A stretch of 64,000 bases of DNA, from assembly GCA_900318865.1 (NCBI GenBank), contig ONMF01000002.1, forward strand, positions 62,001 to 126,000, read 5' to 3'. This document shows positions 1 through 64,000 of the stretch, one piece after another. The DNA is from an uncultured Prevotellaceae bacterium (GTDB taxonomy: Bacteria; Bacteroidota; Bacteroidia; Bacteroidales; Muribaculaceae). Numbering within the stretch: position 1 is the first letter of the stretch; every line of letters begins with the position of its first letter. The notes under the pieces were generated by a model. That model ran no database searches and was not told where the DNA came from. It saw only the letters and a program-made list of their open reading frames with translations. A program made the translations under genes and the position numbers.

Positions 1-547
1 CGCCGGCAATGATGAGCGCGCCGTCGTGCAGAGGGCTGTTCTTGAAAAAGATGTTTTCTATCAGGCGCGTGTTGATGTTGGCGTCAATCACATCGCCTGT
101 GCGCTCATAGTCGTCGAGCGGCATTTGTCGCTCAACGACAATCAGCGCGCCGGTCTTCGACTTCGACATGCTCATGCAGGCATAGACCACAGGCATGATC
201 CAGCGCTTGTTGGCGCCGTCGTCGGCGCGGTGCTTGAACAGGTTGCTCACAAATCGCCACCCCTTGTGCGAAGAGCCCAGCTCGGTGAGGAATCGCTTGA
301 TTTGGTCTTGAAACAATATCACCAGGATGAACAGGCCGATGTCGATAAACTTGTCCATGATGGTGCCGATGAGCCGCATCTCGAATATCTTGTACATCAC
401 CACCCAGGCGATGACAAAGGCCAGCACCCCGATAAACACGCTGAGCGTGCCGGTGTCCTTCATCGTGCGGTACACATAGTAGAGCAACGTAGCCACCAGC
501 AACACGTCAATCAAGTCTTTGATTCCAAACAGAGCAAATATGTTCAT
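1..547 (-). CDS. cdaA: Diadenylate cyclase CdaA (partial, C-terminus outside window)
   Basis: Membrane-bound cyclase that makes the second messenger c-di-AMP from two ATP. The ATG is at 547-545 and the frame runs off the left edge after about 182 codons. The N-terminus has three hydrophobic segments (about residues 12-25, 35-52 and 65-82), as in CdaA. The DisA_N domain follows, with a TGALIV stretch and the nucleotide-binding DGA motif (SPLHDGALI) near the edge. The start lies 11 bp after the folP stop, so the two are very likely co-transcribed; folP-cdaA adjacency is usual in Bacteroidales. The RHR motif and C-terminus are not visible. Confidence 0.93.
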   Translation of the reverse strand, partial: MNIFALFGIKDLIDVLLVATLLYYVYRTMKDTGTLSVFIGVLAFVIAWVVMYKIFEMRLIGTIMDKFIDIGLFILVILFQDQIKRFLTELGSSHKGWRFVSNLFKHRADDGANKRWIMPVVYACMSMSKSKTGALIVVERQMPLDDYERTGDVIDANINTRLIENIFFKNSPLHDGALIIAG

Positions 548-558
548 AGAGTAGTCAA

Positions 559-1413
559 TTATCCATTTTCCATTATCATCATGCACAGCGTGCGGGCCTC
601 GACTGCCGCCCGCACATCGTGCACACGCACCATGTGGGCGCCGGCCAGCAGCGCCGCGGTGTGTAGCACCGTGGTGCCGCCCAGCGCATGAGCGGCATCG
701 CAGCCTAACGGCGCCATCACCATCGACTTGCGCGACACTCCCACCAGCAGCGGCACTTGCAGCGCGTGAAACACATCAAGATGGGCCAGCAGTTCATAAT
801 TCTGCTCCACAGTCTTGGCAAAACCGAAACCGGGGTCGGCTATCACGTCGGCAACACCCAGCTGGTGCATATGGTCGACCCGGCGGGCAAGCCATTCGAG
901 CACCTGGGCGGTGACATTGTCATAATCGGTCAATTGCTGCATGGTGGCAGGCGTTCCACGCATGTGCATCGCCACAACGGGGACCTGTAGCCGGGCAAGT
1001 GTGCGCTCCATGTCGGGGTCGAGGGTTGCACCCGAGATATCGTTCACTATTTGTGCCCCCCACTGCTCCACGGCACTGGCCGCCACGCGGGCCCTGAACG
1101 TGTCGACCGACAGCAGCACATGCTCAGGCAGCAGCCGGCGCACCACGGGCAATGCCCATTGCAGCCGGCGCAGTTCCTCGTCTTCGGTCACCGTTTCGGC
1201 ACCGGGGCGCGTGGAGCATGCACCCACGTCGATCACGTCGGCCCCGTCGTCCAGCATCTGCCGCACACGCCGCTCGAGCTGCTCCAGGTCATTGACCCGG
1301 CTGTCGGGGAAAAACGAATCGGGTGTGACATTGACCACACCCATCACCCACGGCCTGCTGATTTCCACCAGCCGGCCGCCAACATTCAGACTGTAAGGGA
1401 TGAATTTCTGCAT
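559..1413 (-). CDS. folP: Dihydropteroate synthase
   Basis: Condenses p-aminobenzoate with 6-hydroxymethyl-dihydropterin pyrophosphate in folate synthesis; the sulfonamide target. About 284 residues, normal for the family. Visible signatures are VMGVVNVTPDSFF near the N-terminus, DVGACSTRPGA (pterin/PABA loop), VDTF, VNDISG, DPGFGFAKT and GVSRKS. A TTG eight codons upstream would extend the protein, but ATG at 1413 gives the family's usual N-terminus (MQKFIPYSLNV). First gene of a folP-cdaA unit. The upstream TAAATTCG is only an approximate -7 box. Confidence 0.95.
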   Translation of the reverse strand: MQKFIPYSLNVGGRLVEISRPWVMGVVNVTPDSFFPDSRVNDLEQLERRVRQMLDDGADVIDVGACSTRPGAETVTEDEELRRLQWALPVVRRLLPEHVLLSVDTFRARVAASAVEQWGAQIVNDISGATLDPDMERTLARLQVPVVAMHMRGTPATMQQLTDYDNVTAQVLEWLARRVDHMHQLGVADVIADPGFGFAKTVEQNYELLAHLDVFHALQVPLLVGVSRKSMVMAPLGCDAAHALGGTTVLHTAALLAGAHMVRVHDVRAAVEARTLCMMIMENG

Positions 1414-1530
1414 CGCTCGGTTTGCCTTTATGGGCAAATCGTTGCGAATTTACGAGTTTTTTGGCGTAAATCCAAAAAAACGCCTGATTTGTTGTCTAAA
1501 ACCGCCTTGCCGAGCATTTTCACCATCGGC

Positions 1531-2346
1531 TCATCCGGCACCATAGAGTTGCTCAAACTCGGCAATTATCCTTTTAAAATCGGCCGACAGCAGTGTCATC
1601 ACATGGTCGCGCATCCATCCTGGCACGCCATAAAGGGCCTCGGCCACACTGCCGGCGATGCACCCCACCGTGTCGCTGTCGCCACCGATGGAGATGGCAT
1701 TGCGGATAGCGTCCTCGAAATCGGCGGCTTCCAGCGCGCAAACGAGCGCCTGCGGCACACTGCCCTGACATGTGGCTCCCGATGCCTCAAGGTTTCCGTC
1801 AAGGCCATCCCACGAATAGCGAGGGCGGATTTCATCCACCGTCAGGCTCAAGTCATAACCGAATTGCTCCTCCATTGCCCGGCGTATCTCGTCCTTTCCA
1901 ACGCCTTTGCGGGCCATGAAAATGGCCAATGCCGTGGCCTGCGCCCCTTTGATACCCTCGGGGTGATTGTGGGTGCAGGCAGCACTGCGTTCGGCGGCGG
2001 CCAACGTCTGCTCGGCAGTGTCGAAAGCCCATCCCACCGGCCCAACGCGCATGGCCGAGCCGTTACCGCAACTGCCATAGGGAGCGGCTATCCCGCGAGC
2101 CGAACGGATGAGCCATGACTGGAATCGACCGCCGTAACCACCCATGGGGCACTCATTCTCTCTGCCGAAGCGATAATAATAGTTCGCCGGCTCTCCACCG
2201 TCGAGCAACCATTGCGCCGTGGCAAAGGTGAGCACCGAATCATCGGTATATTCCATTCTTTTGTCGAAAAACGGAAATTCTTTCGTCTTGATGTTGCGAA
2301 ACTCGTAGATACTGCCCACGACATCGCCAATAACACTCCCTATCAT
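1531..2346 (-). CDS. ADP-ribosylglycohydrolase family protein
   Basis: Predicted cytoplasmic hydrolase of the DraG/ARH family, which removes ADP-ribose from modified proteins or related substrates. About 271 residues. The family's Mg-binding motifs are visible: GSVIGDVVGSIYE at the start, YTDDSVLT (metal-binding Thr-Asp-Asp) and GGDSDTVGCIAGS near the C-terminus. The ATG at 2346 is preferred over upstream TTG codons. It lies 15 bp after the stop of the sodium symporter at 2362-3705, so it is probably the second gene of that operon. The substrate cannot be told from sequence. Confidence 0.9.
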   Translation of the reverse strand: MIGSVIGDVVGSIYEFRNIKTKEFPFFDKRMEYTDDSVLTFATAQWLLDGGEPANYYYRFGRENECPMGGYGGRFQSWLIRSARGIAAPYGSCGNGSAMRVGPVGWAFDTAEQTLAAAERSAACTHNHPEGIKGAQATALAIFMARKGVGKDEIRRAMEEQFGYDLSLTVDEIRPRYSWDGLDGNLEASGATCQGSVPQALVCALEAADFEDAIRNAISIGGDSDTVGCIAGSVAEALYGVPGWMRDHVMTLLSADFKRIIAEFEQLYGAG

Positions 2347-2361
2347 AATCAACAATATTTA

Positions 2362-3705
2362 TTAAATTAAACCCACACAATACAAGAAGATGAGCACCAC
2401 GGCCACAGGAGCCACATAGCGCAGGCACACGATGGTGTAGTTCTGCACATGGCTGACCATGCGGCCGCGGTTGGTCAGCTGCTCGGCGATGATGCGGCTG
2501 TCGAGGAACCAGCCCACATACACCGCTGTGAACAAACCGCCCAGCAGCATGAACACGTTGCTGGCGGCGTAGTTAAACAAGTCGAACAAATTCATGCCCC
2601 ACAAGGTGACATCGCTCAGCACATTGAACGACAACGCGCTGGGAACGGCTATCAGCAGCGTGCCCGCTGCCGTCCAAGCGATGGCACGACCGCGGCTCAT
2701 GTGCCGGTCCTCGGTGAGGAACATGATGGGAATTTCGCTCAGCGAGATGGTGCTCGTGAGCGACGCGAACAGCAGCAGCACGAAGAACAGCACCGCCCAC
2801 ACCATTCCGCCCGGCATTTGCTGGAAGATACTGGGCAGAATCTCAAAGATGAGCTTGGGGCCGGCCTCGGGCTGCATCCCGAAGGAGAATACGGCCGGGA
2901 ATATCATCACGCCTGCCAGCACGGCCACCAGGGTGTCGAGCGTGGCGATGATGGCGGCGTCACGGGCCAGCGGAGCATCGTCCTTGAAATAGGAGGAATA
3001 GGTCACCAGCCCCGAGATGCCGAGCGTGAGCGACATGAACGCCTGCCCCATGGCATCGACCACGCCTTTCCAGGTGAGTTGTGAGAAATCGGGGCTCAGC
3101 AGAAACCGCACGCCGTCCATGGCATTGGGAAGCAGCAGCGAGTTGATGCAGAAGATGACAAGCAGCAGGAAGAGCAAAGGCATCATGATGCCCGACGTGC
3201 GCTCGATGCCGCGTTCCACACCGCGGCGCAGCACCACAAAGTTCACCATCAGAAACACCAAGGTCCACAACACGCAGCGCCACGGACTGCCCACAAAGCC
3301 GCTGAAGATGTCGCTGTACTCCTGCGGTGTGTGGCCGGTCATGCCGCCACCGATGGCACGCAACAAGTACTCCAGCACCCATCCGCACACCACGCTGTAG
3401 AAGCCCAACGTCACCACTGCGCCCAGGATACACACATAGGTGAATCGGTAGACCGACGAACCGGGCGACAACTGCAGTAGCGCACCCTTCATGTTTTTGT
3501 GCGTCGAGCGGCCGATGATGAACTCACCCAGCATCACCGGAACGCCCAGCAATGCCACGCACACGATATAGACAAGGATAAAGGCTCCACCGCCATTCTG
3601 TCCGGCCTCATAGGGGAAGCGCCATATATTGCCCAAACCCACCGCCGAGCCCACCGTGGCGGCGATGGCTCCCATGCGGGTGGCAAAACTTGCACGTTTA
3701 TTCAT
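2362..3705 (-). CDS. Neurotransmitter:sodium symporter (NSS/SNF) family transporter
   Basis: LeuT-fold Na+-dependent importer, probably of an amino acid or similar small solute. It has 447 residues with about 11 hydrophobic segments, typical of bacterial members. The TM1 signature GSAVGLGNIWRFPYEAG, which forms part of the Na+ and substrate sites, is present at the N-terminus. ATG at 3705. It is a close paralogue of the transporter at 3799-5145, so the two probably arose by tandem duplication. A TAnnTTTG box sits 39 bp upstream, so it can be transcribed on its own. The substrate is unknown. Confidence 0.93.
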   Translation of the reverse strand: MNKRASFATRMGAIAATVGSAVGLGNIWRFPYEAGQNGGGAFILVYIVCVALLGVPVMLGEFIIGRSTHKNMKGALLQLSPGSSVYRFTYVCILGAVVTLGFYSVVCGWVLEYLLRAIGGGMTGHTPQEYSDIFSGFVGSPWRCVLWTLVFLMVNFVVLRRGVERGIERTSGIMMPLLFLLLVIFCINSLLLPNAMDGVRFLLSPDFSQLTWKGVVDAMGQAFMSLTLGISGLVTYSSYFKDDAPLARDAAIIATLDTLVAVLAGVMIFPAVFSFGMQPEAGPKLIFEILPSIFQQMPGGMVWAVLFFVLLLFASLTSTISLSEIPIMFLTEDRHMSRGRAIAWTAAGTLLIAVPSALSFNVLSDVTLWGMNLFDLFNYAASNVFMLLGGLFTAVYVGWFLDSRIIAEQLTNRGRMVSHVQNYTIVCLRYVAPVAVVLIFLYCVGLI

Positions 3706-3743
3706 TTTTGCCTCAATTTCTTTTGAAATCGTAAAATTTTCGG

Positions 3744-3751
3744 CAAATTTA
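3744..3751 (-). promoter_or_regulatory. Putative -7 element for the first NSS transporter
   Basis: On the minus strand this reads TAAATTTG, matching the Bacteroidota housekeeping -7 consensus TAnnTTTG. It is about 39 bp before the ATG at 3705, within the 93-bp gap between the two NSS genes. No clear -33 element was found. Confidence 0.5.
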
Positions 3752-3798
3752 GCAACAATCCGTCACACCCGCAACACATGGCGCCGAAAATTTTCACA

Positions 3799-5145
3799 CT
3801 ACCGCCACAGCAGGCCGTAGAGGAAAATCACCACGATGGCTGCCGGTGCCACATAGCGCAGGCAGAACACCAGCGGACGCATCACGCGCACGGTGCGGGT
3901 ACCATGGTTGGTGAGCTGGTCACGCACCAAGCCCCGGTCGAGCACCCACCCCACCAGCAGCGAGAAGAAGATGCCGCCCACGGGCAGCAGCACGTTGGAC
4001 GACACATAGTCGAACAGCTCGAACAGGGTCATGCCGAACACCGTGGCCTCGCTCAGCACCCCGAACGACAACGCGCACAGTGTGCCCAGCACCATGGCAA
4101 TGCCGGTGTTAAGTATCGAAGCGCGATTGCGGCTCATGCCCCACTCCTCGCTGAAGAACGCGATGGAAATCTCGCTCATGGAAATTGTGCTGGTGATGGA
4201 CGCCACAAAGAGCAGCGCGAACAGGAGCACCGCCCAAACCGGTCCGCCGGGCATCTGCTCAAAGATAGCGGGCAACACCTCGAAAATCAGTTTAGGGCCT
4301 GCCTCGGGGCGCATGCCGTAGGAAAAAACTGCGGGAAATATCATCAGCCCGGCAAGGATTGCCACCACCGTGTCGAGCACCCCCACAATGGTGGCGTTGC
4401 GCACCAGCGAGTCGCTGTCCTTGAAATAAGACGCATAGGTGAGCAGGCACGACAAGCCCAGCGACAACGAGAAGAACGCCTGGCCCATGGCACCTATGGC
4501 CACACGCGGGGTTATCTGCGAGAAATCGGGGGTGAACAGAAACCGCACACCCCGCTCGGCGCCGGGCAGCGTCAACCCATTCACGCAAAACACCACCAGC
4601 AGCACGGCAAGCAACGGCATCAACACATTGCTCACGCGCTCTATGCCTCGTTTCAGCCCACGGCGGAGCACCACATAGTTCAAAGCAAGGAACAGCAGCG
4701 TCCACAGCACACAGCGCCACGGGTTCTGCACAAAATCGGCAAACATCTGCTCATATTCGGCTGGCGTGTGCCCGTGAAGCAAGCCGCGCACCGAAAGCTG
4801 CAGATACTCCACTATCCAGCCACACACCACGCTGTAGAAGCTGATTATCATCAGCGATGCCAGAATACAAACGTAAGAAAACCAGTGCAGCTTGTGACGG
4901 GGAGCCAGCTCGCGCAAGGCACCGCGCACGTTCTTGTGCGTGGAACGCCCTATCACAAATTCGGCCACAATCACCGGGATGCCCATCAGCAACACACACG
5001 CCACATACACCAGCAAGAAAGCGCCGCCGCCATGCACGCCGGCCTCATAGGGGAAGCGCCAAATGTTGCCCAGCCCCACGGCCGAACCCACCGTGGCTGC
5101 TATAGCACCCATGCGGGTGGCAAATATCGCTCGTTCACTTTTCAT
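3799..5145 (-). CDS. Neurotransmitter:sodium symporter family transporter (tandem paralogue)
   Basis: Na+-coupled LeuT-fold importer of 448 residues with the same TM1 signature as its neighbour (GSAVGLGNIWRFPYEAG) and about 11 TM segments. The first ~60 residues are nearly identical between the paralogues, with divergence in the later helices and C-terminus, so the substrates may differ. ATG at 5145. A 33-codon ORF encoding a single hydrophobic helix lies just upstream at 5183-5284, under the only visible promoter. Some NSS transporters (MetP/MetS type) need a tiny membrane subunit, so this arrangement may be functional. Confidence 0.93.
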   Translation of the reverse strand: MKSERAIFATRMGAIAATVGSAVGLGNIWRFPYEAGVHGGGAFLLVYVACVLLMGIPVIVAEFVIGRSTHKNVRGALRELAPRHKLHWFSYVCILASLMIISFYSVVCGWIVEYLQLSVRGLLHGHTPAEYEQMFADFVQNPWRCVLWTLLFLALNYVVLRRGLKRGIERVSNVLMPLLAVLLVVFCVNGLTLPGAERGVRFLFTPDFSQITPRVAIGAMGQAFFSLSLGLSCLLTYASYFKDSDSLVRNATIVGVLDTVVAILAGLMIFPAVFSYGMRPEAGPKLIFEVLPAIFEQMPGGPVWAVLLFALLFVASITSTISMSEISIAFFSEEWGMSRNRASILNTGIAMVLGTLCALSFGVLSEATVFGMTLFELFDYVSSNVLLPVGGIFFSLLVGWVLDRGLVRDQLTNHGTRTVRVMRPLVFCLRYVAPAAIVVIFLYGLLWR

Positions 5146-5182
5146 CAGTCTTCAATTCTCGCATGGGCCAGGCATCAGTGGC

Positions 5183-5284
5183 TCACCACACCAGCAGCAG
5201 CAAGGCGAGCACCGCCACAACGAGCAGTGTGCCCACGCGCTGGTGGCGCGTCATCTCCAGATGCCTTCTTATGCTTTCCTTCAC
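5183..5284 (-). CDS. Possible membrane microprotein or leader peptide (33 aa)
   Basis: Short ORF with a GTG start at 5284; an internal ATG gives 23 residues. It encodes a basic N-terminus followed by one strongly hydrophobic helix (LLVVAVLALLLLVW) and a TGA stop. The same frame stays open for 18 codons after that TGA and ends at a second TGA that overlaps the symporter start at 5145. A TAATTTTG promoter box at 5306-5313 puts this ORF first in the transcript. It could be a small transporter subunit, a leader peptide, or the remnant of a longer membrane protein broken by the internal TGA. I do not recognise the family. Confidence 0.4.
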   Translation of the reverse strand: MKESIRRHLEMTRHQRVGTLLVVAVLALLLLVW

Positions 5285-5305
5285 TGTCTTTTTTTATTTT
5301 ATGGA

Positions 5306-5313
5306 CAAAATTA
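5306..5313 (-). promoter_or_regulatory. Putative -7 element for micro-ORF and second NSS gene
   Basis: Minus strand TAATTTTG matches TAnnTTTG. A start site about 7 nt downstream would leave a leader of only about 15 nt before the GTG at 5284, so the micro-ORF would be the first translatable frame of this mRNA. Confidence 0.5.
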
Positions 5314-5387
5314 CTAATCATCGTTCATTTTGCCCCACTTTTTCTCATTTTTTTCATCTTCCATGCATCACAATCACCAAAATTGAG

Positions 5388-5395
5388 TAATTTTG
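5388..5395 (+). promoter_or_regulatory. Putative -7 element for the VanZ-family gene
   Basis: TAATTTTG, matching TAnnTTTG, 42 bp before the ATG at 5438. The region between 5306 and 5395 therefore holds divergent promoters. Confidence 0.5.
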
Positions 5396-5437
5396 CCGTG
5401 TAAAACAAGTTCGTTTTATTAACCTTCCAGTAATGGT

Positions 5438-5920
5438 ATGAAGAGTTTTCTCAGACAAATCCCCGTCGGCGTGCCGTCGCTCATCATAACAGCCCTTGTC
5501 ATTTATTTGTCGCTGGCCCACGACCCGTTCCACACCAGCGAGTTGCCCCTTTTCCCGGGTGCCGACAAGTGGGCTCACGTGGTCATGTATATCGCGGTGA
5601 CTGCGGTTTATATGCTGGATTACGCAAAACACAAATTGCCCCACCATCCCAAACTCAACGTCGACCTGGCCCTCACATCAAGTGCCAGCGTGCTGGGACT
5701 GCTCATGGAGGTGGGCCAACTCATCATGCACAACGGGAGGGGATTTGAATGGGCCGACTGGACTGCCGACACCATGGGAGCCATCATCGGGCTGCTGCTC
5801 GTCAGGTATTGGTTCATGCACCACTTCCGCACCTATTTCCTGGGGCGCCGGCACCATGCGCACCACGCATTTGCCAGGCGGCGCAAGCGGTCGCACCGCC
5901 ACTCACACCACAGCCATTAA
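5438..5920 (+). CDS. VanZ family membrane protein
   Basis: 160-residue membrane protein with about four hydrophobic segments. The motif DKWAHVVMYIAVTAVY and a later ASVLGLLMEVGQL...NGRGFEWADWTADTMGAIIGLL match VanZ-like proteins (conserved DKxxH and the FDxxDxxAN-like region, here WADWTADT). VanZ homologues are linked to teicoplanin resistance in enterococci, but chromosomal copies in Bacteroidota have no proven role. The C-terminal tail is very rich in His and Arg and could bind metal or nucleic acid. It stands alone between divergent promoters and the methyltransferase. Confidence 0.85.
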   Translation: MKSFLRQIPVGVPSLIITALVIYLSLAHDPFHTSELPLFPGADKWAHVVMYIAVTAVYMLDYAKHKLPHHPKLNVDLALTSSASVLGLLMEVGQLIMHNGRGFEWADWTADTMGAIIGLLLVRYWFMHHFRTYFLGRRHHAHHAFARRRKRSHRHSHHSH

Positions 5921-6017
5921 GCCCAAGATTCATAAAAACGACCCATTCTGGCCCTGAAGACCGATTGGGGCTAAAACTTTTTCCGTGCAGGATAGCTCAA
6001 ATTCCGAAAAATATCAC

Positions 6018-6050
6018 TACTTTTGTCAAAATCAAACAAAAGGAGGTGAA
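6018..6050 (+). promoter_or_regulatory. Promoter box and strong Shine-Dalgarno of the methyltransferase gene
   Basis: TACTTTTG at 6018-6025 fits TAnnTTTG. AGGAGGTGA at 6041-6049 is a near-perfect complement of the 16S rRNA 3' end and ends 3 nt before the ATG at 6053. Bacteroidota genes seldom carry such a site, so it decides the start here. Confidence 0.65.
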
Positions 6051-6052
6051 TC

Positions 6053-7213
6053 ATGCTTTTTTCCGAACACATCCGCACACTGCGCAAGCAGCAGGGCATC
6101 ATGCAGCGAGAGCTTGCCAAGGCCATCGGCGTGGACATTCCCATGTATTGCCGTTATGAGCATGGCGAGCGCCGGCCAAAACGGGCACAAGTGGTGAAAC
6201 TGGCCAAGAAATTCAAAGTCGACCCCGACGAGCTGGTGGCACTGTGGCTGGCCGAAGAAGCGTGGAGCGACATCGCGCACGACCCCATGGCCGACCGTGC
6301 AAGCCAGCTGCTGCTGGAACAATTAGGCGCCGGAGGCACAGCCGCCACACCCCAACCCGTGCCACCCGCCAAACAAGCCCCCCAAGCCCAAGCACCCGAG
6401 GTGAACCCACTGGTGCTGCGAGCCATGGAACTGCCGGCAAGCCAGCGCACACTGGTGGCAAACCTCGACGACAACCCCCTGCCGCATTATGTGCAGGGCG
6501 ACGCCCTGACGGTGATGCGTTCCATCGAGGACGAGAGCATCGATTGCATCGTCACCACACCGCCCTATTGGAACCTGCGCAAATACAACACCGAGAGCAT
6601 CAAGGCACGCACCCTGCAACAATTCACCGAGCAGTTGCTCTCGGTCATGGCCGAGGCACACCGAGTGCTCAAGCCGCAAGGATCGTTATGGCTCAATCTG
6701 GCCGACTTCTACGAGAACCGCGCCATGCAGGCACTGCCCTGGCGGGTGGCCATCGGCATGATGGACTTGCAGGGATGGATCATGCGCAACGACGTGGTCT
6801 GGAACAAGCCCATGGGCACCTTTGACAGTGCCGTCGACCACTTGCGCAATGTTCACGAATTTTTGTTCCATTTTGTCAAATCACCCGATTATTACTGCGA
6901 CGAAGATGCGTGGCGACGCGACTATGGCATTGTGAGTCACAGCGTGGAAATCATGCCGGCCGACGTGTGGGACATCGCACCCGAAAAGAGTGAAATCGAG
7001 CGCTATCGGGTGGCCCCCGAGCGGTTGTGCCGGCTGCCCATTGCCGTCACCTGCCCGCGGCACGGCATCGTGCTCGACCCGTTCTGCGGCACAGGCACCA
7101 CCTGCAAAGTGGCCTACGACCTCGACCGCCGGTCGATTGGCATCGACGTGAACGGCGACAGGCTCGAACGAGCCCGCCGCCGCATAGAGCAAAAATCGCT
7201 CAGTCTATTTTAA
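6053..7213 (+). CDS. HTH (XRE)-fused DNA methyltransferase, N4-cytosine/N6-adenine type
   Basis: 386 residues in two parts. Residues 4-66 form an XRE/Cro helix-turn-helix (LAKAIGVDIPMYCRYEHGERRP). A Pro/Ala-rich linker (about 93-120) leads to a beta-class methyltransferase: catalytic motif IV TTPPYW at 168-173 comes before the SAM-binding motif LDPFCGTGTT at 341-350. A PPYW motif flanked by Thr/Ser favours N4-methylcytosine, but N6-adenine is possible. No restriction endonuclease gene is adjacent, so it is an orphan; the HTH part may provide autoregulation or targeting. The last 9 bp overlap the convergent GntR gene. The strong Shine-Dalgarno is unlike most of its neighbours. Confidence 0.9.
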   Translation: MLFSEHIRTLRKQQGIMQRELAKAIGVDIPMYCRYEHGERRPKRAQVVKLAKKFKVDPDELVALWLAEEAWSDIAHDPMADRASQLLLEQLGAGGTAATPQPVPPAKQAPQAQAPEVNPLVLRAMELPASQRTLVANLDDNPLPHYVQGDALTVMRSIEDESIDCIVTTPPYWNLRKYNTESIKARTLQQFTEQLLSVMAEAHRVLKPQGSLWLNLADFYENRAMQALPWRVAIGMMDLQGWIMRNDVVWNKPMGTFDSAVDHLRNVHEFLFHFVKSPDYYCDEDAWRRDYGIVSHSVEIMPADVWDIAPEKSEIERYRVAPERLCRLPIAVTCPRHGIVLDPFCGTGTTCKVAYDLDRRSIGIDVNGDRLERARRRIEQKSLSLF

Positions 7214-7564
7214 GTAGTCCTCGTAGAGGGCTTTCAATTCACCGGGGCTGATGCCCACGGCCTTGAGGCGACCCAAAAAGTAGTCCAGCTCGCCTTGCAT
7301 GAGCGCGTTGCGCCGCTCGCGCACCTCAATTTGCGCCGCATCAGCGGCCACAAAGTAACCCAGGCCGCGGCGGGTGTAAATGACGCCCTGCTGCTGCAAG
7401 TACTCATAGGTGCGCGCCACGGTGTTAGGGTTCACCTCAATCTCGGCAGCCATCTCACGCACCGACGGAATTTTGCCGTCGGCCGGCAATTCGCCGCTCA
7501 AAATGCGGTCGCCTATATTGTCGGCTATCTGAAGATAGATCGCCTTGTTCTCCTTGAAATCCAT
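7205..7564 (-). CDS. GntR family transcriptional regulator, YtrA subfamily
   Basis: 119-residue regulator with an N-terminal winged helix (IYLQIADNIGDRILSG...KIPSVREMAAEIEVNPNTVARTYEYLQQQGVIYTRRGLGYFV) and only a short C-terminal tail, the length typical of the YtrA subfamily. Such proteins usually repress their own ABC-transporter operon and respond to envelope stress. ATG at 7564 is preferred over a TTG two codons upstream. It is the last gene of an ABC ATPase-permease-regulator operon (27 bp after the permease). A likely operator with AGTGTA half-sites lies at 9263-9286 at the operon's promoter. Confidence 0.92.
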   Translation of the reverse strand: MDFKENKAIYLQIADNIGDRILSGELPADGKIPSVREMAAEIEVNPNTVARTYEYLQQQGVIYTRRGLGYFVAADAAQIEVRERRNALMQGELDYFLGRLKAVGISPGELKALYEDYLK

Positions 7565-7591
7565 AGTCAATCGTTCGTTTGGGGTGATAGA

Positions 7592-8407
7592 TTAGAGCAC
7601 GCTGCGTGTCACCACATCTTTGCGCTTGAAGAACACATAGGCAAGCACGGCGCACACCACCGCCTGAACAATGGCCAGAACCGTAAAAAACCATCCTATG
7701 CCATCCACATGATTCACGTCGGTGATATAATGAATCCATGTAGCGTTCATCCAGCGGCCACAAAGAATCAAGACAACAAAGATTACTATGTCAACCGCTT
7801 GCATGACCACCATCATTTTGAGCCATGTGTAGCGCGGCATGAGCACGGCTCCCATGAAATAGGTTGCCATAGAAGCGGCAAGAGCCATTGTGAGCATGGT
7901 GCCAAAGGATATCCGGGCGTCATAGTTCGACACGCCGAAAGCATAATTGTACGGAAATGCCAAGAAGTTGATGGGGCCGGGAATCTCTGCCGTGGGAATC
8001 AGCAAGTTCATCAGCCCTATTCGGGTGAGGTCGGCCAGCTGGGCACACAGCAAAAACACCAGCACACCGGCCACGCCGTAGACCAAGGCCTGCACCAGCA
8101 CCTTCTCGAGGGCAGTGGCGGGCATCATCAGCAGGTCCACGCGGCTGCCTCGCGTCTTGAGGCCGCTGAATGCCATGGAAGCCATGATACTGAACACGAA
8201 TGCTGCGATGCAGTAAACCACCACATTGGCCAGCAATGTTACCGGTATCTCAAAACTATGCGAAAACATCATGTTTCCAAAGGTCATCACTATGGTCAAC
8301 CCCATGTAAAGTCCCAGCGCCAGCAACAGCAGCGTCCTGCCGTTGACGGCTATTTCCTTGCGCAGCACGTTCATAAACCGACGCGCGCTGAATACATTGT
8401 CTTTCAT
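7592..8407 (-). CDS. ABC transporter permease (ABC-2 type), GntR/ABC operon
   Basis: 271-residue integral membrane protein with about six hydrophobic segments, no signal peptide and no recognisable catalytic motif. It starts 10 bp after the ATPase gene stop and 27 bp before the YtrA-type regulator. The ATPase/permease/regulator set matches the Ytr-like exporters that respond to cell-envelope antibiotics. N-terminal residues 1-25 are cytoplasmic and basic. The substrate cannot be inferred. Confidence 0.82.
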   Translation of the reverse strand: MKDNVFSARRFMNVLRKEIAVNGRTLLLLALGLYMGLTIVMTFGNMMFSHSFEIPVTLLANVVVYCIAAFVFSIMASMAFSGLKTRGSRVDLLMMPATALEKVLVQALVYGVAGVLVFLLCAQLADLTRIGLMNLLIPTAEIPGPINFLAFPYNYAFGVSNYDARISFGTMLTMALAASMATYFMGAVLMPRYTWLKMMVVMQAVDIVIFVVLILCGRWMNATWIHYITDVNHVDGIGWFFTVLAIVQAVVCAVLAYVFFKRKDVVTRSVL

Positions 8408-8417
8408 CGTCTTGGTG

Positions 8418-9248
8418 TCATTTACGGGTAAACAATTCTTTCATTCTCGCAGGTTGCGTGAGCGCAGCGTTGAAAAGCAACTCCATGTCGATGGGAGTCT
8501 CCAGGCCGCTCAGGTTGGGCGAAACGGTGACGGGACCCAGCGGAGTGGACTGCACATAGAGGGCGTCGGGGACCACCTCCGAGCCGAATGTGAGCCGCTG
8601 ACCTATCTCGCGCACGCCGGCATCGAGCAGCACCTGGCTGCGGTCCACAATCACCACATGGTCGAGCAGGGTGTCGATGTCGCGCACCTGATGGGTGCTC
8701 ACCACGATGGTGCGCTCGTCGGTCATGCTTTGGGCGATGGCCTTGCGAAACTGGCTCTTGCTGGGAATGTCAAGCCCGTTGGTGGGCTCATCGAGCAGCA
8801 GCAGACTGGTGCCCGATGCCAGCGCGAAGCAGATGAAGGATTTCTTTCGCTGCCCCATCGACATGGACTTGAGCGGCATCGCGCCGTCCATCTCAAAGAT
8901 GTCGAGATAGGACTTCAGCGCCTCCATGCTGAAACGGGGATAGAACGGAGCGTTCACCGCCACATAGCGGTTGAGTGACATCGAGGGCAACTCAAACTCC
9001 TCGGGAACGACAAACACGTCGGCAAGCGTCGACGGCAACCGGCGACGCACGTCCACGCCATGCATCGTCACTTGGCCGGCATCGGGCGTGAGCAGACCTG
9101 CCATCAGGTAGATGAGTGTGCTCTTGCCGGCACCGTTCTTACCCAGCAAGCCCACTACCTGACCGGCCGACAGCGACAACGAGAAGTCGCTGAACAGCGG
9201 CGCGCCCTTGCGGCTGTAGCCAAATTGGAGATTTTTGATTTCAATCAT
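8418..9248 (-). CDS. ABC transporter ATP-binding protein
   Basis: 276 residues. Walker A is GLLGKNGAGKST (about 33-44), the signature loop is SMGQRKKS rather than LSGGQ (about 130-137), Walker B is LLLLDEP (about 149-155) and the switch His is in VSTHQ. The Q-loop region reads VFVVPEE, without the usual Gln, as in the CcmA/YtrB-type subfamily of ABC-2 exporters. ATG at 9248 gives MIEIKNLQFGYS, the typical start; upstream TTG codons lie inside the operator. First gene of the ATPase-permease-GntR operon. Confidence 0.92.
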   Translation of the reverse strand: MIEIKNLQFGYSRKGAPLFSDFSLSLSAGQVVGLLGKNGAGKSTLIYLMAGLLTPDAGQVTMHGVDVRRRLPSTLADVFVVPEEFELPSMSLNRYVAVNAPFYPRFSMEALKSYLDIFEMDGAMPLKSMSMGQRKKSFICFALASGTSLLLLDEPTNGLDIPSKSQFRKAIAQSMTDERTIVVSTHQVRDIDTLLDHVVIVDRSQVLLDAGVREIGQRLTFGSEVVPDALYVQSTPLGPVTVSPNLSGLETPIDMELLFNAALTQPARMKELFTRK

Positions 9249-9262
9249 GATTTTAGTATTAT

Positions 9263-9286
9263 AGTGTACTACATAACTATTACACT
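9263..9286. promoter_or_regulatory. Putative YtrA-type operator
   Basis: Perfect inverted repeat AGTGTA (9263-9268) - 12 nt - TACACT (9281-9286), just downstream of the -7 box and overlapping the expected start site of the ABC/GntR operon. It resembles the AGTGTA-type inverted repeat I recall being reported for Bacillus subtilis YtrA. The GntR protein encoded by this operon is the obvious candidate ligand. Confidence 0.65.
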
Positions 9287-9287
9287 G

Positions 9288-9319
9288 CAAAAATAGATGG
9301 TTTTTCTCACCTATGCAAA
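9288..9319 (-). promoter_or_regulatory. Promoter of the ABC/GntR operon
   Basis: Minus strand TTTG (9319-9316), 20 nt spacer, then TATTTTTG (9295-9288): a full match to the Bacteroidota -33/-7 arrangement. The operator at 9263-9286 follows directly, which suggests repression by occlusion. Confidence 0.7.
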
Positions 9320-9347
9320 TTTTTTCGTCTTTTTTTTAGAAAAAATT

Positions 9348-9355
9348 TATCTTTG
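9348..9355 (+). promoter_or_regulatory. Relic promoter of the GH35 pseudogene
   Basis: TATCTTTG, a match to TAnnTTTG, 19 bp before the ATG of the deleted beta-galactosidase gene. A T-rich tract precedes it. Confidence 0.45.
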
Positions 9356-9373
9356 CACATCAAAACCCAAATC

Positions 9374-10013
9374 ATGAAATCGATTCGTCTTTTATTCGTC
9401 ATTGCATGGGCGGCCCTGTGCGGCTCGGTTGCGAGCCATGCCGCACACACCTTCGCCGTGGCCGACGGCTCGCTGATGCTCGACGGCAGGCCGTTTACGG
9501 TGCGGGCGGCCGAGTTGCACTATCCGCGCATTCCGCGCCCCTACTGGGAGCACCGCATCAAGATGTGCAAGTCGCTGGGCATGAACACCATCTGCCTCTA
9601 TGTTTTTTGGAACTTGCACGAGCCCAGAGAAGGCCAATTCGACTTCACCGGCCAGAACGACGTGGCACACTTCTGCCGACTGGCCCAGAAGGTATCTGGC
9701 GGTAGAACTGACCTCCGGCGATGGACATTGTGCATCGCTTGCCGAAATCGTGGCCTACGACGCACAGCGCAAAAGCGTGCCTCGCGAAAACTGGGCCGTG
9801 CGCTACGTGGACAGTGAAGACCTCCTGCATGGAAACCACACGGCCGACAAAGCCTTCGACCTGCAGGAATCCACCCACTGGAGCTGCGCACAGGCCGACA
9901 CATCGCCCCAATGGCTCGTCATCGACATGGGCACCCGGCAAGCCATCACCTCGGTGGGCCTTCTGCTGCCTGCCTCGCATGCCGATCACTACCGCCTGTT
10001 TGTCGCCGAATGA
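9374..10013 (+). pseudogene. GH35 beta-galactosidase, internally deleted and frameshifted
   Basis: The first ~107 codons encode a signal peptide (to about residue 24) and the N-terminus of a family 35 glycosidase: LDGRPFTVRAAELHYPRIPRPYWEHR and MGLN-type strand MNTICLYVFWNLHEP...FDFTG. Near 9690 the sequence jumps, in another frame, to a C-terminal galactose-binding (F5/8C-like) domain: EIVAYDAQRKSVPRENWAVRY, WVID-like LVIDMGTRQAITSVGLLLP, ending at TGA 10011-10013. The catalytic core (several hundred residues, including both catalytic glutamates) is missing. The gene is dead, but both ends are well preserved, so the deletion looks recent. Confidence 0.85.
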
Positions 10014-10042
10014 CAAAGAACCGACACAAAAAAAATTCGAGT

Positions 10043-10079
10043 CCGGAAAATGAGTGGAGGCTATCCACTCACTTTCCGG
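10043..10079 (-). terminator. Rho-independent terminator of the deacetylase operon
   Basis: 16-bp inverted repeat with one mismatch: CCGGAAAATGAGTGGA at 10043-10058 and its partner at 10064-10079, with a 5-nt loop. Read on the minus strand, the stem is followed within a few nt by a run of eight T. It lies 33 bp after the stop of the gene at 10113-10967. Confidence 0.75.
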
Positions 10080-10112
10080 GCCCGGTGATGCTTTCACAGT
10101 TCTGAAAACGCC

Positions 10113-10967
10113 TTACTGGGCTGTTTTCTCAGCAGCGATGACATCGTTCAAGGTCTTGAAGTCGTAACCCTTGGCCTTGAGCGTGTCGATAATCTCGCCC
10201 AGATAAGTGTAAACGCGGTCCTCGTCGGTACGGTCGGGATAATTCATGGCATGGATGAGCAAAATCACACCATTCATGCTGTGCTCTTTCTCGTACTGCC
10301 AGATGTTGTCAAGAATTTCCTTGGCCGAGACATAATTCTTGGCACCGGGCGATGTCCAGTCCATTCCCGTGAGAAATCCGCCCGTGGGATTGAGCAGATG
10401 GTAACCCAGATTGCGCATGGCGTCGGCCGTCTCCTTGTTATAGGTCTCATAGGGAGGAATCATCCAGCAGTATTGCTCCTTGGTCAGACCCAGGGCATTG
10501 AGCCGCTCTTCCATCTGGGCAAAATCGGTGGCAATCGAGTCGGCTCCCACCAGCGTCTTCGACGGGTCGGCCTCGTCGCACAGCATCAGGTGATTCATCG
10601 AGTGTGCCGACAGATAATGTCCCTCATCGATGATGCGGCGCAACGGAGCCTGATATTTCTCTTGCAGGAAGCACACGCCCGTGGGGAAGAAAGAACCTTT
10701 CACCCCTTTGGCTTTCAGGGTGTCGAGCACCGGCACCACACCGTCGAAGTTTTCAAACCGTCCGCTGTCGCTGGTGCTGTAATGGGCGGTGAAAACCAGA
10801 TAAACGTTTTTCTCATCGGGGTTGAAATTACGCACCACACCGCAATCGTCGGTTTGGGGGTTGAGGGTCACTACAGGGGTTCCACCCTGCTTGCAGGCTG
10901 TCAGTGCCAGGCACATCAAGGCTGCCATTGTCAAGAAATGCTGAAGTTGTTTCATCATTTTTTTCAT
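10113..10967 (-). CDS. Polysaccharide deacetylase (CE4/NodB-like) lipoprotein
   Basis: 284 residues with a lipobox (LALTAC, Cys about 25), so probably membrane-anchored on the periplasmic side. The NodB-type fold is indicated by the metal motif HSMNH, a PPYE loop (family RxPY), and LLIHAM (motif 5 His). The usual first motif TFDDG is replaced by VFTAHYS, so the catalytic base Asp is not where expected; activity may be altered or use another residue. It starts 23 bp after the TamL stop, with no visible promoter between, so it is probably the last gene of tamB-tamL-deacetylase. A terminator follows. Confidence 0.85.
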   Translation of the reverse strand: MKKMMKQLQHFLTMAALMCLALTACKQGGTPVVTLNPQTDDCGVVRNFNPDEKNVYLVFTAHYSTSDSGRFENFDGVVPVLDTLKAKGVKGSFFPTGVCFLQEKYQAPLRRIIDEGHYLSAHSMNHLMLCDEADPSKTLVGADSIATDFAQMEERLNALGLTKEQYCWMIPPYETYNKETADAMRNLGYHLLNPTGGFLTGMDWTSPGAKNYVSAKEILDNIWQYEKEHSMNGVILLIHAMNYPDRTDEDRVYTYLGEIIDTLKAKGYDFKTLNDVIAAEKTAQ

Positions 10968-10990
10968 TATTTAGAGGTTAATAAAAAGGG

Positions 10991-13303
10991 TCAGAAGGGA
11001 TAACCGATGGCCAGGTGAAACGCCAGGCTGTCCTTGAAACGAAGCAGATTGAAGTAGCCGCTCTTCCCTGTGTCGTAAGGCGCATGAAGACCGATGCCAA
11101 GGTCGGCGCGCACCACCAGCATGTTCATGTCGAAACGTATGCCAAATCCTGTGCCCAGCGCCAATTCCTTGAAGAAATTGCCGATGGTGCCGCCAGGCCG
11201 GTAGTCGTCGGCTTTGAGCAGCCACACGTTGCCGGCGTCGACAAACACCGCGCCCTTGAAATAGCCTATAATAGGGAAACGATACTCCCAGTTGGTCTCA
11301 AACTTGAAGGTACCCGTTTGGTCGTAATAGTCGTAGACCGACCTCACATTAGGGCGATATCGACCGGGGCCGATGGTACGCACCGCAAACCCACGCACCG
11401 AGTTGGCGCCACCGATGTAGAACTGCTCGCGATACGGCACCTCATCCATGTTGCCATAGGCATGAGCCGCACCCACATAGACGCGCCCCACCAGTTTGTT
11501 GCTTTCCGACAAAGAACGCGTCCACACCAGCTGTGTCTCGGCCTTGACAAATTGCGAGAAGGGGGTGCCCAGCATCTTCTTCTGGCCCTTGCTGCCGCAC
11601 ATGGCCCACAGACCTGCAAAAATGTTGCCGGCTTCAATCACGGTAGAGCGCCAGGTGATGTGGTTTCGGCCAAAGTCGTTGTCGTAGGTGAAGCTGTAGC
11701 GCATCTCGGGGATGAACACATTGGCAAAGCTTTGGGCAATGGCCGGGTTTGCCACCATGGCCGAGTCGAAGGCTGTCGTCCGGCTCAGCAGTTTATTATA
11801 AGACAGCTTGAACGGAGTGAACTCATTGAGCGAGTGGCGATTGGAGTGCCATTCCCACGACATGCCAGCACCCATCTGAAGCAACTTGAAGTATTTGGGG
11901 CGGTTCATGATGTCGGCCTTCAGATTGAATCGGGTCCAATTCTGGTACCGGCGGCTGCGGTCCACAAAGCGAGGGGCCAGCAGCCGTGGCAGGGCCAGGC
12001 TGAATTCAGCACCGAATTCATAGGAATTGAAGTCGTTGCTCTTGTATCCGCCACCTTTTCCCGTTTGCCATTCATAAGACGCCATGAGATTGGCGCTGAA
12101 TTTCTCACCGCCGCCAAACACGTTTTTATGAGTCAGTCCCAGCTCTAACCCGGGGCCGATGAAACTGCTGCTCTTGCTGGTGCCTTGCACCTCGAGTTTC
12201 ACCTCCCATGGCTTGTCGAGAATGCAGTTCACATCCAGGTCGAGCAAGCCGTCGCCTGCGGGGGTGATGCTGTCGAGGGTGGTCACATGCATATCGATGT
12301 TGCTGAAAATGCCCAGCCGCGACAGCATGAGCTGCGTGCGGTCCATGCTGTTGACACGGAACGGCCTGCCGGGGCGCCCCTGGATATTGCTTGGCACCAC
12401 GCGGTCACGCACGCGCACTGGCTCCAGTTTCACCAGTGTGCATCGGGGCATCTCAATGGTGTCGGGGGTGCCGGTGCCGGTGCCACTGTTGCCGGCCACA
12501 GTGGCTGTGACTCGGTTGAGCAGATAACGGACCTCGGCCTGATTGGGAATATCCTGGGCTTTGGTCAACCGCAGGTCAATGACGCCTTGCTCGCGCACGC
12601 TGTCGGCCAAATACTGGATATACTCCGGGCGATAATAGTAGTATCCGCGATTGCGCAGCGTGTTGGTGATGTCGACACGCACTGCGTTCAGGGAGTCAAG
12701 ACTGTAGCGGCTGCCGGGACGCAGATAGGTGTTTCGGCGGGCCAGCGAGTCAATCAGCCGGTCCACCTCCGAACTGCGCTCCAGATATTCCACCCTGCCT
12801 ATCCGATAGGGTTCGGCCAGGGTCACATCGTAGGTGATACTGGCTTTTTTCGGATTCGACTTACTGTAATTCAATGTATAGGCAGCACTCGATGTAAAGT
12901 AGCCATTATTGCGCAGCAGGGTATTGATCATGTCGACGCGGGCGTCGGGGTTCACACGGCTGATGAGCACAGGGCGCGCCACCAGGTGCTTATAGAGCCA
13001 TCCTTTCAACCCTTTGGCATCGGGGTCCCAGTGGTTGTACACCCACAAACCCACGGGGAAGGGCGTGCGGTAATAGGGTGAGTACAACGGATTGTTCGGC
13101 TTGACGTTGATGACCTCAAAAATTTGGCTTTTCAGTCCATCGTCCACCCTCATGGTGTCGGGCTTGTGATAGGCCAATTTCTTCACACCGGTATATAGCA
13201 CATCGCGCTCGCCCAGGCGGCTGGTGGTGGAGCAGGAAGCTCCCAGCAGCAGCATGACCGCGGCAATGCACAGGGCTATGTGGCTATGGCTGTGATGTTT
13301 CAT
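10991..13303 (-). CDS. tamL: TamL: BamA/TamA-family outer-membrane assembly lipoprotein
   Basis: About 770 residues. Signal peptide with lipobox LLLGASC, POTRA-like repeats (for example RNNGYFTSSAAYTLNY and RNRGYYYYRPEYIQY), then a C-terminal Omp85 beta-barrel carrying the typical VRGFAVRTIGPG (lid-lock-like VRGF) and ending in aromatic F (AIGYPF). In Bacteroidota TamA is replaced by this lipid-anchored TamL, which works with TamB in outer-membrane protein or lipid transport. Two ATGs are possible: 13315, overlapping the tamB stop by 11 bp, and 13303, 1 nt after it; the second gives a normal signal peptide. The tight spacing implies translational coupling to tamB. Confidence 0.93.
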   Translation of the reverse strand: MKHHSHSHIALCIAAVMLLLGASCSTTSRLGERDVLYTGVKKLAYHKPDTMRVDDGLKSQIFEVINVKPNNPLYSPYYRTPFPVGLWVYNHWDPDAKGLKGWLYKHLVARPVLISRVNPDARVDMINTLLRNNGYFTSSAAYTLNYSKSNPKKASITYDVTLAEPYRIGRVEYLERSSEVDRLIDSLARRNTYLRPGSRYSLDSLNAVRVDITNTLRNRGYYYYRPEYIQYLADSVREQGVIDLRLTKAQDIPNQAEVRYLLNRVTATVAGNSGTGTGTPDTIEMPRCTLVKLEPVRVRDRVVPSNIQGRPGRPFRVNSMDRTQLMLSRLGIFSNIDMHVTTLDSITPAGDGLLDLDVNCILDKPWEVKLEVQGTSKSSSFIGPGLELGLTHKNVFGGGEKFSANLMASYEWQTGKGGGYKSNDFNSYEFGAEFSLALPRLLAPRFVDRSRRYQNWTRFNLKADIMNRPKYFKLLQMGAGMSWEWHSNRHSLNEFTPFKLSYNKLLSRTTAFDSAMVANPAIAQSFANVFIPEMRYSFTYDNDFGRNHITWRSTVIEAGNIFAGLWAMCGSKGQKKMLGTPFSQFVKAETQLVWTRSLSESNKLVGRVYVGAAHAYGNMDEVPYREQFYIGGANSVRGFAVRTIGPGRYRPNVRSVYDYYDQTGTFKFETNWEYRFPIIGYFKGAVFVDAGNVWLLKADDYRPGGTIGNFFKELALGTGFGIRFDMNMLVVRADLGIGLHAPYDTGKSGYFNLLRFKDSLAFHLAIGYPF

Positions 13304-13304
13304 C

Positions 13305-16300
13305 CTATGGGTCATCGGTTTCGTCGTCTTTTCGGTTTATTACAGGTGCTACCGCAGTGCTGTCGGGCTGTTGCTCTTTGGCGGTTGCCATGGCATCCTC
13401 GGCATCTTTCTGAGCCTGACGCAACGCCTTGTTCACGGCTTCTATTGAATCTTGCCTGGCCGCGTCTTGCTGACTGCGACGGTGGAAAAAGTCGGCCAGG
13501 GAGCCCACCTTGTGCTTCATCACAAAACCAATGCCGGTTTCGGTCACTTGCCCCTCAAGGATACTTTCAAAGCCGGTGTGGCGGAACAAACGCAGATAAC
13601 GCGAACCGGCATCGTTGAGCTTGTATTCGAAGGAGATGTCGTTGATCAGATTCTGACCGAAATTCTCCTCGGCAGTGGCATCTGTGCTGTATTCACCACC
13701 CACCACAATCTTGAAGCGGTCGTTGAACAGGGTCTTGGCAAGGCGGTAGGAATAGCTGGTCTGCGTGCCACTGCTGCGTGTGCCCTCGTACTGGTTGATG
13801 CCAAAGGTCAGGTCAATTCCCTTCAGGCTCTTGGCCGCCCAGCTGTTGAGCTGCCCCTGCAAGAACGAGAACAACGCCGAACTGGCGGTGAGATTGCTCA
13901 TGTTGGTACCGGTGCCTGAATAGGTGTTGTACAAAAGCAGGTTGATGGCCGACTGCGAGCGCTGCACATCGCTCATCGACTGCAATTCGTTCTCAACGGT
14001 CATGTCGTTCTCGCTGCTCATGTCGAATCCCAGGTTGATATTGCTCAGCGTGCCACCCACATTGGCCGTGATCAGGAAATCGACCAGTCGAGAACCTTCG
14101 TCGCCCGACACGCTGGTGCGCACACGCTCGGTGCCCGAGAGGTCGAGCTGCGGATTCATCATGTCACCGGTCCACACAATGGTGCCGCCGCTGGCGATGT
14201 CGAAGTTTTTCTGGGATATGAGCGGCGGTGAGTAGCGCACATTGCCGCTTTCTACTGTATATGTGCCGTTGAGACTGCTCTTGCCGGCAAAATCATAGGA
14301 ATACTTCAGTTTGCCGCTGCCGTCAATCACGGCGCGGTCCAGGCCGTCCTCCGACAGGTAGGCGCTGATGTGCGCGCCGGGCTGGATGTCAATGTTGGCC
14401 AGAATAGATGTGGCCAAACTCTGGCCGGCGGCGGTTCGCAGCACAGCACCGGTATCGGTCGAGTCATTGAAGTTGACAAATGTCACCATGTCCTCGTCGA
14501 CCTGTGAGGTGAGTTTCGACACATCGTCCTTGAGCACATAGGTGATGTTTGACCCGCTGAGCAGCGACACGTCGGCACGCACATTCATGGTGTTGTTACG
14601 GCTAATCACCGAAGCGTCAAGGTCGGCAAAAGCCTTGCCGAAGATTTCACTGTAGCGCTTCTGCTCGGAGCCGATAAACTGTACGTTCCTTCCGCGCATG
14701 CGCAGGTCGATGAGCGGCGCGCTCATGTCTTTCAAGTTCACCGAGCCGTTCACCGTCACGGGATTGTCGTTCAACCCGTAGATTTTGTATCCATCCAGGT
14801 CGATGACGTTGTTCTTCACCGGGATGGCAGCTTCCGAGAGGCGCAATTCACTGCCGTAACGAGGCAGACGGATGCTTGCCGAGTCGCCCGTCACCGAACC
14901 GTTGACAATGGGATTGTCCATCGTGCCACTGATGTTCAGCTCGCCATTGGCATAGCCTCGAAGCCTGATGAGGCGGCCGGGGATGAAGGCCGAGGCCTTG
15001 CGCAGCGGGAAACGGTCGAGATTCAGGGTCAGGTTCAGCGGACTCTCCGAGGTGCTGTCGTTAAGAGCACCGTAGGCCACCGCCACGCGCGAACCGTCCA
15101 TCAGCAGGTCGGCATTGACACGCGTGCTCACCGTGGCCGGGTCGATGGTGTAGTTGGCTAAAAGTTTCAGGTCGCCCTCGCGATAGCCATCGTACACAAA
15201 GTTCTTGACCTCGGCCTCGCCCTTACCCTCCATATTTTTGCCATCGAACGACAAATCAAAATCGGCATTCATCGTCCCGCTCATCGACTTGAGCGACGGC
15301 ACAATGTTGGTCCACTCCTCAATGCGCAGGTTGGCCACATCCACATAGATGTCCTCGCGGGTGGCACCGGCCGGGCGGTCGGTGCGCAGCGCCACCTTGC
15401 TTTCACCGCTTGCGAGCGACAGGTCGGCGTCGAGCATGCGGTTGTTATAGTTGTAATTGATGAAGTTGCCGTCGTTCACACTCCACTTGCGATAGCCCAC
15501 AATGGGCTCCGACGGGAACAGGCGCACGTTCACGGCGGTGTCGGTGAGTGTGGCGTTGGCGCCCAGGCGATAGCCCATCTCTTTGTCAATGTTTTGCTGG
15601 GTGAGCAGGAAGTCGAGCACTGACCCCTTCACGCCACCTTTGACGGTGACCTGCGCCCAGTCGTCGAGCGTGCCGCGACGATTGCCCATGTGTCCCTCGA
15701 ATGCCAGATACTTGTTCCACTCACTGGCTTTCAGCGTCAGGGTGTCGATATTGGTTTGCCCCACGCTGATGGAGTGTGCCCAGCCATCGATGTAGATGTT
15801 GCTGTCGTTGCGCATGTCGAGCTGCAGCTCGCGGAAGTCCACCTCGTAACGCTCCAGATAACGCTGCACCAGTCCGTCACGGCCCATCTGTGCGTGTAGC
15901 GCGAAGGGCGGGAGCGCTTGCTTCAGGGTGTCGATGTTAATCGACCGGGAGGCGTACTGCGACTGGGCTATGGCACCGGCCTCCTTGAAACGGCGGGCCA
16001 GGGCGTCAACACCCAGCGGAGCGTCAAAGCGCAAGTGGTTATCTTCATTGTCAAGGGTGAAATGGGTGGTGTCGGCATTGGCAGTGAACACGGCACGGGC
16101 CTCGTCGGCCACAAAACGCGAATCATCCATGCGCCAGTCGATATCGGTGAGACTCAGGTCCACATCGTAGTCTTGGGTGCGGGTGTTGATGGAGCCCGAA
16201 GCGGCAAATCGCCCGCTACCGGCACACGCGCCTTTATACATGCCCAGTGCCTGCAGGTCTAAATCCTTGATGCGCCCCTGGGCATCGAAGGTGTAACGGC

Positions 16301-18203
16301 CTGCCGCCACAGTGCCGTTCACATCCACATCGACATCGCAGTTTTTGTTGTTCGATGACAATCGGCCGCCGAATTGGCCGCCGCTCATCTGCACGTCGGC
16401 ACGCAAGTTGCGATAAATGGCATTGTTGTAATTCACGCTGGCCAAATCCACCTGCGCATCGACCTTGGCATCGGGCTTAAATAAATCCGAGCCGTGACCG
16501 CGGGCCTTGACGTGACCGGTGAGGTCGTTCATTCCCGACATCGGAAGCACCGACCGGACGGGGAAACGGTCGAAGCTCGCATCCACATCGTAGTCCATGC
16601 TCTTGCTGTTGAACGTGCCGCGGCCCACCACCTTGCCGCCTCCGGTGGTCATGGTGGCGTCGGCGGCGATTGTGTTGCCGGCGAGCCGGGCCTTGCCTTT
16701 GAGCGACATCGATGGCAGGTTCACTTGTTTTTGAGTGGCTTTGTCCATTAGCGAGGGCTTCACCCAGTTGATATTGTCGAAGCGTGCATCCATCTCCACC
16801 TCACCGCTCAACCGGTCGGGGTCAAGGGGATTATTGACCACGCCACTCACGGTGGCATGGGCGTACCGCGGCATGTCGGCAGTGAGAGAATTGATCTGCA
16901 GCCGCTTCATGGTGCCGCTCACATCGCCCTTCACACTCACCGGGCTCACCTGGGGCACATCTTTGAGGGCCGGGCGCAGACCGGGAGCCAGCTTCCCTAC
17001 TTCTTGCAGGGCTATTTTCGACTGGGTGGTGATGTGCATGTGGCCGTCTTTGTCGCCACGCAGCAGCGCCATGTCCACGTCACCATCCACGTCCACATCG
17101 CTCAGCATGGTCTTGAGGCGCACTTGTTTCAAGTCCACATGGGTACTGTCCATGACGATGCGACCACGGCCTTCCTTGATTTCAAGGCCCGAGCGCTCTC
17201 GGCCTTTCATCCGAGCCACAGTCAAGTCCACGTCGGTGCCGTGATTGGTCAGGTTGTCAACTGCCAGGTCCAGGTCGTCCACCTCGATATAGCTCATGTC
17301 GAGCGCGTCGGTGACGGTGGGCTTGGCATCGTTTTGAGCATAGATGGCATGGCCGCGGGTCAGGCGCACGCTGTCGGCTTTCACCGTCCAGGTGACGGTG
17401 TCGCCTGGCAACTTCAACTTGGGCACTGGCACGGGATGCTTTGTGTCGTAACGACGGGCCGAGTCGGCACTGGGATAAAAATAGCGGCAATCCACACTGT
17501 CCACGGCCAAGCTGGTGGCGTCCACGGTGTGGGCGCCTGTGTCGACTTTCCCACCACGCAACTCTGCATGCCCCACATGGGCAGTCATTTTGTCGATTGT
17601 TGGCAACATCTGCATCGAGTAGTTCACATCGTCAAGGGTCAGCCGGTTGGCTTTGATGCGCCAGGGGGCGCTTTGGGTGGTGTCGGCATCTTCTTCGGCC
17701 TTATAGGGCAGGTATTCCAAGTCCACATCCCCTCCACGCAGGGCTCCGTCGGCAATGTTCACCTCATTATTCGCCAGGTCCACTGCCACGCCGCGCACCC
17801 GGCAGTGCTGCACCTTGGCGTTGAGCCGAAGCGACTCATCGTCGGTGTTGAAGCGATATCGGGCGCGGGTGAGCCGGGCTTCGTCCACTTCGACGCGCTT
17901 GTCGAGCAATGGCTTCAGCGCGATGCCGGCTGTGAGATTTTCGGCAGCTAAAAGCGTGTCGCCGTTCTGGTCCAGAACGCGCACGCCGTCGACGCTCACG
18001 TCCAGTGGAAACTTGATGAGCACGCGCTCTATGTCGATGTCAAGGCCGGTCTTCTTGCTGGCCCACTCGCAGGCATAGTCCTTGGCGATGTCCTGCACCC
18101 ACGGGATGTACAGGGCAAGGGGCAGCAACATCACGAGCAGCAGCAGGATGCCAAGCACCCAAGCTGCTATTTTCCGACCTTTATGTTTCTTCTCCTCGGC
18201 CAT
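13305..18203 (-). CDS. tamB: TamB: AsmA-like translocation/assembly module protein
   Basis: About 1632 residues. The basic N-terminus and one TM helix (about residues 12-35) anchor it in the inner membrane. The rest is a long repetitive beta-rich rod, as in bridge-like lipid-transfer proteins, ending in a C-terminal TamB (DUF490) domain of roughly 400 residues (GTIVWTGDMMNPQLDLSGTERV..., QSMSDVQRSQSAINLLLYNTYSG, YRLAKTLFNDRFKIVVGGEYS). It partners TamL, encoded immediately downstream with overlap. ATG at 18203 is chosen over an upstream TTG. A TAAATTTG box lies 20 bp before the start. The Asp-rich tail after the domain is poorly conserved. Confidence 0.93.
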   Translation of the reverse strand: MAEEKKHKGRKIAAWVLGILLLLVMLLPLALYIPWVQDIAKDYACEWASKKTGLDIDIERVLIKFPLDVSVDGVRVLDQNGDTLLAAENLTAGIALKPLLDKRVEVDEARLTRARYRFNTDDESLRLNAKVQHCRVRGVAVDLANNEVNIADGALRGGDVDLEYLPYKAEEDADTTQSAPWRIKANRLTLDDVNYSMQMLPTIDKMTAHVGHAELRGGKVDTGAHTVDATSLAVDSVDCRYFYPSADSARRYDTKHPVPVPKLKLPGDTVTWTVKADSVRLTRGHAIYAQNDAKPTVTDALDMSYIEVDDLDLAVDNLTNHGTDVDLTVARMKGRERSGLEIKEGRGRIVMDSTHVDLKQVRLKTMLSDVDVDGDVDMALLRGDKDGHMHITTQSKIALQEVGKLAPGLRPALKDVPQVSPVSVKGDVSGTMKRLQINSLTADMPRYAHATVSGVVNNPLDPDRLSGEVEMDARFDNINWVKPSLMDKATQKQVNLPSMSLKGKARLAGNTIAADATMTTGGGKVVGRGTFNSKSMDYDVDASFDRFPVRSVLPMSGMNDLTGHVKARGHGSDLFKPDAKVDAQVDLASVNYNNAIYRNLRADVQMSGGQFGGRLSSNNKNCDVDVDVNGTVAAGRYTFDAQGRIKDLDLQALGMYKGACAGSGRFAASGSINTRTQDYDVDLSLTDIDWRMDDSRFVADEARAVFTANADTTHFTLDNEDNHLRFDAPLGVDALARRFKEAGAIAQSQYASRSINIDTLKQALPPFALHAQMGRDGLVQRYLERYEVDFRELQLDMRNDSNIYIDGWAHSISVGQTNIDTLTLKASEWNKYLAFEGHMGNRRGTLDDWAQVTVKGGVKGSVLDFLLTQQNIDKEMGYRLGANATLTDTAVNVRLFPSEPIVGYRKWSVNDGNFINYNYNNRMLDADLSLASGESKVALRTDRPAGATREDIYVDVANLRIEEWTNIVPSLKSMSGTMNADFDLSFDGKNMEGKGEAEVKNFVYDGYREGDLKLLANYTIDPATVSTRVNADLLMDGSRVAVAYGALNDSTSESPLNLTLNLDRFPLRKASAFIPGRLIRLRGYANGELNISGTMDNPIVNGSVTGDSASIRLPRYGSELRLSEAAIPVKNNVIDLDGYKIYGLNDNPVTVNGSVNLKDMSAPLIDLRMRGRNVQFIGSEQKRYSEIFGKAFADLDASVISRNNTMNVRADVSLLSGSNITYVLKDDVSKLTSQVDEDMVTFVNFNDSTDTGAVLRTAAGQSLATSILANIDIQPGAHISAYLSEDGLDRAVIDGSGKLKYSYDFAGKSSLNGTYTVESGNVRYSPPLISQKNFDIASGGTIVWTGDMMNPQLDLSGTERVRTSVSGDEGSRLVDFLITANVGGTLSNINLGFDMSSENDMTVENELQSMSDVQRSQSAINLLLYNTYSGTGTNMSNLTASSALFSFLQGQLNSWAAKSLKGIDLTFGINQYEGTRSSGTQTSYSYRLAKTLFNDRFKIVVGGEYSTDATAEENFGQNLINDISFEYKLNDAGSRYLRLFRHTGFESILEGQVTETGIGFVMKHKVGSLADFFHRRSQQDAARQDSIEAVNKALRQAQKDAEDAMATAKEQQPDSTAVAPVINRKDDETDDP

Positions 18204-18222
18204 GCGCACGGTTATCAATCCA

Positions 18223-18230
18223 CAAATTTA
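18223..18230 (-). promoter_or_regulatory. Putative -7 element of tamB-tamL operon
   Basis: Minus strand TAAATTTG, 19 bp before the ATG at 18203. No clean -33 element. The inverted repeat at 18238-18255 lies just upstream. Confidence 0.5.
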
Positions 18231-18237
18231 AGACATC

Positions 18238-18255
18238 TTGGCGAAAAATCGCCAA
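18238..18255. repeat. Short perfect inverted repeat between the symporter and tamB
   Basis: TTGGCGA - AAAA - TCGCCAA, 7-bp arms. It may end transcription of the upstream BASS gene (stop at 18301) or be an operator overlapping the -33 region of the tamB promoter. Nothing decides between the two. Confidence 0.45.
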
Positions 18256-18300
18256 CTCTTAGCCCAAAATTTGTCAAAACCGCACTGTTTTCACCTCTTT

Positions 18301-19161
18301 TCAGGACTTCGCCGCCCAGCGCAGCCATCCCACGTAGCTCAGAAGCACCACATTCATCATCAACGCGTAGAGAATGGCGGGGATGGCCATGACTTCGTTA
18401 TTAAAGATAAACGGACTCGAGGCAACGGCAATGGCCTGGGCCGCGTTCTGCATGCCCACTTCGATCACGATGGTGCGGCGCACAGGGCCCGTGAGCCGGG
18501 TGGCACGCGACAGCAACGATGCCGCACCGGCGGCAAGCAAAATCAAAACCAACACGCACATGCCGAGTTGTCCGAAATTGGCAATTATCTCACGATAGTG
18601 TTGCACAAAGAAAACACCCGCAAGGAGCATCAGGGCCGGGAAGGCCACCTTGCCCAGCGCACGGGCCAGCCGCGCGGCAAGGGCGGGCCGCCACTTGTGC
18701 AACCCGGCGCCCAGGGCAATGGGAACGGCCATCAGCACGATGTTTTGTACCAGCAGGTTGCCCACGGGCAGACTGACCGCCGCCGTGGTGGTAGCACCGC
18801 TGGCGGCAACTGCCCACATCAAGACCAGGGGCACCGTCACCAGCGTGATGAGGCTGCTCAACGCGGTGAGTGTGACCGACAACGCCACGTCACCGCCGGC
18901 GAGCATGGAGAACACATTGCTCGAACTGCCGCCCGGGCAGCAGGCAATGAGCACCACCCCCACAAAAAACACCGGGTTCAGATGCATGGCCCATGCTAAT
19001 CCGAACGCCAATACGGGCAGCACCACCAGCTGCCCAAACAAGCCCACAAGCACCGGACGAGGCGAGCGGAACAAGCGGGTGAAGTCGTCCAACTTGAGCG
19101 TCAGTCCCAAGTCAAACATTAACACAAATAGAATCGGAATTACTATGAATATCGTGCTCAT
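18301..19161 (-). CDS. Bile acid:sodium symporter (BASS) family transporter
   Basis: 286-residue, about 9-10 TM protein of the NTCP/ASBT-like family (COG0385). The diagnostic stretch ACCPGGSSSNVFSMLAGGDVALSVTLTALSS (two unwound helix crossings forming the Na+ sites) spans about residues 93-124, and EVGMQNAAQAI is the second conserved Na-site region. Bacterial members transport bile acids, pantoate or other organic anions, so the substrate here is open. ATG at 19161 overlaps the end of a short, probably decayed reading frame. It precedes tamB on the same strand but has its own spacing. Confidence 0.9.
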   Translation of the reverse strand: MSTIFIVIPILFVLMFDLGLTLKLDDFTRLFRSPRPVLVGLFGQLVVLPVLAFGLAWAMHLNPVFFVGVVLIACCPGGSSSNVFSMLAGGDVALSVTLTALSSLITLVTVPLVLMWAVAASGATTTAAVSLPVGNLLVQNIVLMAVPIALGAGLHKWRPALAARLARALGKVAFPALMLLAGVFFVQHYREIIANFGQLGMCVLVLILLAAGAASLLSRATRLTGPVRRTIVIEVGMQNAAQAIAVASSPFIFNNEVMAIPAILYALMMNVVLLSYVGWLRWAAKS

Positions 19162-19358
19162 TTATTGATAAAAACACTATAAAATTTACACATCAAGTAA
19201 AACTTAAGATTATTGGGCCGGTTGGGGTATTCCTGGATGAGATGCTCGGGCCATTGGTGCCGTCATTGGCGGCAACCTTTATGAAACCTGTTCCTCGATT
19301 AGCTTGGCCACCCGTATTACTTCGGGTAGAGTTTGGCATATTTCTGCTTTAAAGACAT
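19158..19358 (-). pseudogene. Possible decayed short coding sequence upstream of the BASS gene
   Basis: Three adjacent minus-strand segments look protein-like but lie in different frames: MSLKQKYAKLYP (from ATG 19358), VIRVAKLIEEQVS, and HLIQEYPNRPNNLKFYLMC ending at TGA 19158, which overlaps the symporter ATG by 4 bp. Read together they suggest one small gene broken by frameshifts. I do not recognise the family, and chance similarity to coding sequence is possible. The rest of this ~280-bp gap holds only the terminator at 19387-19418. Confidence 0.3.
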
Positions 19359-19386
19359 CACCACCTTCCGGTGGCCAAAGGAAAAA

Positions 19387-19418
19387 GAGGAGAGGACACA
19401 TTTAGTCCCCCTCCTCCT
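19387..19418 (-). terminator. Terminator downstream of the small lipoprotein gene
   Basis: Imperfect hairpin: GAGGAGAGGAC (19387-19397) pairs with GTCCCCCTCCTC (19405-19416). On the minus strand it is followed by CTTTTTC. It lies 23 bp after the stop at 19441. Confidence 0.6.
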
Positions 19419-19440
19419 GACAGTGCTTTTAATAAAATTT

Positions 19441-19950
19441 TCAGAATGGTTTATCGGGCAAATCATACTCTTTCATGAGACTTTCCATGAACTCCTTGTC
19501 GTCGCTCAATTTCTTGCCGGCCTCACTGGCTTCGGCGGCTGCAGAGAATTCCTTCATGATGCCCTCCAAAGGAGCGTACTCTTTGAGTTTATTATTCAAG
19601 TCGCCCAGCATCTTGGTGGCCTCGGCTGGATTTTCCTTCATCTTTGCCTGGAAATCCTTGTCTTCAGCCTTCTTCTGAAGTTCCTTCAGCGCGTCAAACA
19701 TCGGCTTCATGCCGGCCATCATCTGGCGGGTGGCGTCTTTCCACTGCTCAACGCTCCAATTCGCGCCCTCTTTTTGAGCCTTCTCAGCAAGGGCCTTCAT
19801 GTCATCCATGGTCACGGCCTTCACTGTGCCGGCACTCACATTCTCAACACTTGCTTCGGCTTTCTGCCCGTCACTGGCAGCTTCGTTCTTGCATGCGGCA
19901 AAGCACATGGCCACGGCCGCGATGGTCATCATAAAAAATAGCTTTTTCAT
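19441..19950 (-). CDS. Small helical lipoprotein of unknown function
   Basis: 169 residues. Lipobox CFAAC at about 16-20 marks a lipoprotein. The mature part is highly charged and almost entirely helical, with heptad-like stretches (KALAEKAQKEG, FDALKELQKKAEDKDFQAKMKENPAEATKMLGDLNNKLKEY), suggesting a coiled coil or helical bundle. DUF6591-like proteins of Bacteroidales have a similar look, but I cannot confirm membership. It lies 79 bp after tatC with no obvious promoter, so it may be read through from tatAC. A terminator follows. Confidence 0.75.
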   Translation of the reverse strand: MKKLFFMMTIAAVAMCFAACKNEAASDGQKAEASVENVSAGTVKAVTMDDMKALAEKAQKEGANWSVEQWKDATRQMMAGMKPMFDALKELQKKAEDKDFQAKMKENPAEATKMLGDLNNKLKEYAPLEGIMKEFSAAAEASEAGKKLSDDKEFMESLMKEYDLPDKPF

Positions 19951-20029
19951 CAGTAAAGAATTTTTTCGTGAAACATTTAATTTATTAGTATTTCATTGCG
20001 GCCTCGTGGCCTGAATGAATGGTTGTCAT

Positions 20030-20839
20030 TTATTCATCGGCAGGAGCTGTGGCTGGTTTCACAAGAAGGGCACTCGACTCATAGAGCAGATAGATGGGCA
20101 GGAACACCACCATCAGAGTGAAGGGGTCGCCTGTGGGCGTGATGATGGCGGCGAGCACCAGCAGAGCCACCACGGCATGACGCCGATAGACACCGAAAAA
20201 CTCACGATGCAGCATGCCCAGATGGCCCAGCAACCATGCCAGCAAAGGCAGTTCAAAAACCACACCCATCACAAAGAGCAGCATCAAGAACGTGTCCATG
20301 TAACTGTCCAGTGAAATCTGGTTGGGAACCATGGCACTCACATGATAGTCGGCCAGGAATCGCAGCGTCACCGGAAAAACTACCAGATAGCCCACCGTCA
20401 CCCCCACAAAAAACATGATACATCCCAGCCCGAAGGCCATTTTCATGCCGCGTTTCTCATGAGCATAAAGAGCGGGGCTCACAAATGTCCACAACAGATA
20501 CAAAACCACCGGAAACGCAAGCACCAGGGCCAGCCAGAACGATGTGCTCATGTGGATGAAAAACTGCGAGGCCAGCTGGATGTTAATCAAATCCACATGG
20601 AACCCATCGGCACTGAACGGTGTCAACCCGGGGATGGCCGCCGTGATGTGTTCAAAGAGCCGGTAAAGCGGGAAATCGGCACGACACGGAGCCAAAATCA
20701 CGAGGTCGAAAATGCGGGGCATCAGCACAAACAGGCCCACGGCCAGCAGTGTCACCACCACGGCCATGCGGACCAGTACTGCGCGCAAGGCGTCAACGTG
20801 GTCCCAAAACGACATCTCTTGCAGATTGTCCTCGGCCAT
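20030..20839 (-). CDS. tatC: Sec-independent protein translocase TatC
   Basis: 269-residue inner-membrane protein, the receptor for twin-arginine signal peptides. The N-terminus MSFWDHVDALRAVLVR is the conserved TatC start (usual LxEHLxELR), and six TM segments follow. FVSPALYAHEKRG (family F(V/I)xPaLYxhEKR) and ITPTGDPFTLMVVFLPIYLLYE (family ITPPDxxSQxxLaxPl) are clear. It starts 12 bp after the tatA stop; together they form the usual two-gene Bacteroidota Tat system without tatB. Confidence 0.96.
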   Translation of the reverse strand: MAEDNLQEMSFWDHVDALRAVLVRMAVVVTLLAVGLFVLMPRIFDLVILAPCRADFPLYRLFEHITAAIPGLTPFSADGFHVDLINIQLASQFFIHMSTSFWLALVLAFPVVLYLLWTFVSPALYAHEKRGMKMAFGLGCIMFFVGVTVGYLVVFPVTLRFLADYHVSAMVPNQISLDSYMDTFLMLLFVMGVVFELPLLAWLLGHLGMLHREFFGVYRRHAVVALLVLAAIITPTGDPFTLMVVFLPIYLLYESSALLVKPATAPADE

Positions 20840-20851
20840 GGGTGCCGTGCG

Positions 20852-21067
20852 TCAGGCGTTTTGTTCGGGCTTGTCGTCGTCTTGAAGCGGCTTTTTCAAC
20901 TCCTGCTCCACCTCGTTCATGCCGTCCTTGAAGCTGCGCACGCCCTTTCCCATGCCGCGCATCAGCTCGGGAATCTTTTTGCCGCCAAACAGCAACAGGA
21001 TCACAAACACGATTATCACGATTTCGCCTGTGCCCAAATTCAAAAACAGTGGTACCAGATTCAACAT
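20852..21067 (-). CDS. tatA: Twin-arginine translocase subunit TatA
   Basis: 71 residues: one N-terminal TM helix, the FGGKKIPEL hinge and an amphipathic helix ([13 protein letters not shown]), followed by an acidic tail. TatA oligomers form the translocation pathway together with TatC. First gene of tatA-tatC, with a promoter box TAACTTTG at 21099-21106. No separate TatB is seen. Confidence 0.95.
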
Positions 21068-21098
21068 GACTTTCTTGAGTTTTTGTTGATAATAAGTG

Positions 21099-21106
21099 CA
21101 AAGTTA
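21099..21106 (-). promoter_or_regulatory. Putative -7 element of the tatAC operon
   Basis: Minus strand TAACTTTG, 31 bp before the tatA ATG at 21067; matches TAnnTTTG. The DUF4251 gene is divergent at 21178. Confidence 0.55.
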
Positions 21107-21177
21107 ACACAAATTGTCCACAATTTTGTAATTTTACGCCCTAAATCGCATCAACAACAACCAAAATTTGTGTAACC

Positions 21178-21687
21178 ATGAAATTAACAGCATTACCGCT
21201 CAGCGCTTTGGCCTCCATCTTGCTGGTGGCATGCGGCACGCACGCTGGAATCACCGGAAGCATGACCAAGGCCGAGCGCCAAATTTATGTGGCCAACCAA
21301 GTCTACGACAACTTGAACAACCGACGCTTCACCATCGAGGTCGACGCCATGAAACCGCTGCGCGGCGGCATGCGCATGCTCAACGACAGGTATGAGCTCA
21401 CCGTGAAAGCCGACACCGTGATGTCCTACCTACCCTACTTCGGCCAGGTGTATAAGGCAAATCCCTACATGCAGCAAGTAGGGCTCAATTTCACAGGCAC
21501 AATCTACGATTATGCGGCGGCGATGGTGAAACAAGGGCAATACCGCATCTCGTTCAGGACCCGGACCGAAGAAGACACCTACGTCTACAACATCGACTTG
21601 TTTGACAACGGCAAGAGCGACATCAGTGTCTTCGGAGAATTTCACGACGCCATCACCTTCACAGGGCAAATGGTCATCGATTATTGA
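21178..21687 (+). CDS. DUF4251 domain lipoprotein
   Basis: 169 residues with lipobox SILLVAC (Cys about 19). The mature part carries the DUF4251 pattern common in Bacteroidales: an N-terminal helix (AERQIYVANQVYDNLNNRRFTIEV), DRYELTVKADTVMSYLPYFG, GLNFTGTIYDY and a C-terminal strand (HDAITFTGQMVI). Members are small beta-rich envelope proteins of unknown role. Divergent from tatA. Only a weak -7 candidate (TAATTTTA) was seen upstream. Confidence 0.85.
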   Translation: MKLTALPLSALASILLVACGTHAGITGSMTKAERQIYVANQVYDNLNNRRFTIEVDAMKPLRGGMRMLNDRYELTVKADTVMSYLPYFGQVYKANPYMQQVGLNFTGTIYDYAAAMVKQGQYRISFRTRTEEDTYVYNIDLFDNGKSDISVFGEFHDAITFTGQMVIDY

Positions 21688-21727
21688 TTTTTTCGGGCTT
21701 TTTTTCGATTGTTCGGGCAGAAATGAT

Positions 21728-21735
21728 TATATTTG
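21728..21735 (+). promoter_or_regulatory. Putative -7 element of fabD
   Basis: TATATTTG, matching TAnnTTTG, 48 bp before the fabD ATG at 21784. Confidence 0.55.
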
Positions 21736-21783
21736 CGGCCTGATTACTGAAATTTTTCTTTAATTCTATACATTAGTAGTAAG

Positions 21784-22662
21784 ATGAAAGCATTTGTATT
21801 CCCCGGCCAGGGAGCGCAATTCGTGGGTATGGGCAAAGACCTCTACGAAAGCAACGCCAAGGCCAAAGAATTGTTTGAGAAAGCTAACGAGGTGCTGGGA
21901 TTCCGCATCACCGACCTCATGTTCAACGGCACCGAGGAAGACCTGCGCCAAACCAAGGTCACCCAGCCGGCTGTGTTCCTCCATTCGGTGGTGCTCGCTC
22001 TCACCATGGGCGACGATTTCAACCCCGACATGGTGGCCGGCCACTCGCTGGGCGAGTTCAGCGCGCTGGTTGCTGCCGGCGCTCTGCCTTTTGAGCAGGG
22101 ACTGAAGCTGGTCGAGGCACGCGCACTGGCCATGCAGAAGGCCTGTGAGGCCGCACCGAGCACCATGGCTGCCATCATCGGCATGCCCGACGAGAAAGTG
22201 GAGGAAATCTGCGCCACCATCGACGGCGTGTGCGTGGCCGCCAACTACAACTGCCCCGGGCAGGTGGTGATTTCGGGCAATATCGACGCCATAGCAGCCG
22301 CTTGCGAGAAATTCAAGGAAGCCGGTGCCAAGCGCGCCCTGCCGCTCAAGGTGGGCGGCGCTTTCCACTCGCCACTCATGGAGCCCGCACGGGCCGAGCT
22401 GGCCAAGGCCATCGACGAAGCCGATTTCTCGGCTCCCCGCTGCCCCATCTATCAAGACGTGGATGCCAAGCCCCACACCGACCCTGCCGAAATCAAGGAG
22501 AACCTCATCAAGCAGCTCACTGCTCCCGTGCGCTGGAGCCAAATCATGGCCCGCATGGTGGCCGACGGCATGACCGAGGCCGAGGAACTGGGCCCGGGCA
22601 AGGTGCTTCAAGGACTCATCGGCCGCACCTATCGCGACGTAGTTGTCACAGGCCGACAATAA
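21784..22662 (+). CDS. fabD: Malonyl-CoA:ACP transacylase
   Basis: 292 residues. Transfers malonyl from CoA to acyl carrier protein, supplying extender units for fatty acid synthesis. GQGAQ at 9-13, nucleophile Ser88 in GHSLGE, catalytic His195 in GGAFHSPLM and NYNCPGQVVISG (about 154-165) are all intact. Single-gene unit: own promoter box at 21728 and a hairpin terminator at 22702-22749. Confidence 0.96.
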   Translation: MKAFVFPGQGAQFVGMGKDLYESNAKAKELFEKANEVLGFRITDLMFNGTEEDLRQTKVTQPAVFLHSVVLALTMGDDFNPDMVAGHSLGEFSALVAAGALPFEQGLKLVEARALAMQKACEAAPSTMAAIIGMPDEKVEEICATIDGVCVAANYNCPGQVVISGNIDAIAAACEKFKEAGAKRALPLKVGGAFHSPLMEPARAELAKAIDEADFSAPRCPIYQDVDAKPHTDPAEIKENLIKQLTAPVRWSQIMARMVADGMTEAEELGPGKVLQGLIGRTYRDVVVTGRQ

Positions 22663-22701
22663 TCACCTCCAGTACGGCTCCGCATGCCGCACCAGCCACA
22701 A

Positions 22702-22749
22702 CTCGCCAACGAGGATTCTCAGCCACAAGCCTGATTCCTTGTTGGCGAG
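22702..22749 (+). terminator. Terminator hairpin after fabD
   Basis: Inverted repeat: CTCGCCAACGAGGAT (22702-22716) pairs with ATTCCTTGTTGGCGAG (22734-22749), 17-nt loop, followed by TTTC. The T-tract is short, so termination may be partial. Confidence 0.6.
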
Positions 22750-22843
22750 TTTCACATTCACTCAGATGGATTGCAAACAATTAAAAATGAATAAATTCAT
22801 CATTTTTATGATTTCCGCCTGCAATGTAATGCGGCAAATTCGT

Positions 22844-22851
22844 TAACTTTG
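22844..22851 (+). promoter_or_regulatory. Putative -7 element of the DUF362 gene cluster
   Basis: TAACTTTG, 29 bp before the ATG at 22881; matches TAnnTTTG. It is the only good box seen for the run DUF362 - TonB receptor - flavodoxin - vsr - ung. Confidence 0.55.
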
Positions 22852-22880
22852 TACCAAACTATTTATAAACCTCAGTTATT

Positions 22881-23849
22881 ATGAAACTTCGGTACATCAT
22901 TCTGGCCATGACTTGCATGGCAATGAGCTCACTGTCGACGCAGGCTCAGTCGCTTGTGTACTTCACACACGACATCTCACCCGAATCACTCGTGAAAATC
23001 TACAAAGCTCTCGGGGTGGAAGCCACCGGACGTGTGGCTGTGAAAATCAGCACCGGCGAAGCCGGCAACAACCACTATCTCAAGCCCACCCTCATTCGCC
23101 AGCTGGTGAACGAGGTGAACGGCACCATCGTGGAGTGCGGCACCGCTTATGGAGGCTCGCGCCAAGAACCCGAAAAGCACTGGCAAACCATCCACCAGCA
23201 CGGCTTTGACTCAATCTTCGCCGTTGACCTGATGGACGAGTTCCAGGACATCCGCATCCCCGCCAAGGACCAGAAACACATCAAGTACGACATCGTGGGC
23301 GAGCATCTGGCTCACTACGACTTCATGATTAACCTGGCGCACTTTAAGGGCCATGCCATGGGTGGATACGGTGGCGTGCTGAAGAACGCGTCGATCGGCG
23401 TGGCATCGACCCATGGCAAAGCCTACATTCACTCGGCCGGCCGCACCAGCGACCCCGTGCTGGCCTGGAAACCCGATTACATCGCGGCCGGTCCCACACA
23501 AGACCAATTCCTGGAATCGATGGCGGCAGCCGCACAGGCAGTTCATGATTATTTCAACGGCCGTGTCATCTACATCAATGTGATGAACAACATGTCGGTG
23601 GACTGCGACTGCGACGGCCATCCTGCCAAGCCCGAACTGAAGGACATGGGCATCATGGCATCGCTCGACCCCGTGGCCGTGGACCAGGCATGCCTCGACA
23701 TGGTGTTCGGGCACAAAGCTCAACCCGGCGATGACAACAAGCCCTTGATTGAGCGCATCAACCGCCAGCACGGCACCTACATCACCGATTATGCCCAGCA
23801 GATTGGCCTCGGCTCGATAAAATACCATCTCATCAATCTCGACAAGTAA
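22881..23849 (+). CDS. Exported DUF362 domain protein
   Basis: 322 residues with a Sec signal peptide (cleavage near QAQ, about residue 23). The rest matches the DUF362 family (COG2006/COG2768): VAVKISTGEAGNNHYLKPTLIRQLV, the GTAYGGSR loop, INLAHFKGHAMGGYGGVLKN, and DCDCDGHPAKPELKDMGIMASLDPVAVDQACLDM. The last stretch carries a Cys-x-Cys pair and a third Cys and may bind a metal or FeS cluster. The C-terminal ferredoxin motifs of some cytoplasmic relatives are absent. The TonB receptor follows after 30 bp and a flavodoxin lipoprotein after that, suggesting a joint uptake or redox role. Confidence 0.88.
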   Translation: MKLRYIILAMTCMAMSSLSTQAQSLVYFTHDISPESLVKIYKALGVEATGRVAVKISTGEAGNNHYLKPTLIRQLVNEVNGTIVECGTAYGGSRQEPEKHWQTIHQHGFDSIFAVDLMDEFQDIRIPAKDQKHIKYDIVGEHLAHYDFMINLAHFKGHAMGGYGGVLKNASIGVASTHGKAYIHSAGRTSDPVLAWKPDYIAAGPTQDQFLESMAAAAQAVHDYFNGRVIYINVMNNMSVDCDCDGHPAKPELKDMGIMASLDPVAVDQACLDMVFGHKAQPGDDNKPLIERINRQHGTYITDYAQQIGLGSIKYHLINLDK

Positions 23850-23879
23850 TCATTGCATCGTAATACCGGCAATATCACC

Positions 23880-25745
23880 ATGAGAAGATTCGTTTTCTCA
23901 CTTTTCACAGCCGCTGTCGCCAGCTCCACCGTTTCGGCACAACCCGACTCGGTAGCGCTGGCCGACCTCGTGGTGACCGGCACACGCGTTGTGGCCGACG
24001 TGCGGCATCTGCCCTCCACCGTCACCATCATCGAGCGCCCCACCCTCGCACTGGCCCAACAACCATCGTTGCTGCCATCGGTCATGGAGCAAGTGCCGTC
24101 ACTTCTTGTCACCAGCCGCGGCATGATGGGCTATGGCGTGAGTGGCGGGGCGGCAGGCGGCATCAGCCTGCGCGGCCTCAGCGGAGGTGCCGGGCAACTG
24201 CTGGTGCTCATCGACGGTCATCCACAGTACAATGGCATCTACGGCCACCCCATCAGCGATGCCTACCCCACGATGATGGCCGAGCGCGTGGAAGTGCTGC
24301 GCGGGCCGGCATCGATGCTCTATGGCAGCAATGCCATGGCTGGGGTAATCAACATCGTCAGCCGGCAGATGAATCACGACGGCGTAAAGACACGGCTTCA
24401 CCTGGGGGCCGGCAGCTACGGCACGTTCCAGTCCGAAGTCACCAACCAACTGCGCCGGGGGCGCTTCAGCAGCACTGTGAGCGCGCAATACGGACGCTCC
24501 GACAACCATCGGCCGCGCATGGGATTTGAGCAATACGGCGGGCAGATGAAGCTGGGCTATGATTTTTCCGAGCACTGGAAAGCATGGATTGACGCCAATG
24601 TCACTCATTTCAACGCGTCGCACCCGGGCACCACAGGCAGCCCGCTTTTCAATGCCGACCAGTGGATTACTCGCGGTGAGGCGTCGGCAGCGATAGAAAA
24701 TCACTATGACCGCACAGCCGGCGCGCTGAGCGTCTTCACCAACTGGGGACGGCACAAAATCGACGACGGCACGGCCGGCCCTGCCGCACCCACCATGCGC
24801 TATTTCCGCTCGAAAGACGCTCTCACTGGCATCTCTTGGTATCAAAGTGCGCAATTCTTCGACGGGAACCGCGTCACAGCAGGCATCGACTACCAGCACA
24901 TCTACGGCAACGCCTACTACACCTCCAAGGCCACCGGCGAAGTGCTCGACACGCCCAACAAGCAGAGCGGACGCTCCTATCGCAACGAAATAGCGGGCTA
25001 TGTCGATTTCAGGCAAGATTTGGCGGCCGGAAAGCTCACGCTGGATGCCGGGGTGCGTATCGATCACCACTCGGTGAGCGGAACCGAATGGATTCCACAG
25101 GCGGGCCTGGTGATTAGGCCCAACGCCACAAGCGAAATCAAGGCGATGGCCAGCAAGGGATTCCGCAACCCCACCATGCGCGAGATGTACCTCTATCCAC
25201 CATCCAACGAGGAACTGCGACCGGAGCGCGTCTGGAATTACGAACTCTCTTGGAAGCATCGTGCCGGAAGAGTTCATTATGGACTCAACGTGTTCTATAT
25301 CAAAGGCGACAACCTCATCCAGACGGTGGCTGCACAGCGCAAGAACTTGAACACCGGAGCCGTGGAAAACTGGGGAGCCGAAGCCGAGGTCACTTGGCAC
25401 ATCAACACTCGCTGGACACTCACATCCAATCATAGCGTGCTGCACATGGAGCATCCTGTGCTGGCTGCGCCCGAATACAAAGGCTATCTTGGAGTGCGCT
25501 ACTCGCACTCCAAATGGAATCTGCAAGCTGGCATGCAACACCTGGCAGGCCTTTTCACCGCCGTGGGCGACAACGAAAAAAAGGAGAATGTGTGGCTGCT
25601 TCACGCCACGGCCGCCTATCAACTGTGCCGGCAGTTGCAACTGTGGGTGCGCGGCGACAACCTGCTGGCACAACGCTATGAACTGAATGCCGGCTATCCC
25701 ATGCCACGCGCCACCTGCATGGCGGGCGTAAACGTCACTTTTTAG
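23880..25745 (+). CDS. TonB-dependent outer-membrane receptor
   Basis: 621 residues from ATG 23880 (a TTG nine codons upstream is less likely). Signal peptide to about residue 20, TonB box-like DLVVTGTRV, plug domain (LLVLIDGHPQYNGIYGHP, ERVEVLRGPASMLYGSNAMAGVINIV) and a 22-strand-type barrel ending in VNVTF. It lacks the N-terminal carboxypeptidase-like domain of SusC proteins, so it resembles siderophore, heme or cobalamin receptors (CirA/BtuB type). It sits between an exported DUF362 protein and a flavodoxin lipoprotein, which suggests metal or heme acquisition, but the ligand is unknown. Confidence 0.92.
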   Translation: MRRFVFSLFTAAVASSTVSAQPDSVALADLVVTGTRVVADVRHLPSTVTIIERPTLALAQQPSLLPSVMEQVPSLLVTSRGMMGYGVSGGAAGGISLRGLSGGAGQLLVLIDGHPQYNGIYGHPISDAYPTMMAERVEVLRGPASMLYGSNAMAGVINIVSRQMNHDGVKTRLHLGAGSYGTFQSEVTNQLRRGRFSSTVSAQYGRSDNHRPRMGFEQYGGQMKLGYDFSEHWKAWIDANVTHFNASHPGTTGSPLFNADQWITRGEASAAIENHYDRTAGALSVFTNWGRHKIDDGTAGPAAPTMRYFRSKDALTGISWYQSAQFFDGNRVTAGIDYQHIYGNAYYTSKATGEVLDTPNKQSGRSYRNEIAGYVDFRQDLAAGKLTLDAGVRIDHHSVSGTEWIPQAGLVIRPNATSEIKAMASKGFRNPTMREMYLYPPSNEELRPERVWNYELSWKHRAGRVHYGLNVFYIKGDNLIQTVAAQRKNLNTGAVENWGAEAEVTWHINTRWTLTSNHSVLHMEHPVLAAPEYKGYLGVRYSHSKWNLQAGMQHLAGLFTAVGDNEKKENVWLLHATAAYQLCRQLQLWVRGDNLLAQRYELNAGYPMPRATCMAGVNVTF

Positions 25746-25786
25746 CCTTCACTCATCAAACAATTCATCTTATAACCTCTTTGCAA

Positions 25787-26365
25787 ATGAAACAACTCAT
25801 CATCGCTGCAGCAGCAATCGTGGCACTGGCAATGTGCGCCTGTGCCCAGAACAAAGAAAACAAGACGACTGAGCAGGCCGCCGGCTCGCAAAACAAAACC
25901 CTTGTGGCCTATTTCTCGGCATCGGGCGTGACCCGCGCCGTGGCCAAGCAACTTGCCGAAGTGGCTGGCGCCGACCTGCACGAGATTCTTCCCGAAAAAG
26001 CTTATACCGACGCCGACCTTGACTGGCGCGACAGCACCAGCCGCTCGTCGGTGGAGATGGCCGACAAATCGTCACGGCCCGCCATCACCGCATTGCTCCC
26101 CGACATGGCCGCCTACGACACCATCTACGTGGGCTTTCCCATCTGGTGGTATACCGCCCCCACCATCATCAACACCTTTATGGAGAGTTACGACTTCAAG
26201 GGCAAGACGGTGATACCATTTGCCACTTCGGGCGGCAGCACCATCGACAAGGCTTGCGACGACCTCAAAAAAGCTTACCCCAACGTGAACTGGCTGCCGG
26301 GGCGCCTTCTGAACAACGCCACGAAGGACGACCTGAAGCAATGGGTGGCCCAACATAACCAATAA
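25787..26365 (+). CDS. Flavodoxin-domain lipoprotein
   Basis: 192 residues. The signal peptide ends in a lipobox (LAMCAC), so this flavodoxin is predicted outside the cytoplasm, unlike classical flavodoxins. The FMN phosphate loop is YFSASGVTRAVAKQLA; YVGFPIWWYTAPTIINTF and PFATSGGSTI form the other FMN loops. The Flavodoxin_4-like family is frequent in Bacteroidales. ATG at 25787, 41 bp after the TonB receptor, with vsr 6 bp downstream. Possible role: reduction of the receptor's ligand or of a partner in the periplasm (inference). Confidence 0.9.
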   Translation: MKQLIIAAAAIVALAMCACAQNKENKTTEQAAGSQNKTLVAYFSASGVTRAVAKQLAEVAGADLHEILPEKAYTDADLDWRDSTSRSSVEMADKSSRPAITALLPDMAAYDTIYVGFPIWWYTAPTIINTFMESYDFKGKTVIPFATSGGSTIDKACDDLKKAYPNVNWLPGRLLNNATKDDLKQWVAQHNQ

Positions 26366-26371
26366 GTCACA

Positions 26372-26878
26372 ATGAGTGACACCATGACCCCCGAGCAGCG
26401 ACATCGCTGCATGAGCCGCATCCGGAGCAAAAACACCAAGCCCGAACTGATTGTCAGGCGATGGCTCTGGCGACAAGGCTTCCGCTACCGCCTCCACGTC
26501 GGGGCATTGCCCGGCTCACCCGACATCGTGCTGCGACGGCTGCAGGTGGTCATTTTTGTCAACGGCTGTTTTTGGCACGGGCATGAGCGGTGCGCCACAT
26601 TCCGTCTGCCGGCCAGCAATCAAGAATTCTGGCGGCAGAAAATCGACAACAACCGGCAGCGCGACGCACGCAATGCCGCATGGCTGCGCCGCATGGGATG
26701 GCATGTGTTCACCGTGTGGGAGTGCCAGCTCACACCTGCACGCCGGCAACGAACCCTGCTGGGCCTGTCACAGCGCCTGAGCACTCTCACACTGGCTGCC
26801 TATCACACTGTAGCCGCCCCCTACCCCGATGTGGAGCTCACGGCCACACCACTGGCCGCCGAGGGCACTCGGTCGTGA
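26372..26878 (+). CDS. vsr: Very short patch repair endonuclease (Vsr)
   Basis: 168 residues. Nicks 5' of T in T:G mismatches formed by deamination of 5-methylcytosine. Family motifs are intact: MSRIRSKNTKPEL, LPGSPDIV (catalytic Asp51), VNGCFWHGHERCA (His69, metal/Zn region), EFWRQKIDNNRQRDARN and VWECQL. Vsr usually sits beside a C5-cytosine methyltransferase; none is here, and the methyltransferase at 6053 is a different class. It follows the flavodoxin gene by 6 bp and precedes ung by 31 bp. The tail after about residue 140 is variable. Confidence 0.93.
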   Translation: MSDTMTPEQRHRCMSRIRSKNTKPELIVRRWLWRQGFRYRLHVGALPGSPDIVLRRLQVVIFVNGCFWHGHERCATFRLPASNQEFWRQKIDNNRQRDARNAAWLRRMGWHVFTVWECQLTPARRQRTLLGLSQRLSTLTLAAYHTVAAPYPDVELTATPLAAEGTRS

Positions 26879-26909
26879 CATTTATTTCTTATCTTAACCA
26901 CCTCGAACC

Positions 26910-27575
26910 ATGAACGTAAGAATCGAAGAAAGCTGGAAACAAGCCCTGCAAGACGAATGGGACAAACCCTATTTTGAAACCCTCACTCGCTGGGTGCGAA
27001 GCGAATACCTGTCGAAACAAATATTCCCGCCAGGTCGGCAGATATTTGCGGCTTTCGATGCTACACCTTTCGATGCCGTGAAGGTGGTGATTTTGGGCCA
27101 AGACCCCTATCACGACATCGGACAAGCCAACGGGCTGTGCTTCAGTGTGAATCCGGGCATCGCCATGCCGCCATCGCTCATCAACATTTTCAAAGAGGTG
27201 CACGACGACACCGGCGCACCTATGCCGGCCAATGGCGACCTGAGCCGCTGGGCAAGGCAGGGCGTGCTGCTGCTCAACGCCACACTCACCGTCGAGGCCC
27301 ACCGGGCCGGCTCGCACCAAGGGCACGGCTGGGAACAATTCACCGACCAAGCCATCACCCGCTTGGCCACACTCCGCCGGGGACTGGTATTCATGCTTTG
27401 GGGCAATTATGCCAAGCAAAAAGGACGCTTTATCGACCGCCAGAGGCATCTGGTGCTCACAGCGGCACACCCCTCGCCTCTGTCGGCCAACCGCGGCGGC
27501 TGGTTCGGCAATCATCACTTCTCACAAGCCAACGCCTACCTCACAGCGCAGGGGCTTCAACCCATCGAATGGTGA
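26910..27575 (+). CDS. ung: Uracil-DNA glycosylase
   Basis: 221 residues, family 1 UDG. Removes uracil left by cytosine deamination or dUTP incorporation. Catalytic Asp65 in GQDPYHDIGQANGLCFSV and His187 in HPSPLSANRGGWFGNHHF are present, as is NATLTV. It follows vsr, which repairs the other product of cytosine deamination, so a shared repair operon is plausible. Confidence 0.96.
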   Translation: MNVRIEESWKQALQDEWDKPYFETLTRWVRSEYLSKQIFPPGRQIFAAFDATPFDAVKVVILGQDPYHDIGQANGLCFSVNPGIAMPPSLINIFKEVHDDTGAPMPANGDLSRWARQGVLLLNATLTVEAHRAGSHQGHGWEQFTDQAITRLATLRRGLVFMLWGNYAKQKGRFIDRQRHLVLTAAHPSPLSANRGGWFGNHHFSQANAYLTAQGLQPIEW

Positions 27576-27589
27576 TTTTCATGGGCAAA

Positions 27590-27623
27590 TTTGCCGATTT
27601 TCGGTCGGAAAACATTACCTTTG
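27590..27623 (+). promoter_or_regulatory. Promoter of speA
   Basis: TTTG (27590-27593), 22-nt spacer, TACCTTTG (27616-27623): a good -33/-7 pair. The leader to the ATG at 27670 is about 40 nt. Confidence 0.6.
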
Positions 27624-27669
27624 TAATTTGATTATTAACCTTACCTAAAAATCAAGAACCGTGCCCAGC

Positions 27670-29568
27670 ATGAACAAATGGCGCATCGAAGACAGCGCCG
27701 AGCTTTACAACATCAAGGGATGGGGGCTGAAATACTTCTCAATCAACGAGAAAGGCCACATCACCGTCACCCCCAAGCAAAGTTGTGTGCCAGTGGACTT
27801 GGTGGAAGTGATGGAAGAATTACAGTCACGCAACATCACCGCACCGGCATTGCTGCGCTTTCCCGACATCCTTGACAATCGTATCGAGAAAATTGCCAGC
27901 TGCTTCAAGAAGGCGGCCAAAGAGTATGAATATCAGGCCGAGAACTTCATCATCTACCCCATTAAGGTGAACCAGATGCGACAGGTGGTGGAGGAAATCG
28001 TGAGCCACGGCAAGAAGTTCAATATCGGCCTGGAGGCCGGCAGCAAGCCCGAACTGCATGCGGTGCTCGCCATGGGCGAGTATGGCAGCAATTCACTGGT
28101 GGTGTGCAACGGCTACAAAGACGAGGGCTATGTGGAGCTGGCGTTGCTGGCACAAAAAATGGGGCGAAAGATCTTCCTCGTTGTCGAAAAGCCCAACGAG
28201 TTGCGGCTCATCAACGATGTGGCCCGACGGCTCGATGTGCGCCCCAACATCGGGATGCGCATCAAGCTCAGCAGCAGCGGCAGCGGCAAGTGGGAAGAAA
28301 GCGGAGGCGACCGCAGCAAGTTCGGCTTGAACACAAGCGAGCTTTTCAGCTCTCTCGACTACCTCAAGGAGAACAATCTGGTCGACTGCCTCAAGTTGAT
28401 TCACTTCCACATCGGCAGCCAAATCACAAAAATCAGGCGCATCAAGAATGCCCTGCGCGAGGCGGCTCAATTCTATGTGCAGCTGTCCAAAATGGGCTAC
28501 GAACTCGATTTTGTCGACATCGGCGGTGGACTGGGCGTGGACTACGACGGCACGCGCAGCAGCGGCAGCGGCTACTCGATGAACTACAGCATCCAGGAAT
28601 ATGTCAACGACGCGGTCTACACCTTTGTCGATGCCAGCAACAAAAATGAAATCAAGCACCCCAACATCATCACCGAGAGCGGGCGCTCGCTCACGGCTCA
28701 CCATTCGGTGCTGGTGATGAACGTGCTCGAAACGGCGCAGCTGCCCACCTGGGACGAAGGAACCGACACCGTGACCGAAGAAGACGATGAGCTCGTGCGC
28801 GACATGCACGAGATTTGGGATAAAATCAACAAGGCGCGGTTGCTCGAGGACTGGCACGATGCCCTGCAAATCCGAGAGGAGGCGCTGGACCGCTTCAGCC
28901 TGGGGCTCATCGACCTGCGAACCCGTGCCATGGTGGAAAAATTGTTCTGGAGCGTGGCGCGCGATGTCAACAGCATAGCCAGCGACATGAAGCATGCTCC
29001 CGACGAACTGAACATGGTGGCAAAAATGCTGCCCGAGAAGTATTTCTGCAACTTCTCGTTGTTCCAGTCCCTGCCCGACTCTTGGGCCATCGACCAGGTG
29101 TTCCCGGTGGTGCCACTTCAGCGGCTCAACGAGCAGCCCGACCGCCGAGCCTCCATTCAAGACATCACCTGCGACAGTGACGGAAAAATTGCCAACTTCA
29201 TTTCGCCTCAGGGCGTGACCCACTCGCTGCCGGTGCACCGGCTGCGCAAGAACGAGCCCTACTATCTGGGAGTGTTCCTGGTGGGGGCTTATCAAGAGAT
29301 TTTGGGCGACATGCACAACTTGTTTGGCGACACCAATGCCGTGCACATCAACGTGTACAAAGACCATTACGACATCGACCAAGTCATCGACGGAGAAACG
29401 ATTGCCGAAGTGCTCGACTACGTGCAGTTCGGGCCTGAGCAACTGGTGCGGAATGTGGGCAAATGGGTGAACGAGTCGGTTCGGGCCGGCAAAATCACCA
29501 GCAAAGAAGGCGACGAGTTTATCCGCAACTACCGTTCCGGTTTGTTCGGTTACACCTATTTATTATAA
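27670..29568 (+). CDS. speA: Biosynthetic arginine decarboxylase
   Basis: 632 residues, fold III PLP enzyme that turns arginine into agmatine, the first step of polyamine synthesis in Bacteroidales. The PLP lysine is Lys99 in IYPIKVNQ; HFHIGSQ, DIGGGLGVDYDG and SGRSLTAHHSVLV mark the barrel, and CDSDGKI with the C-terminal GAYQEILGDMHNLFGD marks the second domain. The start is ATG 27670; an upstream in-frame GTG is less likely. A promoter at 27590-27623 and spacing of 25 bp to truA suggest a new transcript that may continue downstream. Confidence 0.96.
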   Translation: MNKWRIEDSAELYNIKGWGLKYFSINEKGHITVTPKQSCVPVDLVEVMEELQSRNITAPALLRFPDILDNRIEKIASCFKKAAKEYEYQAENFIIYPIKVNQMRQVVEEIVSHGKKFNIGLEAGSKPELHAVLAMGEYGSNSLVVCNGYKDEGYVELALLAQKMGRKIFLVVEKPNELRLINDVARRLDVRPNIGMRIKLSSSGSGKWEESGGDRSKFGLNTSELFSSLDYLKENNLVDCLKLIHFHIGSQITKIRRIKNALREAAQFYVQLSKMGYELDFVDIGGGLGVDYDGTRSSGSGYSMNYSIQEYVNDAVYTFVDASNKNEIKHPNIITESGRSLTAHHSVLVMNVLETAQLPTWDEGTDTVTEEDDELVRDMHEIWDKINKARLLEDWHDALQIREEALDRFSLGLIDLRTRAMVEKLFWSVARDVNSIASDMKHAPDELNMVAKMLPEKYFCNFSLFQSLPDSWAIDQVFPVVPLQRLNEQPDRRASIQDITCDSDGKIANFISPQGVTHSLPVHRLRKNEPYYLGVFLVGAYQEILGDMHNLFGDTNAVHINVYKDHYDIDQVIDGETIAEVLDYVQFGPEQLVRNVGKWVNESVRAGKITSKEGDEFIRNYRSGLFGYTYLL

Positions 29569-29593
29569 CAAATAGCTCCATACACCGGGGACG

Positions 29594-30340
29594 ATGCGCT
29601 ATTTCATCACATTGAGCTACCGAGGCGAGCCGTTTCACGGCTGGCAAATCCAGCCGCACGACGCCAGCGTGCAGGAGACCATTGAGCGAGCTTTGGCCAC
29701 TCTGCTGCATGCCCCCACTCCCGTCACGGGGGCGGGACGCACCGACACGGCCGTGAACGCCTCGATGATGGTGGCGCATTTTGACACCGCCGAGCCCATC
29801 GACAATAGGCCGCTGATGGTGCACAGCCTCAATGGCATCGTGGGGCGCGACATCGCCATCCACACCATCCATCCGGTGCACGACACCGCCCATGCACGAT
29901 TCGATGCCACCAGCCGCACCTATAAGTACTACTGCCACACGGCCAAATCGCCATTCCTCTATCCGCTGAGCTGGCCGTGCCGCCGTGAGCTCGACTTCGA
30001 CTTGATGAACCAGGCGGCAGCCCGACTGATGGGCTACCGCGACTTCACATCGTTCTCTAAGCTTCACACCGATGTAAAAACCAATAATTGTGTCATCACC
30101 CACGCGCAGTGGACGCACATCGACAGCCACCGGTGGGTGTTCACCATCACGGCCGACCGTTTTCTGCGCAACATGGTGCGCGCCATTGTGGGCACACTGG
30201 TCGAGGTGGGGCTTCACCGCATCGGGGTGAACGATTTCTGCCACATCATCGAGCGACGCGACCGCCGGGCGGCAGGAACATCCATGCCCGGCAACGCCTT
30301 GTTTTTGTCTAACATCACCTACCCTTATCCCATCCGATGA
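29594..30340 (+). CDS. truA: tRNA pseudouridine synthase A
   Basis: 248 residues. Makes pseudouridine at tRNA positions 38-40. Catalytic Asp lies in GAGRTDTAVNAS (family GaGRTDxGVHA, with the usual His replaced by Asn). FDATSRTYKYYC, DFTSFSK and FLRNMVRAIVGTLVEVG are typical. It starts 25 bp after speA and overlaps the next gene by 4 bp (ATGA). Confidence 0.95.
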   Translation: MRYFITLSYRGEPFHGWQIQPHDASVQETIERALATLLHAPTPVTGAGRTDTAVNASMMVAHFDTAEPIDNRPLMVHSLNGIVGRDIAIHTIHPVHDTAHARFDATSRTYKYYCHTAKSPFLYPLSWPCRRELDFDLMNQAAARLMGYRDFTSFSKLHTDVKTNNCVITHAQWTHIDSHRWVFTITADRFLRNMVRAIVGTLVEVGLHRIGVNDFCHIIERRDRRAAGTSMPGNALFLSNITYPYPIR

Positions 30341-30861
30341 AGCATTGTTTATTCCTTATCATCGCCTTGCTTGCACTTTCTGCTTGCAATGGCAACACCG
30401 GCACTGCCACCGCCACCGTGCAGACCGGCGACACGATTGACTCTAAAACGAAACTGACAAATATGAATGAAGTACAAGCCTATCTGAAAGAATGCTCGGC
30501 ATTCTTTATAGCCACCACCGATGGTGACCAGCCACGCGTTCGGCCCTTCGGTGTGGCCGAAGTGATTAACGACCGGCTCTACATCATGACCGGTAAAAAG
30601 AAAGATGTCTACAAGCAAATGATGGCTAACGGCAAGTTTGAAATTTGCGCGCTCAAGCCATCGGGAGCCGAGTGGATGAGGTTGAGCGGTGATTTGGTAG
30701 CCGATGAAACGCTCGCTGTGAAAGAGGAATTTCTCGAGCGCAATCCCGAACTCAAGTCGATGTACAAAGCCGACGACGACAACATGGCCGTCCTCTACAT
30801 TACCCACGCCACAGCACGCTTTTGCTCCTTCACCAGTCAGGAGCGAACCGTGGCGTTTTAA
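30337..30861 (+). CDS. Pyridoxamine 5'-phosphate oxidase-like (FMN split-barrel) lipoprotein
   Basis: 174 residues. The C-terminal ~130 residues are a standard split-barrel flavin-binding domain (ECSAFFIATTDGDQPRVRPFGV, LYIMTGKKKDVYKQMMANGKFEIC, EWMRLSGDLV). Relatives are usually cytoplasmic and start near the MNEVQAYL segment; here an in-frame lipoprotein signal (LALSAC, Cys about 17) precedes it. The 4-bp overlap with truA supports the longer form. Function unknown; perhaps an exported flavin or heme-related reductase. Confidence 0.82.
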   Translation: MKHCLFLIIALLALSACNGNTGTATATVQTGDTIDSKTKLTNMNEVQAYLKECSAFFIATTDGDQPRVRPFGVAEVINDRLYIMTGKKKDVYKQMMANGKFEICALKPSGAEWMRLSGDLVADETLAVKEEFLERNPELKSMYKADDDNMAVLYITHATARFCSFTSQERTVAF

Positions 30862-30917
30862 CCATCGCTACGTCAGTGAGGAAACCCGCCCATTCTCTTA
30901 AACCGTCGGCCGACCCC

Positions 30918-31619
30918 ATGGGCCATGCCATTGCCTGCTACCACCGCACGGGCAAGGCCGGCCGGCTGCAGGTATTATCGCCCCAACTGGACGACGACGA
31001 GATTCCCGTGTCGTGGCTGTTCCGCACCTTTGAGCAGATGCCGGCACTGGAACAACGCGCCGTGCTCATGTCGAGCGGACGCGTGCTCGATGTGGGAGCC
31101 GGTGCAGGATGCCACTCGCTCGCATTGCAGCATCGTGGCATCGACGTAACGGCAATCGACATCTCGCCACTGGCCGTGGCCACCATGCGGGAGCGCGGTG
31201 TCAAGCAGGTCTTGCAGCACGATTTCTTTCACTTTCATGGACAGTTCGACACCATTCTCATGCTCATGAACGGCATCGGCATCGTGGGGATGCTCGACAA
31301 GCTTCCTGCATTTTTCAGGCACATCGACCGGTTGCTTGCACCGCACGGACAGGTGCTGTGCGATTCGTCCGACATCGCCTACCTTTATGAGGACGAGGAT
31401 GGTAAACGCTTTTTGCCTGACGATGGCTCCTACTATGGTGAAATGCAGTTCCAGATGCGATGCGACGATGTGACCGGAGCGCCGTTCAAATGGCTCTATA
31501 TCGACCCTCACACGCTCGGGCGTGTGGCTCAAGAGAATGGATTCAGCACCACCATTGTTGAGCAAGGTGACCATTTCGACTATCTGGCGAGTATCACCCG
31601 ACTCAACCCAGCGCCATAG
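30918..31619 (+). CDS. Class I SAM-dependent methyltransferase
   Basis: 233 residues from ATG 30918 (MGHAIACYH...); in-frame GTG/TTG codons upstream could extend it. Motif I VLDVGAGAGCHSLAL, motif II VTAIDISPLAV, the acidic motif QHDFFHFHGQFDTILMLMNGIGIVG and DRLLAPHGQVLCDSSD define a Rossmann methyltransferase. The conserved Bacteroidales arrangement DPMGxAIxxYHxTGKAxRL is visible at the N-terminus. The substrate is unknown; nothing in the neighbours points to one. Confidence 0.88.
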   Translation: MGHAIACYHRTGKAGRLQVLSPQLDDDEIPVSWLFRTFEQMPALEQRAVLMSSGRVLDVGAGAGCHSLALQHRGIDVTAIDISPLAVATMRERGVKQVLQHDFFHFHGQFDTILMLMNGIGIVGMLDKLPAFFRHIDRLLAPHGQVLCDSSDIAYLYEDEDGKRFLPDDGSYYGEMQFQMRCDDVTGAPFKWLYIDPHTLGRVAQENGFSTTIVEQGDHFDYLASITRLNPAP

Positions 31620-31686
31620 CGCCAACAATATTTTTTTCATGAATTTTCATTTTTCCATACACATTGAGTCTTAACTTCTTAGATTT

Positions 31687-32775
31687 ATGAGTTCAAAACG
31701 TATCCTGCACTTCGATGTGCTCAAAGGCATTGCCATTTTCATGGTTGTCATGGGGCATGTGATTGCCATGTGCATCCGCGGCCTCGACGGGGCTTTTCTG
31801 TTCAAGTTCATTGAGCAAACGCACATGCCCATCTTCTTCTTCATCAGCGGCTATCTCACTTATGCCGCCACCGGGCAGAGCACCTTCAAGACCCCTAACC
31901 TGAAAAAACGCTTCATGCAACTCATCATCCCCTTCCTGGTCATCACGCCGCTGTGGGTGCTCTATTTCCCCCACAGCGGCCTGCAATCACCGCTGAGCGA
32001 CAACCTGCCGGCATTGTATCGGGCTTATTGGAAGGACGGTTACTGGTTCACACTGTGCCTGTTCGAGCTATTCCTTGTTTACTATCCGCTGAGCTTGCTG
32101 CTGAGCCGCTTGCATCGCTCGTGGGCACAGATTGTCGCTATCGTGGCCACTTATGCCGTGCTCATCGTCATGGCCGTCTTGTTCTCCGACGAGGAGGCGG
32201 GCGTCGACTATCCGGGGCTGGGATTGCTGGCCCGCTTCTTCCCCATCTTCATCATGGGAGTGATGGCCCACCGCTGGCGCGGGGCATTCGATAAGGCTTG
32301 CCACAATTCTGCATGGATTACAACGGCCGTCGTCACATTTGCCGTGGCTTTCTTCATCGTGGCCTATCGCTGGGATATGCCTTGGGCCGAAAACAATACC
32401 GTGGCAGCGGCGATCAACTATTTGCTCATGCCGCCCATGCAACTGTCGCTCATCGTTCTGGCGATTGCCATGGCCGAGCCGTGGTGCAGCCGTGAGTTCC
32501 AGTCCGAGCGTCAACCCGGCCGCATCGCACGCTACTTCAACCTGCTGGGACACAAAAGTCTGGGCATATATCTGCTGCACTACTTCTTCCTGTTCCCGCT
32601 CACGGCTCTGCAGCAACCCCTCAAGCAGATGGCACTTTCGGCGGTGCCCCTGGCGGTGGTGGCAGCGGTGGTGGCGGTGGCCATTGTGGCCGTCACCCTG
32701 CTCGTGATTTATGCCCTGGAACGCAGCCGCCTGCTGGCTTTCCTGTTCTTGGGCCAACCGATGTCGCCACGATGA
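31687..32775 (+). CDS. Acyltransferase 3 (OafA/WecH-like) membrane protein
   Basis: 362 residues with about 10 TM segments. The N-terminus RILHFDVLKGIAIFMVVMGHV contains the catalytic His of the acyltransferase 3 family; HMPIFFFISGYL and GYWFTLCLFELFL follow. Such proteins O-acetylate surface glycans or related molecules in the inner membrane. The stop overlaps the GNAT start by 4 bp, so the two are co-translated. Confidence 0.9.
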   Translation: MSSKRILHFDVLKGIAIFMVVMGHVIAMCIRGLDGAFLFKFIEQTHMPIFFFISGYLTYAATGQSTFKTPNLKKRFMQLIIPFLVITPLWVLYFPHSGLQSPLSDNLPALYRAYWKDGYWFTLCLFELFLVYYPLSLLLSRLHRSWAQIVAIVATYAVLIVMAVLFSDEEAGVDYPGLGLLARFFPIFIMGVMAHRWRGAFDKACHNSAWITTAVVTFAVAFFIVAYRWDMPWAENNTVAAAINYLLMPPMQLSLIVLAIAMAEPWCSREFQSERQPGRIARYFNLLGHKSLGIYLLHYFFLFPLTALQQPLKQMALSAVPLAVVAAVVAVAIVAVTLLVIYALERSRLLAFLFLGQPMSPR

Positions 32776-33326
32776 AATGCCGCGCGTCCACTCTGCTTGA
32801 TAGCACCGACCGCGAGCGGTTCAGCCACATCTACGAGAGCAGTTTCCCTCCCGACGAACGCCGCGATGTGGCACTGGTGGCCGAGCTGGCAGCCGGAGGC
32901 GACAAGCGTTTCAACATTTGCCTGGCCGAGACCGCCCACGGCCACATCACCGGCCTGCTCACCACATGGCATTTCCATGACTTTGTCTACGTGGAGCATC
33001 TGGCCATCGACGCCGGTTTCCGCGGCCGCGGCTACGGCAGCGAGTTGATGCGGCGCTTGCTGGCCACGGTGCAATGCCCTGTGGTGCTCGAGGTGGAGCC
33101 GCCGGTCGATGCCGCCACTCAGCACCGCATCGAGTTTTACAACCGGCTGGGCTTTGTGCTGCACCCCGACGTGGATTACTTGCAGCCGCCCTATTCGCCG
33201 GCGCAGCAACCGGTGCCCCTCCGGCTCATGACCTGCGGGCACATCACGCCCAGGGGCCTGCAAGCGGCCATCGCCACCATCAAGCAGGCGGTGTACGGCT
33301 GCAACGGCCCGCTCGACAAAAAATAA
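32772..33326 (+). CDS. GNAT family N-acetyltransferase
   Basis: 184 residues. The acetyl-CoA pyrophosphate loop is RGRGYGSELMRRLL (Q/RxxGxG/A), preceded by VEHLAIDAGF (motif A strand) and followed by EVEPP and RIEFYNRLGFVLHPD (motif B). The N-terminus SSFPPDERR is shared by a Bacteroidales subgroup. It overlaps the acyltransferase by 4 bp; the acceptor is unknown. Confidence 0.9.
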   Translation: MKCRASTLLDSTDRERFSHIYESSFPPDERRDVALVAELAAGGDKRFNICLAETAHGHITGLLTTWHFHDFVYVEHLAIDAGFRGRGYGSELMRRLLATVQCPVVLEVEPPVDAATQHRIEFYNRLGFVLHPDVDYLQPPYSPAQQPVPLRLMTCGHITPRGLQAAIATIKQAVYGCNGPLDKK

Positions 33327-33333
33327 TGGCCCT

Positions 33334-33367
33334 TTTGCTGCTATGTGACAATTATTGCTTATCTTTG
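33334..33367 (+). promoter_or_regulatory. Promoter of the unknown exported protein gene
   Basis: TTTG (33334-33337), 22-nt spacer, TATCTTTG (33360-33367). The ATG at 33413 is about 40 nt after the expected start site. Confidence 0.6.
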
Positions 33368-33412
33368 GGGCATTCAAACTTCTTTGCAATTACTAATCCA
33401 CCTCTATTCTCC

Positions 33413-34093
33413 ATGACACCTCGCTTTCTCACCATCATCATCATTGCCCTGGCTGCTGTGGCCGGCACCTTGGCTATGGCCAAATGCTGCACCATGAACA
33501 AGCACAAGTGCAACGCTCACAACAGCGACCCAGAATGTCGCGCGTCACTCAACCCCGTCATTGAAGACACCGACACCCTCACCAAGTTTCGGTTCGAGCG
33601 TCACGAGGTGAATGCCCAGGGCAATACCATGAGCGAAGTGCTTTCATTGTCGGCCTCGGCCCTTGAGCCTTCGCATTATCTCTATTATCGCTTCCTGAAC
33701 AGCAACACCGGCATCAGCTGGAGCAGTGTGGATGGCAACGAGGCCATGCAGCGCTTGTCGCAAGTTTTGCGCGAAAACCCGACGGACTCCTTGCCTTGTA
33801 TTGACTTCGACGATGAGGACAAAGCGCGCACACGCTCCATGATTCGCGCCGAGTACAAGTCGGGCAAAAAAATGTCGGTGGTCGACTATAGCGACTCGCC
33901 CGCAGTCACGGCTATCGCAGCCCAGGCCCACGACATTTTCCAAGCACTGGCCAAGCGCTCCTCCCAATTTCACAGCGAGCACTCGGAGAGCACCTATGAT
34001 GCCAGCGGCAAGCTCCTGCGCCGCATCGACTACACGGCCGACGGCATCGTACACGGCGGCTACGATGCCACCAAGCCCGATGCCACCTTCTAA
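33413..34093 (+). CDS. Unknown exported protein
   Basis: 226 residues. N-terminal signal peptide or anchor (FLTIIIIALAAVAGTLAMA). The start of the mature protein is Cys-rich (KCCTMNKHKCNAHNSDPEC), then a mixed alpha/beta region rich in charged residues (SEVLSLSASALEPSHYLYYRF, RTRSMIRAEYKSGKKMSVVDY). ATG at 33413 is supported by the promoter at 33334-33367; an apparent longer frame upstream lies inside the GNAT gene. No family recognised. Confidence 0.72.
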   Translation: MTPRFLTIIIIALAAVAGTLAMAKCCTMNKHKCNAHNSDPECRASLNPVIEDTDTLTKFRFERHEVNAQGNTMSEVLSLSASALEPSHYLYYRFLNSNTGISWSSVDGNEAMQRLSQVLRENPTDSLPCIDFDDEDKARTRSMIRAEYKSGKKMSVVDYSDSPAVTAIAAQAHDIFQALAKRSSQFHSEHSESTYDASGKLLRRIDYTADGIVHGGYDATKPDATF

Positions 34094-34128
34094 GCCCCGA
34101 CCCGGTTTCACCCGAAATGCAAAATTGT

Positions 34129-34198
34129 CCATTTTAGTGCCATTTTGACCATGCCTGTGGCCAACTTGGCACCTGCGGCACTTTGGCACAAATCATGC
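34129..34198 (+). promoter_or_regulatory. Putative sigma-54 promoter with upstream direct repeats
   Basis: TTTGGCACAAATCATGCAA (about 34182-34200) has the RpoN -24/-12 layout: GG at 34185-34186 and GC at 34197-34198, exactly 12 nt apart, within TGGCAC...TGCA. Upstream, CCATTTT occurs at 34129-34135 and 34140-34146, one helical turn apart, as an enhancer-binding protein site might. No TAnnTTTG box precedes hsp20. Confidence 0.6.
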
Positions 34199-34272
34199 AA
34201 CCATGCCATGTGAATGCGCCACAAGCGCACTCAACATTGAAACGGATTATAAAACACTTTAAACTAACAATT

Positions 34273-34279
34273 AGGAGGT
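34273..34279 (+). promoter_or_regulatory. Strong Shine-Dalgarno of the hsp20 gene
   Basis: AGGAGGT, ending 7 nt before the ATG at 34287. It selects this ATG over a TTG two codons upstream. Such strong sites are uncommon in Bacteroidota. Confidence 0.7.
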
Positions 34280-34286
34280 ATTGATT

Positions 34287-34715
34287 ATGTTACCAGTAAT
34301 GTTTAAAAACAGTTGGTTCCCAACAGTATTTGATGATTTTCTGAACACTGATTTGATGCCTCGTGCCAATTCCACGGCACCCGCAGTCAACGTCAAGGAA
34401 GATGAGCATGCCTACACCATGGAGGTGGCCGCACCGGGCATCAAGAAGGAAGACTGCCAAGTCAACATCAACGACGACGGCAATCTCACCATCCACATCG
34501 AAAACAAGACCGAGAGCCACGATGAGGACAAGCAGCATCACTACCTGCGCCGCGAGTTCTCTTACACAAACTACGAGCAGTCCTACACTCTGCCCGAGGA
34601 CGTGGAAAGCGACCAGATTGCAGCACACGTGGAGAACGGCATTCTCACCGTCACCCTGCCCAAAAAGGCAAAGGAAGAACCCAAAAAATTGACACGTCAA
34701 ATCGAGGTGGGCTGA
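34287..34715 (+). CDS. hsp20: Small heat shock protein Hsp20/alpha-crystallin
   Basis: 142 residues. ATP-independent holdase chaperone. The alpha-crystallin domain spans about 40-130: VNVKEDEHAYTMEVAAPGIKKEDCQVN, LRREFSYTNYEQSYTLPEDV (F-R-R-type motif) and the conserved VENGILTVTLPKK near the C-terminus. It stands alone, with a sigma-54-like promoter about 90 nt upstream, a strong Shine-Dalgarno and its own terminator at 34743-34772. Confidence 0.94.
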   Translation: MLPVMFKNSWFPTVFDDFLNTDLMPRANSTAPAVNVKEDEHAYTMEVAAPGIKKEDCQVNINDDGNLTIHIENKTESHDEDKQHHYLRREFSYTNYEQSYTLPEDVESDQIAAHVENGILTVTLPKKAKEEPKKLTRQIEVG

Positions 34716-34742
34716 TGCCACACGCTCGCACAAGCATTGCAC

Positions 34743-34772
34743 ACGGAGGGGCCCCACGGCTCCTCCGTTTTT
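34743..34772 (+). terminator. Rho-independent terminator of hsp20
   Basis: ACGGAGGGGCC - CCAC - GGCTCCTCCGT followed by TTTTTC. Strong stem and T-tract 27 bp after the stop. Confidence 0.85.
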
Positions 34773-34880
34773 CTGTTATTTCATGTACAACCTGCCTCTC
34801 AAGCATGACTTGACCGGCACGCACCCCGAAAAACTATCACTCTCACGGCAAGGCCTCACTCATAATCATGGGCAAATAAG

Positions 34881-34911
34881 TTGCAAACCATAAAAATTTT
34901 GACTAAATTTG
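34881..34911 (+). promoter_or_regulatory. Promoter and long leader of the antiporter gene
   Basis: TTG (34881-34883), 20-nt spacer, TAAATTTG (34904-34911). The leader to the ATG at 35030 is about 110 nt and AT-rich; I see no riboswitch-like fold. The rest of the 314-bp gap from 34716 holds only the hsp20 terminator. Confidence 0.55.
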
Positions 34912-35029
34912 CATTGTATTATACACTGTGATGATTTTTTCGCCTTTTAAAACGCCAAGAATCAACAAAATAGCGGACCTTTATAAATAATCATCGTCTG
35001 ATTTTATTCTACCAACGCTTGATTGATTT

Positions 35030-36760
35030 ATGTCACAACTTGAACCACTCATTGCCGACCTTGCGCTCATCCTTATCAGCGCAGGAGTCATGACGCTCAT
35101 TTTCAAGAGCCTCAAGCAACCCATTGTCTTGGGTTACATCGTGGCTGGCTTTCTCGCCTCGCCTAACATGCCCTACATGCCCAGCGTGACCGACATGCAC
35201 GGCATCCACGTGTGGAGCGAAATCGGAGTCATCTTTCTGCTCTTCGCCCTGGGCCTGGAATTCTCATTCAAGAAAATTCTCAAGATGGGCGCCGCACCCA
35301 TCATCGCAGCCGTGAGCATTATTCTGGCCATGATGTACGTGGGCTCGTTCACGGGCTCGCTATTCGGGTGGAGCCGGATGGACTGCATCTTCCTGGGCGG
35401 AATGCTCGCCATGTCGTCAACCACCATCATCTTCAAGGCTTTCGACGACATGGGACTCAGGCAGCAACGCTTTGCAGGACTCGTATTGAGTGTGCTCATC
35501 ATCGAGGACATATTGGCTATCGTGCTCATGGTGATGCTCTCCACCATGGCCGTGAGCAAGGAGTTCGAAGGCAGCCAGATGTTCTATTCCATCCTGCAGC
35601 TGGCCCTCTATCTCGTGCTCTGGTTCACGGTGGGACTCTATCTGATTCCCATGGCACTGCGCAAGCTTAAGCCACTGATGAACAGCGAGACGCTGCTCAT
35701 CACGGCTCTGGCGCTGTGTTTCGGCATGGTGGTGGCTGCTTCGGCGGCAGGCTTCTCGGCCGCTTTCGGAGCATTCGTTATGGGTAGCATTCTGGCCGAG
35801 ACCGTCGAGGCCGAGGAAATTGAGCATCTGGTGGCCCCTGTGAAGAATCTGTTCGGAGCCATCTTCTTCGTCTCGGTGGGCATGATGGTCGACATGCAGC
35901 TCATCATTGAGTATATTGTGCCCATCATCAGCATCATTGCTGCTGTGATGCTGGGCCAGACCATCCTGAGCACTTGCGGCTTCCTGCTTTCGGGCCAGTC
36001 GCTGAAAACGTCCATGCAGTGCTCGTTCTCGTTGACACAGATTGGCGAGTTCGCCTTTATCCTCGCCACGCTCGGCACATCGCTGCACGTCACCAGCGAT
36101 TTCTTGTATCCCATCGTGGTGGCCGTGTCGGTGTTCACAACGTTCACAACACCCTATATGATTCGTCTGGCCGTGCCGGCCTATAATGCGGTGGCACGCG
36201 TGCTGCCAGCCAAGTGGATTGCCAAGCTGGAGCGCAACACCGACGAGAGCGACGAAAAGGCCCCCAACGAGCTGCAACAGCTCTATAATGCCTGCTTCAA
36301 GCGTTTCATCTTCGTCATGCTCATCAGTTGCGTGCTTGTGACGGCCATCATGGCCATCATGCTCTATTACGGCGAGCCCATTATCGCCAATCTGGTGCCG
36401 CCTAAATGGTTGCACCCTGTCACGGCTCTCGTCACACTGATTATCTGCTCGCCCTTCCTGTGGATGATGATGCGTTCCGGTGGCGACACCCCCGAAGTGA
36501 ACAAATTGTGGGACAGCGGACCGCGTTGGCGCGTGAGGCTCACGGCTTACGGCGTGCTGCGCCTGTTCATCACGGCTATCTTCGTGAGTTACATCGTCGA
36601 CTATGCCGTTCCCTGGACGAGCTGGCTCGGCATGTTTGCGTTCGTTGCCATCCTGTTCTTCATCTTCTACTCTTCCACCCTGGAGAAGCAGAGCGAGAGG
36701 ATGGAGCGTAACTTCACCAACAATCTGGAAGCGCGTGAAAAGATGAAGAAACAACATTAA
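35030..36760 (+). CDS. CPA2-family cation:proton antiporter (Kef/NapA-like)
   Basis: 576 residues. Residues ~1-390 form a Na+/H+ exchanger domain with about 12 TM (GYIVAGFLASP, GVIFLLFALGLEFSFKKI, IIEDILAIVLMVML, with the ion-binding acidic residues in the ED pair, and LTQIGEFAFILATLG). There is no cytoplasmic TrkA-N/RCK domain; instead a loop and about four further TM segments (about 420-560) and a charged tail complete the protein, as in other Bacteroidota members. Role: K+ or Na+/H+ exchange and pH homeostasis. It precedes the RND efflux genes by 41 bp and may be co-transcribed. Confidence 0.92.
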   Translation: MSQLEPLIADLALILISAGVMTLIFKSLKQPIVLGYIVAGFLASPNMPYMPSVTDMHGIHVWSEIGVIFLLFALGLEFSFKKILKMGAAPIIAAVSIILAMMYVGSFTGSLFGWSRMDCIFLGGMLAMSSTTIIFKAFDDMGLRQQRFAGLVLSVLIIEDILAIVLMVMLSTMAVSKEFEGSQMFYSILQLALYLVLWFTVGLYLIPMALRKLKPLMNSETLLITALALCFGMVVAASAAGFSAAFGAFVMGSILAETVEAEEIEHLVAPVKNLFGAIFFVSVGMMVDMQLIIEYIVPIISIIAAVMLGQTILSTCGFLLSGQSLKTSMQCSFSLTQIGEFAFILATLGTSLHVTSDFLYPIVVAVSVFTTFTTPYMIRLAVPAYNAVARVLPAKWIAKLERNTDESDEKAPNELQQLYNACFKRFIFVMLISCVLVTAIMAIMLYYGEPIIANLVPPKWLHPVTALVTLIICSPFLWMMMRSGGDTPEVNKLWDSGPRWRVRLTAYGVLRLFITAIFVSYIVDYAVPWTSWLGMFAFVAILFFIFYSSTLEKQSERMERNFTNNLEAREKMKKQH

Positions 36761-36801
36761 CCCGTGAGAAAGAATCGAATTCAATCAATACCCCTATACC
36801 A

Positions 36802-37974
36802 ATGAAAAAGAAAAATGCTATGAAATGGGTTGCCGTCATGGCCACCATCGCAGTGGGCTTCACCTCGTGCAAGCTCGACAAGCCCGTAGAAGTGAAATCA
36901 TCGTTCGAGACGATGACGGTGAAGAAATCCGACATCGTGCTGCCGATCAAGTTCAGTGCCCGCATGAAGGGCGAGAGCGATGTGAACATCATGCCCCAAG
37001 TGAGCGGCCAGCTATTGCGCATCGCCGTCACCGAGGGACAGCAGGTGCACCGCGGGCAGGTTTTGTTCGTAATCGACTCACGCAACGCGCAGAGCGAACT
37101 GCAAGCCGCACGGGCCAACCTGCAGGCCGCCCAGGCCAACTTGCAGGCCGCTCAGGCCGCAGCCAACAGCGCCAAGCTGGAATTTGACAGCAACCAGAAC
37201 CTGTTTAACAAGAAAATCGTGAGCAGCTACACCCTCGAGAACTCACGCAACGCCTACCGCCAGGCGCAGGCTGCCGTGGAGCAGGCAAGGGCCGCTGTGA
37301 CGCAGGCTCAGGCCGCAACCAATAGCGCACGTGTCAATCTGGGCTTCTGCACCATCACCGCGCCGGTGTCGGGTGTAGTGGGCCAAATCAATGTGCGCGC
37401 TGGCGACCAGGTGTCGCCCATGACCTTGATGACCATCGTGAGCGGCAACCGACAGATGGAGGCTTGGTTCTCAATCAACGAGGCCATCATCGAGGCGGCT
37501 GTCAAGGGAGGCAACTCGCAGGCCGACATCAACAAGTATTTGGCAGCCTTGCCCGATGTGACGTTTATGATGAAAAACGGCACCGAGTATCCCCACAAGG
37601 GACGCATCTCCAGCCTCACCGGAATTGTTGATGCCGCCACAGGCTCGCTGTCGTGCAAAGCAACGTTCCCCAACCCCGAGGGTATCCTCTTCTCGGGCAT
37701 TCAGGGCACAATCGTCATTCCATTTTCCGAGAGCGACTTGATTGTGATTCCGCAGAACGCCGTGGTGCGGCTGCAGGACAAGTCGCTGGTCTATAAGGTG
37801 AAGCCCGACAGTACCGCCACCGCTGTCAACGTGACCATCGAGGATGCCGGCAACGGAAAGGAATTCATCGTCACCAGCGGCCTGAACACAGGCGACCGCA
37901 TCGTCACCACCGGAGCCAATAATGTCATGGAAGGGCAGCAAGTGCTCTTTCCCGAGCAACCGAAGAGTAAATAA
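36802..37974 (+). CDS. RND efflux periplasmic adaptor (membrane fusion) lipoprotein
   Basis: 390 residues with lipobox GFTSC (Cys about 23). Lipoyl/barrel-sandwich halves are at about 65-95 (VSGQLLRIAVTEGQQVHRGQVLFVID) and 185-215 (ITAPVSGVVGQINVRAGDQV), separated by an Ala/Gln-rich coiled-coil hairpin (QAARANLQAAQANLQAAQAAANSA). It bridges the inner-membrane pump and the outer-membrane channel encoded downstream. No own promoter is obvious. Confidence 0.94.
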   Translation: MKKKNAMKWVAVMATIAVGFTSCKLDKPVEVKSSFETMTVKKSDIVLPIKFSARMKGESDVNIMPQVSGQLLRIAVTEGQQVHRGQVLFVIDSRNAQSELQAARANLQAAQANLQAAQAAANSAKLEFDSNQNLFNKKIVSSYTLENSRNAYRQAQAAVEQARAAVTQAQAATNSARVNLGFCTITAPVSGVVGQINVRAGDQVSPMTLMTIVSGNRQMEAWFSINEAIIEAAVKGGNSQADINKYLAALPDVTFMMKNGTEYPHKGRISSLTGIVDAATGSLSCKATFPNPEGILFSGIQGTIVIPFSESDLIVIPQNAVVRLQDKSLVYKVKPDSTATAVNVTIEDAGNGKEFIVTSGLNTGDRIVTTGANNVMEGQQVLFPEQPKSK

Positions 37975-38002
37975 TGACCATTGAACCATTTGCTTGTGCC
38001 TC

Positions 38003-41000
38003 ATGAAGAATAATATATTCATCAACCGATATGTGATGGCGTGTGCCATCTCCATCGTGATTGCCCTGGTGGGCTACATCTCGATGAGCACACTGCCCGT
38101 GGAACAATACCCCGACATCGCACCGCCCACTGTGTTAGTGTCAACCAGCTACACCGGTGCCGACGAGAACACCGTGATGAAAGCAGTCATCCAGCCTTTG
38201 GAAGAGGCCATCAACGGCGTGACCGACATGACCTACATGACCTCCAAGGCTTCGTCGAACGGCAACGTGCAGATCAACGTCTACTTCAAGCAGGGCGTCG
38301 ATGCCGACATGGCAGCCGTGAACGTGCAAAACCGCGTGACGCGTGCCCAGGCACTGCTGCCCGCCGATGTGAACAAGGTGGGTGTCACGGTGCAGAAACA
38401 GCAGAGCAACATCCTGCAGATTTTCGCTGTCAAGAGTGCCGACGGCAAGTACGACGAAGACTTCGTCTCGAACTACGTCGACATCAACATCAAGCCGCGC
38501 CTGATGCGAATCACCGGCGTGGGTAATGTGATGAGCCTGGGCAACACCTACGCGCTGCGCATCTGGCTCAAGCCCGATGTGATGGCACAGTACGGGTTGA
38601 CCCCCGACGACGTCTTCGCCGCCATCGGCGGGCAGAGCTTTGTGGCGGCCACCGGCTCGCTGGGCGAGCAGTCGGAAAATTCCTATCAGTACTCCATGCA
38701 GTACAAGGGCACGCTCAAGAGCGTCGAGGAGTTTAACAACATCGTGCTGCGCACCACCGACAGCGGCCACCTGCTGCACCTGAGCGATGTGGCCGAGGTG
38801 AAGATTGGCGCCATGAGCTACAACTACACGTCGAATATTCAGGACAAGCCGGGCGCCCTCTTTGTGGTGTTCCAAGCTCCGGGAGCCAACGCCACCGAAG
38901 TGAATGCCCGCATCAACAAAACCTGTGAGGAAATGAAGGCTTCCATGCCCGACGGCTTGGAGTTCGTCACCATGATGACCAGCGACGACTTCCTCTTCGC
39001 CGCCATCCACAACGTGGTGGAGACGCTCGTGATTGCCATCCTGCTCGTGGTGCTTGTGGTGTACTTCTTCCTCCAGAATTTCAAGGCCACCATCATCCCC
39101 TCTATCTCGATTATCGTGTCGTTGCTGGGCACTTTTGCCGTCGTCAAGATAGCCGGCTTCTCGCTCAACATCCTCACGCTATTTGCCCTTGTGCTTGCCA
39201 TCGGTACGGTGGTGGATGACGCCATCGTGGTGGTCGAGGCCGTGATGGCCAAGATGGAAGGCGGCATCAGCGATGCCCGCGAGGCCACACGCCAGGCAAT
39301 GAACGAGGTGTCGGTGGCGGTGGTGTCGTGTACGCTGGTATTCATGGCCGTGTTCATTCCTGTGACGTTTATGCCCGGCACATCGGGCACGTTCTTCACC
39401 CAGTTCGGCATTACCATTGCATCGTCGGTGGGATTGTCGTGCGTGTCGGCTCTCACCTTGTGCCCTGCCTTGTGCGCCATCATGATGAGAATGACCGAAG
39501 GCAAGAAGGAAGGCAAGGGCCTCTCCTATTACACCAAGAAGGCCTACAATGCGAGCTACAACGCCATCTATAACAAATACAGCACAAGCGTGCAGAAGTT
39601 CATCAAGCGCCCCGTGCTGGCCTGGAGCCTGCTGGCACTGGCCGCCGTGCTGATGGTGTTCTTTATGAAGAGTCTCCCCTCGGGTCTCGTGCCCCAGGAG
39701 GACCAGGGCGTCATCATAGCCGAAGCACGCGTGCCCGAGGGCAGCACGCTTCAGCAGACGCGTGAGATTGTCAGGCAGGTCGAAGCCAAAGTCAAGAAGA
39801 TTCCCGAGATGGAGAGCTTCGCCGTGTGCTGCGGCTACGGTATGGTTTCTTCGGCCGAAGCATCGAACTACGCCACATTCATCATCCGCCTCAAAAACTG
39901 GGGCGACCGCCCGGGCATGAACCACATCCTGGACATGGTGGCATGGCGGTTCTACACTGATTGCCAGGAAATCAAGGACGTGCAGGTGACACCGGTTCAA
40001 ATGCCTCAAATTCCAGGCTATGGCACCAACAATGGCGTCAATCTGATTGTGGAAGACCCCACCGACGGCAACATGTCGGAATTTGCCCAGCACACCGAGA
40101 AATTCTTGGCCAAACTGACCGAGCGTCCCGAGATTAGCTCGGCCATGTCGGCCTACTCTGAGCGCTACCCGAAATATCAGGTCGACATCGACCCCACCCA
40201 GTGCGACCGCGCCGGTGTGTCGCCGGCCGATGTGCTCAACACGCTCGGTTCGTTCTGTAGCGGCGCTTATATCGGCAACTTCAACCAGTTCGGCAAGGTG
40301 TACCGCATCATGGCGGCCTCCTCGCCCGAGTATCGCCTCGACCCGTCGGCACTGAACAATATCTTCGTGCAGGTCAAGGGCGGCAAGATGGCACCCATCT
40401 CCGAGTTCGTCTCGCTCAAGGAGATTGTGGGTCCGGCCAGCGTCGAGCACTTTAACCTGTTCCAGAGCATCACGACCATCGTGATGACCGCCAGCGGCTA
40501 CTCCGAGGGCGACGCCCACAAGGCCATCGCCGAGGTGTTCAAGCAGGAAATGCCATCCACGGCCACCTATGAGTACAGCGGCATGTCGCGCGAGATGGAG
40601 GAAACTTCGGGCTCCAACGCCACCGTCTTCATTTACCTCATTTGCGCCATCCTCATTTACCTCATCCTGGGCTCGCTCTACAACTCCTGGTTCACTCCCT
40701 GGGCTGTGCTGCTGAGTGTGCCGTTCGGACTGATGGGAGCCTTCGTGTTTGTTTATTTGGGCAACAAGCTGCAACTGCCCGGCATGGACAATAACATCTA
40801 CCTGCAGACGGGTGTGATCATGCTCATCGGCTTGCTGGCCAAGACGGCTATCCTCATCACCGAGTTTGCCGACGAGCGTCGCGCGCAAGGAATGAGCATT
40901 CACGATGCGGCATTCGCGGCTTGTAAAGAGCGCCTGCGCCCCATCTTGATGACCGTGGCCACGATGATTATCGGTATGATTCCCCTCGTGATTACAGGTG

Positions 41001-41182
41001 GAGCAGGTGCTAATGGCAACCGCGTACTCGCCTTGGGCGTCATCGGCGGTATGAGTATCGGCACCATCGCCCTGCTCTTCGTCGTGCCTGCCTTCTACAT
41101 TGTGTTCCGCACCTGGCACGAGAAGTACCAAGGCCCGGTTCAAATTCAGCAAAACACCGACATAACCCCCGAAAAGCAATGA
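38003..41182 (+). CDS. RND multidrug efflux permease (HAE1/AcrB type)
   Basis: 1059 residues from ATG 38003. 12-TM proton-driven trimeric pump. STLPVEQYPDIAPPTVLVSTSYTGA is the typical N-terminus; the TM4 relay is in VLAIGTVVDDAIVVVEAV (Asp-Asp pair), and GLLAKTAILITEFADE lies in the C-terminal half. Two large periplasmic loops are at about 35-335 and 565-870. It lies 28 bp after the adaptor and overlaps the outer-membrane channel gene by 4 bp. Likely exports antibiotics, bile salts or dyes; the substrate is inferred from family only. Confidence 0.95.
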   Translation: MKNNIFINRYVMACAISIVIALVGYISMSTLPVEQYPDIAPPTVLVSTSYTGADENTVMKAVIQPLEEAINGVTDMTYMTSKASSNGNVQINVYFKQGVDADMAAVNVQNRVTRAQALLPADVNKVGVTVQKQQSNILQIFAVKSADGKYDEDFVSNYVDINIKPRLMRITGVGNVMSLGNTYALRIWLKPDVMAQYGLTPDDVFAAIGGQSFVAATGSLGEQSENSYQYSMQYKGTLKSVEEFNNIVLRTTDSGHLLHLSDVAEVKIGAMSYNYTSNIQDKPGALFVVFQAPGANATEVNARINKTCEEMKASMPDGLEFVTMMTSDDFLFAAIHNVVETLVIAILLVVLVVYFFLQNFKATIIPSISIIVSLLGTFAVVKIAGFSLNILTLFALVLAIGTVVDDAIVVVEAVMAKMEGGISDAREATRQAMNEVSVAVVSCTLVFMAVFIPVTFMPGTSGTFFTQFGITIASSVGLSCVSALTLCPALCAIMMRMTEGKKEGKGLSYYTKKAYNASYNAIYNKYSTSVQKFIKRPVLAWSLLALAAVLMVFFMKSLPSGLVPQEDQGVIIAEARVPEGSTLQQTREIVRQVEAKVKKIPEMESFAVCCGYGMVSSAEASNYATFIIRLKNWGDRPGMNHILDMVAWRFYTDCQEIKDVQVTPVQMPQIPGYGTNNGVNLIVEDPTDGNMSEFAQHTEKFLAKLTERPEISSAMSAYSERYPKYQVDIDPTQCDRAGVSPADVLNTLGSFCSGAYIGNFNQFGKVYRIMAASSPEYRLDPSALNNIFVQVKGGKMAPISEFVSLKEIVGPASVEHFNLFQSITTIVMTASGYSEGDAHKAIAEVFKQEMPSTATYEYSGMSREMEETSGSNATVFIYLICAILIYLILGSLYNSWFTPWAVLLSVPFGLMGAFVFVYLGNKLQLPGMDNNIYLQTGVIMLIGLLAKTAILITEFADERRAQGMSIHDAAFAACKERLRPILMTVATMIIGMIPLVITGGAGANGNRVLALGVIGGMSIGTIALLFVVPAFYIVFRTWHEKYQGPVQIQQNTDITPEKQ

Positions 41183-42537
41183 ACAGAAAAAACATCATAT
41201 TCCCATTAGTCTTGTTATGCATGCTCGCCACGAGTTGCGGCTTGTACGACAAATATGTGTCGAACAACAAGATTCCTGCCGACATCATCGGCATGCAAAC
41301 TGCGGCCGACGCACCGGCGCCCGTTTCTTGGCGCGAGTTCTTCATCGACCCGATGCTGCAACGACTCATCGACACGGCCCTGATGCGCAACACCGACTTG
41401 CAAGCGGCACGCATCGCCGTGGAACAAAGCGAAGTGGCACTGAAGATGGCCAAAAAGGCCATCCTGCCATCGTTCTACTTCTCGCCCTCAGGTTCGATAG
41501 CCAACTTCAACAGCAACACTTCGAAAACCTACGACGTGCCGCTGCAGATGAACTGGAACCCGGGGCCCATAGGCAACTACACCAACAAGAAGCGCGCATC
41601 CCGGGCAGTCATGCTCCAAAGTGAGGCGCGACAGGACGCCGTGCGCGCCAACTTGATTTCGGCCGTGGCACAGCACTACTGCCTCCTGCAACTGCTCGAC
41701 CGGCAGCTCGGCATCCTCACCGCCACCGACAGCCTGTGGAACGCCTCACTCGAGGCTCAGAAGATACTCTGGCAAAACGGGAAAATCTACTCCACGGCCG
41801 TCAACCAGCAAGAGGCATCGTGTCTGAACGTGAAGACGCAAATCGTCGACACACGGCGCAACATCCGGTCCATTGAAAACGAAATCTGCCGTCTGCTGGC
41901 CATCCACCCGCAGCACATCGAGCGCAATCAATGGGGAAGACACCCCATTCTGCCCATGGCTGCCGAGAACATCTCGGCCGCCCTGCTGGCCAACCGACCC
42001 GACGTGCGCATGGCCGACTATGCCATGGAAGAGGCCTTCTACAACATGCAGGCCGCACGGGCCGCTTTCTACCCCGGCCTGTCGCTTTCGGGCTCGGTGG
42101 GATGGACCAACAGCGCCGGCGGGCTCGAAATCAATCCCGGCAAAATCTTGTCGAGCATCATTGGTTCAATAGCGCAACCGCTGTTCGCACGCGGCCAGCT
42201 CAAGGGCAACCTTGAGATTGCACGCCTCAACTGCGAGAACCTGCGCAACCAATATGTGCAGACCGTTGTCAACGCCGGCAATCAAGTTAACGAAGCCCTC
42301 GCCGACTGCCAGGCCGCTGGCGAGAAACACGGCTACTACCTCCGTCAGGTGGAAGTCATGCGCGACGCCTACCGCGGCACCCACGAGCTCATGGACAACG
42401 GCAAAGCCACCTACCTCGAGGTCATCACGGCACAAGAGTCGCTGCTCAGTGCTCAGCTCAACGAGGCCATGAACCTCTACGATGCCTCATGCGGCGTCAT
42501 CGAGCTCTACATTGCTCTGGGCGGGGCTGCACGTTGA
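41179..42537 (+). CDS. TolC-like outer-membrane efflux lipoprotein (NodT family)
   Basis: 452 residues, lipobox CMLATSC (Cys about 20). Two outer-membrane efflux protein repeats: ALMRNTDLQAARIAVEQSEVALKMAKKAILPSFYFSPSGSI and ANRPDVRMADYAMEEAFYNMQAARAAFYPGLSLSGSVGW, as in NodT/OprM-type channels. It completes the adaptor-pump-channel operon. The perfect hairpin at 42591-42620 ends the unit. Confidence 0.94.
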   Translation: MNRKNIIFPLVLLCMLATSCGLYDKYVSNNKIPADIIGMQTAADAPAPVSWREFFIDPMLQRLIDTALMRNTDLQAARIAVEQSEVALKMAKKAILPSFYFSPSGSIANFNSNTSKTYDVPLQMNWNPGPIGNYTNKKRASRAVMLQSEARQDAVRANLISAVAQHYCLLQLLDRQLGILTATDSLWNASLEAQKILWQNGKIYSTAVNQQEASCLNVKTQIVDTRRNIRSIENEICRLLAIHPQHIERNQWGRHPILPMAAENISAALLANRPDVRMADYAMEEAFYNMQAARAAFYPGLSLSGSVGWTNSAGGLEINPGKILSSIIGSIAQPLFARGQLKGNLEIARLNCENLRNQYVQTVVNAGNQVNEALADCQAAGEKHGYYLRQVEVMRDAYRGTHELMDNGKATYLEVITAQESLLSAQLNEAMNLYDASCGVIELYIALGGAAR

Positions 42538-42590
42538 CACGCACTCGCCTTTCTGCCTCATCACCGAGGTGGAATGACGACAACTCTTCA

Positions 42591-42620
42591 ACACGGAGGG
42601 GCCAAATAACCCCTCCGTGT
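42591..42620 (+). terminator. Terminator of the RND operon
   Basis: Perfect 11-bp inverted repeat: ACACGGAGGGG (42591-42601) and CCCCTCCGTGT (42610-42620), 8-nt loop, followed by TGCATTTAT. It lies 53 bp after the stop. Confidence 0.75.
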
Positions 42621-42650
42621 TGCATTTATCCCCTAATTGACGTAATTTTG
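42620..42650 (+). promoter_or_regulatory. Promoter of the exonuclease gene
   Basis: TTG (42620-42622), 20-nt spacer, TAATTTTG (42643-42650). The -33 element abuts the preceding terminator stem. Confidence 0.55.
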
Positions 42651-42673
42651 CACGACGCTTTTCCATTTCAGCG

Positions 42674-43165
42674 ATGACCCACTTTGCAGCCATAGATTTC
42701 GAAACAGCCAACACCGTGCGCTCTTCGGTGTGCGCCGTGGGCGTGGTGGTGGTGCGCGACGGCGAGTTTGTCGACTCGTTCTACTCGCTCATCCAGCCCG
42801 AGCCCAACTACTACAACTACTGGTGCACACGCGTGCACGGCCTGTGCTGCGACGACACCGACCCGGCTCCCATCTTTCCCGACGTTTGGGCACAAATTGA
42901 GCCGTTGATCGAGGGGCTGCCGCTGGTGGCGCACAACAGCCGCTTCGACGAGGCGTGCCTCAAGGCGGTGTTCCGCACCTATCAGATGACCTACCCCGAC
43001 TACGTGTTTCTCGACACCTTGCAGGCTGCCCGCCGGCTCCTGCCCCATCTGCCCAACCACCAGCTGCACACCGTGGCCGCCGCCTGCGGATTTGAGCTCA
43101 CGGCCCACCATCACGCCCTGGCCGATGCCGAGGCCTGCGCCTGGATTGCCCGCGAGCTACTGTGA
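42674..43165 (+). CDS. DEDDh 3'-5' exonuclease (DnaQ/epsilon-like)
   Basis: 163 residues, exonuclease domain only. Catalytic acidic residues: DFET (Exo I, about 8-11), VAHNSRFDEACL (Exo II) and HHALADAEA (Exo III, His and Asp). RVHGLCCDDT is the usual loop. Stand-alone epsilon-like proteins may proofread, or trim RNA or DNA; which one cannot be told. Confidence 0.9.
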   Translation: MTHFAAIDFETANTVRSSVCAVGVVVVRDGEFVDSFYSLIQPEPNYYNYWCTRVHGLCCDDTDPAPIFPDVWAQIEPLIEGLPLVAHNSRFDEACLKAVFRTYQMTYPDYVFLDTLQAARRLLPHLPNHQLHTVAAACGFELTAHHHALADAEACAWIARELL

Positions 43166-43225
43166 CACAACGCCGTTTTGATGCAATTTTTAGCGATTCG
43201 TTCACAATATGTTGCTGAAATTTGG

Positions 43226-43233
43226 TAACTTTG
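43226..43233 (+). promoter_or_regulatory. Putative -7 element of maeB
   Basis: TAACTTTG, 59 bp before the ATG at 43293; matches TAnnTTTG. Confidence 0.55.
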
Positions 43234-43292
43234 TGTGCTCAAGCTAAAATATAGGCTCATTCAACGACTTCAACACTTACTATCGAATTACT

Positions 43293-45581
43293 ATGGCTAA
43301 GATAACCAAGAAAATGGCGCTTGACTACCACATGGAGGGCAAGCCCGGAAAAATTGAAATCAACCCCACCAAGCCCTACCAGTCACAAACCGACTTGTCG
43401 CTGGCCTATTCGCCCGGCGTGGCCTATCCCTGCCTGGAAATCCAGGAAAATGAGGCCGATGCCTATCGCTATACCAACAAGGGCAACCTCATGGCCGTCA
43501 TCAGCAACGGAACCGCCGTGCTCGGCCTGGGAAACATCGGTGCGCTGGCGGGAAAGCCGGTGATGGAGGGAAAAGCGCTGCTATTCAAGATTTTTGCCGG
43601 CCTCGACTGCTTCGACATTGAGGTCGACGAGCACGACCCCGAAAAGTTCATCCACACGGTCAAAGCGATTTCGCCCACTTTTGGCGGCATCAACCTGGAG
43701 GACATCAAGGCTCCCGAGTGCTTTGAAATCGAGCGGCGGCTCAAGGCCGAGTGTAACATCCCGGTCATGCACGACGACCAGCACGGCACGGCCATCATCA
43801 GTGGGGCCGGGCTCATCAACGCACTCGAGCTGCAAGGCAAAAAGGCCAAGGACGTGCGCCTGGTGGTGAACGGTGCCGGGGCGGCGGCCATCTGCTGCAC
43901 ACGGCTCTACATGGCGCTGGGCGTGAAGCGCGAGAACATCGTCATGTGCGACAGCAAGGGCGTCATCACCACCAGCCGTGAGGGGCTGAACGAACAGAAA
44001 CGCGAGTTTGCGACATCCCGCCCCATCACCACGCTGGCCGAGGCCATGAAAGATGCCGACGTGTTTCTGGGGCTGTCGGTCAAGGACGTGGTGACGCGTG
44101 AAATGGTGCAGGCCATGGCACCGCGACCCATTGTTTTTGCCCTGGCCAACCCCGATCCGGAAATCGCCTACGACGAGGCCATCGCATCGCGCCCCGACCT
44201 GATTTTCGCCACAGGGCGAAGCGACTATCCTAACCAAATCAACAATGTGTTGGGATTCCCCTACATTTTCCGCGGCGCCATCGACAGCGGCGCCACCGAA
44301 ATCAACGAGGCCATGGAACTGGCCGCCGTGCATGCCATTGCCGACCTGGCCAAGCGCACCGTGCCGCCCATCGTCAATGCCGCCTACAAGATGAACAACA
44401 TCAAGTTCGGCCCGCAATACATCCTGCCTAAAGCACTCGACCCCAGGCTCATCACCGTGGTGTCGAGCGCTGTGGCCAAGGCGGCCATGGACAGCGGCGT
44501 GGCCACCCGCCCCATCAAGGACCTGGATGCCTACCGCCTGGAGCTGCGCAAGCTCATGGGCTACGACGACAAGTTGCTGCGCCGCTTCACCGAGGAGGCC
44601 AAGCGACAGCCCAAGCGTGTGGTCTTTGCACAGGCCAACACCGACAATATGCTGCAGGCGGCCGTCTACGCATTCCAGCATGGCACGTGCTACCCCATCT
44701 TGCTGGGCAACGAGGAAATGATTGCCAAGCGTGCCAAAAAACTCGACTTGGATCTCAAGGGCATCACCATCGTCAATCCCCGTCACGACCGCGAGGCGTC
44801 ACGCCGCAAGAAATTCGCCGGCCTGCTGGCCGGAAAGCACCAGCGCGACGGCATCAACCTCATGGAAGCATCCGAAAAGATGTACGACCGCAACTACTTC
44901 GGCATGATGATGGTGGAGACCGGCGATGCCGACGCTTTCATCACCGGGACCTACGCCGGAGGCGGCAACACCGTGAAGATTGCCAAGGAAGTGATTGGCA
45001 TCAAGCCGGGCTACGACCACTTCGCCACCATGCACATCCTCAACACCAAGCGCGGCGCGTTCTTCATTGCCGACACCAGCATCAACCATAACAACGACAC
45101 GGCCGAGCTGGTCGACATCGCCCGGCTCACCCACGAGGCCGTGAAAAACTATGCCCACTACCCCGTCATGGCCATGGTGAGCTACAGCAACTTCGGCTCC
45201 AACCCCGAGCACGGCCCCATCGAGATTCACGAGGCGGTGAACGTGCTGCACGAGCAGTATCCTCACATCACCGTGGATGGTGAGATGCAAATCCAGTATG
45301 CCCTCAACAAGCAGCTGCGCGACAAGACGTTCCCCTTCAACACCCTCAAGGGGAAAGATGTCAACACGCTGGTATTCCCTAATCTGAGCGCAGCCAACAC
45401 CGTGTTCCAGATGCTGCTCGAAATGGGTGCGGCCGAGGTAATCGGCCCCATCCAGATTGGCCTGAACAAGCCCATTCACTTCACCAGCATCCACACTCCC
45501 GTGCGCGACATCGTGAACTTGGTCACCATGGCCGTCATCGATGCTGCTGTCTACGAGCGGGTGAACGGCGACAAGCGCTGA
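43293..45581 (+). CDS. maeB: NADP-dependent malic enzyme, MaeB type with phosphotransacetylase-like domain
   Basis: 762 residues, the normal MaeB length. The N-terminal malic domain (about 1-420) oxidatively decarboxylates malate to pyruvate: [13 protein letters not shown] (catalytic Tyr), [27 protein letters not shown] and the NAD(P) site [12 protein letters not shown]. The C-terminal ~330 residues are a Pta/Ptb-like domain ([15 protein letters not shown]..., [31 protein letters not shown]) with a regulatory acetyl-CoA role in known MaeB proteins. Single gene with a long terminator-like hairpin at 45694-45733. Confidence 0.96.
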
Positions 45582-45693
45582 ACGCCGAGCGCACTCCCAC
45601 CACCCGCCGTCCAAAAAACGCGGCATTGCCGGAGGTGACGGCACCGGCGTATTGATTGTGCTTCTCCGAGGAACAATAGATGAAACCGTTATC

Positions 45694-45733
45694 AGCCCCA
45701 TGTTTGCCGCCGGCGGCGCCGAAACATGGGGCT
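45694..45733 (+). terminator. Long hairpin downstream of maeB
   Basis: AGCCCCATGTTT (45694-45705) pairs with AAACATGGGGCT (45722-45733); the loop contains GCCGCC/GGCGGC that can extend the stem. The T-tract is weak (TTTGG). A second small palindrome, ATGCGTC-TGC-GACGCAT, follows at about 45744-45760. The site also carries one copy of the 14-bp motif repeated inversely at 48645-48658. Confidence 0.5.
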
Positions 45734-45773
45734 TTGGCATATCATGCGTCTGCGACGCATCACCATCCCGGCT

Positions 45774-46034
45774 CCCCCTCTAAGGTAGAGGGGGTGGCAC
45801 GGAGGGCCGGGGGTGTGTGCCACACGGCGACACAAGCCCACACACGGGCTCACACACTCCTCCGCCCTGACGGGCACCTCCCCCAACTTAGGGGAGGAAC
45901 TGAACTCCCCCTCTAAGGTAGAGGGGGTGGCCCGCAGGGCCGGGGGCGTGTGCCACACGGCGACGCAAGCCCCCACACGGGCTCACATACTCTTCCGCCC
46001 TTCGGGCACCTCGCCGCTTAGGGGGGCTCCCCTT
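45774..46034 (-). repeat. Modular hairpin repeat, cluster 1 (two copies)
   Basis: Two head-to-tail copies starting at 45774 and 45907 (133-bp period). Each begins with CCCCCTCT-AAGGT-AGAGGGGG, then a GGCCGGGGG(T/C)GTGTGCCACACGGCGAC box, a variable middle, CACA(C/T)ACTC(C/T)TCCG, and a second hairpin of CCTCCCC/GGGGAGG type (clear at 45877-45897, degenerate in the second copy). The orientation is opposite to clusters 2 and 3. They fill the convergent gap between maeB and the C10 protease. Short frames inside are not credible genes. Confidence 0.8.
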
Positions 46035-46058
46035 TTAGTCTCACACGGTTACGGCGCC

Positions 46059-48527
46059 TCAGCGCACCACCACCTTGTGGGCCACACCGTCGGCCACCAC
46101 GACGTAGATGCCTGCGGCCAGATGCTGCTCGTGGGCCGTGCCCACCAGCGCGCCTGCCATGTTGTAGACGGCTACCCAGCGCGCGCCACTCACGGTGAGC
46201 AAGCCTCCGGCGGTTTTCACGGCTACGGCATCATTCGCGACGCTGCCGATGCCCGTGGCATCGTCGATAATCTCAAATGTGTAGCGGTCGCCCCAGAAGT
46301 AATAATGCTTGGGGTCCATCTTGCGCATGCACATCTCGTACACCACTCCGGGCACGCCTTCAAATGCCGAGGCGATGTTGACGGTGACGCTGCCGCCGGC
46401 TGGCACAGTCAGCATGTCGGTGTCGCCGGTGCTGAGCACCCTTTTGGTCTGCTCGTCCATAATCATGTAGGGCAGCGTGCCCACGTAGTCGCCCGTTCCG
46501 TTGTTGGCCACCACGGCACTGGCGGTAATCTTTCCATTGGGCATAAAGTAGGTGGTGGGTTTCAGGCCCGAAGTAACATCCAGATTGTAGTTGTCGCTTT
46601 CCACAACAGTAAGGGGATAGGCCTCGCTGATGATGTTCTCGGCGAAGTCACACACGTAAATATTGTACCGGCCCGGCTCATCGGGGGCGGTGAGCTCGGC
46701 TTTGGTCACCACATCGCCACCGGCGGCCACGCCGATGAGCTGGCCCTCGACAGGGTCGGTGTCAGTGCCGTCCTTGGCAATCATATAGCTTACCACACTG
46801 TAATAATCAGAGCCATTGTTGTGGATGGTGGCGGTCACGTTTATTTTCGACTGGGTGCCCACCCGCTCGGGATAATCAAAGCGGGTCACGGCCAGATGGT
46901 GATTGGTGGCGGGCTGTGAGAAGTACATCACGCCGCCTTTCACCTCGGCTTCCCAATAACCCGGTGAATAATTGCCATGGTTGTACTCCCTGAAGTCGTT
47001 GATGCCTACCTCGGGAATGGAGTAAAGCAGCCACAATTTGTACTGCCCGTCGGGCAACGTGGCCGAGGGGGTGTAAGTGATGGGATTCTGCGACAGGTCG
47101 GTTTCTTTGTAAGAATACGACCAGCCGATTAACCTCGTGCTGTAGAACGTGTTGGACCGAGCCCCCTCTTCGACGCTGTTTCCATCGTTATCGGTCAAAA
47201 AGAACCGGCTGTACATCGTCAGCGACGGCTGGTCGCTGCCTTCAAAATAGCCTTTTCCGGCCACCGAAATGCGTTCGATGAGCATGGGGACCGGCTCGCC
47301 CAGTTTCACCTCGTCAAGGCTGGGGCTGAAGCTTTCCACAAACACCTCCACCAGTTTTTCGGGATCGGGGCCGGGGCCTTCGGGATCGGGATAAATTCCC
47401 ACCACCATGTCCTGCGCGTTGTTGTAGCCGCCTTCAAAGGAGCCGATGCCCTGGTTGCGGGGGCTGAGCGCGGTAATCAAGAAGTAGCCGTTGCTTGAGT
47501 TGCCCCATCCCCAGTTGATGTGATAATAACCCTTGGCATCGCGACCGTCAATCACAAACGAATGGCCACCGGTCGGGGTGAAGCCGCCGTACAGCACGGG
47601 GCGACTGTTGTCCAGTTCCTCGTTGATGAGGTTTTCCCACTCGTTGATGCCCATGCTGGCGCGCCGGTAGTAATGCATGTTGCGATTGTAACCGAAGTAT
47701 TTGCGCAGGCCTTGCATCATGTAATAAGGGGCGGCTGTGCTCGTCGAGCCATATTGCATCCGTGCAGCCAGGCCGGTGTGATACATCAGTGTGCCCACCG
47801 CATCGCCCTGCACCTCGCTGTAGCCGGTTTTGTAGTAGTTAAGCATGTCGTCCCACTGGTAGGTGGTGCTTCCCAGGTCGGCACCCACCGTCTGCTTGGG
47901 GCCATTTTTCATTTCACATTCATAAGAGATAGTGCCTGTGCCATGGGCCGGGTACTTATAGTAGTACATGATTTGTGCGGCGGCTGTGGCCACGCAACCG
48001 GTGGCGGCGCGGTGGGTCTCCCCGTCATCGTCGGTGTAGAGGGGGCAGAATTTGTTGTATGGCTCGTCCTGGTCCCAGCCGGTAGTGAGCAGGGGCTTCA
48101 CCTCTTGGCCGCGGGGCGCACGGGCCGCAGCGGCAGGGGCCGGCGGTGTGCCGCGCAGGTAACGCATCTCCTGCGCATAGGTGTCGAGCATGGCACGCAT
48201 GCCGGCGGGCTGGTTAGCCGGGTCGAAGGTGCCCTCGTCGCTGTAGGCCAACACCGGGGTGGCGCGGTCATCGCCGGCCACAATCACATAGCCGCCGGCA
48301 GCGCCGCTGCTGAACACATAATAATCGGCCACCGATGCCCTGGGGGTGGATTTTGCCTCCAGCACGAGCGTGGGACGATCTACCTGGCCGTGGGCGGCAA
48401 TGCGCTGAGCACGAGTGTGCACAAGTTCTTGTGCAATGGCCTGGGCGCGCTCGGGGGTCACCGGAGCGGCCTGCAGCATAGCAGTGGCCTGCAGCATAGC
48501 AATCAAAGTGAAGAAAAATCGTTTCAT
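46059..48527 (-). CDS. C10 (streptopain-like) cysteine protease with C-terminal sorting domain
   Basis: 822 residues. The signal peptide (residues 1-20) contains a duplicated MLQATA/MLQA segment. A propeptide (about 21-130) resembles the SpeB/Spi domain (ADYYVFSSGAAGGYVIVAGDDR). The peptidase domain (about 140-375) has catalytic Cys178 in ATGCVATAAAQIMYY and His322 in GGHSFVIDGRD, followed by HINWGWG. After a Pro/Gly/Glu linker come beta-sandwich repeats, then a terminal ~65-residue domain (GLLTVSGARWVAVYNMAGALV...GIYVVVADGVAHKVVVR) like type A type IX-secretion sorting domains. Likely a secreted protease of host or dietary protein. Repeat clusters lie on both sides. Confidence 0.9.
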   Translation of the reverse strand: MKRFFFTLIAMLQATAMLQAAPVTPERAQAIAQELVHTRAQRIAAHGQVDRPTLVLEAKSTPRASVADYYVFSSGAAGGYVIVAGDDRATPVLAYSDEGTFDPANQPAGMRAMLDTYAQEMRYLRGTPPAPAAAARAPRGQEVKPLLTTGWDQDEPYNKFCPLYTDDDGETHRAATGCVATAAAQIMYYYKYPAHGTGTISYECEMKNGPKQTVGADLGSTTYQWDDMLNYYKTGYSEVQGDAVGTLMYHTGLAARMQYGSTSTAAPYYMMQGLRKYFGYNRNMHYYRRASMGINEWENLINEELDNSRPVLYGGFTPTGGHSFVIDGRDAKGYYHINWGWGNSSNGYFLITALSPRNQGIGSFEGGYNNAQDMVVGIYPDPEGPGPDPEKLVEVFVESFSPSLDEVKLGEPVPMLIERISVAGKGYFEGSDQPSLTMYSRFFLTDNDGNSVEEGARSNTFYSTRLIGWSYSYKETDLSQNPITYTPSATLPDGQYKLWLLYSIPEVGINDFREYNHGNYSPGYWEAEVKGGVMYFSQPATNHHLAVTRFDYPERVGTQSKINVTATIHNNGSDYYSVVSYMIAKDGTDTDPVEGQLIGVAAGGDVVTKAELTAPDEPGRYNIYVCDFAENIISEAYPLTVVESDNYNLDVTSGLKPTTYFMPNGKITASAVVANNGTGDYVGTLPYMIMDEQTKRVLSTGDTDMLTVPAGGSVTVNIASAFEGVPGVVYEMCMRKMDPKHYYFWGDRYTFEIIDDATGIGSVANDAVAVKTAGGLLTVSGARWVAVYNMAGALVGTAHEQHLAAGIYVVVADGVAHKVVVR

Positions 48528-48558
48528 CCTATTTGGGTTTAAAAAATACTTGATTATG

Positions 48559-48566
48559 CAAAGTTA
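48559..48566 (-). promoter_or_regulatory. Putative -7 element of the C10 protease gene
   Basis: Minus strand TAACTTTG, 32 bp before the ATG at 48527; matches TAnnTTTG. Confidence 0.55.
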
Positions 48567-48707
48567 ATCATTTTTTATGTCAATTTCGGTAGAGAACGTA
48601 CTTTTTCGGATAGATTTCTCAACGCGGATGACTCATGGCCGGAACATGTTTCGGCGCCCCAGGTGCCAGAAAAGTTGCACACGCAGCAATATCAGCGGCC
48701 CGGCAAT

Positions 48708-49089
48708 TCCTCCCCTATGTTAGGGGAAAGGATACGGGTAGGCGAGCTTTGCTCGGAAACCACGAAGTGCTCGCGACCGAACGGGAGCCCGAAGGGCAAG
48801 CGTAGCGCAGCAATGGTTGCGCAAAGCGACGGAGGAGTGTGTGAGCCCTGCACGGTGGCATCGTCGCCGCATGGCACACGCCCCCGGCCCGTTGGGCCAC
48901 CCCCTCTAACTTAGAGGGGGAACCTCAACTCCTCCCCTATGTTAGGGGAAAGGCTACGGGTAGGCGAGCTTTGCTCGGGAATGGTGGCGCGAAGCGACGG
49001 AGGAGTGTGTGATGACAGCATGGGTGCCAGCGTCGCCGCTTGGCACACGCCCCCGGCCCTGCGGGCCACACCCTCCACCTTAGAGGGGG
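48708..49089 (+). repeat. Modular hairpin repeat, cluster 2 (two copies)
   Basis: Copies at 48708-48920 and 48931-49089. Order: hairpin CCTCCCCTA.GTTAGGGGAAAGG, a GGTAGGCGAGCTTTGCTCGG insert, AAGCGACGGAGGAGTGTGTGA, a variable middle, GTCGCCGC.TGGCACACGCC plus CCCGGCCC, then hairpin CCCCCTCT-AACTT-AGAGGGGG (48900-48920). The first copy carries about 60 bp of extra sequence (48755-48815) with its own small inverted repeats, so the element varies by modules. It lies upstream of the C10 gene and downstream of the esterase gene. Confidence 0.8.
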
Positions 49090-49166
49090 ACCTGCCCGGC
49101 ACAGCGCCCGTCATCGCACGTTCCTCGAGGAGGCATTACCTTGCCTCAAGGCATCGCGGCTATCAA

Positions 49167-50060
49167 TTATTTGATGTATCGGCTGAAAAATTTCCACACC
49201 TCCTCACCAGTGTCGATGTCGTCGGTGTGCCAGCGGTGCCCGCCACCCACCACCTCGTAGAGCCACACGTCGCATCCCGTGGGGCTGCCCGTGTAGCGAT
49301 GTTTCACCACCGGATGCCCCGCCGCGCCCTGCAGGCTCTCCACGCGCTCGGTCTCCTCGTGCGTGCAGCGGTTGCGGGCCACCCAGTAGCCCACGGCCAC
49401 CGGCACAGGCAGATAGGCTCCCCAGCCGCCGGCATTGGTCAAGTCGCCCGTCCATTCCGACACGCGATCCTCGGTGCCGTGCACCTCCATCACGGGGAAG
49501 GGGCGCGGCGCCTCGAGCGTGCGGTACATCCACTCCATCGTCAGGCCGGCGATGGGAGCCACTGCTTTGAAGACGTTCTGCTTGCTGAGCGCCGTGAGGT
49601 AGCACATCTCGCCGCCGTTCGACACGCCGGTCATAAACGTGTTGTCTCGACTCAGCCCAAAGCGCTTCTGCACATGGCGCGCAATGCGGCACAGTGCTTT
49701 CACGTCGTCCACCTGCCAGCCTTGCTGAAAGGCATAGCCCACACTCCAGCTGTGCTGCCCCTTGGAATCTTTCAGCGCCAGCGGAATGACCACGGCAAAG
49801 TGATGGCGGTCGGCCGTGGTGACCATGGGATTCTCGCGCCAGATGCCGCCGCCGTAGCCACTGAGCACAAACACCGTGGGAGCGCCGGCCGGCAAGCCGT
49901 CGGGTAGATAGACATCGAAGTGGCGCACATGGCCGTCGACCTTAATGGAATCCTCTACAAACTCACCGGCATGGCACCACAGAGGGGCGAACAGCGTGAG
50001 CAACAGTGTGAGCACTGCCGCCCGCCGAATGATAAAACCGTTTCTCTTCACCTTCTTCAT
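49167..50060 (-). CDS. Secreted alpha/beta-hydrolase, PHB depolymerase/feruloyl esterase-like
   Basis: 297 residues with a signal peptide (basic stretch, then VLTLLLTLFAPLWCHA). The Esterase_PHB/LpqC-type fold is indicated by VYLPDGLPAGAPTVFVLSGYGGG, nucleophile elbow GVSNGG, HGTEDRVSEW (Asp region) and a C-terminal GGGHRW (His). Likely periplasmic or surface esterase acting on plant feruloyl or acetyl esters, but the substrate is a guess. ATG at 50060 is chosen over a TTG two codons upstream. The start is only 27 bp from repeat cluster 3, and no TAnnTTTG box is seen, so the repeat may have displaced or supplied the promoter. Confidence 0.85.
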   Translation of the reverse strand: MKKVKRNGFIIRRAAVLTLLLTLFAPLWCHAGEFVEDSIKVDGHVRHFDVYLPDGLPAGAPTVFVLSGYGGGIWRENPMVTTADRHHFAVVIPLALKDSKGQHSWSVGYAFQQGWQVDDVKALCRIARHVQKRFGLSRDNTFMTGVSNGGEMCYLTALSKQNVFKAVAPIAGLTMEWMYRTLEAPRPFPVMEVHGTEDRVSEWTGDLTNAGGWGAYLPVPVAVGYWVARNRCTHEETERVESLQGAAGHPVVKHRYTGSPTGCDVWLYEVVGGGHRWHTDDIDTGEEVWKFFSRYIK

Positions 50061-50087
50061 CTTCAATTTTTAGTTTTCGTCCATTGG

Positions 50088-50303
50088 TGGAGGAGTGTGT
50101 GAACCTGAGTGGGTGCCGTCGTCGCCGCTTGGCACACGCCCCCGGCCCTCCGGGCCACCCCCTCTAACTTAGAGGGGGATCTCAATTCCTCCCCTAAGCT
50201 AGGGGAGGTGGCGCGAAGCGACGGAGGAGTGTGTGAACCTGAGTGGGTGCCGTCGTCGCCGCTTGGCACACGCCCCCGGCCCTTCCCCACCCTCTTAGAG
50301 GGG
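50088..50303 (+). repeat. Modular hairpin repeat, cluster 3 (two copies)
   Basis: A first copy (50088-50178) lacks the left hairpin; the second (50188-50303) has it as CCTCCCCTA-AGC-TAGGGGAGG. Both share GGAGGAGTGTGTGAACCTGA, GTGGGTGCCGTCGTCGCCGC and TGGCACACGCCCCCGGCCC; the first ends with CCCCCTCT...AGAGGGGG and the second with a shortened version. The two variable middles are identical here, so this pair duplicated recently. Confidence 0.8.
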
Positions 50304-50344
50304 AAACACGCCCGGGCACCCTTCTACATTAGAGGATAATGGTG

Positions 50345-50599
50345 TCAGCCTTTCTTCTGGTCGAGGATTTCGAGGGCCATGTCGAGGATGGTGGGGTCGT
50401 CGAGCGTGACGAAGCCGCCACCGGGCCCGGGTTCGATGTGCACACCCTGCATCTCGCCGGTGTCGTAGTTGCTGCCGCCGAAGTAGTTGCGCACACTCTG
50501 CACATTCATGTTCAGGCGCTTGGCAATCTCGTGAATGGAGCCTTCGGGCAGCTGGGCCTTGATGGCCCGCAGTTGATTGAATGTAATGGTTCTTGGCAT
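50345..50599 (-). CDS. Small helix-turn-helix DNA-binding protein
   Basis: 84 residues. The N-terminal half looks like a DNA-binding helix-turn-helix (FNQLRAIKAQLPEGSIHEIAKRLNMNVQSVRNYFGG); the second half (GVHIEPGPGGGFVTLDDPTILDMALEIL) is conserved in Bacteroidales homologues I recall, which lack a defined function. It lies 33 bp after the PAP2 gene on the same strand, at the end of the bat operon, and may be its last gene. Confidence 0.75.
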   Translation of the reverse strand: MPRTITFNQLRAIKAQLPEGSIHEIAKRLNMNVQSVRNYFGGSNYDTGEMQGVHIEPGPGGGFVTLDDPTILDMALEILDQKKG

Positions 50600-50632
50600 A
50601 TCGTAGTCGATGTTATGATTGATGTATTCACG

Positions 50633-51283
50633 TTATATGAAAATGGCTGCCACGCCCACTACCAGCAGCGTCAGCCCCACCGAGCCGGCCACCAGATGAC
50701 GGTCGAGACGCTGGGGAAGCAGCGGTGCGTAACGGCTGCTGAGCCAGCGCCAGGGCACGTAGACGAGCACGGCGGCAGCGGCACCCACGAGAAGGCCGCC
50801 CAAAATGTCGCCGGGATAGTGCACACCCAGATACACGCGGCTGTAGCACTGCAGCAGGGCCCAGCACATCATGATGGTGAGCACCACGCGGTCGCGCAGC
50901 ATCAGGCCCAGCAGCAAGCCCACGGCCACCGAATTGGCCGCATGGCTCGACACAAAGCCGTAAAGTCCGCCACGGTACTGGCGCACGATGTGCACGGTGT
51001 CGGCCAGCGACGGGTCGTGCGAGGGACGCAAGCGCTCCACGGCATGCTTGATGAGCGACGACGACACCTGGTCGGCCACGAGAACGGCCAGAGCCACCGC
51101 CGCCAGCGTGAGCAGGGCACAGCGCCAGCCCTTGCGGGCCAGCAGCAGCACGAACGTAAGCCCCATCAGTCCCCAGGCCAGACGGTTCGAGACCAGCCAC
51201 ATGAAGTTGTCGGCATAGGCGCCGTGGCACATATTGATGGCGCCAAAGGCTTGAGCGTCGATATCGTTGAGGAACTCAATCAT
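50633..51283 (-). CDS. PAP2-family membrane phosphatase
   Basis: 216 residues, about six TM segments. The three lipid-phosphatase motifs are KHAVERLRPSH (C1), GFVSSHAANS (C2, with SSHA for the usual PSGH) and SRVYLGVHYPGD (C3, catalytic His and Asp). Candidates are undecaprenyl-pyrophosphate, phosphatidylglycerol-phosphate or lipid A dephosphorylation. It lies 21 bp after batE on the same strand. Confidence 0.9.
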   Translation of the reverse strand: MIEFLNDIDAQAFGAINMCHGAYADNFMWLVSNRLAWGLMGLTFVLLLARKGWRCALLTLAAVALAVLVADQVSSSLIKHAVERLRPSHDPSLADTVHIVRQYRGGLYGFVSSHAANSVAVGLLLGLMLRDRVVLTIMMCWALLQCYSRVYLGVHYPGDILGGLLVGAAAAVLVYVPWRWLSSRYAPLLPQRLDRHLVAGSVGLTLLVVGVAAIFI

Positions 51284-51304
51284 GGGGAGGCTGAGGTGTC
51301 CAGG

Positions 51305-52084
51305 TTAAATCACTTCCACATCCTGCGCGCTGATCCATGCCCGCTGGCCGTCGGGGGTGCGCACATCGAGCCAGCGTGTGCCGGCATTGTTCACCGAGTC
51401 CACTATCTGCACCTTGTGGCCGGCACCCAGGGTCATGGCTTCCTCGGTCTTGTCCTTGGGAGTTCGGGGCGAGGTACTGAGCGTAGCGCGCTCGGCAGTG
51501 ACAATGGCGTCGCTGCGATTCACGGCCTTGCTGTGCATGTGATAGGCGCAGGCATTGGCCGCAAGCGTCACCACCAGCATGACGATGGCTCCGAAAAAGC
51601 CCACCTTGCGCAGCAGCACATGGTCGAGAAAAAGGTAGACGGCGGCCAGCAGCAGCATGGCGATGAAAGCCACAATGGCCACCGTGGCCCACGTGTTGCT
51701 CGACAGGCGGCTCACCAGCCCGCCCAGCCAGTCGGAGAAGAATGAGTCGCCGCTGGTGTCGTTGATTTGGGCCTTCTCACGCACAAACTCCAGATTAAAG
51801 CGTGCATCGCCGTTCGACGGGTCGAGCAGCAGCGCGCGCTCATAGTAAAGGATGGCGTGAGCGTTGTCCTTGAGGCGGTAGCAGGTGTTGCCCATGTTGT
51901 AGCACAGCATCGACGAGCTGCCGCCCTCCTTTTCGGCCTGCCGATAGAGCTTGAGCGCCTCGTTATAGAGTTCCTTGTCGTAGGCCATGGCGGCGCGCGC
52001 CGCCATGGCAGCCGCGTCGGCTGCCGTGGCCGGCAGAGCCGCCAGCATGAGCAATAGTATCAAATAGAGCGTTTTACTTTTCAT
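51305..52084 (-). CDS. batE: BatE: TPR and SH3-domain membrane protein
   Basis: 259 residues. Signal peptide (about 1-21), TPR motifs (about 25-100: YNEALKLYRQAEKEG, CYNMGNTCYRLKDNAHAILYYERALLLDPSNGDARFN), two TM helices (about 125-185) and a C-terminal SH3-like domain ending WLDVRTPDGQRAWISAQDVEVI. Last classical gene of the Bat (Bacteroides aerotolerance) set. ATG at 52084 overlaps the batD stop by 4 bp; the open frame further upstream lies inside batD and is not used. Confidence 0.92.
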   Translation of the reverse strand: MKSKTLYLILLLMLAALPATAADAAAMAARAAMAYDKELYNEALKLYRQAEKEGGSSSMLCYNMGNTCYRLKDNAHAILYYERALLLDPSNGDARFNLEFVREKAQINDTSGDSFFSDWLGGLVSRLSSNTWATVAIVAFIAMLLLAAVYLFLDHVLLRKVGFFGAIVMLVVTLAANACAYHMHSKAVNRSDAIVTAERATLSTSPRTPKDKTEEAMTLGAGHKVQIVDSVNNAGTRWLDVRTPDGQRAWISAQDVEVI

Positions 52085-53910
52085 GACGTGGGTTGTTTTG
52101 CTTTTTTCACTTTTTCCAGGCTGTCGATCACGGCCGCAGCCTCGTCGAGCACCTGATCCATGGGTTGCGAGGCCAGCTCGGGCGCGTACTGGGCAAACTC
52201 GGCATCGTCGAGCAGGTGCAGCGTGCGCTCGCGCAACGATTGGTCCACGCCGTAGGCCTCGAGCTCGGTGGCGATGTTGTCCTTGCTCAGCTCGCTCACG
52301 GGGATGGTGAGCTTGTCGCTCAGATAGCCCCAGGCGGCAGTGAGCAGCTCGGCATAGAAGGCTGTGCGGTCGCCCCGGGCAGCCAGCGCACGGGCATTCT
52401 TCAGGCGCTTGGTGGCCACCTTGCTGGCGCGCTTGGTGCGCATCAGGCTCACGTTGGCACGCTCCTTGATTTGCTTGCGGTAATAAGCCATCAGCCCAGC
52501 CATGGCCAGCAATGGCAGCAAGTACCACAACCAGTAGCTCCAGCCGTCCACCATGTAGTGCTGCGCGCGCTGCTGGTGCAGGTCGCCGGTCTTGATGTGG
52601 CGGATGTCCATGTTCTTGAGCCGGTAGTGGTTGCTCGGGGTGCCCTCGCCCTTGGCCACGGTGAGATGGCGGCCGGCAACGGGAATCGTCTCGTAACGGC
52701 CGGCGTCGGGGTCAAAATAGGTGAATTCGCCTGCCGGAATGTCGAAGTCGCCGGCATATTGCGGAATGAACGTATAGTCGATGGTCACCGTGCCACTCAT
52801 GTCGCCGCCGCCGGCATTGACCGAAACGTTGTTCTTGGGGTCGTAAACGTCGAACTGCGACGGGAAGGTCACCGACGGGGCCTTGATGTACTTGATGTTG
52901 CCCGAACCGCTGATCACATAGCTGAAAGTGGCGGCCTGATAGGTCTTGAGGCTGGCGGGCTTGAGCGTTGTGGTGACGTTGAACTTGCCCACGGCACCGG
53001 TGAACGAGGAGGGCCGCGGCTCGGGAAGAGGCAGTATGTTGATGGTGGCCTGGTTTGACTTCACTTGCAGCTTGCGCTCCACCGGTTGCTGCATGGTGCC
53101 GAAGGGGGTGCGGAACTGCTCGTACTGAACCACATTCACATCATAGTTGCCCGACGTGATGGTGAGCTTGCCCGACTGCTGAGGATAGAGCAGGCACTTT
53201 TTGAGCACAGCCACCATGTAGTTTTGACCGTTGACGTGCTCCACATTGTTCAGGCTGGGCTGCATGGGGATTTCCTCGATGAGGAAGCCGTCGAACGAAG
53301 GCTGCAACGTGGGGATGAACTGCGACACCTGATACTTGGTGTAGAGCTTGATGGTGCACACCACTGCCTGCTGCTCGTAGACGCGCGGTTTCGACATTTC
53401 GATGCGCACAAACAGGTCGTTGGCACTCACTGCCTTGTCGGCACTTTGCGTCGAGGGGTCGTCGTACTGCACCTGGCTGCGCCGCTGGCGCTCGCGGGCC
53501 TCGGCCTGGTCGGGAGGAAGCACCTCCACCGTAAAGGGCTTGGTGGTCATGCGCTGGCCACCCACCGTGATGCTGGCACTGCCCACCGTGCACTTGCCGG
53601 CGCGCGATGCCTTGTAAATCATGGTGTACTCTTGCGACGAACTCTTCGAGGTCTTGCCATTGACCCACGACGAACTGTAGGAGGTGGACAGCGCCGGGCC
53701 ATAGATTTTCACGGCCCCGCCCACTTCGGGCGCCACAAAGCCACTGCCCTCGGCATTCTCAAGCACAAAGGTCACATTAAACTTGTTACCCTCCACCACC
53801 TGGCGCGGTGCCTGCACGGTAAACGACACAGCGGCCTGCGCCGTTGCCGCCAGCATGGCCATTATCGTTATCGCCAAGGCTCTGATGTGCAGTTTTCTTA
53901 ATCTGTTCAT
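52081..53910 (-). CDS. batD: BatD: oxygen-tolerance membrane protein
   Basis: 609 residues from ATG 53910. Signal peptide (MAMLAATAQAA), then the BatD domain of tandem immunoglobulin-like beta-sandwich segments (VSFTVQAPRQVVEGNKFNVTFVLENAEGSGFVAPEV..., SNQATINILPLPEPRPSSFTGAVGKF), one TM helix (about 455-475) and a cytoplasmic C-terminal region with helices (AAWGYLSDKLTIPVSELSKDNIATEL). It probably forms a periplasmic scaffold with BatA/B and BatC. Coupled to batE by a 4-bp overlap. Confidence 0.93.
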   Translation of the reverse strand: MNRLRKLHIRALAITIMAMLAATAQAAVSFTVQAPRQVVEGNKFNVTFVLENAEGSGFVAPEVGGAVKIYGPALSTSYSSSWVNGKTSKSSSQEYTMIYKASRAGKCTVGSASITVGGQRMTTKPFTVEVLPPDQAEARERQRRSQVQYDDPSTQSADKAVSANDLFVRIEMSKPRVYEQQAVVCTIKLYTKYQVSQFIPTLQPSFDGFLIEEIPMQPSLNNVEHVNGQNYMVAVLKKCLLYPQQSGKLTITSGNYDVNVVQYEQFRTPFGTMQQPVERKLQVKSNQATINILPLPEPRPSSFTGAVGKFNVTTTLKPASLKTYQAATFSYVISGSGNIKYIKAPSVTFPSQFDVYDPKNNVSVNAGGGDMSGTVTIDYTFIPQYAGDFDIPAGEFTYFDPDAGRYETIPVAGRHLTVAKGEGTPSNHYRLKNMDIRHIKTGDLHQQRAQHYMVDGWSYWLWYLLPLLAMAGLMAYYRKQIKERANVSLMRTKRASKVATKRLKNARALAARGDRTAFYAELLTAAWGYLSDKLTIPVSELSKDNIATELEAYGVDQSLRERTLHLLDDAEFAQYAPELASQPMDQVLDEAAAVIDSLEKVKKAKQPTS

Positions 53911-53938
53911 TTCCCTTTTTTCAGTTGTCAAGTTTGTT

Positions 53939-54739
53939 CTACCATTTGCGGTTGGTGCGCGCTCGCTCGGCACGCTGCTGACGTGCCTGCTCGGCACTCA
54001 CCTTCTGCTGGGTGGCACGCTCCTGGTCCTGCATGGCCTTGAGCACTTGCTCCACGTTCTGCTGGCTCATGCCGCCCTGTTGCTGGTTCTGCTTATCTTG
54101 GTTCTGCTTATCTTGGTTCTGCTTGTCCTGGTTCTGCTTGTCCTGGTTCTGCTTGTCCTGGTTCTGCTTGTCCTGCTGGTCTTTGTTCTGGTCTTTCTTG
54201 TCCTGATCCTGGTTCTGCTTGTCCTGGTTTTGCTGTTGCTGCTTGAGTTTGAGCTGGGCCAGGCGCAGGTTGTCGCGGGCCTGGTCGTCATCAGGATTGC
54301 GGCGCAGGGCGTTCTTATAATGCTCCACGGCTTGGTCATATTGCTGGCGTCCGAAGGCAATGTTGCCCAGGTCATAGTAAGCCTTGGCCTGCAAGTCGCG
54401 GCTGGGTGTGGATTTCACCAGATTCTGCAAGATGCCTTCGGCCTGAGTCATGGGGTTGTTCTTGTCGTCGCTCTTCGACGTGGCGCTGCCTTGTCGCATC
54501 AATGCCGTGGCCAGGTTAAACTGGCCCAAGCCCGACTGCGGATTGGCCTCGATGGCTTTTCTATATTCCACCTCGGCCTCGGCATAGCGCTTGGCGTTAT
54601 ACAACTTGTTGCCGCTGCGGATGTGATTCCGCTCTTTCTTCACTGTGGGGACCTCCTGGCCCGTCGCAGGCTGCGACACCCAGAGCAGGGCGGCCACAAC
54701 GGCGACCAAGCACACAACGGTTTTATAGTGTTTCTTCAT
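53939..54739 (-). CDS. batC: BatC: TPR protein with Lys-Gln-Asn-Gln-Asp repeats
   Basis: 266 residues. Signal peptide or anchor (about 1-28), TPR repeats (about 35-155: GNKLYNAKRYAEAEVEYRKAIEANP, AYYDLGNIAFGRQQYDQAVEHYKNALRRNP), then a low-complexity tract rich in DKQNQ pentapeptides (about 160-225) and a Gln/Arg-rich C-terminus. The repeat DNA is nearly perfect (54085-54174), so the length may vary between strains. The start overlaps batB by 17 bp. Confidence 0.92.
   Translation of the reverse strand: MKKHYKTVVCLVAVVAALLWVSQPATGQEVPTVKKERNHIRSGNKLYNAKRYAEAEVEYRKAIEANPQSGLGQFNLATALMRQGSATSKSDDKNNPMTQAEGILQNLVKSTPSRDLQAKAYYDLGNIAFGRQQYDQAVEHYKNALRRNPDDDQARDNLRLAQLKLKQQQQNQDKQNQDQDKKDQNKDQQDKQNQDKQNQDKQNQDKQNQDKQNQDKQNQQQGGMSQQNVEQVLKAMQDQERATQQKVSAEQARQQRAERARTNRKW
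54085..54174 (-). repeat. 15-bp tandem repeat inside batC
   Basis: Six consecutive 15-bp units: two of GGTTCTGCTTATCTT and four of GGTTCTGCTTGTCCT (plus-strand reading), encoding DKQNQ pentapeptides. Degenerate units continue to about 54240. The unit length is a multiple of three, so copy-number change keeps the frame. Confidence 0.9.
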
Positions 54740-55775
54740 TTTTTTCGCGGGTAAAGAAATTAAACTTTTCGAGCCACGGATTCTTGCGCTCCATGAGCAG
54801 GATGAGTGCGAGCAGCACCGCCAGCGCTATCCATGCAAAGACGGGGAACTGCTCGTCGTGCTGGGTGTAGCTGATGGTGGCCAGGTCGCTCTTGGCCAGC
54901 TTGTCGAGTGTGTCGTGCAGCGTGTCGACGGCATCGGTGGCATTGCCGTTCACATACACGCCACGGCCGGCCTGGGCAATCTCCTGCGCCATTTGCTCGT
55001 TAAGATAGGTGGTGACGGGTTGGCCCTCATCGTCGGTGAGGTAGCCGCTGCCGTCGGGCATGGGAATGGGGGCGCCATGCTCCGAGCCCACGCCTATCAC
55101 ATCCACCTGGATGCCTTGCTTCTGCGCCTCGCGGGCCGCCCCCACAGCGTCATCCTCAAAGTTCTCACCATCGGTGATGACAATGACCGCCTTTTGTGAT
55201 TTCTTGCTCTGCGAGAAGGAGTTCACCGCCATGTTCACGGCAGCCCCGATGGCAGTGCCCTGCGTGGGGGCCATTCCGGTGTTGATGCCGTTCAAAAACA
55301 ACTTGGCCGCGGCAGCGTCGCCCGTGATGGGCATCTGCATATAGGAATTGCCGGCGAAAACGATGAGCCCCACCTTGTCGCCCTGCAAGCGGTCGATGAG
55401 CTTCTCAAGTATCATCTTGGCTCGCTGCAGGCGCGACACATCCTGCGGATTGTCGGTGCTCGAGGCGTTCATCGAGTTCGACACGTCCACGGCCACCATC
55501 ACCTCGATGCCGTGAACCCGCGAGGTGGTTTTCGAAGCGCCGGCGCGTGGCCGGGCCAGCACCACAATCACCAATGCCAGCAGCACCAGTTCCAGTCCCA
55601 GCCGCAGCCAGGGCTTATAGGCCGACACATCGGGCATGAGCGGGGCAAGCACCTCGTCACGGCCGAAACGCTGCAACTGCCGGCGGCGCGATGCACGGGC
55701 CAGCCAAAACAGGACCACTACCACCGGCAGGAGCAGCAACAGATACAAATATTGTGGGTGAGCAAACGTAAACAT
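54723..55775 (-). CDS. batB: BatB: von Willebrand factor A-domain membrane protein
   Basis: 350 residues. Two N-terminal TM segments (about 8-26 and 58-75), a VWA domain (about 90-290) with the MIDAS motif DVSNSM and TDGENFEDD, and a C-terminal TM segment (about 312-330). Paralogue of BatA. Together they are thought to bind Mg2+-dependently to partner proteins. The LARP motif (VLARPRAG) after TM2 is conserved in Bat proteins. Confidence 0.94.
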   Translation of the reverse strand: MFTFAHPQYLYLLLLLPVVVVLFWLARASRRRQLQRFGRDEVLAPLMPDVSAYKPWLRLGLELVLLALVIVVLARPRAGASKTTSRVHGIEVMVAVDVSNSMNASSTDNPQDVSRLQRAKMILEKLIDRLQGDKVGLIVFAGNSYMQMPITGDAAAAKLFLNGINTGMAPTQGTAIGAAVNMAVNSFSQSKKSQKAVIVITDGENFEDDAVGAAREAQKQGIQVDVIGVGSEHGAPIPMPDGSGYLTDDEGQPVTTYLNEQMAQEIAQAGRGVYVNGNATDAVDTLHDTLDKLAKSDLATISYTQHDEQFPVFAWIALAVLLALILLMERKNPWLEKFNFFTREKNEETL

Positions 55776-55814
55776 GCTTCAACTAATCATCAAGTAATCA
55801 TTCGTTTCATTCAG

Positions 55815-56816
55815 TTATGGCGTGTGGCGCAGCACGGTGTAGCGCGTCAGCAACGACAGCACCAGCAGCGCCAGCAAGGCCAGCGCCCACGGGCCATAAT
55901 TGTCCTCGGCGTGAGTGAAGCGCTGCACGTCCATGTGGGTTTTCTCCAGAGCATCGATTTCCTTGAACACGTCGCGCAGCACACTGGTGCTTGTGGCACG
56001 GAAATACTGCCCACCGGTGGCGGTGGCTATTTTCTGAAGGGTGGACTCGTCGATAACCACGGGCATGCGCTGGTACTGGATGTTGCCTGCATAGTCGATG
56101 GCTACAGGATACTCGGCGGTGCCGTTGGTACCCACACCGATGGTGTAGATCTTGATGCCGTACTTCTGCGCTATCTGTGCCGCGGTGAGCGGTGCCACCA
56201 CGCCGGTGTTGTTCGAGCCGTCGGTAAGCAGGATGATGCTTTTGCTGCGCGCCTTCCCGTCCTTGATGCGGTTGATGGCCGTGGCAATGCCGTCGCCGAT
56301 GGCGGTGCCGTCTTCCAGCACGCCCATCTTGATTTCCTGAATGGCGTTGACCAGCGTGGCGTTGTCCATGGTCATGGGCACCTGCGTGAAACTTTCACCG
56401 GCAAAAATCACCAGGCCGATGTTGTCGTGGTCGCGGCCGGCCACAAATTTGGTGGCCACCTCCTTGGCGGCGTCGAAGCGGTTGGGGCGGAAGTCGCGGG
56501 CCAGCATCGACGTCGACACATCCATCGCCACCACAATGTCGGTGCCTTCCACGTCGCTGGTTTCCCACGAATCGTGCTTCTGCGGGCGGCACAAGATAAT
56601 AATCAGGCAAGCCACCATGCACAGGTCCACCACAAACATCAGGTGCTTGAGCCACACACGCCAACCGGCCCCCAGGCCGTCGAAAGCACGTGTGGACGAC
56701 ACTCGCAACGACGGTTCGCCGGGCTGGTGAAGCTGGCTCCAAACGTACCATGCGATGAGCGGCAGCAGCAACAGCAGCAGCCACAACAGGCCGGGATGCA
56801 TCAGTTGCAGGCTCAT
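55815..56816 (-). CDS. batA: BatA: von Willebrand factor A-domain membrane protein
   Basis: 333 residues. N-terminal TM segments at about 8-25 and 58-78, ILCRPQKHDSWETSDVEG linker, VWA domain with MIDAS DVSTSM (followed by ARDFRPNR) and TDGSNNTG, and a C-terminal TM segment (about 308-325). The start overlaps the upstream gene by 4 bp, and batB follows after 39 bp. Confidence 0.94.
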   Translation of the reverse strand: MSLQLMHPGLLWLLLLLLPLIAWYVWSQLHQPGEPSLRVSSTRAFDGLGAGWRVWLKHLMFVVDLCMVACLIIILCRPQKHDSWETSDVEGTDIVVAMDVSTSMLARDFRPNRFDAAKEVATKFVAGRDHDNIGLVIFAGESFTQVPMTMDNATLVNAIQEIKMGVLEDGTAIGDGIATAINRIKDGKARSKSIILLTDGSNNTGVVAPLTAAQIAQKYGIKIYTIGVGTNGTAEYPVAIDYAGNIQYQRMPVVIDESTLQKIATATGGQYFRATSTSVLRDVFKEIDALEKTHMDVQRFTHAEDNYGPWALALLALLVLSLLTRYTVLRHTP

Positions 56817-57793
56817 GACTGCCCCTCCTTTCCCGCAGGAGCTTCGGCCGAGGCGGCCGCCTTTTCGTCGACGGGGCGCGTTGCCTCCACAAAGTTCACG
56901 GCACGCTGATAGGCCATCTCGTTGTCATCGGCCAGCGGGCGAGCCTGCGCGAATTTCACAAAGTCGGCCATCTCGAGTATCATGCCCAGCTGCTCGTTGA
57001 CGGCACGAGTCTCGTCGTTACGCTTGAGGGTGTCGATAATCTGGGTTGAGGTCATTTCCACGGCGTTCACCGAGAAACGGCGGTCGATGTACACACGCAA
57101 TATATCAGTCAGGCCGGTGAAATATTCCTTCTCCTGGCCATTCTGCCACAGTTGCCGGGCCTTGAGGGCCTGCAGATTGAGCATGGCCTCGTCGTAGGCC
57201 GGCAGACGCTTCTTTTCGGGCCGCAGCGGATTGATACCGCGCTTGTACCACCTGAAGTAGGCATAGGCGCCTGCAGCGGTGAGCAGCAGCAAGAGCAGCC
57301 ACGCCCACCAGTAGTCGGCAATAAAATCGGGCACCCAGTCGAAGAACTTGAAGGGAACCGTTTCCACAGGCTTTATCTCATGAATGTCCTTCAGCGAGTC
57401 CACGCTCACGGGTATCACCTTCAGCGTGAGCGAGTTGCTCATGAAAGTGTCGCGCCCCACCACATAGGCCAGCGGGCCGATGGCATACATCCCCGAGTCG
57501 AACGACTGGATAATCAAGTCGCGGTTTATCTGCACGCGGTTATTGCCCAGGTCCACCGTGTCGGGGACGGTGCGGCCGGCTATCTCCACCATGGCACTGA
57601 GCGTGTCGAGATGGTCGGCGGTCAGTGTGCCGGCCACGCCCTTGTCCTGCACAATCTCCACATGCAGAGCCGACGTCTTGCCCATGAGCAACAACGCCGA
57701 GTCAAGACGGGCTTTCACCATGGTGGGAGCGCCCTGCACAACAGTGCCGGCCAGCAAGGCCGCTATCAGTACTATTATCAATCGTGGTTTCAT
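56813..57793 (-). CDS. Bat-operon membrane protein (DUF4381-like)
   Basis: 326 residues. Signal peptide (to about residue 22), a periplasmic beta-rich region (about 25-150), one TM segment (about 160-180: DYWWAWLLLLLLTAAGAYAYF) and a cytoplasmic helical tail (AYDEAMLNLQALKARQLWQNGQEKEYFTGLTDILRVYIDRRF). This architecture and its place between DUF58 and batA are standard in Bacteroidota bat operons. It overlaps both neighbours by 4 bp, so translation is coupled. Molecular role unknown. Confidence 0.85.
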   Translation of the reverse strand: MKPRLIIVLIAALLAGTVVQGAPTMVKARLDSALLLMGKTSALHVEIVQDKGVAGTLTADHLDTLSAMVEIAGRTVPDTVDLGNNRVQINRDLIIQSFDSGMYAIGPLAYVVGRDTFMSNSLTLKVIPVSVDSLKDIHEIKPVETVPFKFFDWVPDFIADYWWAWLLLLLLTAAGAYAYFRWYKRGINPLRPEKKRLPAYDEAMLNLQALKARQLWQNGQEKEYFTGLTDILRVYIDRRFSVNAVEMTSTQIIDTLKRNDETRAVNEQLGMILEMADFVKFAQARPLADDNEMAYQRAVNFVEATRPVDEKAAASAEAPAGKEGQS

Positions 57794-58659
57794 CCTCTTT
57801 GTTTAAACAGCCCCATGAGGGCTTTCACATAATCCTCGTCGGTGGCCACACTGGCCAGATCCACACGGCAGCGCTGCATCGAGGCCACCATGCGCTGCTG
57901 GCGCTCGTACCACCACCGGTCGTAGGCCTGGCGCACGCGTCGGCTGCCGGTGTCCACCCATCGCTCGGCACCGCTCTCGGCATCGCGAACTCGCATCAGC
58001 CCCACATCGGGCAGCTGGGCCTCGCGCTTGTCGTAGACCTGGATAGCTATCACATCGTGCTTGTGATTGGCAATGGACAGGGCCTTGTCGTAGTCGTGCT
58101 CGTCGATGAAGTCACTCACTAAGAACGTGGTACACCGCTTTTTCAACGCGCTGGTCATATACTCCAGTGCATGGTTCACATCGGTGCCATGGCTCTCGGG
58201 CTCAAAATTGAGCAGTTCGCGAATCACCAGCAAGATGTGCTTGCGCCCTTTCTTGGGCGGAATGAATTTCTCAACCTTGTCGCTGAAGAAAATCACGCCC
58301 ACCTTGTCGTTGTTCTGGATGGCGCTGAAGGCCAGCGTGGCGGCAATCTCGGCCATGACCTCGCGCTTGCTCTGGCCCACGGCCCCGAAGTCCTTGCTGC
58401 CGCTCACGTCTACCATGAGCATCACAGTCAGCTCGCGCTCCTCCTCATAGACCTTGACAAAGGGGCGGTTGTAGCGCGCGGTGACGTTCCAGTCGATGTC
58501 GCGCACATCGTCGCCGTACTGGTACTCGCGCACTTCGCTGAAGGTCATGCCACGACCCTTGAAGGCCGAATGGTACTCGCCGGCAAAGATGTTTTGCGAC
58601 AATCCTTTGGTCTTGATTTCTATCTTTCGAACTTTCTTCAGCAGTTCGCTTTGTTCCAT
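57790..58659 (-). CDS. DUF58 protein of the MoxR-Bat system
   Basis: 289 residues from ATG 58659. Signature DUF58 core: GEYHSAFKGRGMTFSEVREYQYGDDVRDIDWNVTAR, followed by a VWA-like domain with DVSGSKDFG. These cytoplasmic proteins accompany MoxR ATPases and are likely metal-binding adaptors. A farther in-frame ATG upstream would add 16 residues without conservation. It lies 54 bp after moxR. Confidence 0.92.
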   Translation of the reverse strand: MEQSELLKKVRKIEIKTKGLSQNIFAGEYHSAFKGRGMTFSEVREYQYGDDVRDIDWNVTARYNRPFVKVYEEERELTVMLMVDVSGSKDFGAVGQSKREVMAEIAATLAFSAIQNNDKVGVIFFSDKVEKFIPPKKGRKHILLVIRELLNFEPESHGTDVNHALEYMTSALKKRCTTFLVSDFIDEHDYDKALSIANHKHDVIAIQVYDKREAQLPDVGLMRVRDAESGAERWVDTGSRRVRQAYDRWWYERQQRMVASMQRCRVDLASVATDEDYVKALMGLFKQRG

Positions 58660-58713
58660 CTCTTTTCCGATATTCAGTGGTTCAGACAACGCATTTCGAT
58701 GCATCACCCGCTA

Positions 58714-59709
58714 TCAGGGCACCGCAATCTTGTCGAGAATCTCGCTCACTATCTCGTCGGCGCCGATGTTGTTGGCCTCGGCCTCATAACTCAGCCCCAA
58801 GCGGTGACGCATCACGTCGTGGCACACGGCGCGCACGTCCTCGGGAATGACATAGCCGCGACCTTTCAGGAAGGCGTAGGCACGAGCTGCCAGCGCCATA
58901 TTGATGGAGGCGCGGGGCGATGAGCCAAACGACAGCATGCCCGTGAGGTCGTTCAGACCGTAATCGCTGGGGAAGCGCGAGGCGAACACGATGTCGACAA
59001 TGTATTTCTGAATCTTCTCGTCGATATAGATTTGCTGCACCACACGCCGCACATCCACGATGTCGGCCGGCGACACAAGGGGCTGGATGGTCTTTTGCTC
59101 ACCGGTGATGTTCATCTTGATGATGTCGGCCTCCTCGGTCTTGCTGGGATAGCCTATCACCACCTTCATCAAGAAACGGTCCACCTGTGCCTCGGGCAGC
59201 GGATAGGTTCCCTCCTGCTCGATAGGATTCTGGGTGGCAAGCACCAGGAAGGGGTCGTCGAGACGGAAGGTCTGCTCGCCGATGGTCACTTGCCGCTCCT
59301 GCATGGCCTCGAGCAAGGCGCTCTGCACCTTGGCGGGAGCGCGGTTTATTTCGTCGGCCAGCACAAAATTGGCAAACACCGGGCCTTTCTTCACCTCAAA
59401 GCGCTCTTGCTTGATGCTGTAGACCATGGTTCCCACCACATCGGCCGGAAGCAAGTCGGGCGTGAACTGGATGCGGCTGAAACGGGCATCCACAAGCGAG
59501 GCCAGCGTCTTGATGGCCAGCGTCTTGGCAAGGCCGGGCACGCCTTCGAGCAGCACATGGCCGTTGGCCAGCAGCGCGATGAGCAGTGAGTCGACCAGAT
59601 GTTTCTGCCCCACGATGGTTTGGTCCATCCCTTGCTTAATGAGGTTCACAAAATTGCTTTTACTTGCAATCAGGTCGTTTAATTCCCTGATATTCACAGA
59701 TTCAGCCAT
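58714..59709 (-). CDS. MoxR-family AAA+ ATPase
   Basis: 331 residues. Walker A GVPGLAKT, Walker B VLADEINRAPAKVQSALLEAM, sensor 1 ATQNPIEQEGTYPLPEAQVDRFLMK and an arginine-finger region are typical of MoxR. MoxR ATPases act as chaperones for VWA proteins, here BatA/BatB. First gene of the ten-gene minus-strand run ending near 50345; promoter box at 59751-59758. Confidence 0.95.
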   Translation of the reverse strand: MAESVNIRELNDLIASKSNFVNLIKQGMDQTIVGQKHLVDSLLIALLANGHVLLEGVPGLAKTLAIKTLASLVDARFSRIQFTPDLLPADVVGTMVYSIKQERFEVKKGPVFANFVLADEINRAPAKVQSALLEAMQERQVTIGEQTFRLDDPFLVLATQNPIEQEGTYPLPEAQVDRFLMKVVIGYPSKTEEADIIKMNITGEQKTIQPLVSPADIVDVRRVVQQIYIDEKIQKYIVDIVFASRFPSDYGLNDLTGMLSFGSSPRASINMALAARAYAFLKGRGYVIPEDVRAVCHDVMRHRLGLSYEAEANNIGADEIVSEILDKIAVP

Positions 59710-59750
59710 AATAATAAAATACTTGTTTTGTTATCGTTGATTATTTGATG

Positions 59751-59758
59751 CAAAATTA
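59751..59758 (-). promoter_or_regulatory. Putative -7 element of the moxR-bat operon
   Basis: Minus strand TAATTTTG, 42 bp before the moxR ATG; matches TAnnTTTG. It is the only good box seen for the whole operon. Confidence 0.55.
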
Positions 59759-59875
59759 TCATTTTGCCCATAATCACGGTAACAAAACGTGGTTAATTTA
59801 ATATATTTTACGTTTAAATTGTTAAAACATTCGGCACTTGGCGGGTGCTATCCACACCGGGCATGCGCCAGGATG

Positions 59876-60394
59876 TCACCAGCCGAATGCATGATGGTCG
59901 TCGAGCCACAATCCCTGCGCCCTCATCACCTGCTCCAGCAGGTCGCGGGCCACGCCGTAGCCACCCTGGCAAGGGCTCACATAACCGGCTGCCTGCCGCA
60001 CCTCGGGAGCGGCGTCGGCCGGTGCCACGGCCAGCCCGGCGGCATGCATCACCTGCAGGTCGGGGATGTCGTCGCCCACATAGGCCACCTGCTCGGCTTT
60101 TAGCCCGTGGGAGGCCATCCATTGCTCAAACACGGGCAGCTTCACCGGCACGCCCAGCAGCACGTCGCTCACGCCCAAGTTCTCGAAGCGCACTTGCACG
60201 GCACGCGTGCGTGCGCCGCTCAAGATGGCTATCAGCAACCCCTTCTTCACGGCCAGCTGCATGGCGTAGCCATCTTTCACATTGACCATGCGCATGGGCT
60301 CGCCGTCGGGGTACATGGGTATGACCGTGGGCGACAGCACGCCGTCCACATCGAACACGATTCCTTTTATTTTAGTCAAGTCGTAGTCAATCAT
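59876..60394 (-). CDS. kdsC: KdsC-type HAD phosphatase (KDO 8-phosphate phosphatase)
   Basis: 172 residues, the size of tetrameric KdsC without a cap domain. HAD motifs: FDVDGVLSPT (nucleophile Asp15, Asp17), ILSGART (motif II), VKLPVFEQW (Lys) and GDDIPDLQVM (motif IV). It hydrolyses KDO-8-P in lipid A core synthesis, although related HADs act on other nonulosonate phosphates. ATG 60394 shares its A with the TGA of the upstream gene. Confidence 0.9.
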   Translation of the reverse strand: MIDYDLTKIKGIVFDVDGVLSPTVIPMYPDGEPMRMVNVKDGYAMQLAVKKGLLIAILSGARTRAVQVRFENLGVSDVLLGVPVKLPVFEQWMASHGLKAEQVAYVGDDIPDLQVMHAAGLAVAPADAAPEVRQAAGYVSPCQGGYGVARDLLEQVMRAQGLWLDDHHAFGW

Positions 60395-61161
60395 CACTTC
60401 CGGGCTTTATGGTTCATGATACTTTGCGACAACATTCGGTAAATCGCCTCCTCATCGCCGTGGAGCATCGACAGGTGCCGGCGCATCACCGCCTCATCGC
60501 CCCGGGCGGCAGGGCCGGTCTGCGACTGGGACGGCGACAAGTGGTGAAGTTTCTCCACCGTGCTCTCGATCAGCGGCAGCATGGCGTCGAAGGGCAGGCC
60601 GTCGCGGGACATCACATCGGCGGCAAGCGTCCACATGTGATTGGCAAAATTACAGGCAAACACCGCCGCCAGGTGCAGGATGCAACGCTGCCGACTGTCG
60701 GCAACGGTGACCTTTTCCGACAGGAAACGCCGGACAAAGGCTGCTATTTGCGCTGTCACTGCCGCCGAACTGCCCTCCACAAAAAAATGCACGCGGCGCA
60801 GGTCCACCAGCAAGTCGCGTGAGAACGACTGCAACGGATATAGCACACCGTAACGGCTCCGCCGGCCGGCAAACACTGCCATCGGCACGCTGCCCGATGT
60901 GTGCAGCCACAAGCCATCGGTGGGCGGGGAGGCATCCACTATGCCAGCTATGGCATCGTCGGCAACAGCCACCACATAGGCATCGGCATCGGTCACCAGG
61001 GCGGCCGCACTGTCCACTGGATCGGCGCCCACGGCATCGGCCAGCTGCCGTGCATGCTCCATGCGCCTGCTGTAGACCTGCACCAACCGGCACCGACCCC
61101 GCAACGCATGGGCCAGCGAGGTGGCCACATTGCCCGATCCTATCATCACGATGCGTTTCAT
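60394..61161 (-). CDS. DUF2520-type NAD(P)-binding dehydrogenase-like protein
   Basis: 255 residues from ATG 61161. N-terminal Rossmann motif IVMIGSGNVATSLAHAL (GxGxxA/S) and a C-terminal helical DUF2520 region (LHLAAVFACNFANHMWTLAADV). The fold is like F420-dependent NADP oxidoreductase or prephenate-dehydrogenase-type proteins; the substrate is unknown. It is stop-start coupled to kdsC, a pairing that recurs in Bacteroidota. Minus-strand promoter at 61167-61174, with divergent transcription from 61241. Confidence 0.88.
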   Translation of the reverse strand: MKRIVMIGSGNVATSLAHALRGRCRLVQVYSRRMEHARQLADAVGADPVDSAAALVTDADAYVVAVADDAIAGIVDASPPTDGLWLHTSGSVPMAVFAGRRSRYGVLYPLQSFSRDLLVDLRRVHFFVEGSSAAVTAQIAAFVRRFLSEKVTVADSRQRCILHLAAVFACNFANHMWTLAADVMSRDGLPFDAMLPLIESTVEKLHHLSPSQSQTGPAARGDEAVMRRHLSMLHGDEEAIYRMLSQSIMNHKARK

Positions 61162-61166
61162 CAGCA

Positions 61167-61213
61167 CAAAAGTAAGAAAAAATACCAAATTTGGCAATGT
61201 TTTTGTAACTTTG
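61167..61213. promoter_or_regulatory. Divergent promoter region
   Basis: Minus strand: TACTTTTG (61174-61167), with TTG about 20 nt upstream, for the DUF2520-kdsC pair. The ATG is at 61161, so the leader is very short. Plus strand: TAACTTTG (61206-61213) for the gene at 61241. Confidence 0.55.
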
Positions 61214-61240
61214 CCACACCAAACCACCACTACGCACTTT

Positions 61241-61957
61241 ATGAAAGGCTTTCAAGCAGCATTCATCTTCACGATAGCCCTCGCAATGGGGGCCGCGGCG
61301 CCTCATGCCCAGACCTACGTCCCCGTGACACACGACTCGGTCTACGTCTACAACTCGTGGGAGGCCATTCTCGACCAGTGGCCCGACACCATGCTCGTCG
61401 ACCCCGAAATCGTAGCCGTCACCCCCTTCGACATCATCATCGCCACCCCCGACGAAAAAGACACCCAGCGAATGCTGCAACGCAAAACGGTGGCCGTGGC
61501 CGTGGGCGACTCCCTGTGGCTCATGAGCGGCCAGTACCTGCAGCGCAATTTCAAGGGCGAAAGCAAGCACATGGACGCTTTTGTGCCCATGTATTTCAAC
61601 GCCAAAGTGGTTTTCGTGCAATACAACAGGCCACATCGCAACTTCGGCACCACACTGCTCGACATGTTATTTGAGTCGGAAGATTACGACTATGAGGACG
61701 AACTTTACTACACCGTGGCCCCGCTCTACCTACTCGACTTCGAGAACAAGCGACTGCACAAGGTGGATCACAATGTTTTGAGTCAGCTACTCGCCGACTA
61801 CCCCGACCTGCTGAGACGATACGAAAGCATGAAGGACTACAAGCAAACCTACATGATTAACACCTTCTTCCTCGACTATGTGAACCGCATCATGCGCGAC
61901 CCCGAAGTGCCCTACCTCATCGAGCGCTCCGAAGTGGTACCGCCCACCATCCACTGA
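61241..61957 (+). CDS. Unknown exported protein
   Basis: 238 residues with a signal peptide (FIFTIALAMGAAAPHAQ). The mature protein alternates beta-strand-like stretches with acidic loops (YVYNSWEAILDQWPDTMLVDPEIVAV, DSLWLMSGQYLQRNF) and has many Tyr and Asp residues. It resembles DUF6563-like Bacteroidales proteins, but I cannot confirm that. ATG at 61241 fits the promoter at 61206. Ends 63 bp before a bidirectional terminator. Confidence 0.75.
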   Translation: MKGFQAAFIFTIALAMGAAAPHAQTYVPVTHDSVYVYNSWEAILDQWPDTMLVDPEIVAVTPFDIIIATPDEKDTQRMLQRKTVAVAVGDSLWLMSGQYLQRNFKGESKHMDAFVPMYFNAKVVFVQYNRPHRNFGTTLLDMLFESEDYDYEDELYYTVAPLYLLDFENKRLHKVDHNVLSQLLADYPDLLRRYESMKDYKQTYMINTFFLDYVNRIMRDPEVPYLIERSEVVPPTIH

Positions 61958-62020
61958 CACACGCCCTGGGCCTGCGGTATCCTAATCACCGAAGCAACCT
62001 AAATTCCATCACATCACGGA

Positions 62021-62068
62021 AACAAGACCACCCGGTGAGGCTGTTGCCTCACCGGGTGGTCTTGTTTT
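62021..62068. terminator. Bidirectional terminator, perfect 22-bp stem
   Basis: Perfect inverted repeat with arms 62021-62042 and 62047-62068 and loop TGTT; core GACCACCCGGTGAGGC. A-rich on the left and T-rich on the right, so it can end both the plus-strand gene (stop 61957) and the convergent ROK kinase (stop 62082). Confidence 0.9.
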
Positions 62069-62081
62069 TTTACGGAACGTG

Positions 62082-63047
62082 TCAGGCATCTTTCACTTCC
62101 CAGCCCAGTGCCGAGGCGCCCAGGATGGCGGCATCGGCCTCCTTCATCTCGCTGAAGAGGATCTTGGCCTTGCCTTTGAAGATGGGCAGCACATTCTTGT
62201 CGAATGCTTCCCTGACGGGCTTCATGATGAGGTCGCCACTCTTGGCCAGGCCACCGAAGATGATGAATGCCTCGGGGCTGGAGAAGGTGGTGAAGTCGGC
62301 CAACGCCTCGCCCAGGATGGTGCCGGTGTAGTCAAAGATTTCCTTGGCCAGCTTGTCGCCTGCCATGGCGGCATCAAACACGTCTTTCGACGTGATGCTG
62401 TCTATATCCAGCTCACGCAGTTTCGACTCGTCGGAGCGAATTTCCAGGAACTCGCGTGCTGTGCGTGCCACGCCGGTAGCCGAGCAATAAGCCTCCAGGC
62501 AGCCCGTGCGTCCGCAGCCGCACATGCGTCCGTTGTTGCGTTTCATAATCACATGGCCCAGCTCGCCGGCAAATCCGTCGTGACCATAGACCATCTGGCC
62601 GTTGATCACGATGCCGCTGCCCACACCGGTGCCCAGTGTGATCATGATGAAGTCCTTCATGCCGCGTGCCGCGCCGTAGGTCATCTCACCGATAGCTGCG
62701 GCGTTGGCATCGTTGGTGATGATGCAGGGAATGCCGAATTTCTTGCTGATGAGGTCGGCCAGGGGTATGGGCGTGGGCCACGGCAGGTTCACGCCGTCCT
62801 CGATGATGCCGGTGTAGTAGTTGGCGTTAGGGGCGCCGATTCCGATGCCGTTGATTTTATCCTCAGCGTCGGCCGCCACGATGATGCGGTTGATTTCGGT
62901 ATACAATTCATCGATATAGTCGTCGATGTTGCTGTGCTTCGCTGTCTTAATCGAGTCGCTGGCAATCACATTGCCGCGGGCGTCCACAATACCGAAGGCG
63001 GTGTTCGTGCCGCCCATGTCGATACCAATTACATAAGGTTTTGCCAT
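62082..63047 (-). CDS. ROK-family sugar kinase (glucokinase-like)
   Basis: 321 residues. GIDMGGTNTAFGI (phosphate 1), GIGIGAPNANYYTGII, ITNDANAAAIGE (catalytic Asp), TLGTGVGSGIV and GFAGELGH (substrate Glu-His) are followed by the ROK zinc site CGCGRTGCLEAYCS. It phosphorylates glucose or a related hexose/HexNAc. The lack of an HTH domain argues against a NagC-type repressor. Promoter box at 63100-63107. Confidence 0.93.
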   Translation of the reverse strand: MAKPYVIGIDMGGTNTAFGIVDARGNVIASDSIKTAKHSNIDDYIDELYTEINRIIVAADAEDKINGIGIGAPNANYYTGIIEDGVNLPWPTPIPLADLISKKFGIPCIITNDANAAAIGEMTYGAARGMKDFIMITLGTGVGSGIVINGQMVYGHDGFAGELGHVIMKRNNGRMCGCGRTGCLEAYCSATGVARTAREFLEIRSDESKLRELDIDSITSKDVFDAAMAGDKLAKEIFDYTGTILGEALADFTTFSSPEAFIIFGGLAKSGDLIMKPVREAFDKNVLPIFKGKAKILFSEMKEADAAILGASALGWEVKDA

Positions 63048-63099
63048 GTTGATTTGTTGTTTTTTATGGTTTGTTAATAAGAAATTGTTTACGGTTCAA

Positions 63100-63107
63100 C
63101 AAAGGTA
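63100..63107 (-). promoter_or_regulatory. Putative -7 element of the ROK kinase gene
   Basis: Minus strand TACCTTTG, 53 bp before the ATG at 63047; matches TAnnTTTG. Confidence 0.55.
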
Positions 63108-63151
63108 ATGCATTTCATCGACAATAGCAAATGCCGGGCTGCAAAATTTGA

Positions 63152-64000
63152 TTAGAAGTTCAACTGCAGGCGCGCGTTGATTTGACGGCGCGTCAGGTAG
63201 TTGGGAACGGCGTACTGGATAGCGTTCACATCGGTAATCCAGTAGTAGCTGCTCACGTTAGAGATGTCGAACAGGTTGAACACGTCCACGCCCAGCCAGA
63301 TGCTCTTGAAGTGGCTCAGGAAGCCCGTGGTGGGACGGTGCTGGCCACCCACCAGCTGGAAACTGAGGCCCACGTCCACACGCTTGTAGGCAGGCTGGCG
63401 GAAGTAGGACTGGTCGCGCGTCATGCGCGGTGATGTGGTGGGCAGGCCGTCGCTCACGATGGCTTTGAGCGAGAATTTGAGGCGCGGCAGCTTGGGAAAG
63501 TAGTCGGTGAAAAAGAGCGCGAAACTGTAACGCTGGTCGGTGGGGCGAGGCACCTTCACGCCGTTAAGGGTTTCCTGGGTCTTCATCAGCGAGAAACTGA
63601 TCCAGGAGTCGGTGCCTTCCACAAATTGTCCGAACAGCTTCAGGTCGATGCCGGCCACATAGCCTTTCGACTGGTTCAGGCCGCTGTACACCACCTTCAA
63701 GTTATCCACCTCGTAGGGGATGAGGTTGGCCAGATTCTTATAGTAGATTTCGGTGGTGAACTTGAAGGGGCGGTTGAGTGCCCTGAAGGTGTAATCACCG
63801 CCCACGATGGCATGGATGCTGCGCTGCGACTTGATGTTGTGGTTCAGGTCGATATAGACGTTGCCCAGCGTGTCGGTGCGCTCGTAGCGGTATTCCTTGT
63901 AGAACGGGGCTTGATAATAGAGCCCGCCGGCCAGGCGCAGCGACAGCCGGTTGTTGCGCTCGGGCACAAAACCGATGCTGAAACGCGGCGACACCAGCGT
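63152..64000 (-). CDS. TonB-dependent receptor (partial, C-terminal barrel part)
   Basis: The last 282 codons of a minus-strand gene that continues beyond the right edge. Contains beta-barrel strands (RNNRLSLRLAGGLYYQAPFYKEYRYERTDTLGNV, ANLIPYEVDNLKVVYSGLNQSKGYVAGIDLKLFG) and ends in the aromatic RQINARLQLNF typical of outer-membrane proteins. WLGVDVFNLFDISNVSSYYW is the usual penultimate region of TonB receptors. The plug domain and any SusD partner lie outside. No start is visible here. Confidence 0.88.
   Translation of the reverse strand, partial: TLVSPRFSIGFVPERNNRLSLRLAGGLYYQAPFYKEYRYERTDTLGNVYIDLNHNIKSQRSIHAIVGGDYTFRALNRPFKFTTEIYYKNLANLIPYEVDNLKVVYSGLNQSKGYVAGIDLKLFGQFVEGTDSWISFSLMKTQETLNGVKVPRPTDQRYSFALFFTDYFPKLPRLKFSLKAIVSDGLPTTSPRMTRDQSYFRQPAYKRVDVGLSFQLVGGQHRPTTGFLSHFKSIWLGVDVFNLFDISNVSSYYWITDVNAIQYAVPNYLTRRQINARLQLNF

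Follow-up and report, generated by a model that had tools for sequence, protein, structure and literature searches.

The six repeats found in the analysed stretch of DNA (64,000 nucleotides, referred to as the window) are probably copies of a mobile element that is non-autonomous and has hairpin ends; its likeliest autonomous relative is a unit that has the same ends and carries a DUF559 gene. The copies were dispersed over the genome and their stems covaried. Their ends matched those of DUF559 units in relatives, where the element and DUF559 co-occurred and where units of this class were found in frame inside host genes. From these observations we infer that the DUF559 protein moved the elements, and by which route.

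Architecture of the repeat unit and its copies in the window

All six copies were recovered in three gaps of the window, where a first-pass annotation had placed them as three clusters (Table 1), and the shared boxes and both terminal hairpins were present as claimed. The unit was ~125 nt long and read, in the 5' to 3' direction, as H1, s1, GGAGGAGTGTGTGA, a variable middle of about 25 nt, GGCACACGCCCCC, s2 and H2. The terminal hairpins were CCTCCCCTAAGTTAGGGGAGG (H1) and CCCCCTCTACCTTAGAGGGGG (H2), and the small hairpins were GTCGCGAAGCGAC, GCCCGAAGGGC or similar (s1) and GGCCCTGCGGGCC (s2). Either end was built of an end hairpin, TG, a small hairpin, a GG-rich box and GTGTG. The two ends were inverted homologues and the unit was therefore an imperfect palindrome with terminal inverted repeats of the MITE-like kind. 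Five exact CACACGCCCCCGGCC boxes were counted in the window, when about 7e-4 were expected from base composition, and the example copies folded 3.7 to 6.2 s.d. below shuffles.

Cluster 1 (copies 1 and 2) was located on the minus strand and clusters 2 (copies 3 and 4) and 3 (copies 5 and 6) on the plus strand, in agreement with the inversion described earlier. The proposed variation by whole modules was also confirmed: a long-arm module occurred twice in the window and 10 times in the other loci fetched from the genome. The left arm of copy 3 was such a long alternative, which contained several small hairpins (the GGGTAGGCGAGC... module) and extended to about position 48829. The middles of copies 5 and 6 (window 50089-50303) were identical, when the orthologous copies of the related genome G268 differed, and this identity is consistent with gene conversion between neighbours or a recent duplication. 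By Pfam, the genes next to the window copies encoded a C10 peptidase and, as a weak match, a Peptidase_S9/esterase-like hydrolase.

Table 1. Repeat copies in the window, an adjoining member of a second repeat family, and in-frame DUF559 units of the same class, not of the exact window family, in relatives
Feature	Position or locus	Strand	Description
Copy 1	45774..45897	-	Complete; H2 45774-45794, H1 45877-45897, boxes between; R1 116.7 bits
Copy 2	45907..46026	-	H2 intact 45907-45927, H1 decayed; R1 86.3 bits
Copy 3	48709..48920	+	H1 start 48709, box 48831-48844, box 48873-48890, H2 48900-48920; R1 98.1 bits over 48810-48920
Copy 4	48931..49089	+	H1 start 48931, shorter long-arm module, boxes, H2 to 49089; R1 103.9 bits
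Copy 5	50089..50178	+	Without H1/s1; R1 89.3 bits
Copy 6	50188..50303	+	H1 and s1 intact, H2 decayed/degenerate; R1 105.1 bits
Second palindromic repeat family member	45654..45763 (G000:C10:107654-107763)	+	Abuts cluster 1
DUF559 unit in frame	L072		valS
DUF559 unit in frame	L075		LegC-type aminotransferase
DUF559 unit in frame	L076, L077		WbcJ-type reductase, same site in two genera
DUF559 unit in frame	L082		aroA, with extra tandem gene-less copies
DUF559 unit in frame	L083		ribD N-terminus
DUF559 unit in frame	L232		hsdM, Cyclobacterium
DUF559 unit in frame	L199, L200, L203, L209, L214		Large DNA-methylase-like protein, Pseudanabaena

Dispersal in the genome and occurrence in relatives

The surveyed source genome (G000) consisted of 2.51 Mb in 30 contigs and was 97% complete. 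A blastn search with one copy as the query returned 67 matches in this genome, and a covariance model returned 128, many of which were one palindrome counted on both strands. After reduction of the covariance-model matches, 71 distinct places in 45 clusters on many contigs were obtained, as for a MITE with many dispersed copies in one genome. An expansion centred on the protease and esterase genes, as suggested at first, was thus a local view. The dispersed copies were up to 96% identical and their flanks were unrelated. No element cluster was located inside a spanning ORF among the 44 testable clusters of the source genome, where in-frame insertion of the kind described for Rickettsia palindromic elements was accordingly absent.

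The covariation of the stems far exceeded that of shuffles and slid controls. In an alignment of 25 copies, 32 cells in which both partners of a pair had changed were counted against 11 in shuffles. An alignment of 150 matches from all loci gave 681 double-change cells against 212, with 93.9% of cells paired; it leans towards structure because it was fitted to the model and included some elements on both strands. Compensatory changes on both sides were recorded for 30 of the 35 pairs.

The element was present in 35 of the 247 sampled genomes of the source's bacterial family, in 6 of 30 genera. The nearest relative found was G268, the esterase of which was 92% identical. Cluster 2 was missing from G268, and together with the dispersal of copies between unrelated flanks this absence bears out the MITE- or REP-like reading of the first-pass annotation. 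The empty site that it had suggested looking for was obtained only in this sense: the flanks were too diverged for a base-exact joining, and no base-exact empty site was found between the source genome and G268 in their diverged intergenic DNA. Cluster 3 was common to both genomes, with the same truncation (copy 5 without H1 and s1) and different middles.

Further, 24 of 25 copies were edged by T on the left and A on the right, with 4-mers mostly of the AACT/AGTT type, and these edges suggest a fixed boundary. No consistent direct target-site duplication was observed among the 25 copies. The element pattern had no exact match in viral contigs, which contained three DUF559 loci.

DUF559 genes between matching hairpin ends

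In relatives, small DUF559 (PF04480) genes were flanked by the same double-hairpin ends, which were thus common to the element and the DUF559-bearing units. The closest case was a 495-bp unit carrying DUF559 (L081, genome G160), the left end of which agreed with the source-genome consensus at 44 of 47 positions and the right end at about 42 of 46. When ranked by end similarity, a gene-less copy of the same genome was among the top 3 of 25 for 8 of 9 gene-bearing units; the ranking covered few genomes, and some top ranks were taken by other genomes. These matches extended to unusual ends, CTCTCCCTAAGGTAGGGAGAG in G116 and a long-loop hairpin in G046 being examples.

No DUF559 gene was found in the 97% complete assembly of the source genome, and 22 of the 35 element-positive genomes of the bacterial family were likewise without it. 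The element and DUF559 (E < 1e-10) occurred together in 13 genomes (p = 1.6e-8, uncorrected for phylogeny), a value that overstates independence, since the two may have been inherited together within genera, chiefly g1 and g6. When genus g1 was taken alone, no clear enrichment of DUF559 was seen.

To assess the breadth of the association, 80 loci with a DUF559 gene were taken from public genomes. At 57 of 79 loci the flanks were inverted to a degree that exceeded the 99th percentile obtained at shifted control positions. In a second flank test, 56 of 78 DUF559 genes had inverted ends, compared with 1 of 143 controls. The flanks carried C-rich hairpins on either side at 44 of 78 DUF559 loci and at 1 of 143 controls; a regular-expression count of module order around the genes was insensitive. 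DUF559 genes with such brackets occurred in Bacteroidota, Cyanobacteriota, Nitrospirota, Acidobacteriota, Kiritimatiellota and Pseudomonadota, and flanks that were alike by eye in Sinorhizobium, Azospirillum, Neisseria and at E. coli ycjD.

Two of these loci showed additional features. On S. meliloti pSymB (L153), double-hairpin repeats (CCCCTCACCCTAACCCTCTCCCC) enclosed the DUF559 gene, for which no empty-site record was found, and other rhizobial plasmids carried scattered short matches to these repeats. In E. coli, palindromic CCCTCTCCC repeats adjoined ycjD (DUF559), and the sapF-ycjD-fabI region (L151, L291-L294) was variable, most of it being present in 3334 of 5426 genomes. A clean empty site at ycjD was rejected, and ycjD was not a simple insertion, because an efflux operon followed sapF in the three exceptional genomes that were inspected.

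Units of this class, which did not belong to the exact family of the window, were found in frame in several conserved genes of relatives (Table 1). Their hairpins were translated as peptides of the host proteins, e.g. SPSKIEGAGG, and comparison with insert-free orthologues indicated that host codons around the insert were preserved, a few being replaced. The Pseudanabaena host protein is DNA-methylase-like by reading of its sequence, as NCBIfam names only the DUF559 part. At one Pseudanabaena site, four loci had an in-frame gene-less element, which measured 108 nt in L203 and more in L199, and three loci were without it; comparison of this gene-less insert with the uninterrupted orthologues gave no clear target duplication.

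All 11 aligned proteins matched DUF559. The profile search retrieved 3HRL at 5e-29 and, at 4e-4, the homing endonuclease I-Bth0305I (3R3P), and the predicted model of a relative (pLDDT 88) matched the folds of 3HRL, 3R3P and, more weakly, Vsr. Within the nuclease core, D, E-x-D-G and H were among the invariant residues. On these predictions, DUF559 is a putative single-domain PD-(D/E)XK nuclease of the Vsr/I-Bth0305I fold, and its dN/dS of about 0.09 to 0.24 indicates purifying selection.

Proposed dispersal and comparison with known repeats

We proposed that the element resembles REP/BIME or MITE repeats in kind and would have spread through intergenic DNA. Its autonomous relative would be a unit of ~500 bp with the same ends and a DUF559 gene inside. 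The nuclease would recognise the hairpin ends in trans and nick or cut the donor or target DNA, after which repair would insert a copy of the unit elsewhere, leaving no clear duplication of the target. The source genome would then hold descendants of the element, with the nuclease gene either lost or located outside the assembly.

A REP-type transposase, which the first-pass annotation had suggested looking for, was indeed encoded in the source genome as one RAYT (Y1_Tnp) gene (L032:2343-2771), and the evidence favours DUF559 nuclease as the partner instead. Half-elements of the studied family were located within about 420 bp of the RAYT gene, upstream only, so that the gene was not bracketed by the studied element. 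A second palindromic family, with hairpins GTGCCTCTCCGAGGAAC, CATGTTT...AAACATGGGG and TGCGTCTCCGACGCA, had copies on both sides; of its 26 matches genome-wide, 23 were within 250 bp of the studied family, against about 1.3% of the genome. Because the RAYT-flanking second family is so tightly interspersed with the studied one, the possibility was weighed that a single Y1 (HUH) transposase mobilises the studied family, possibly together with the second one as one mosaic, and it was judged unlikely. The association of the element with Y1_Tnp in the bacterial family was not clear (p = 0.19), and the element was not confined to RAYT-bearing genomes: 10 of 35 element-positive genomes, some at 92-99% completeness and some incomplete, had no Y1_Tnp match. 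The RAYT loci of the family (L101-L130) did have long inverted flanks in 23 of 30 cases, but these were of another sequence type. C-rich hairpins occurred on both sides of just 2 of the 30, and this hairpin type therefore goes with DUF559. No GTAG tag was seen at the H1 and H2 ends, and the GGGTAGGCGAGC string was limited to the optional long-arm module. RAYT is thus an unlikely partner, being present but weakly linked. The two copies directly downstream of it belonged to the second family, with which RAYT may form a REPtron in Bacteroidales.

It was also considered that DUF559 is a homing-type parasite of pre-existing palindromic repeats, which spread otherwise. This reading, which we regard as rather unlikely, was kept since at L202, L221 and L182 the gene was situated between two elements, with hairpins inside, and not within one element. 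It also agrees with the resemblance of DUF559 to I-Bth0305I and with the many element-positive genomes without the gene. However, hairpin-ended gene-bearing units were in frame in unrelated host genes, as expected if they moved whole, the ends of gene-bearing and gene-less units tended to match within genomes, and the association extended across several phyla. A family of structured regulatory RNAs or terminators, kept for an RNA-level function, appears quite improbable. The strong covariation and the absence of copies from ORFs would fit it, as would the overall ratio of G-T to A-C mismatches (89 to 40), expected if one RNA strand matters. This excess was nearly gone in H2 (17 to 14), however, the copies were modular, truncated and decayed, and their number was patchy among species. 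The RNA reading of the first-pass annotation, though possible, is superfluous, since its hairpins arise on either strand and the element matched no curated Rfam family. Local duplication only, to which the clustered copies and the identical middles of cluster 3 might point, was refuted by the genome search and by related copies in other genera; both the number of places and the compensatory changes identify a repeat family, and a purely local origin is practically excluded.

The preferred reading, an element served by a DUF559 nuclease, was compared with known systems. The REP/BIME repeats with RAYT (REPtrons) are likewise short, palindromic, intergenic, clustered and modular (PMC3733652), and here too a gene for a DNA-cutting enzyme was bracketed by repeats in some genomes and some copies were in frame in genes. 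The studied unit was larger (~125 nt), had two hairpins per end and was without the tag of the GTAG or CGTC super-families, and the enzyme linked to it is a predicted Vsr-fold PD-(D/E)XK nuclease, not an HUH transposase. The CGTC repeats lack a dedicated transposase according to the survey of Di Nocera 2013 (PMC3733652). Rickettsia palindromic elements, palindromes of about 100-150 bp, can enter genes in frame and be translated (PMC10969869). The size is similar here and in-frame insertion was seen for the DUF559 units of relatives; the intergenic position of the source-genome copies and the nuclease-bearing units of relatives set the studied element apart from that description. ERIC, NEMIS/Correia and RUP MITEs are also non-autonomous, imperfectly palindromic, intergenic and dispersed, but no consistent target-site duplication was seen among the copies of the studied element, and its candidate partner is unlike a DDE transposase. 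By profile and structure search, the protein shares its nuclease fold with I-Bth0305I (EDxHD/Vsr-like, PDB 3R3P) and with the solitary DUF559 proteins PDB 3HRL and Caulobacter VsrA (PMC12907096). In contrast to the EDxHD/Vsr-like homing endonucleases and solitary DUF559 proteins, the gene was bracketed here by double-hairpin ends, outside introns or inteins, and the same ends were also found on high-copy gene-less repeats.

The repeats of the window belong to a known kind, of which they form a new family. Palindromic repeats between genes are common among bacteria, some super-families being without a known enzyme, and DUF559 is labelled as of 'unknown function' in Pfam. The literature searched, outside the scope of which were most subscription journals and bioRxiv preprints, contained no link of DUF559 to mobile palindromic repeats, and within that scope the link appears undescribed. 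It is quite possible, and is put forward tentatively, that DUF559 double-hairpin units, together with their gene-less repeats, constitute a widespread class of mobile DNA in bacteria, whose movement would depend on a Vsr-type nuclease and require no DDE, HUH, serine or tyrosine recombinase, and which could lodge in frame in conserved proteins. The known fold of the candidate enzyme makes the question accessible to experiments with one small purified protein and an oligonucleotide that forms the hairpin. If true, DUF559 could be the missing enzyme of some orphan palindromic repeat families; a function would be suggested for this domain, and the recurrent 'SPSKIEGAGG'-type in-frame peptide inserts in conserved proteins would be explained.
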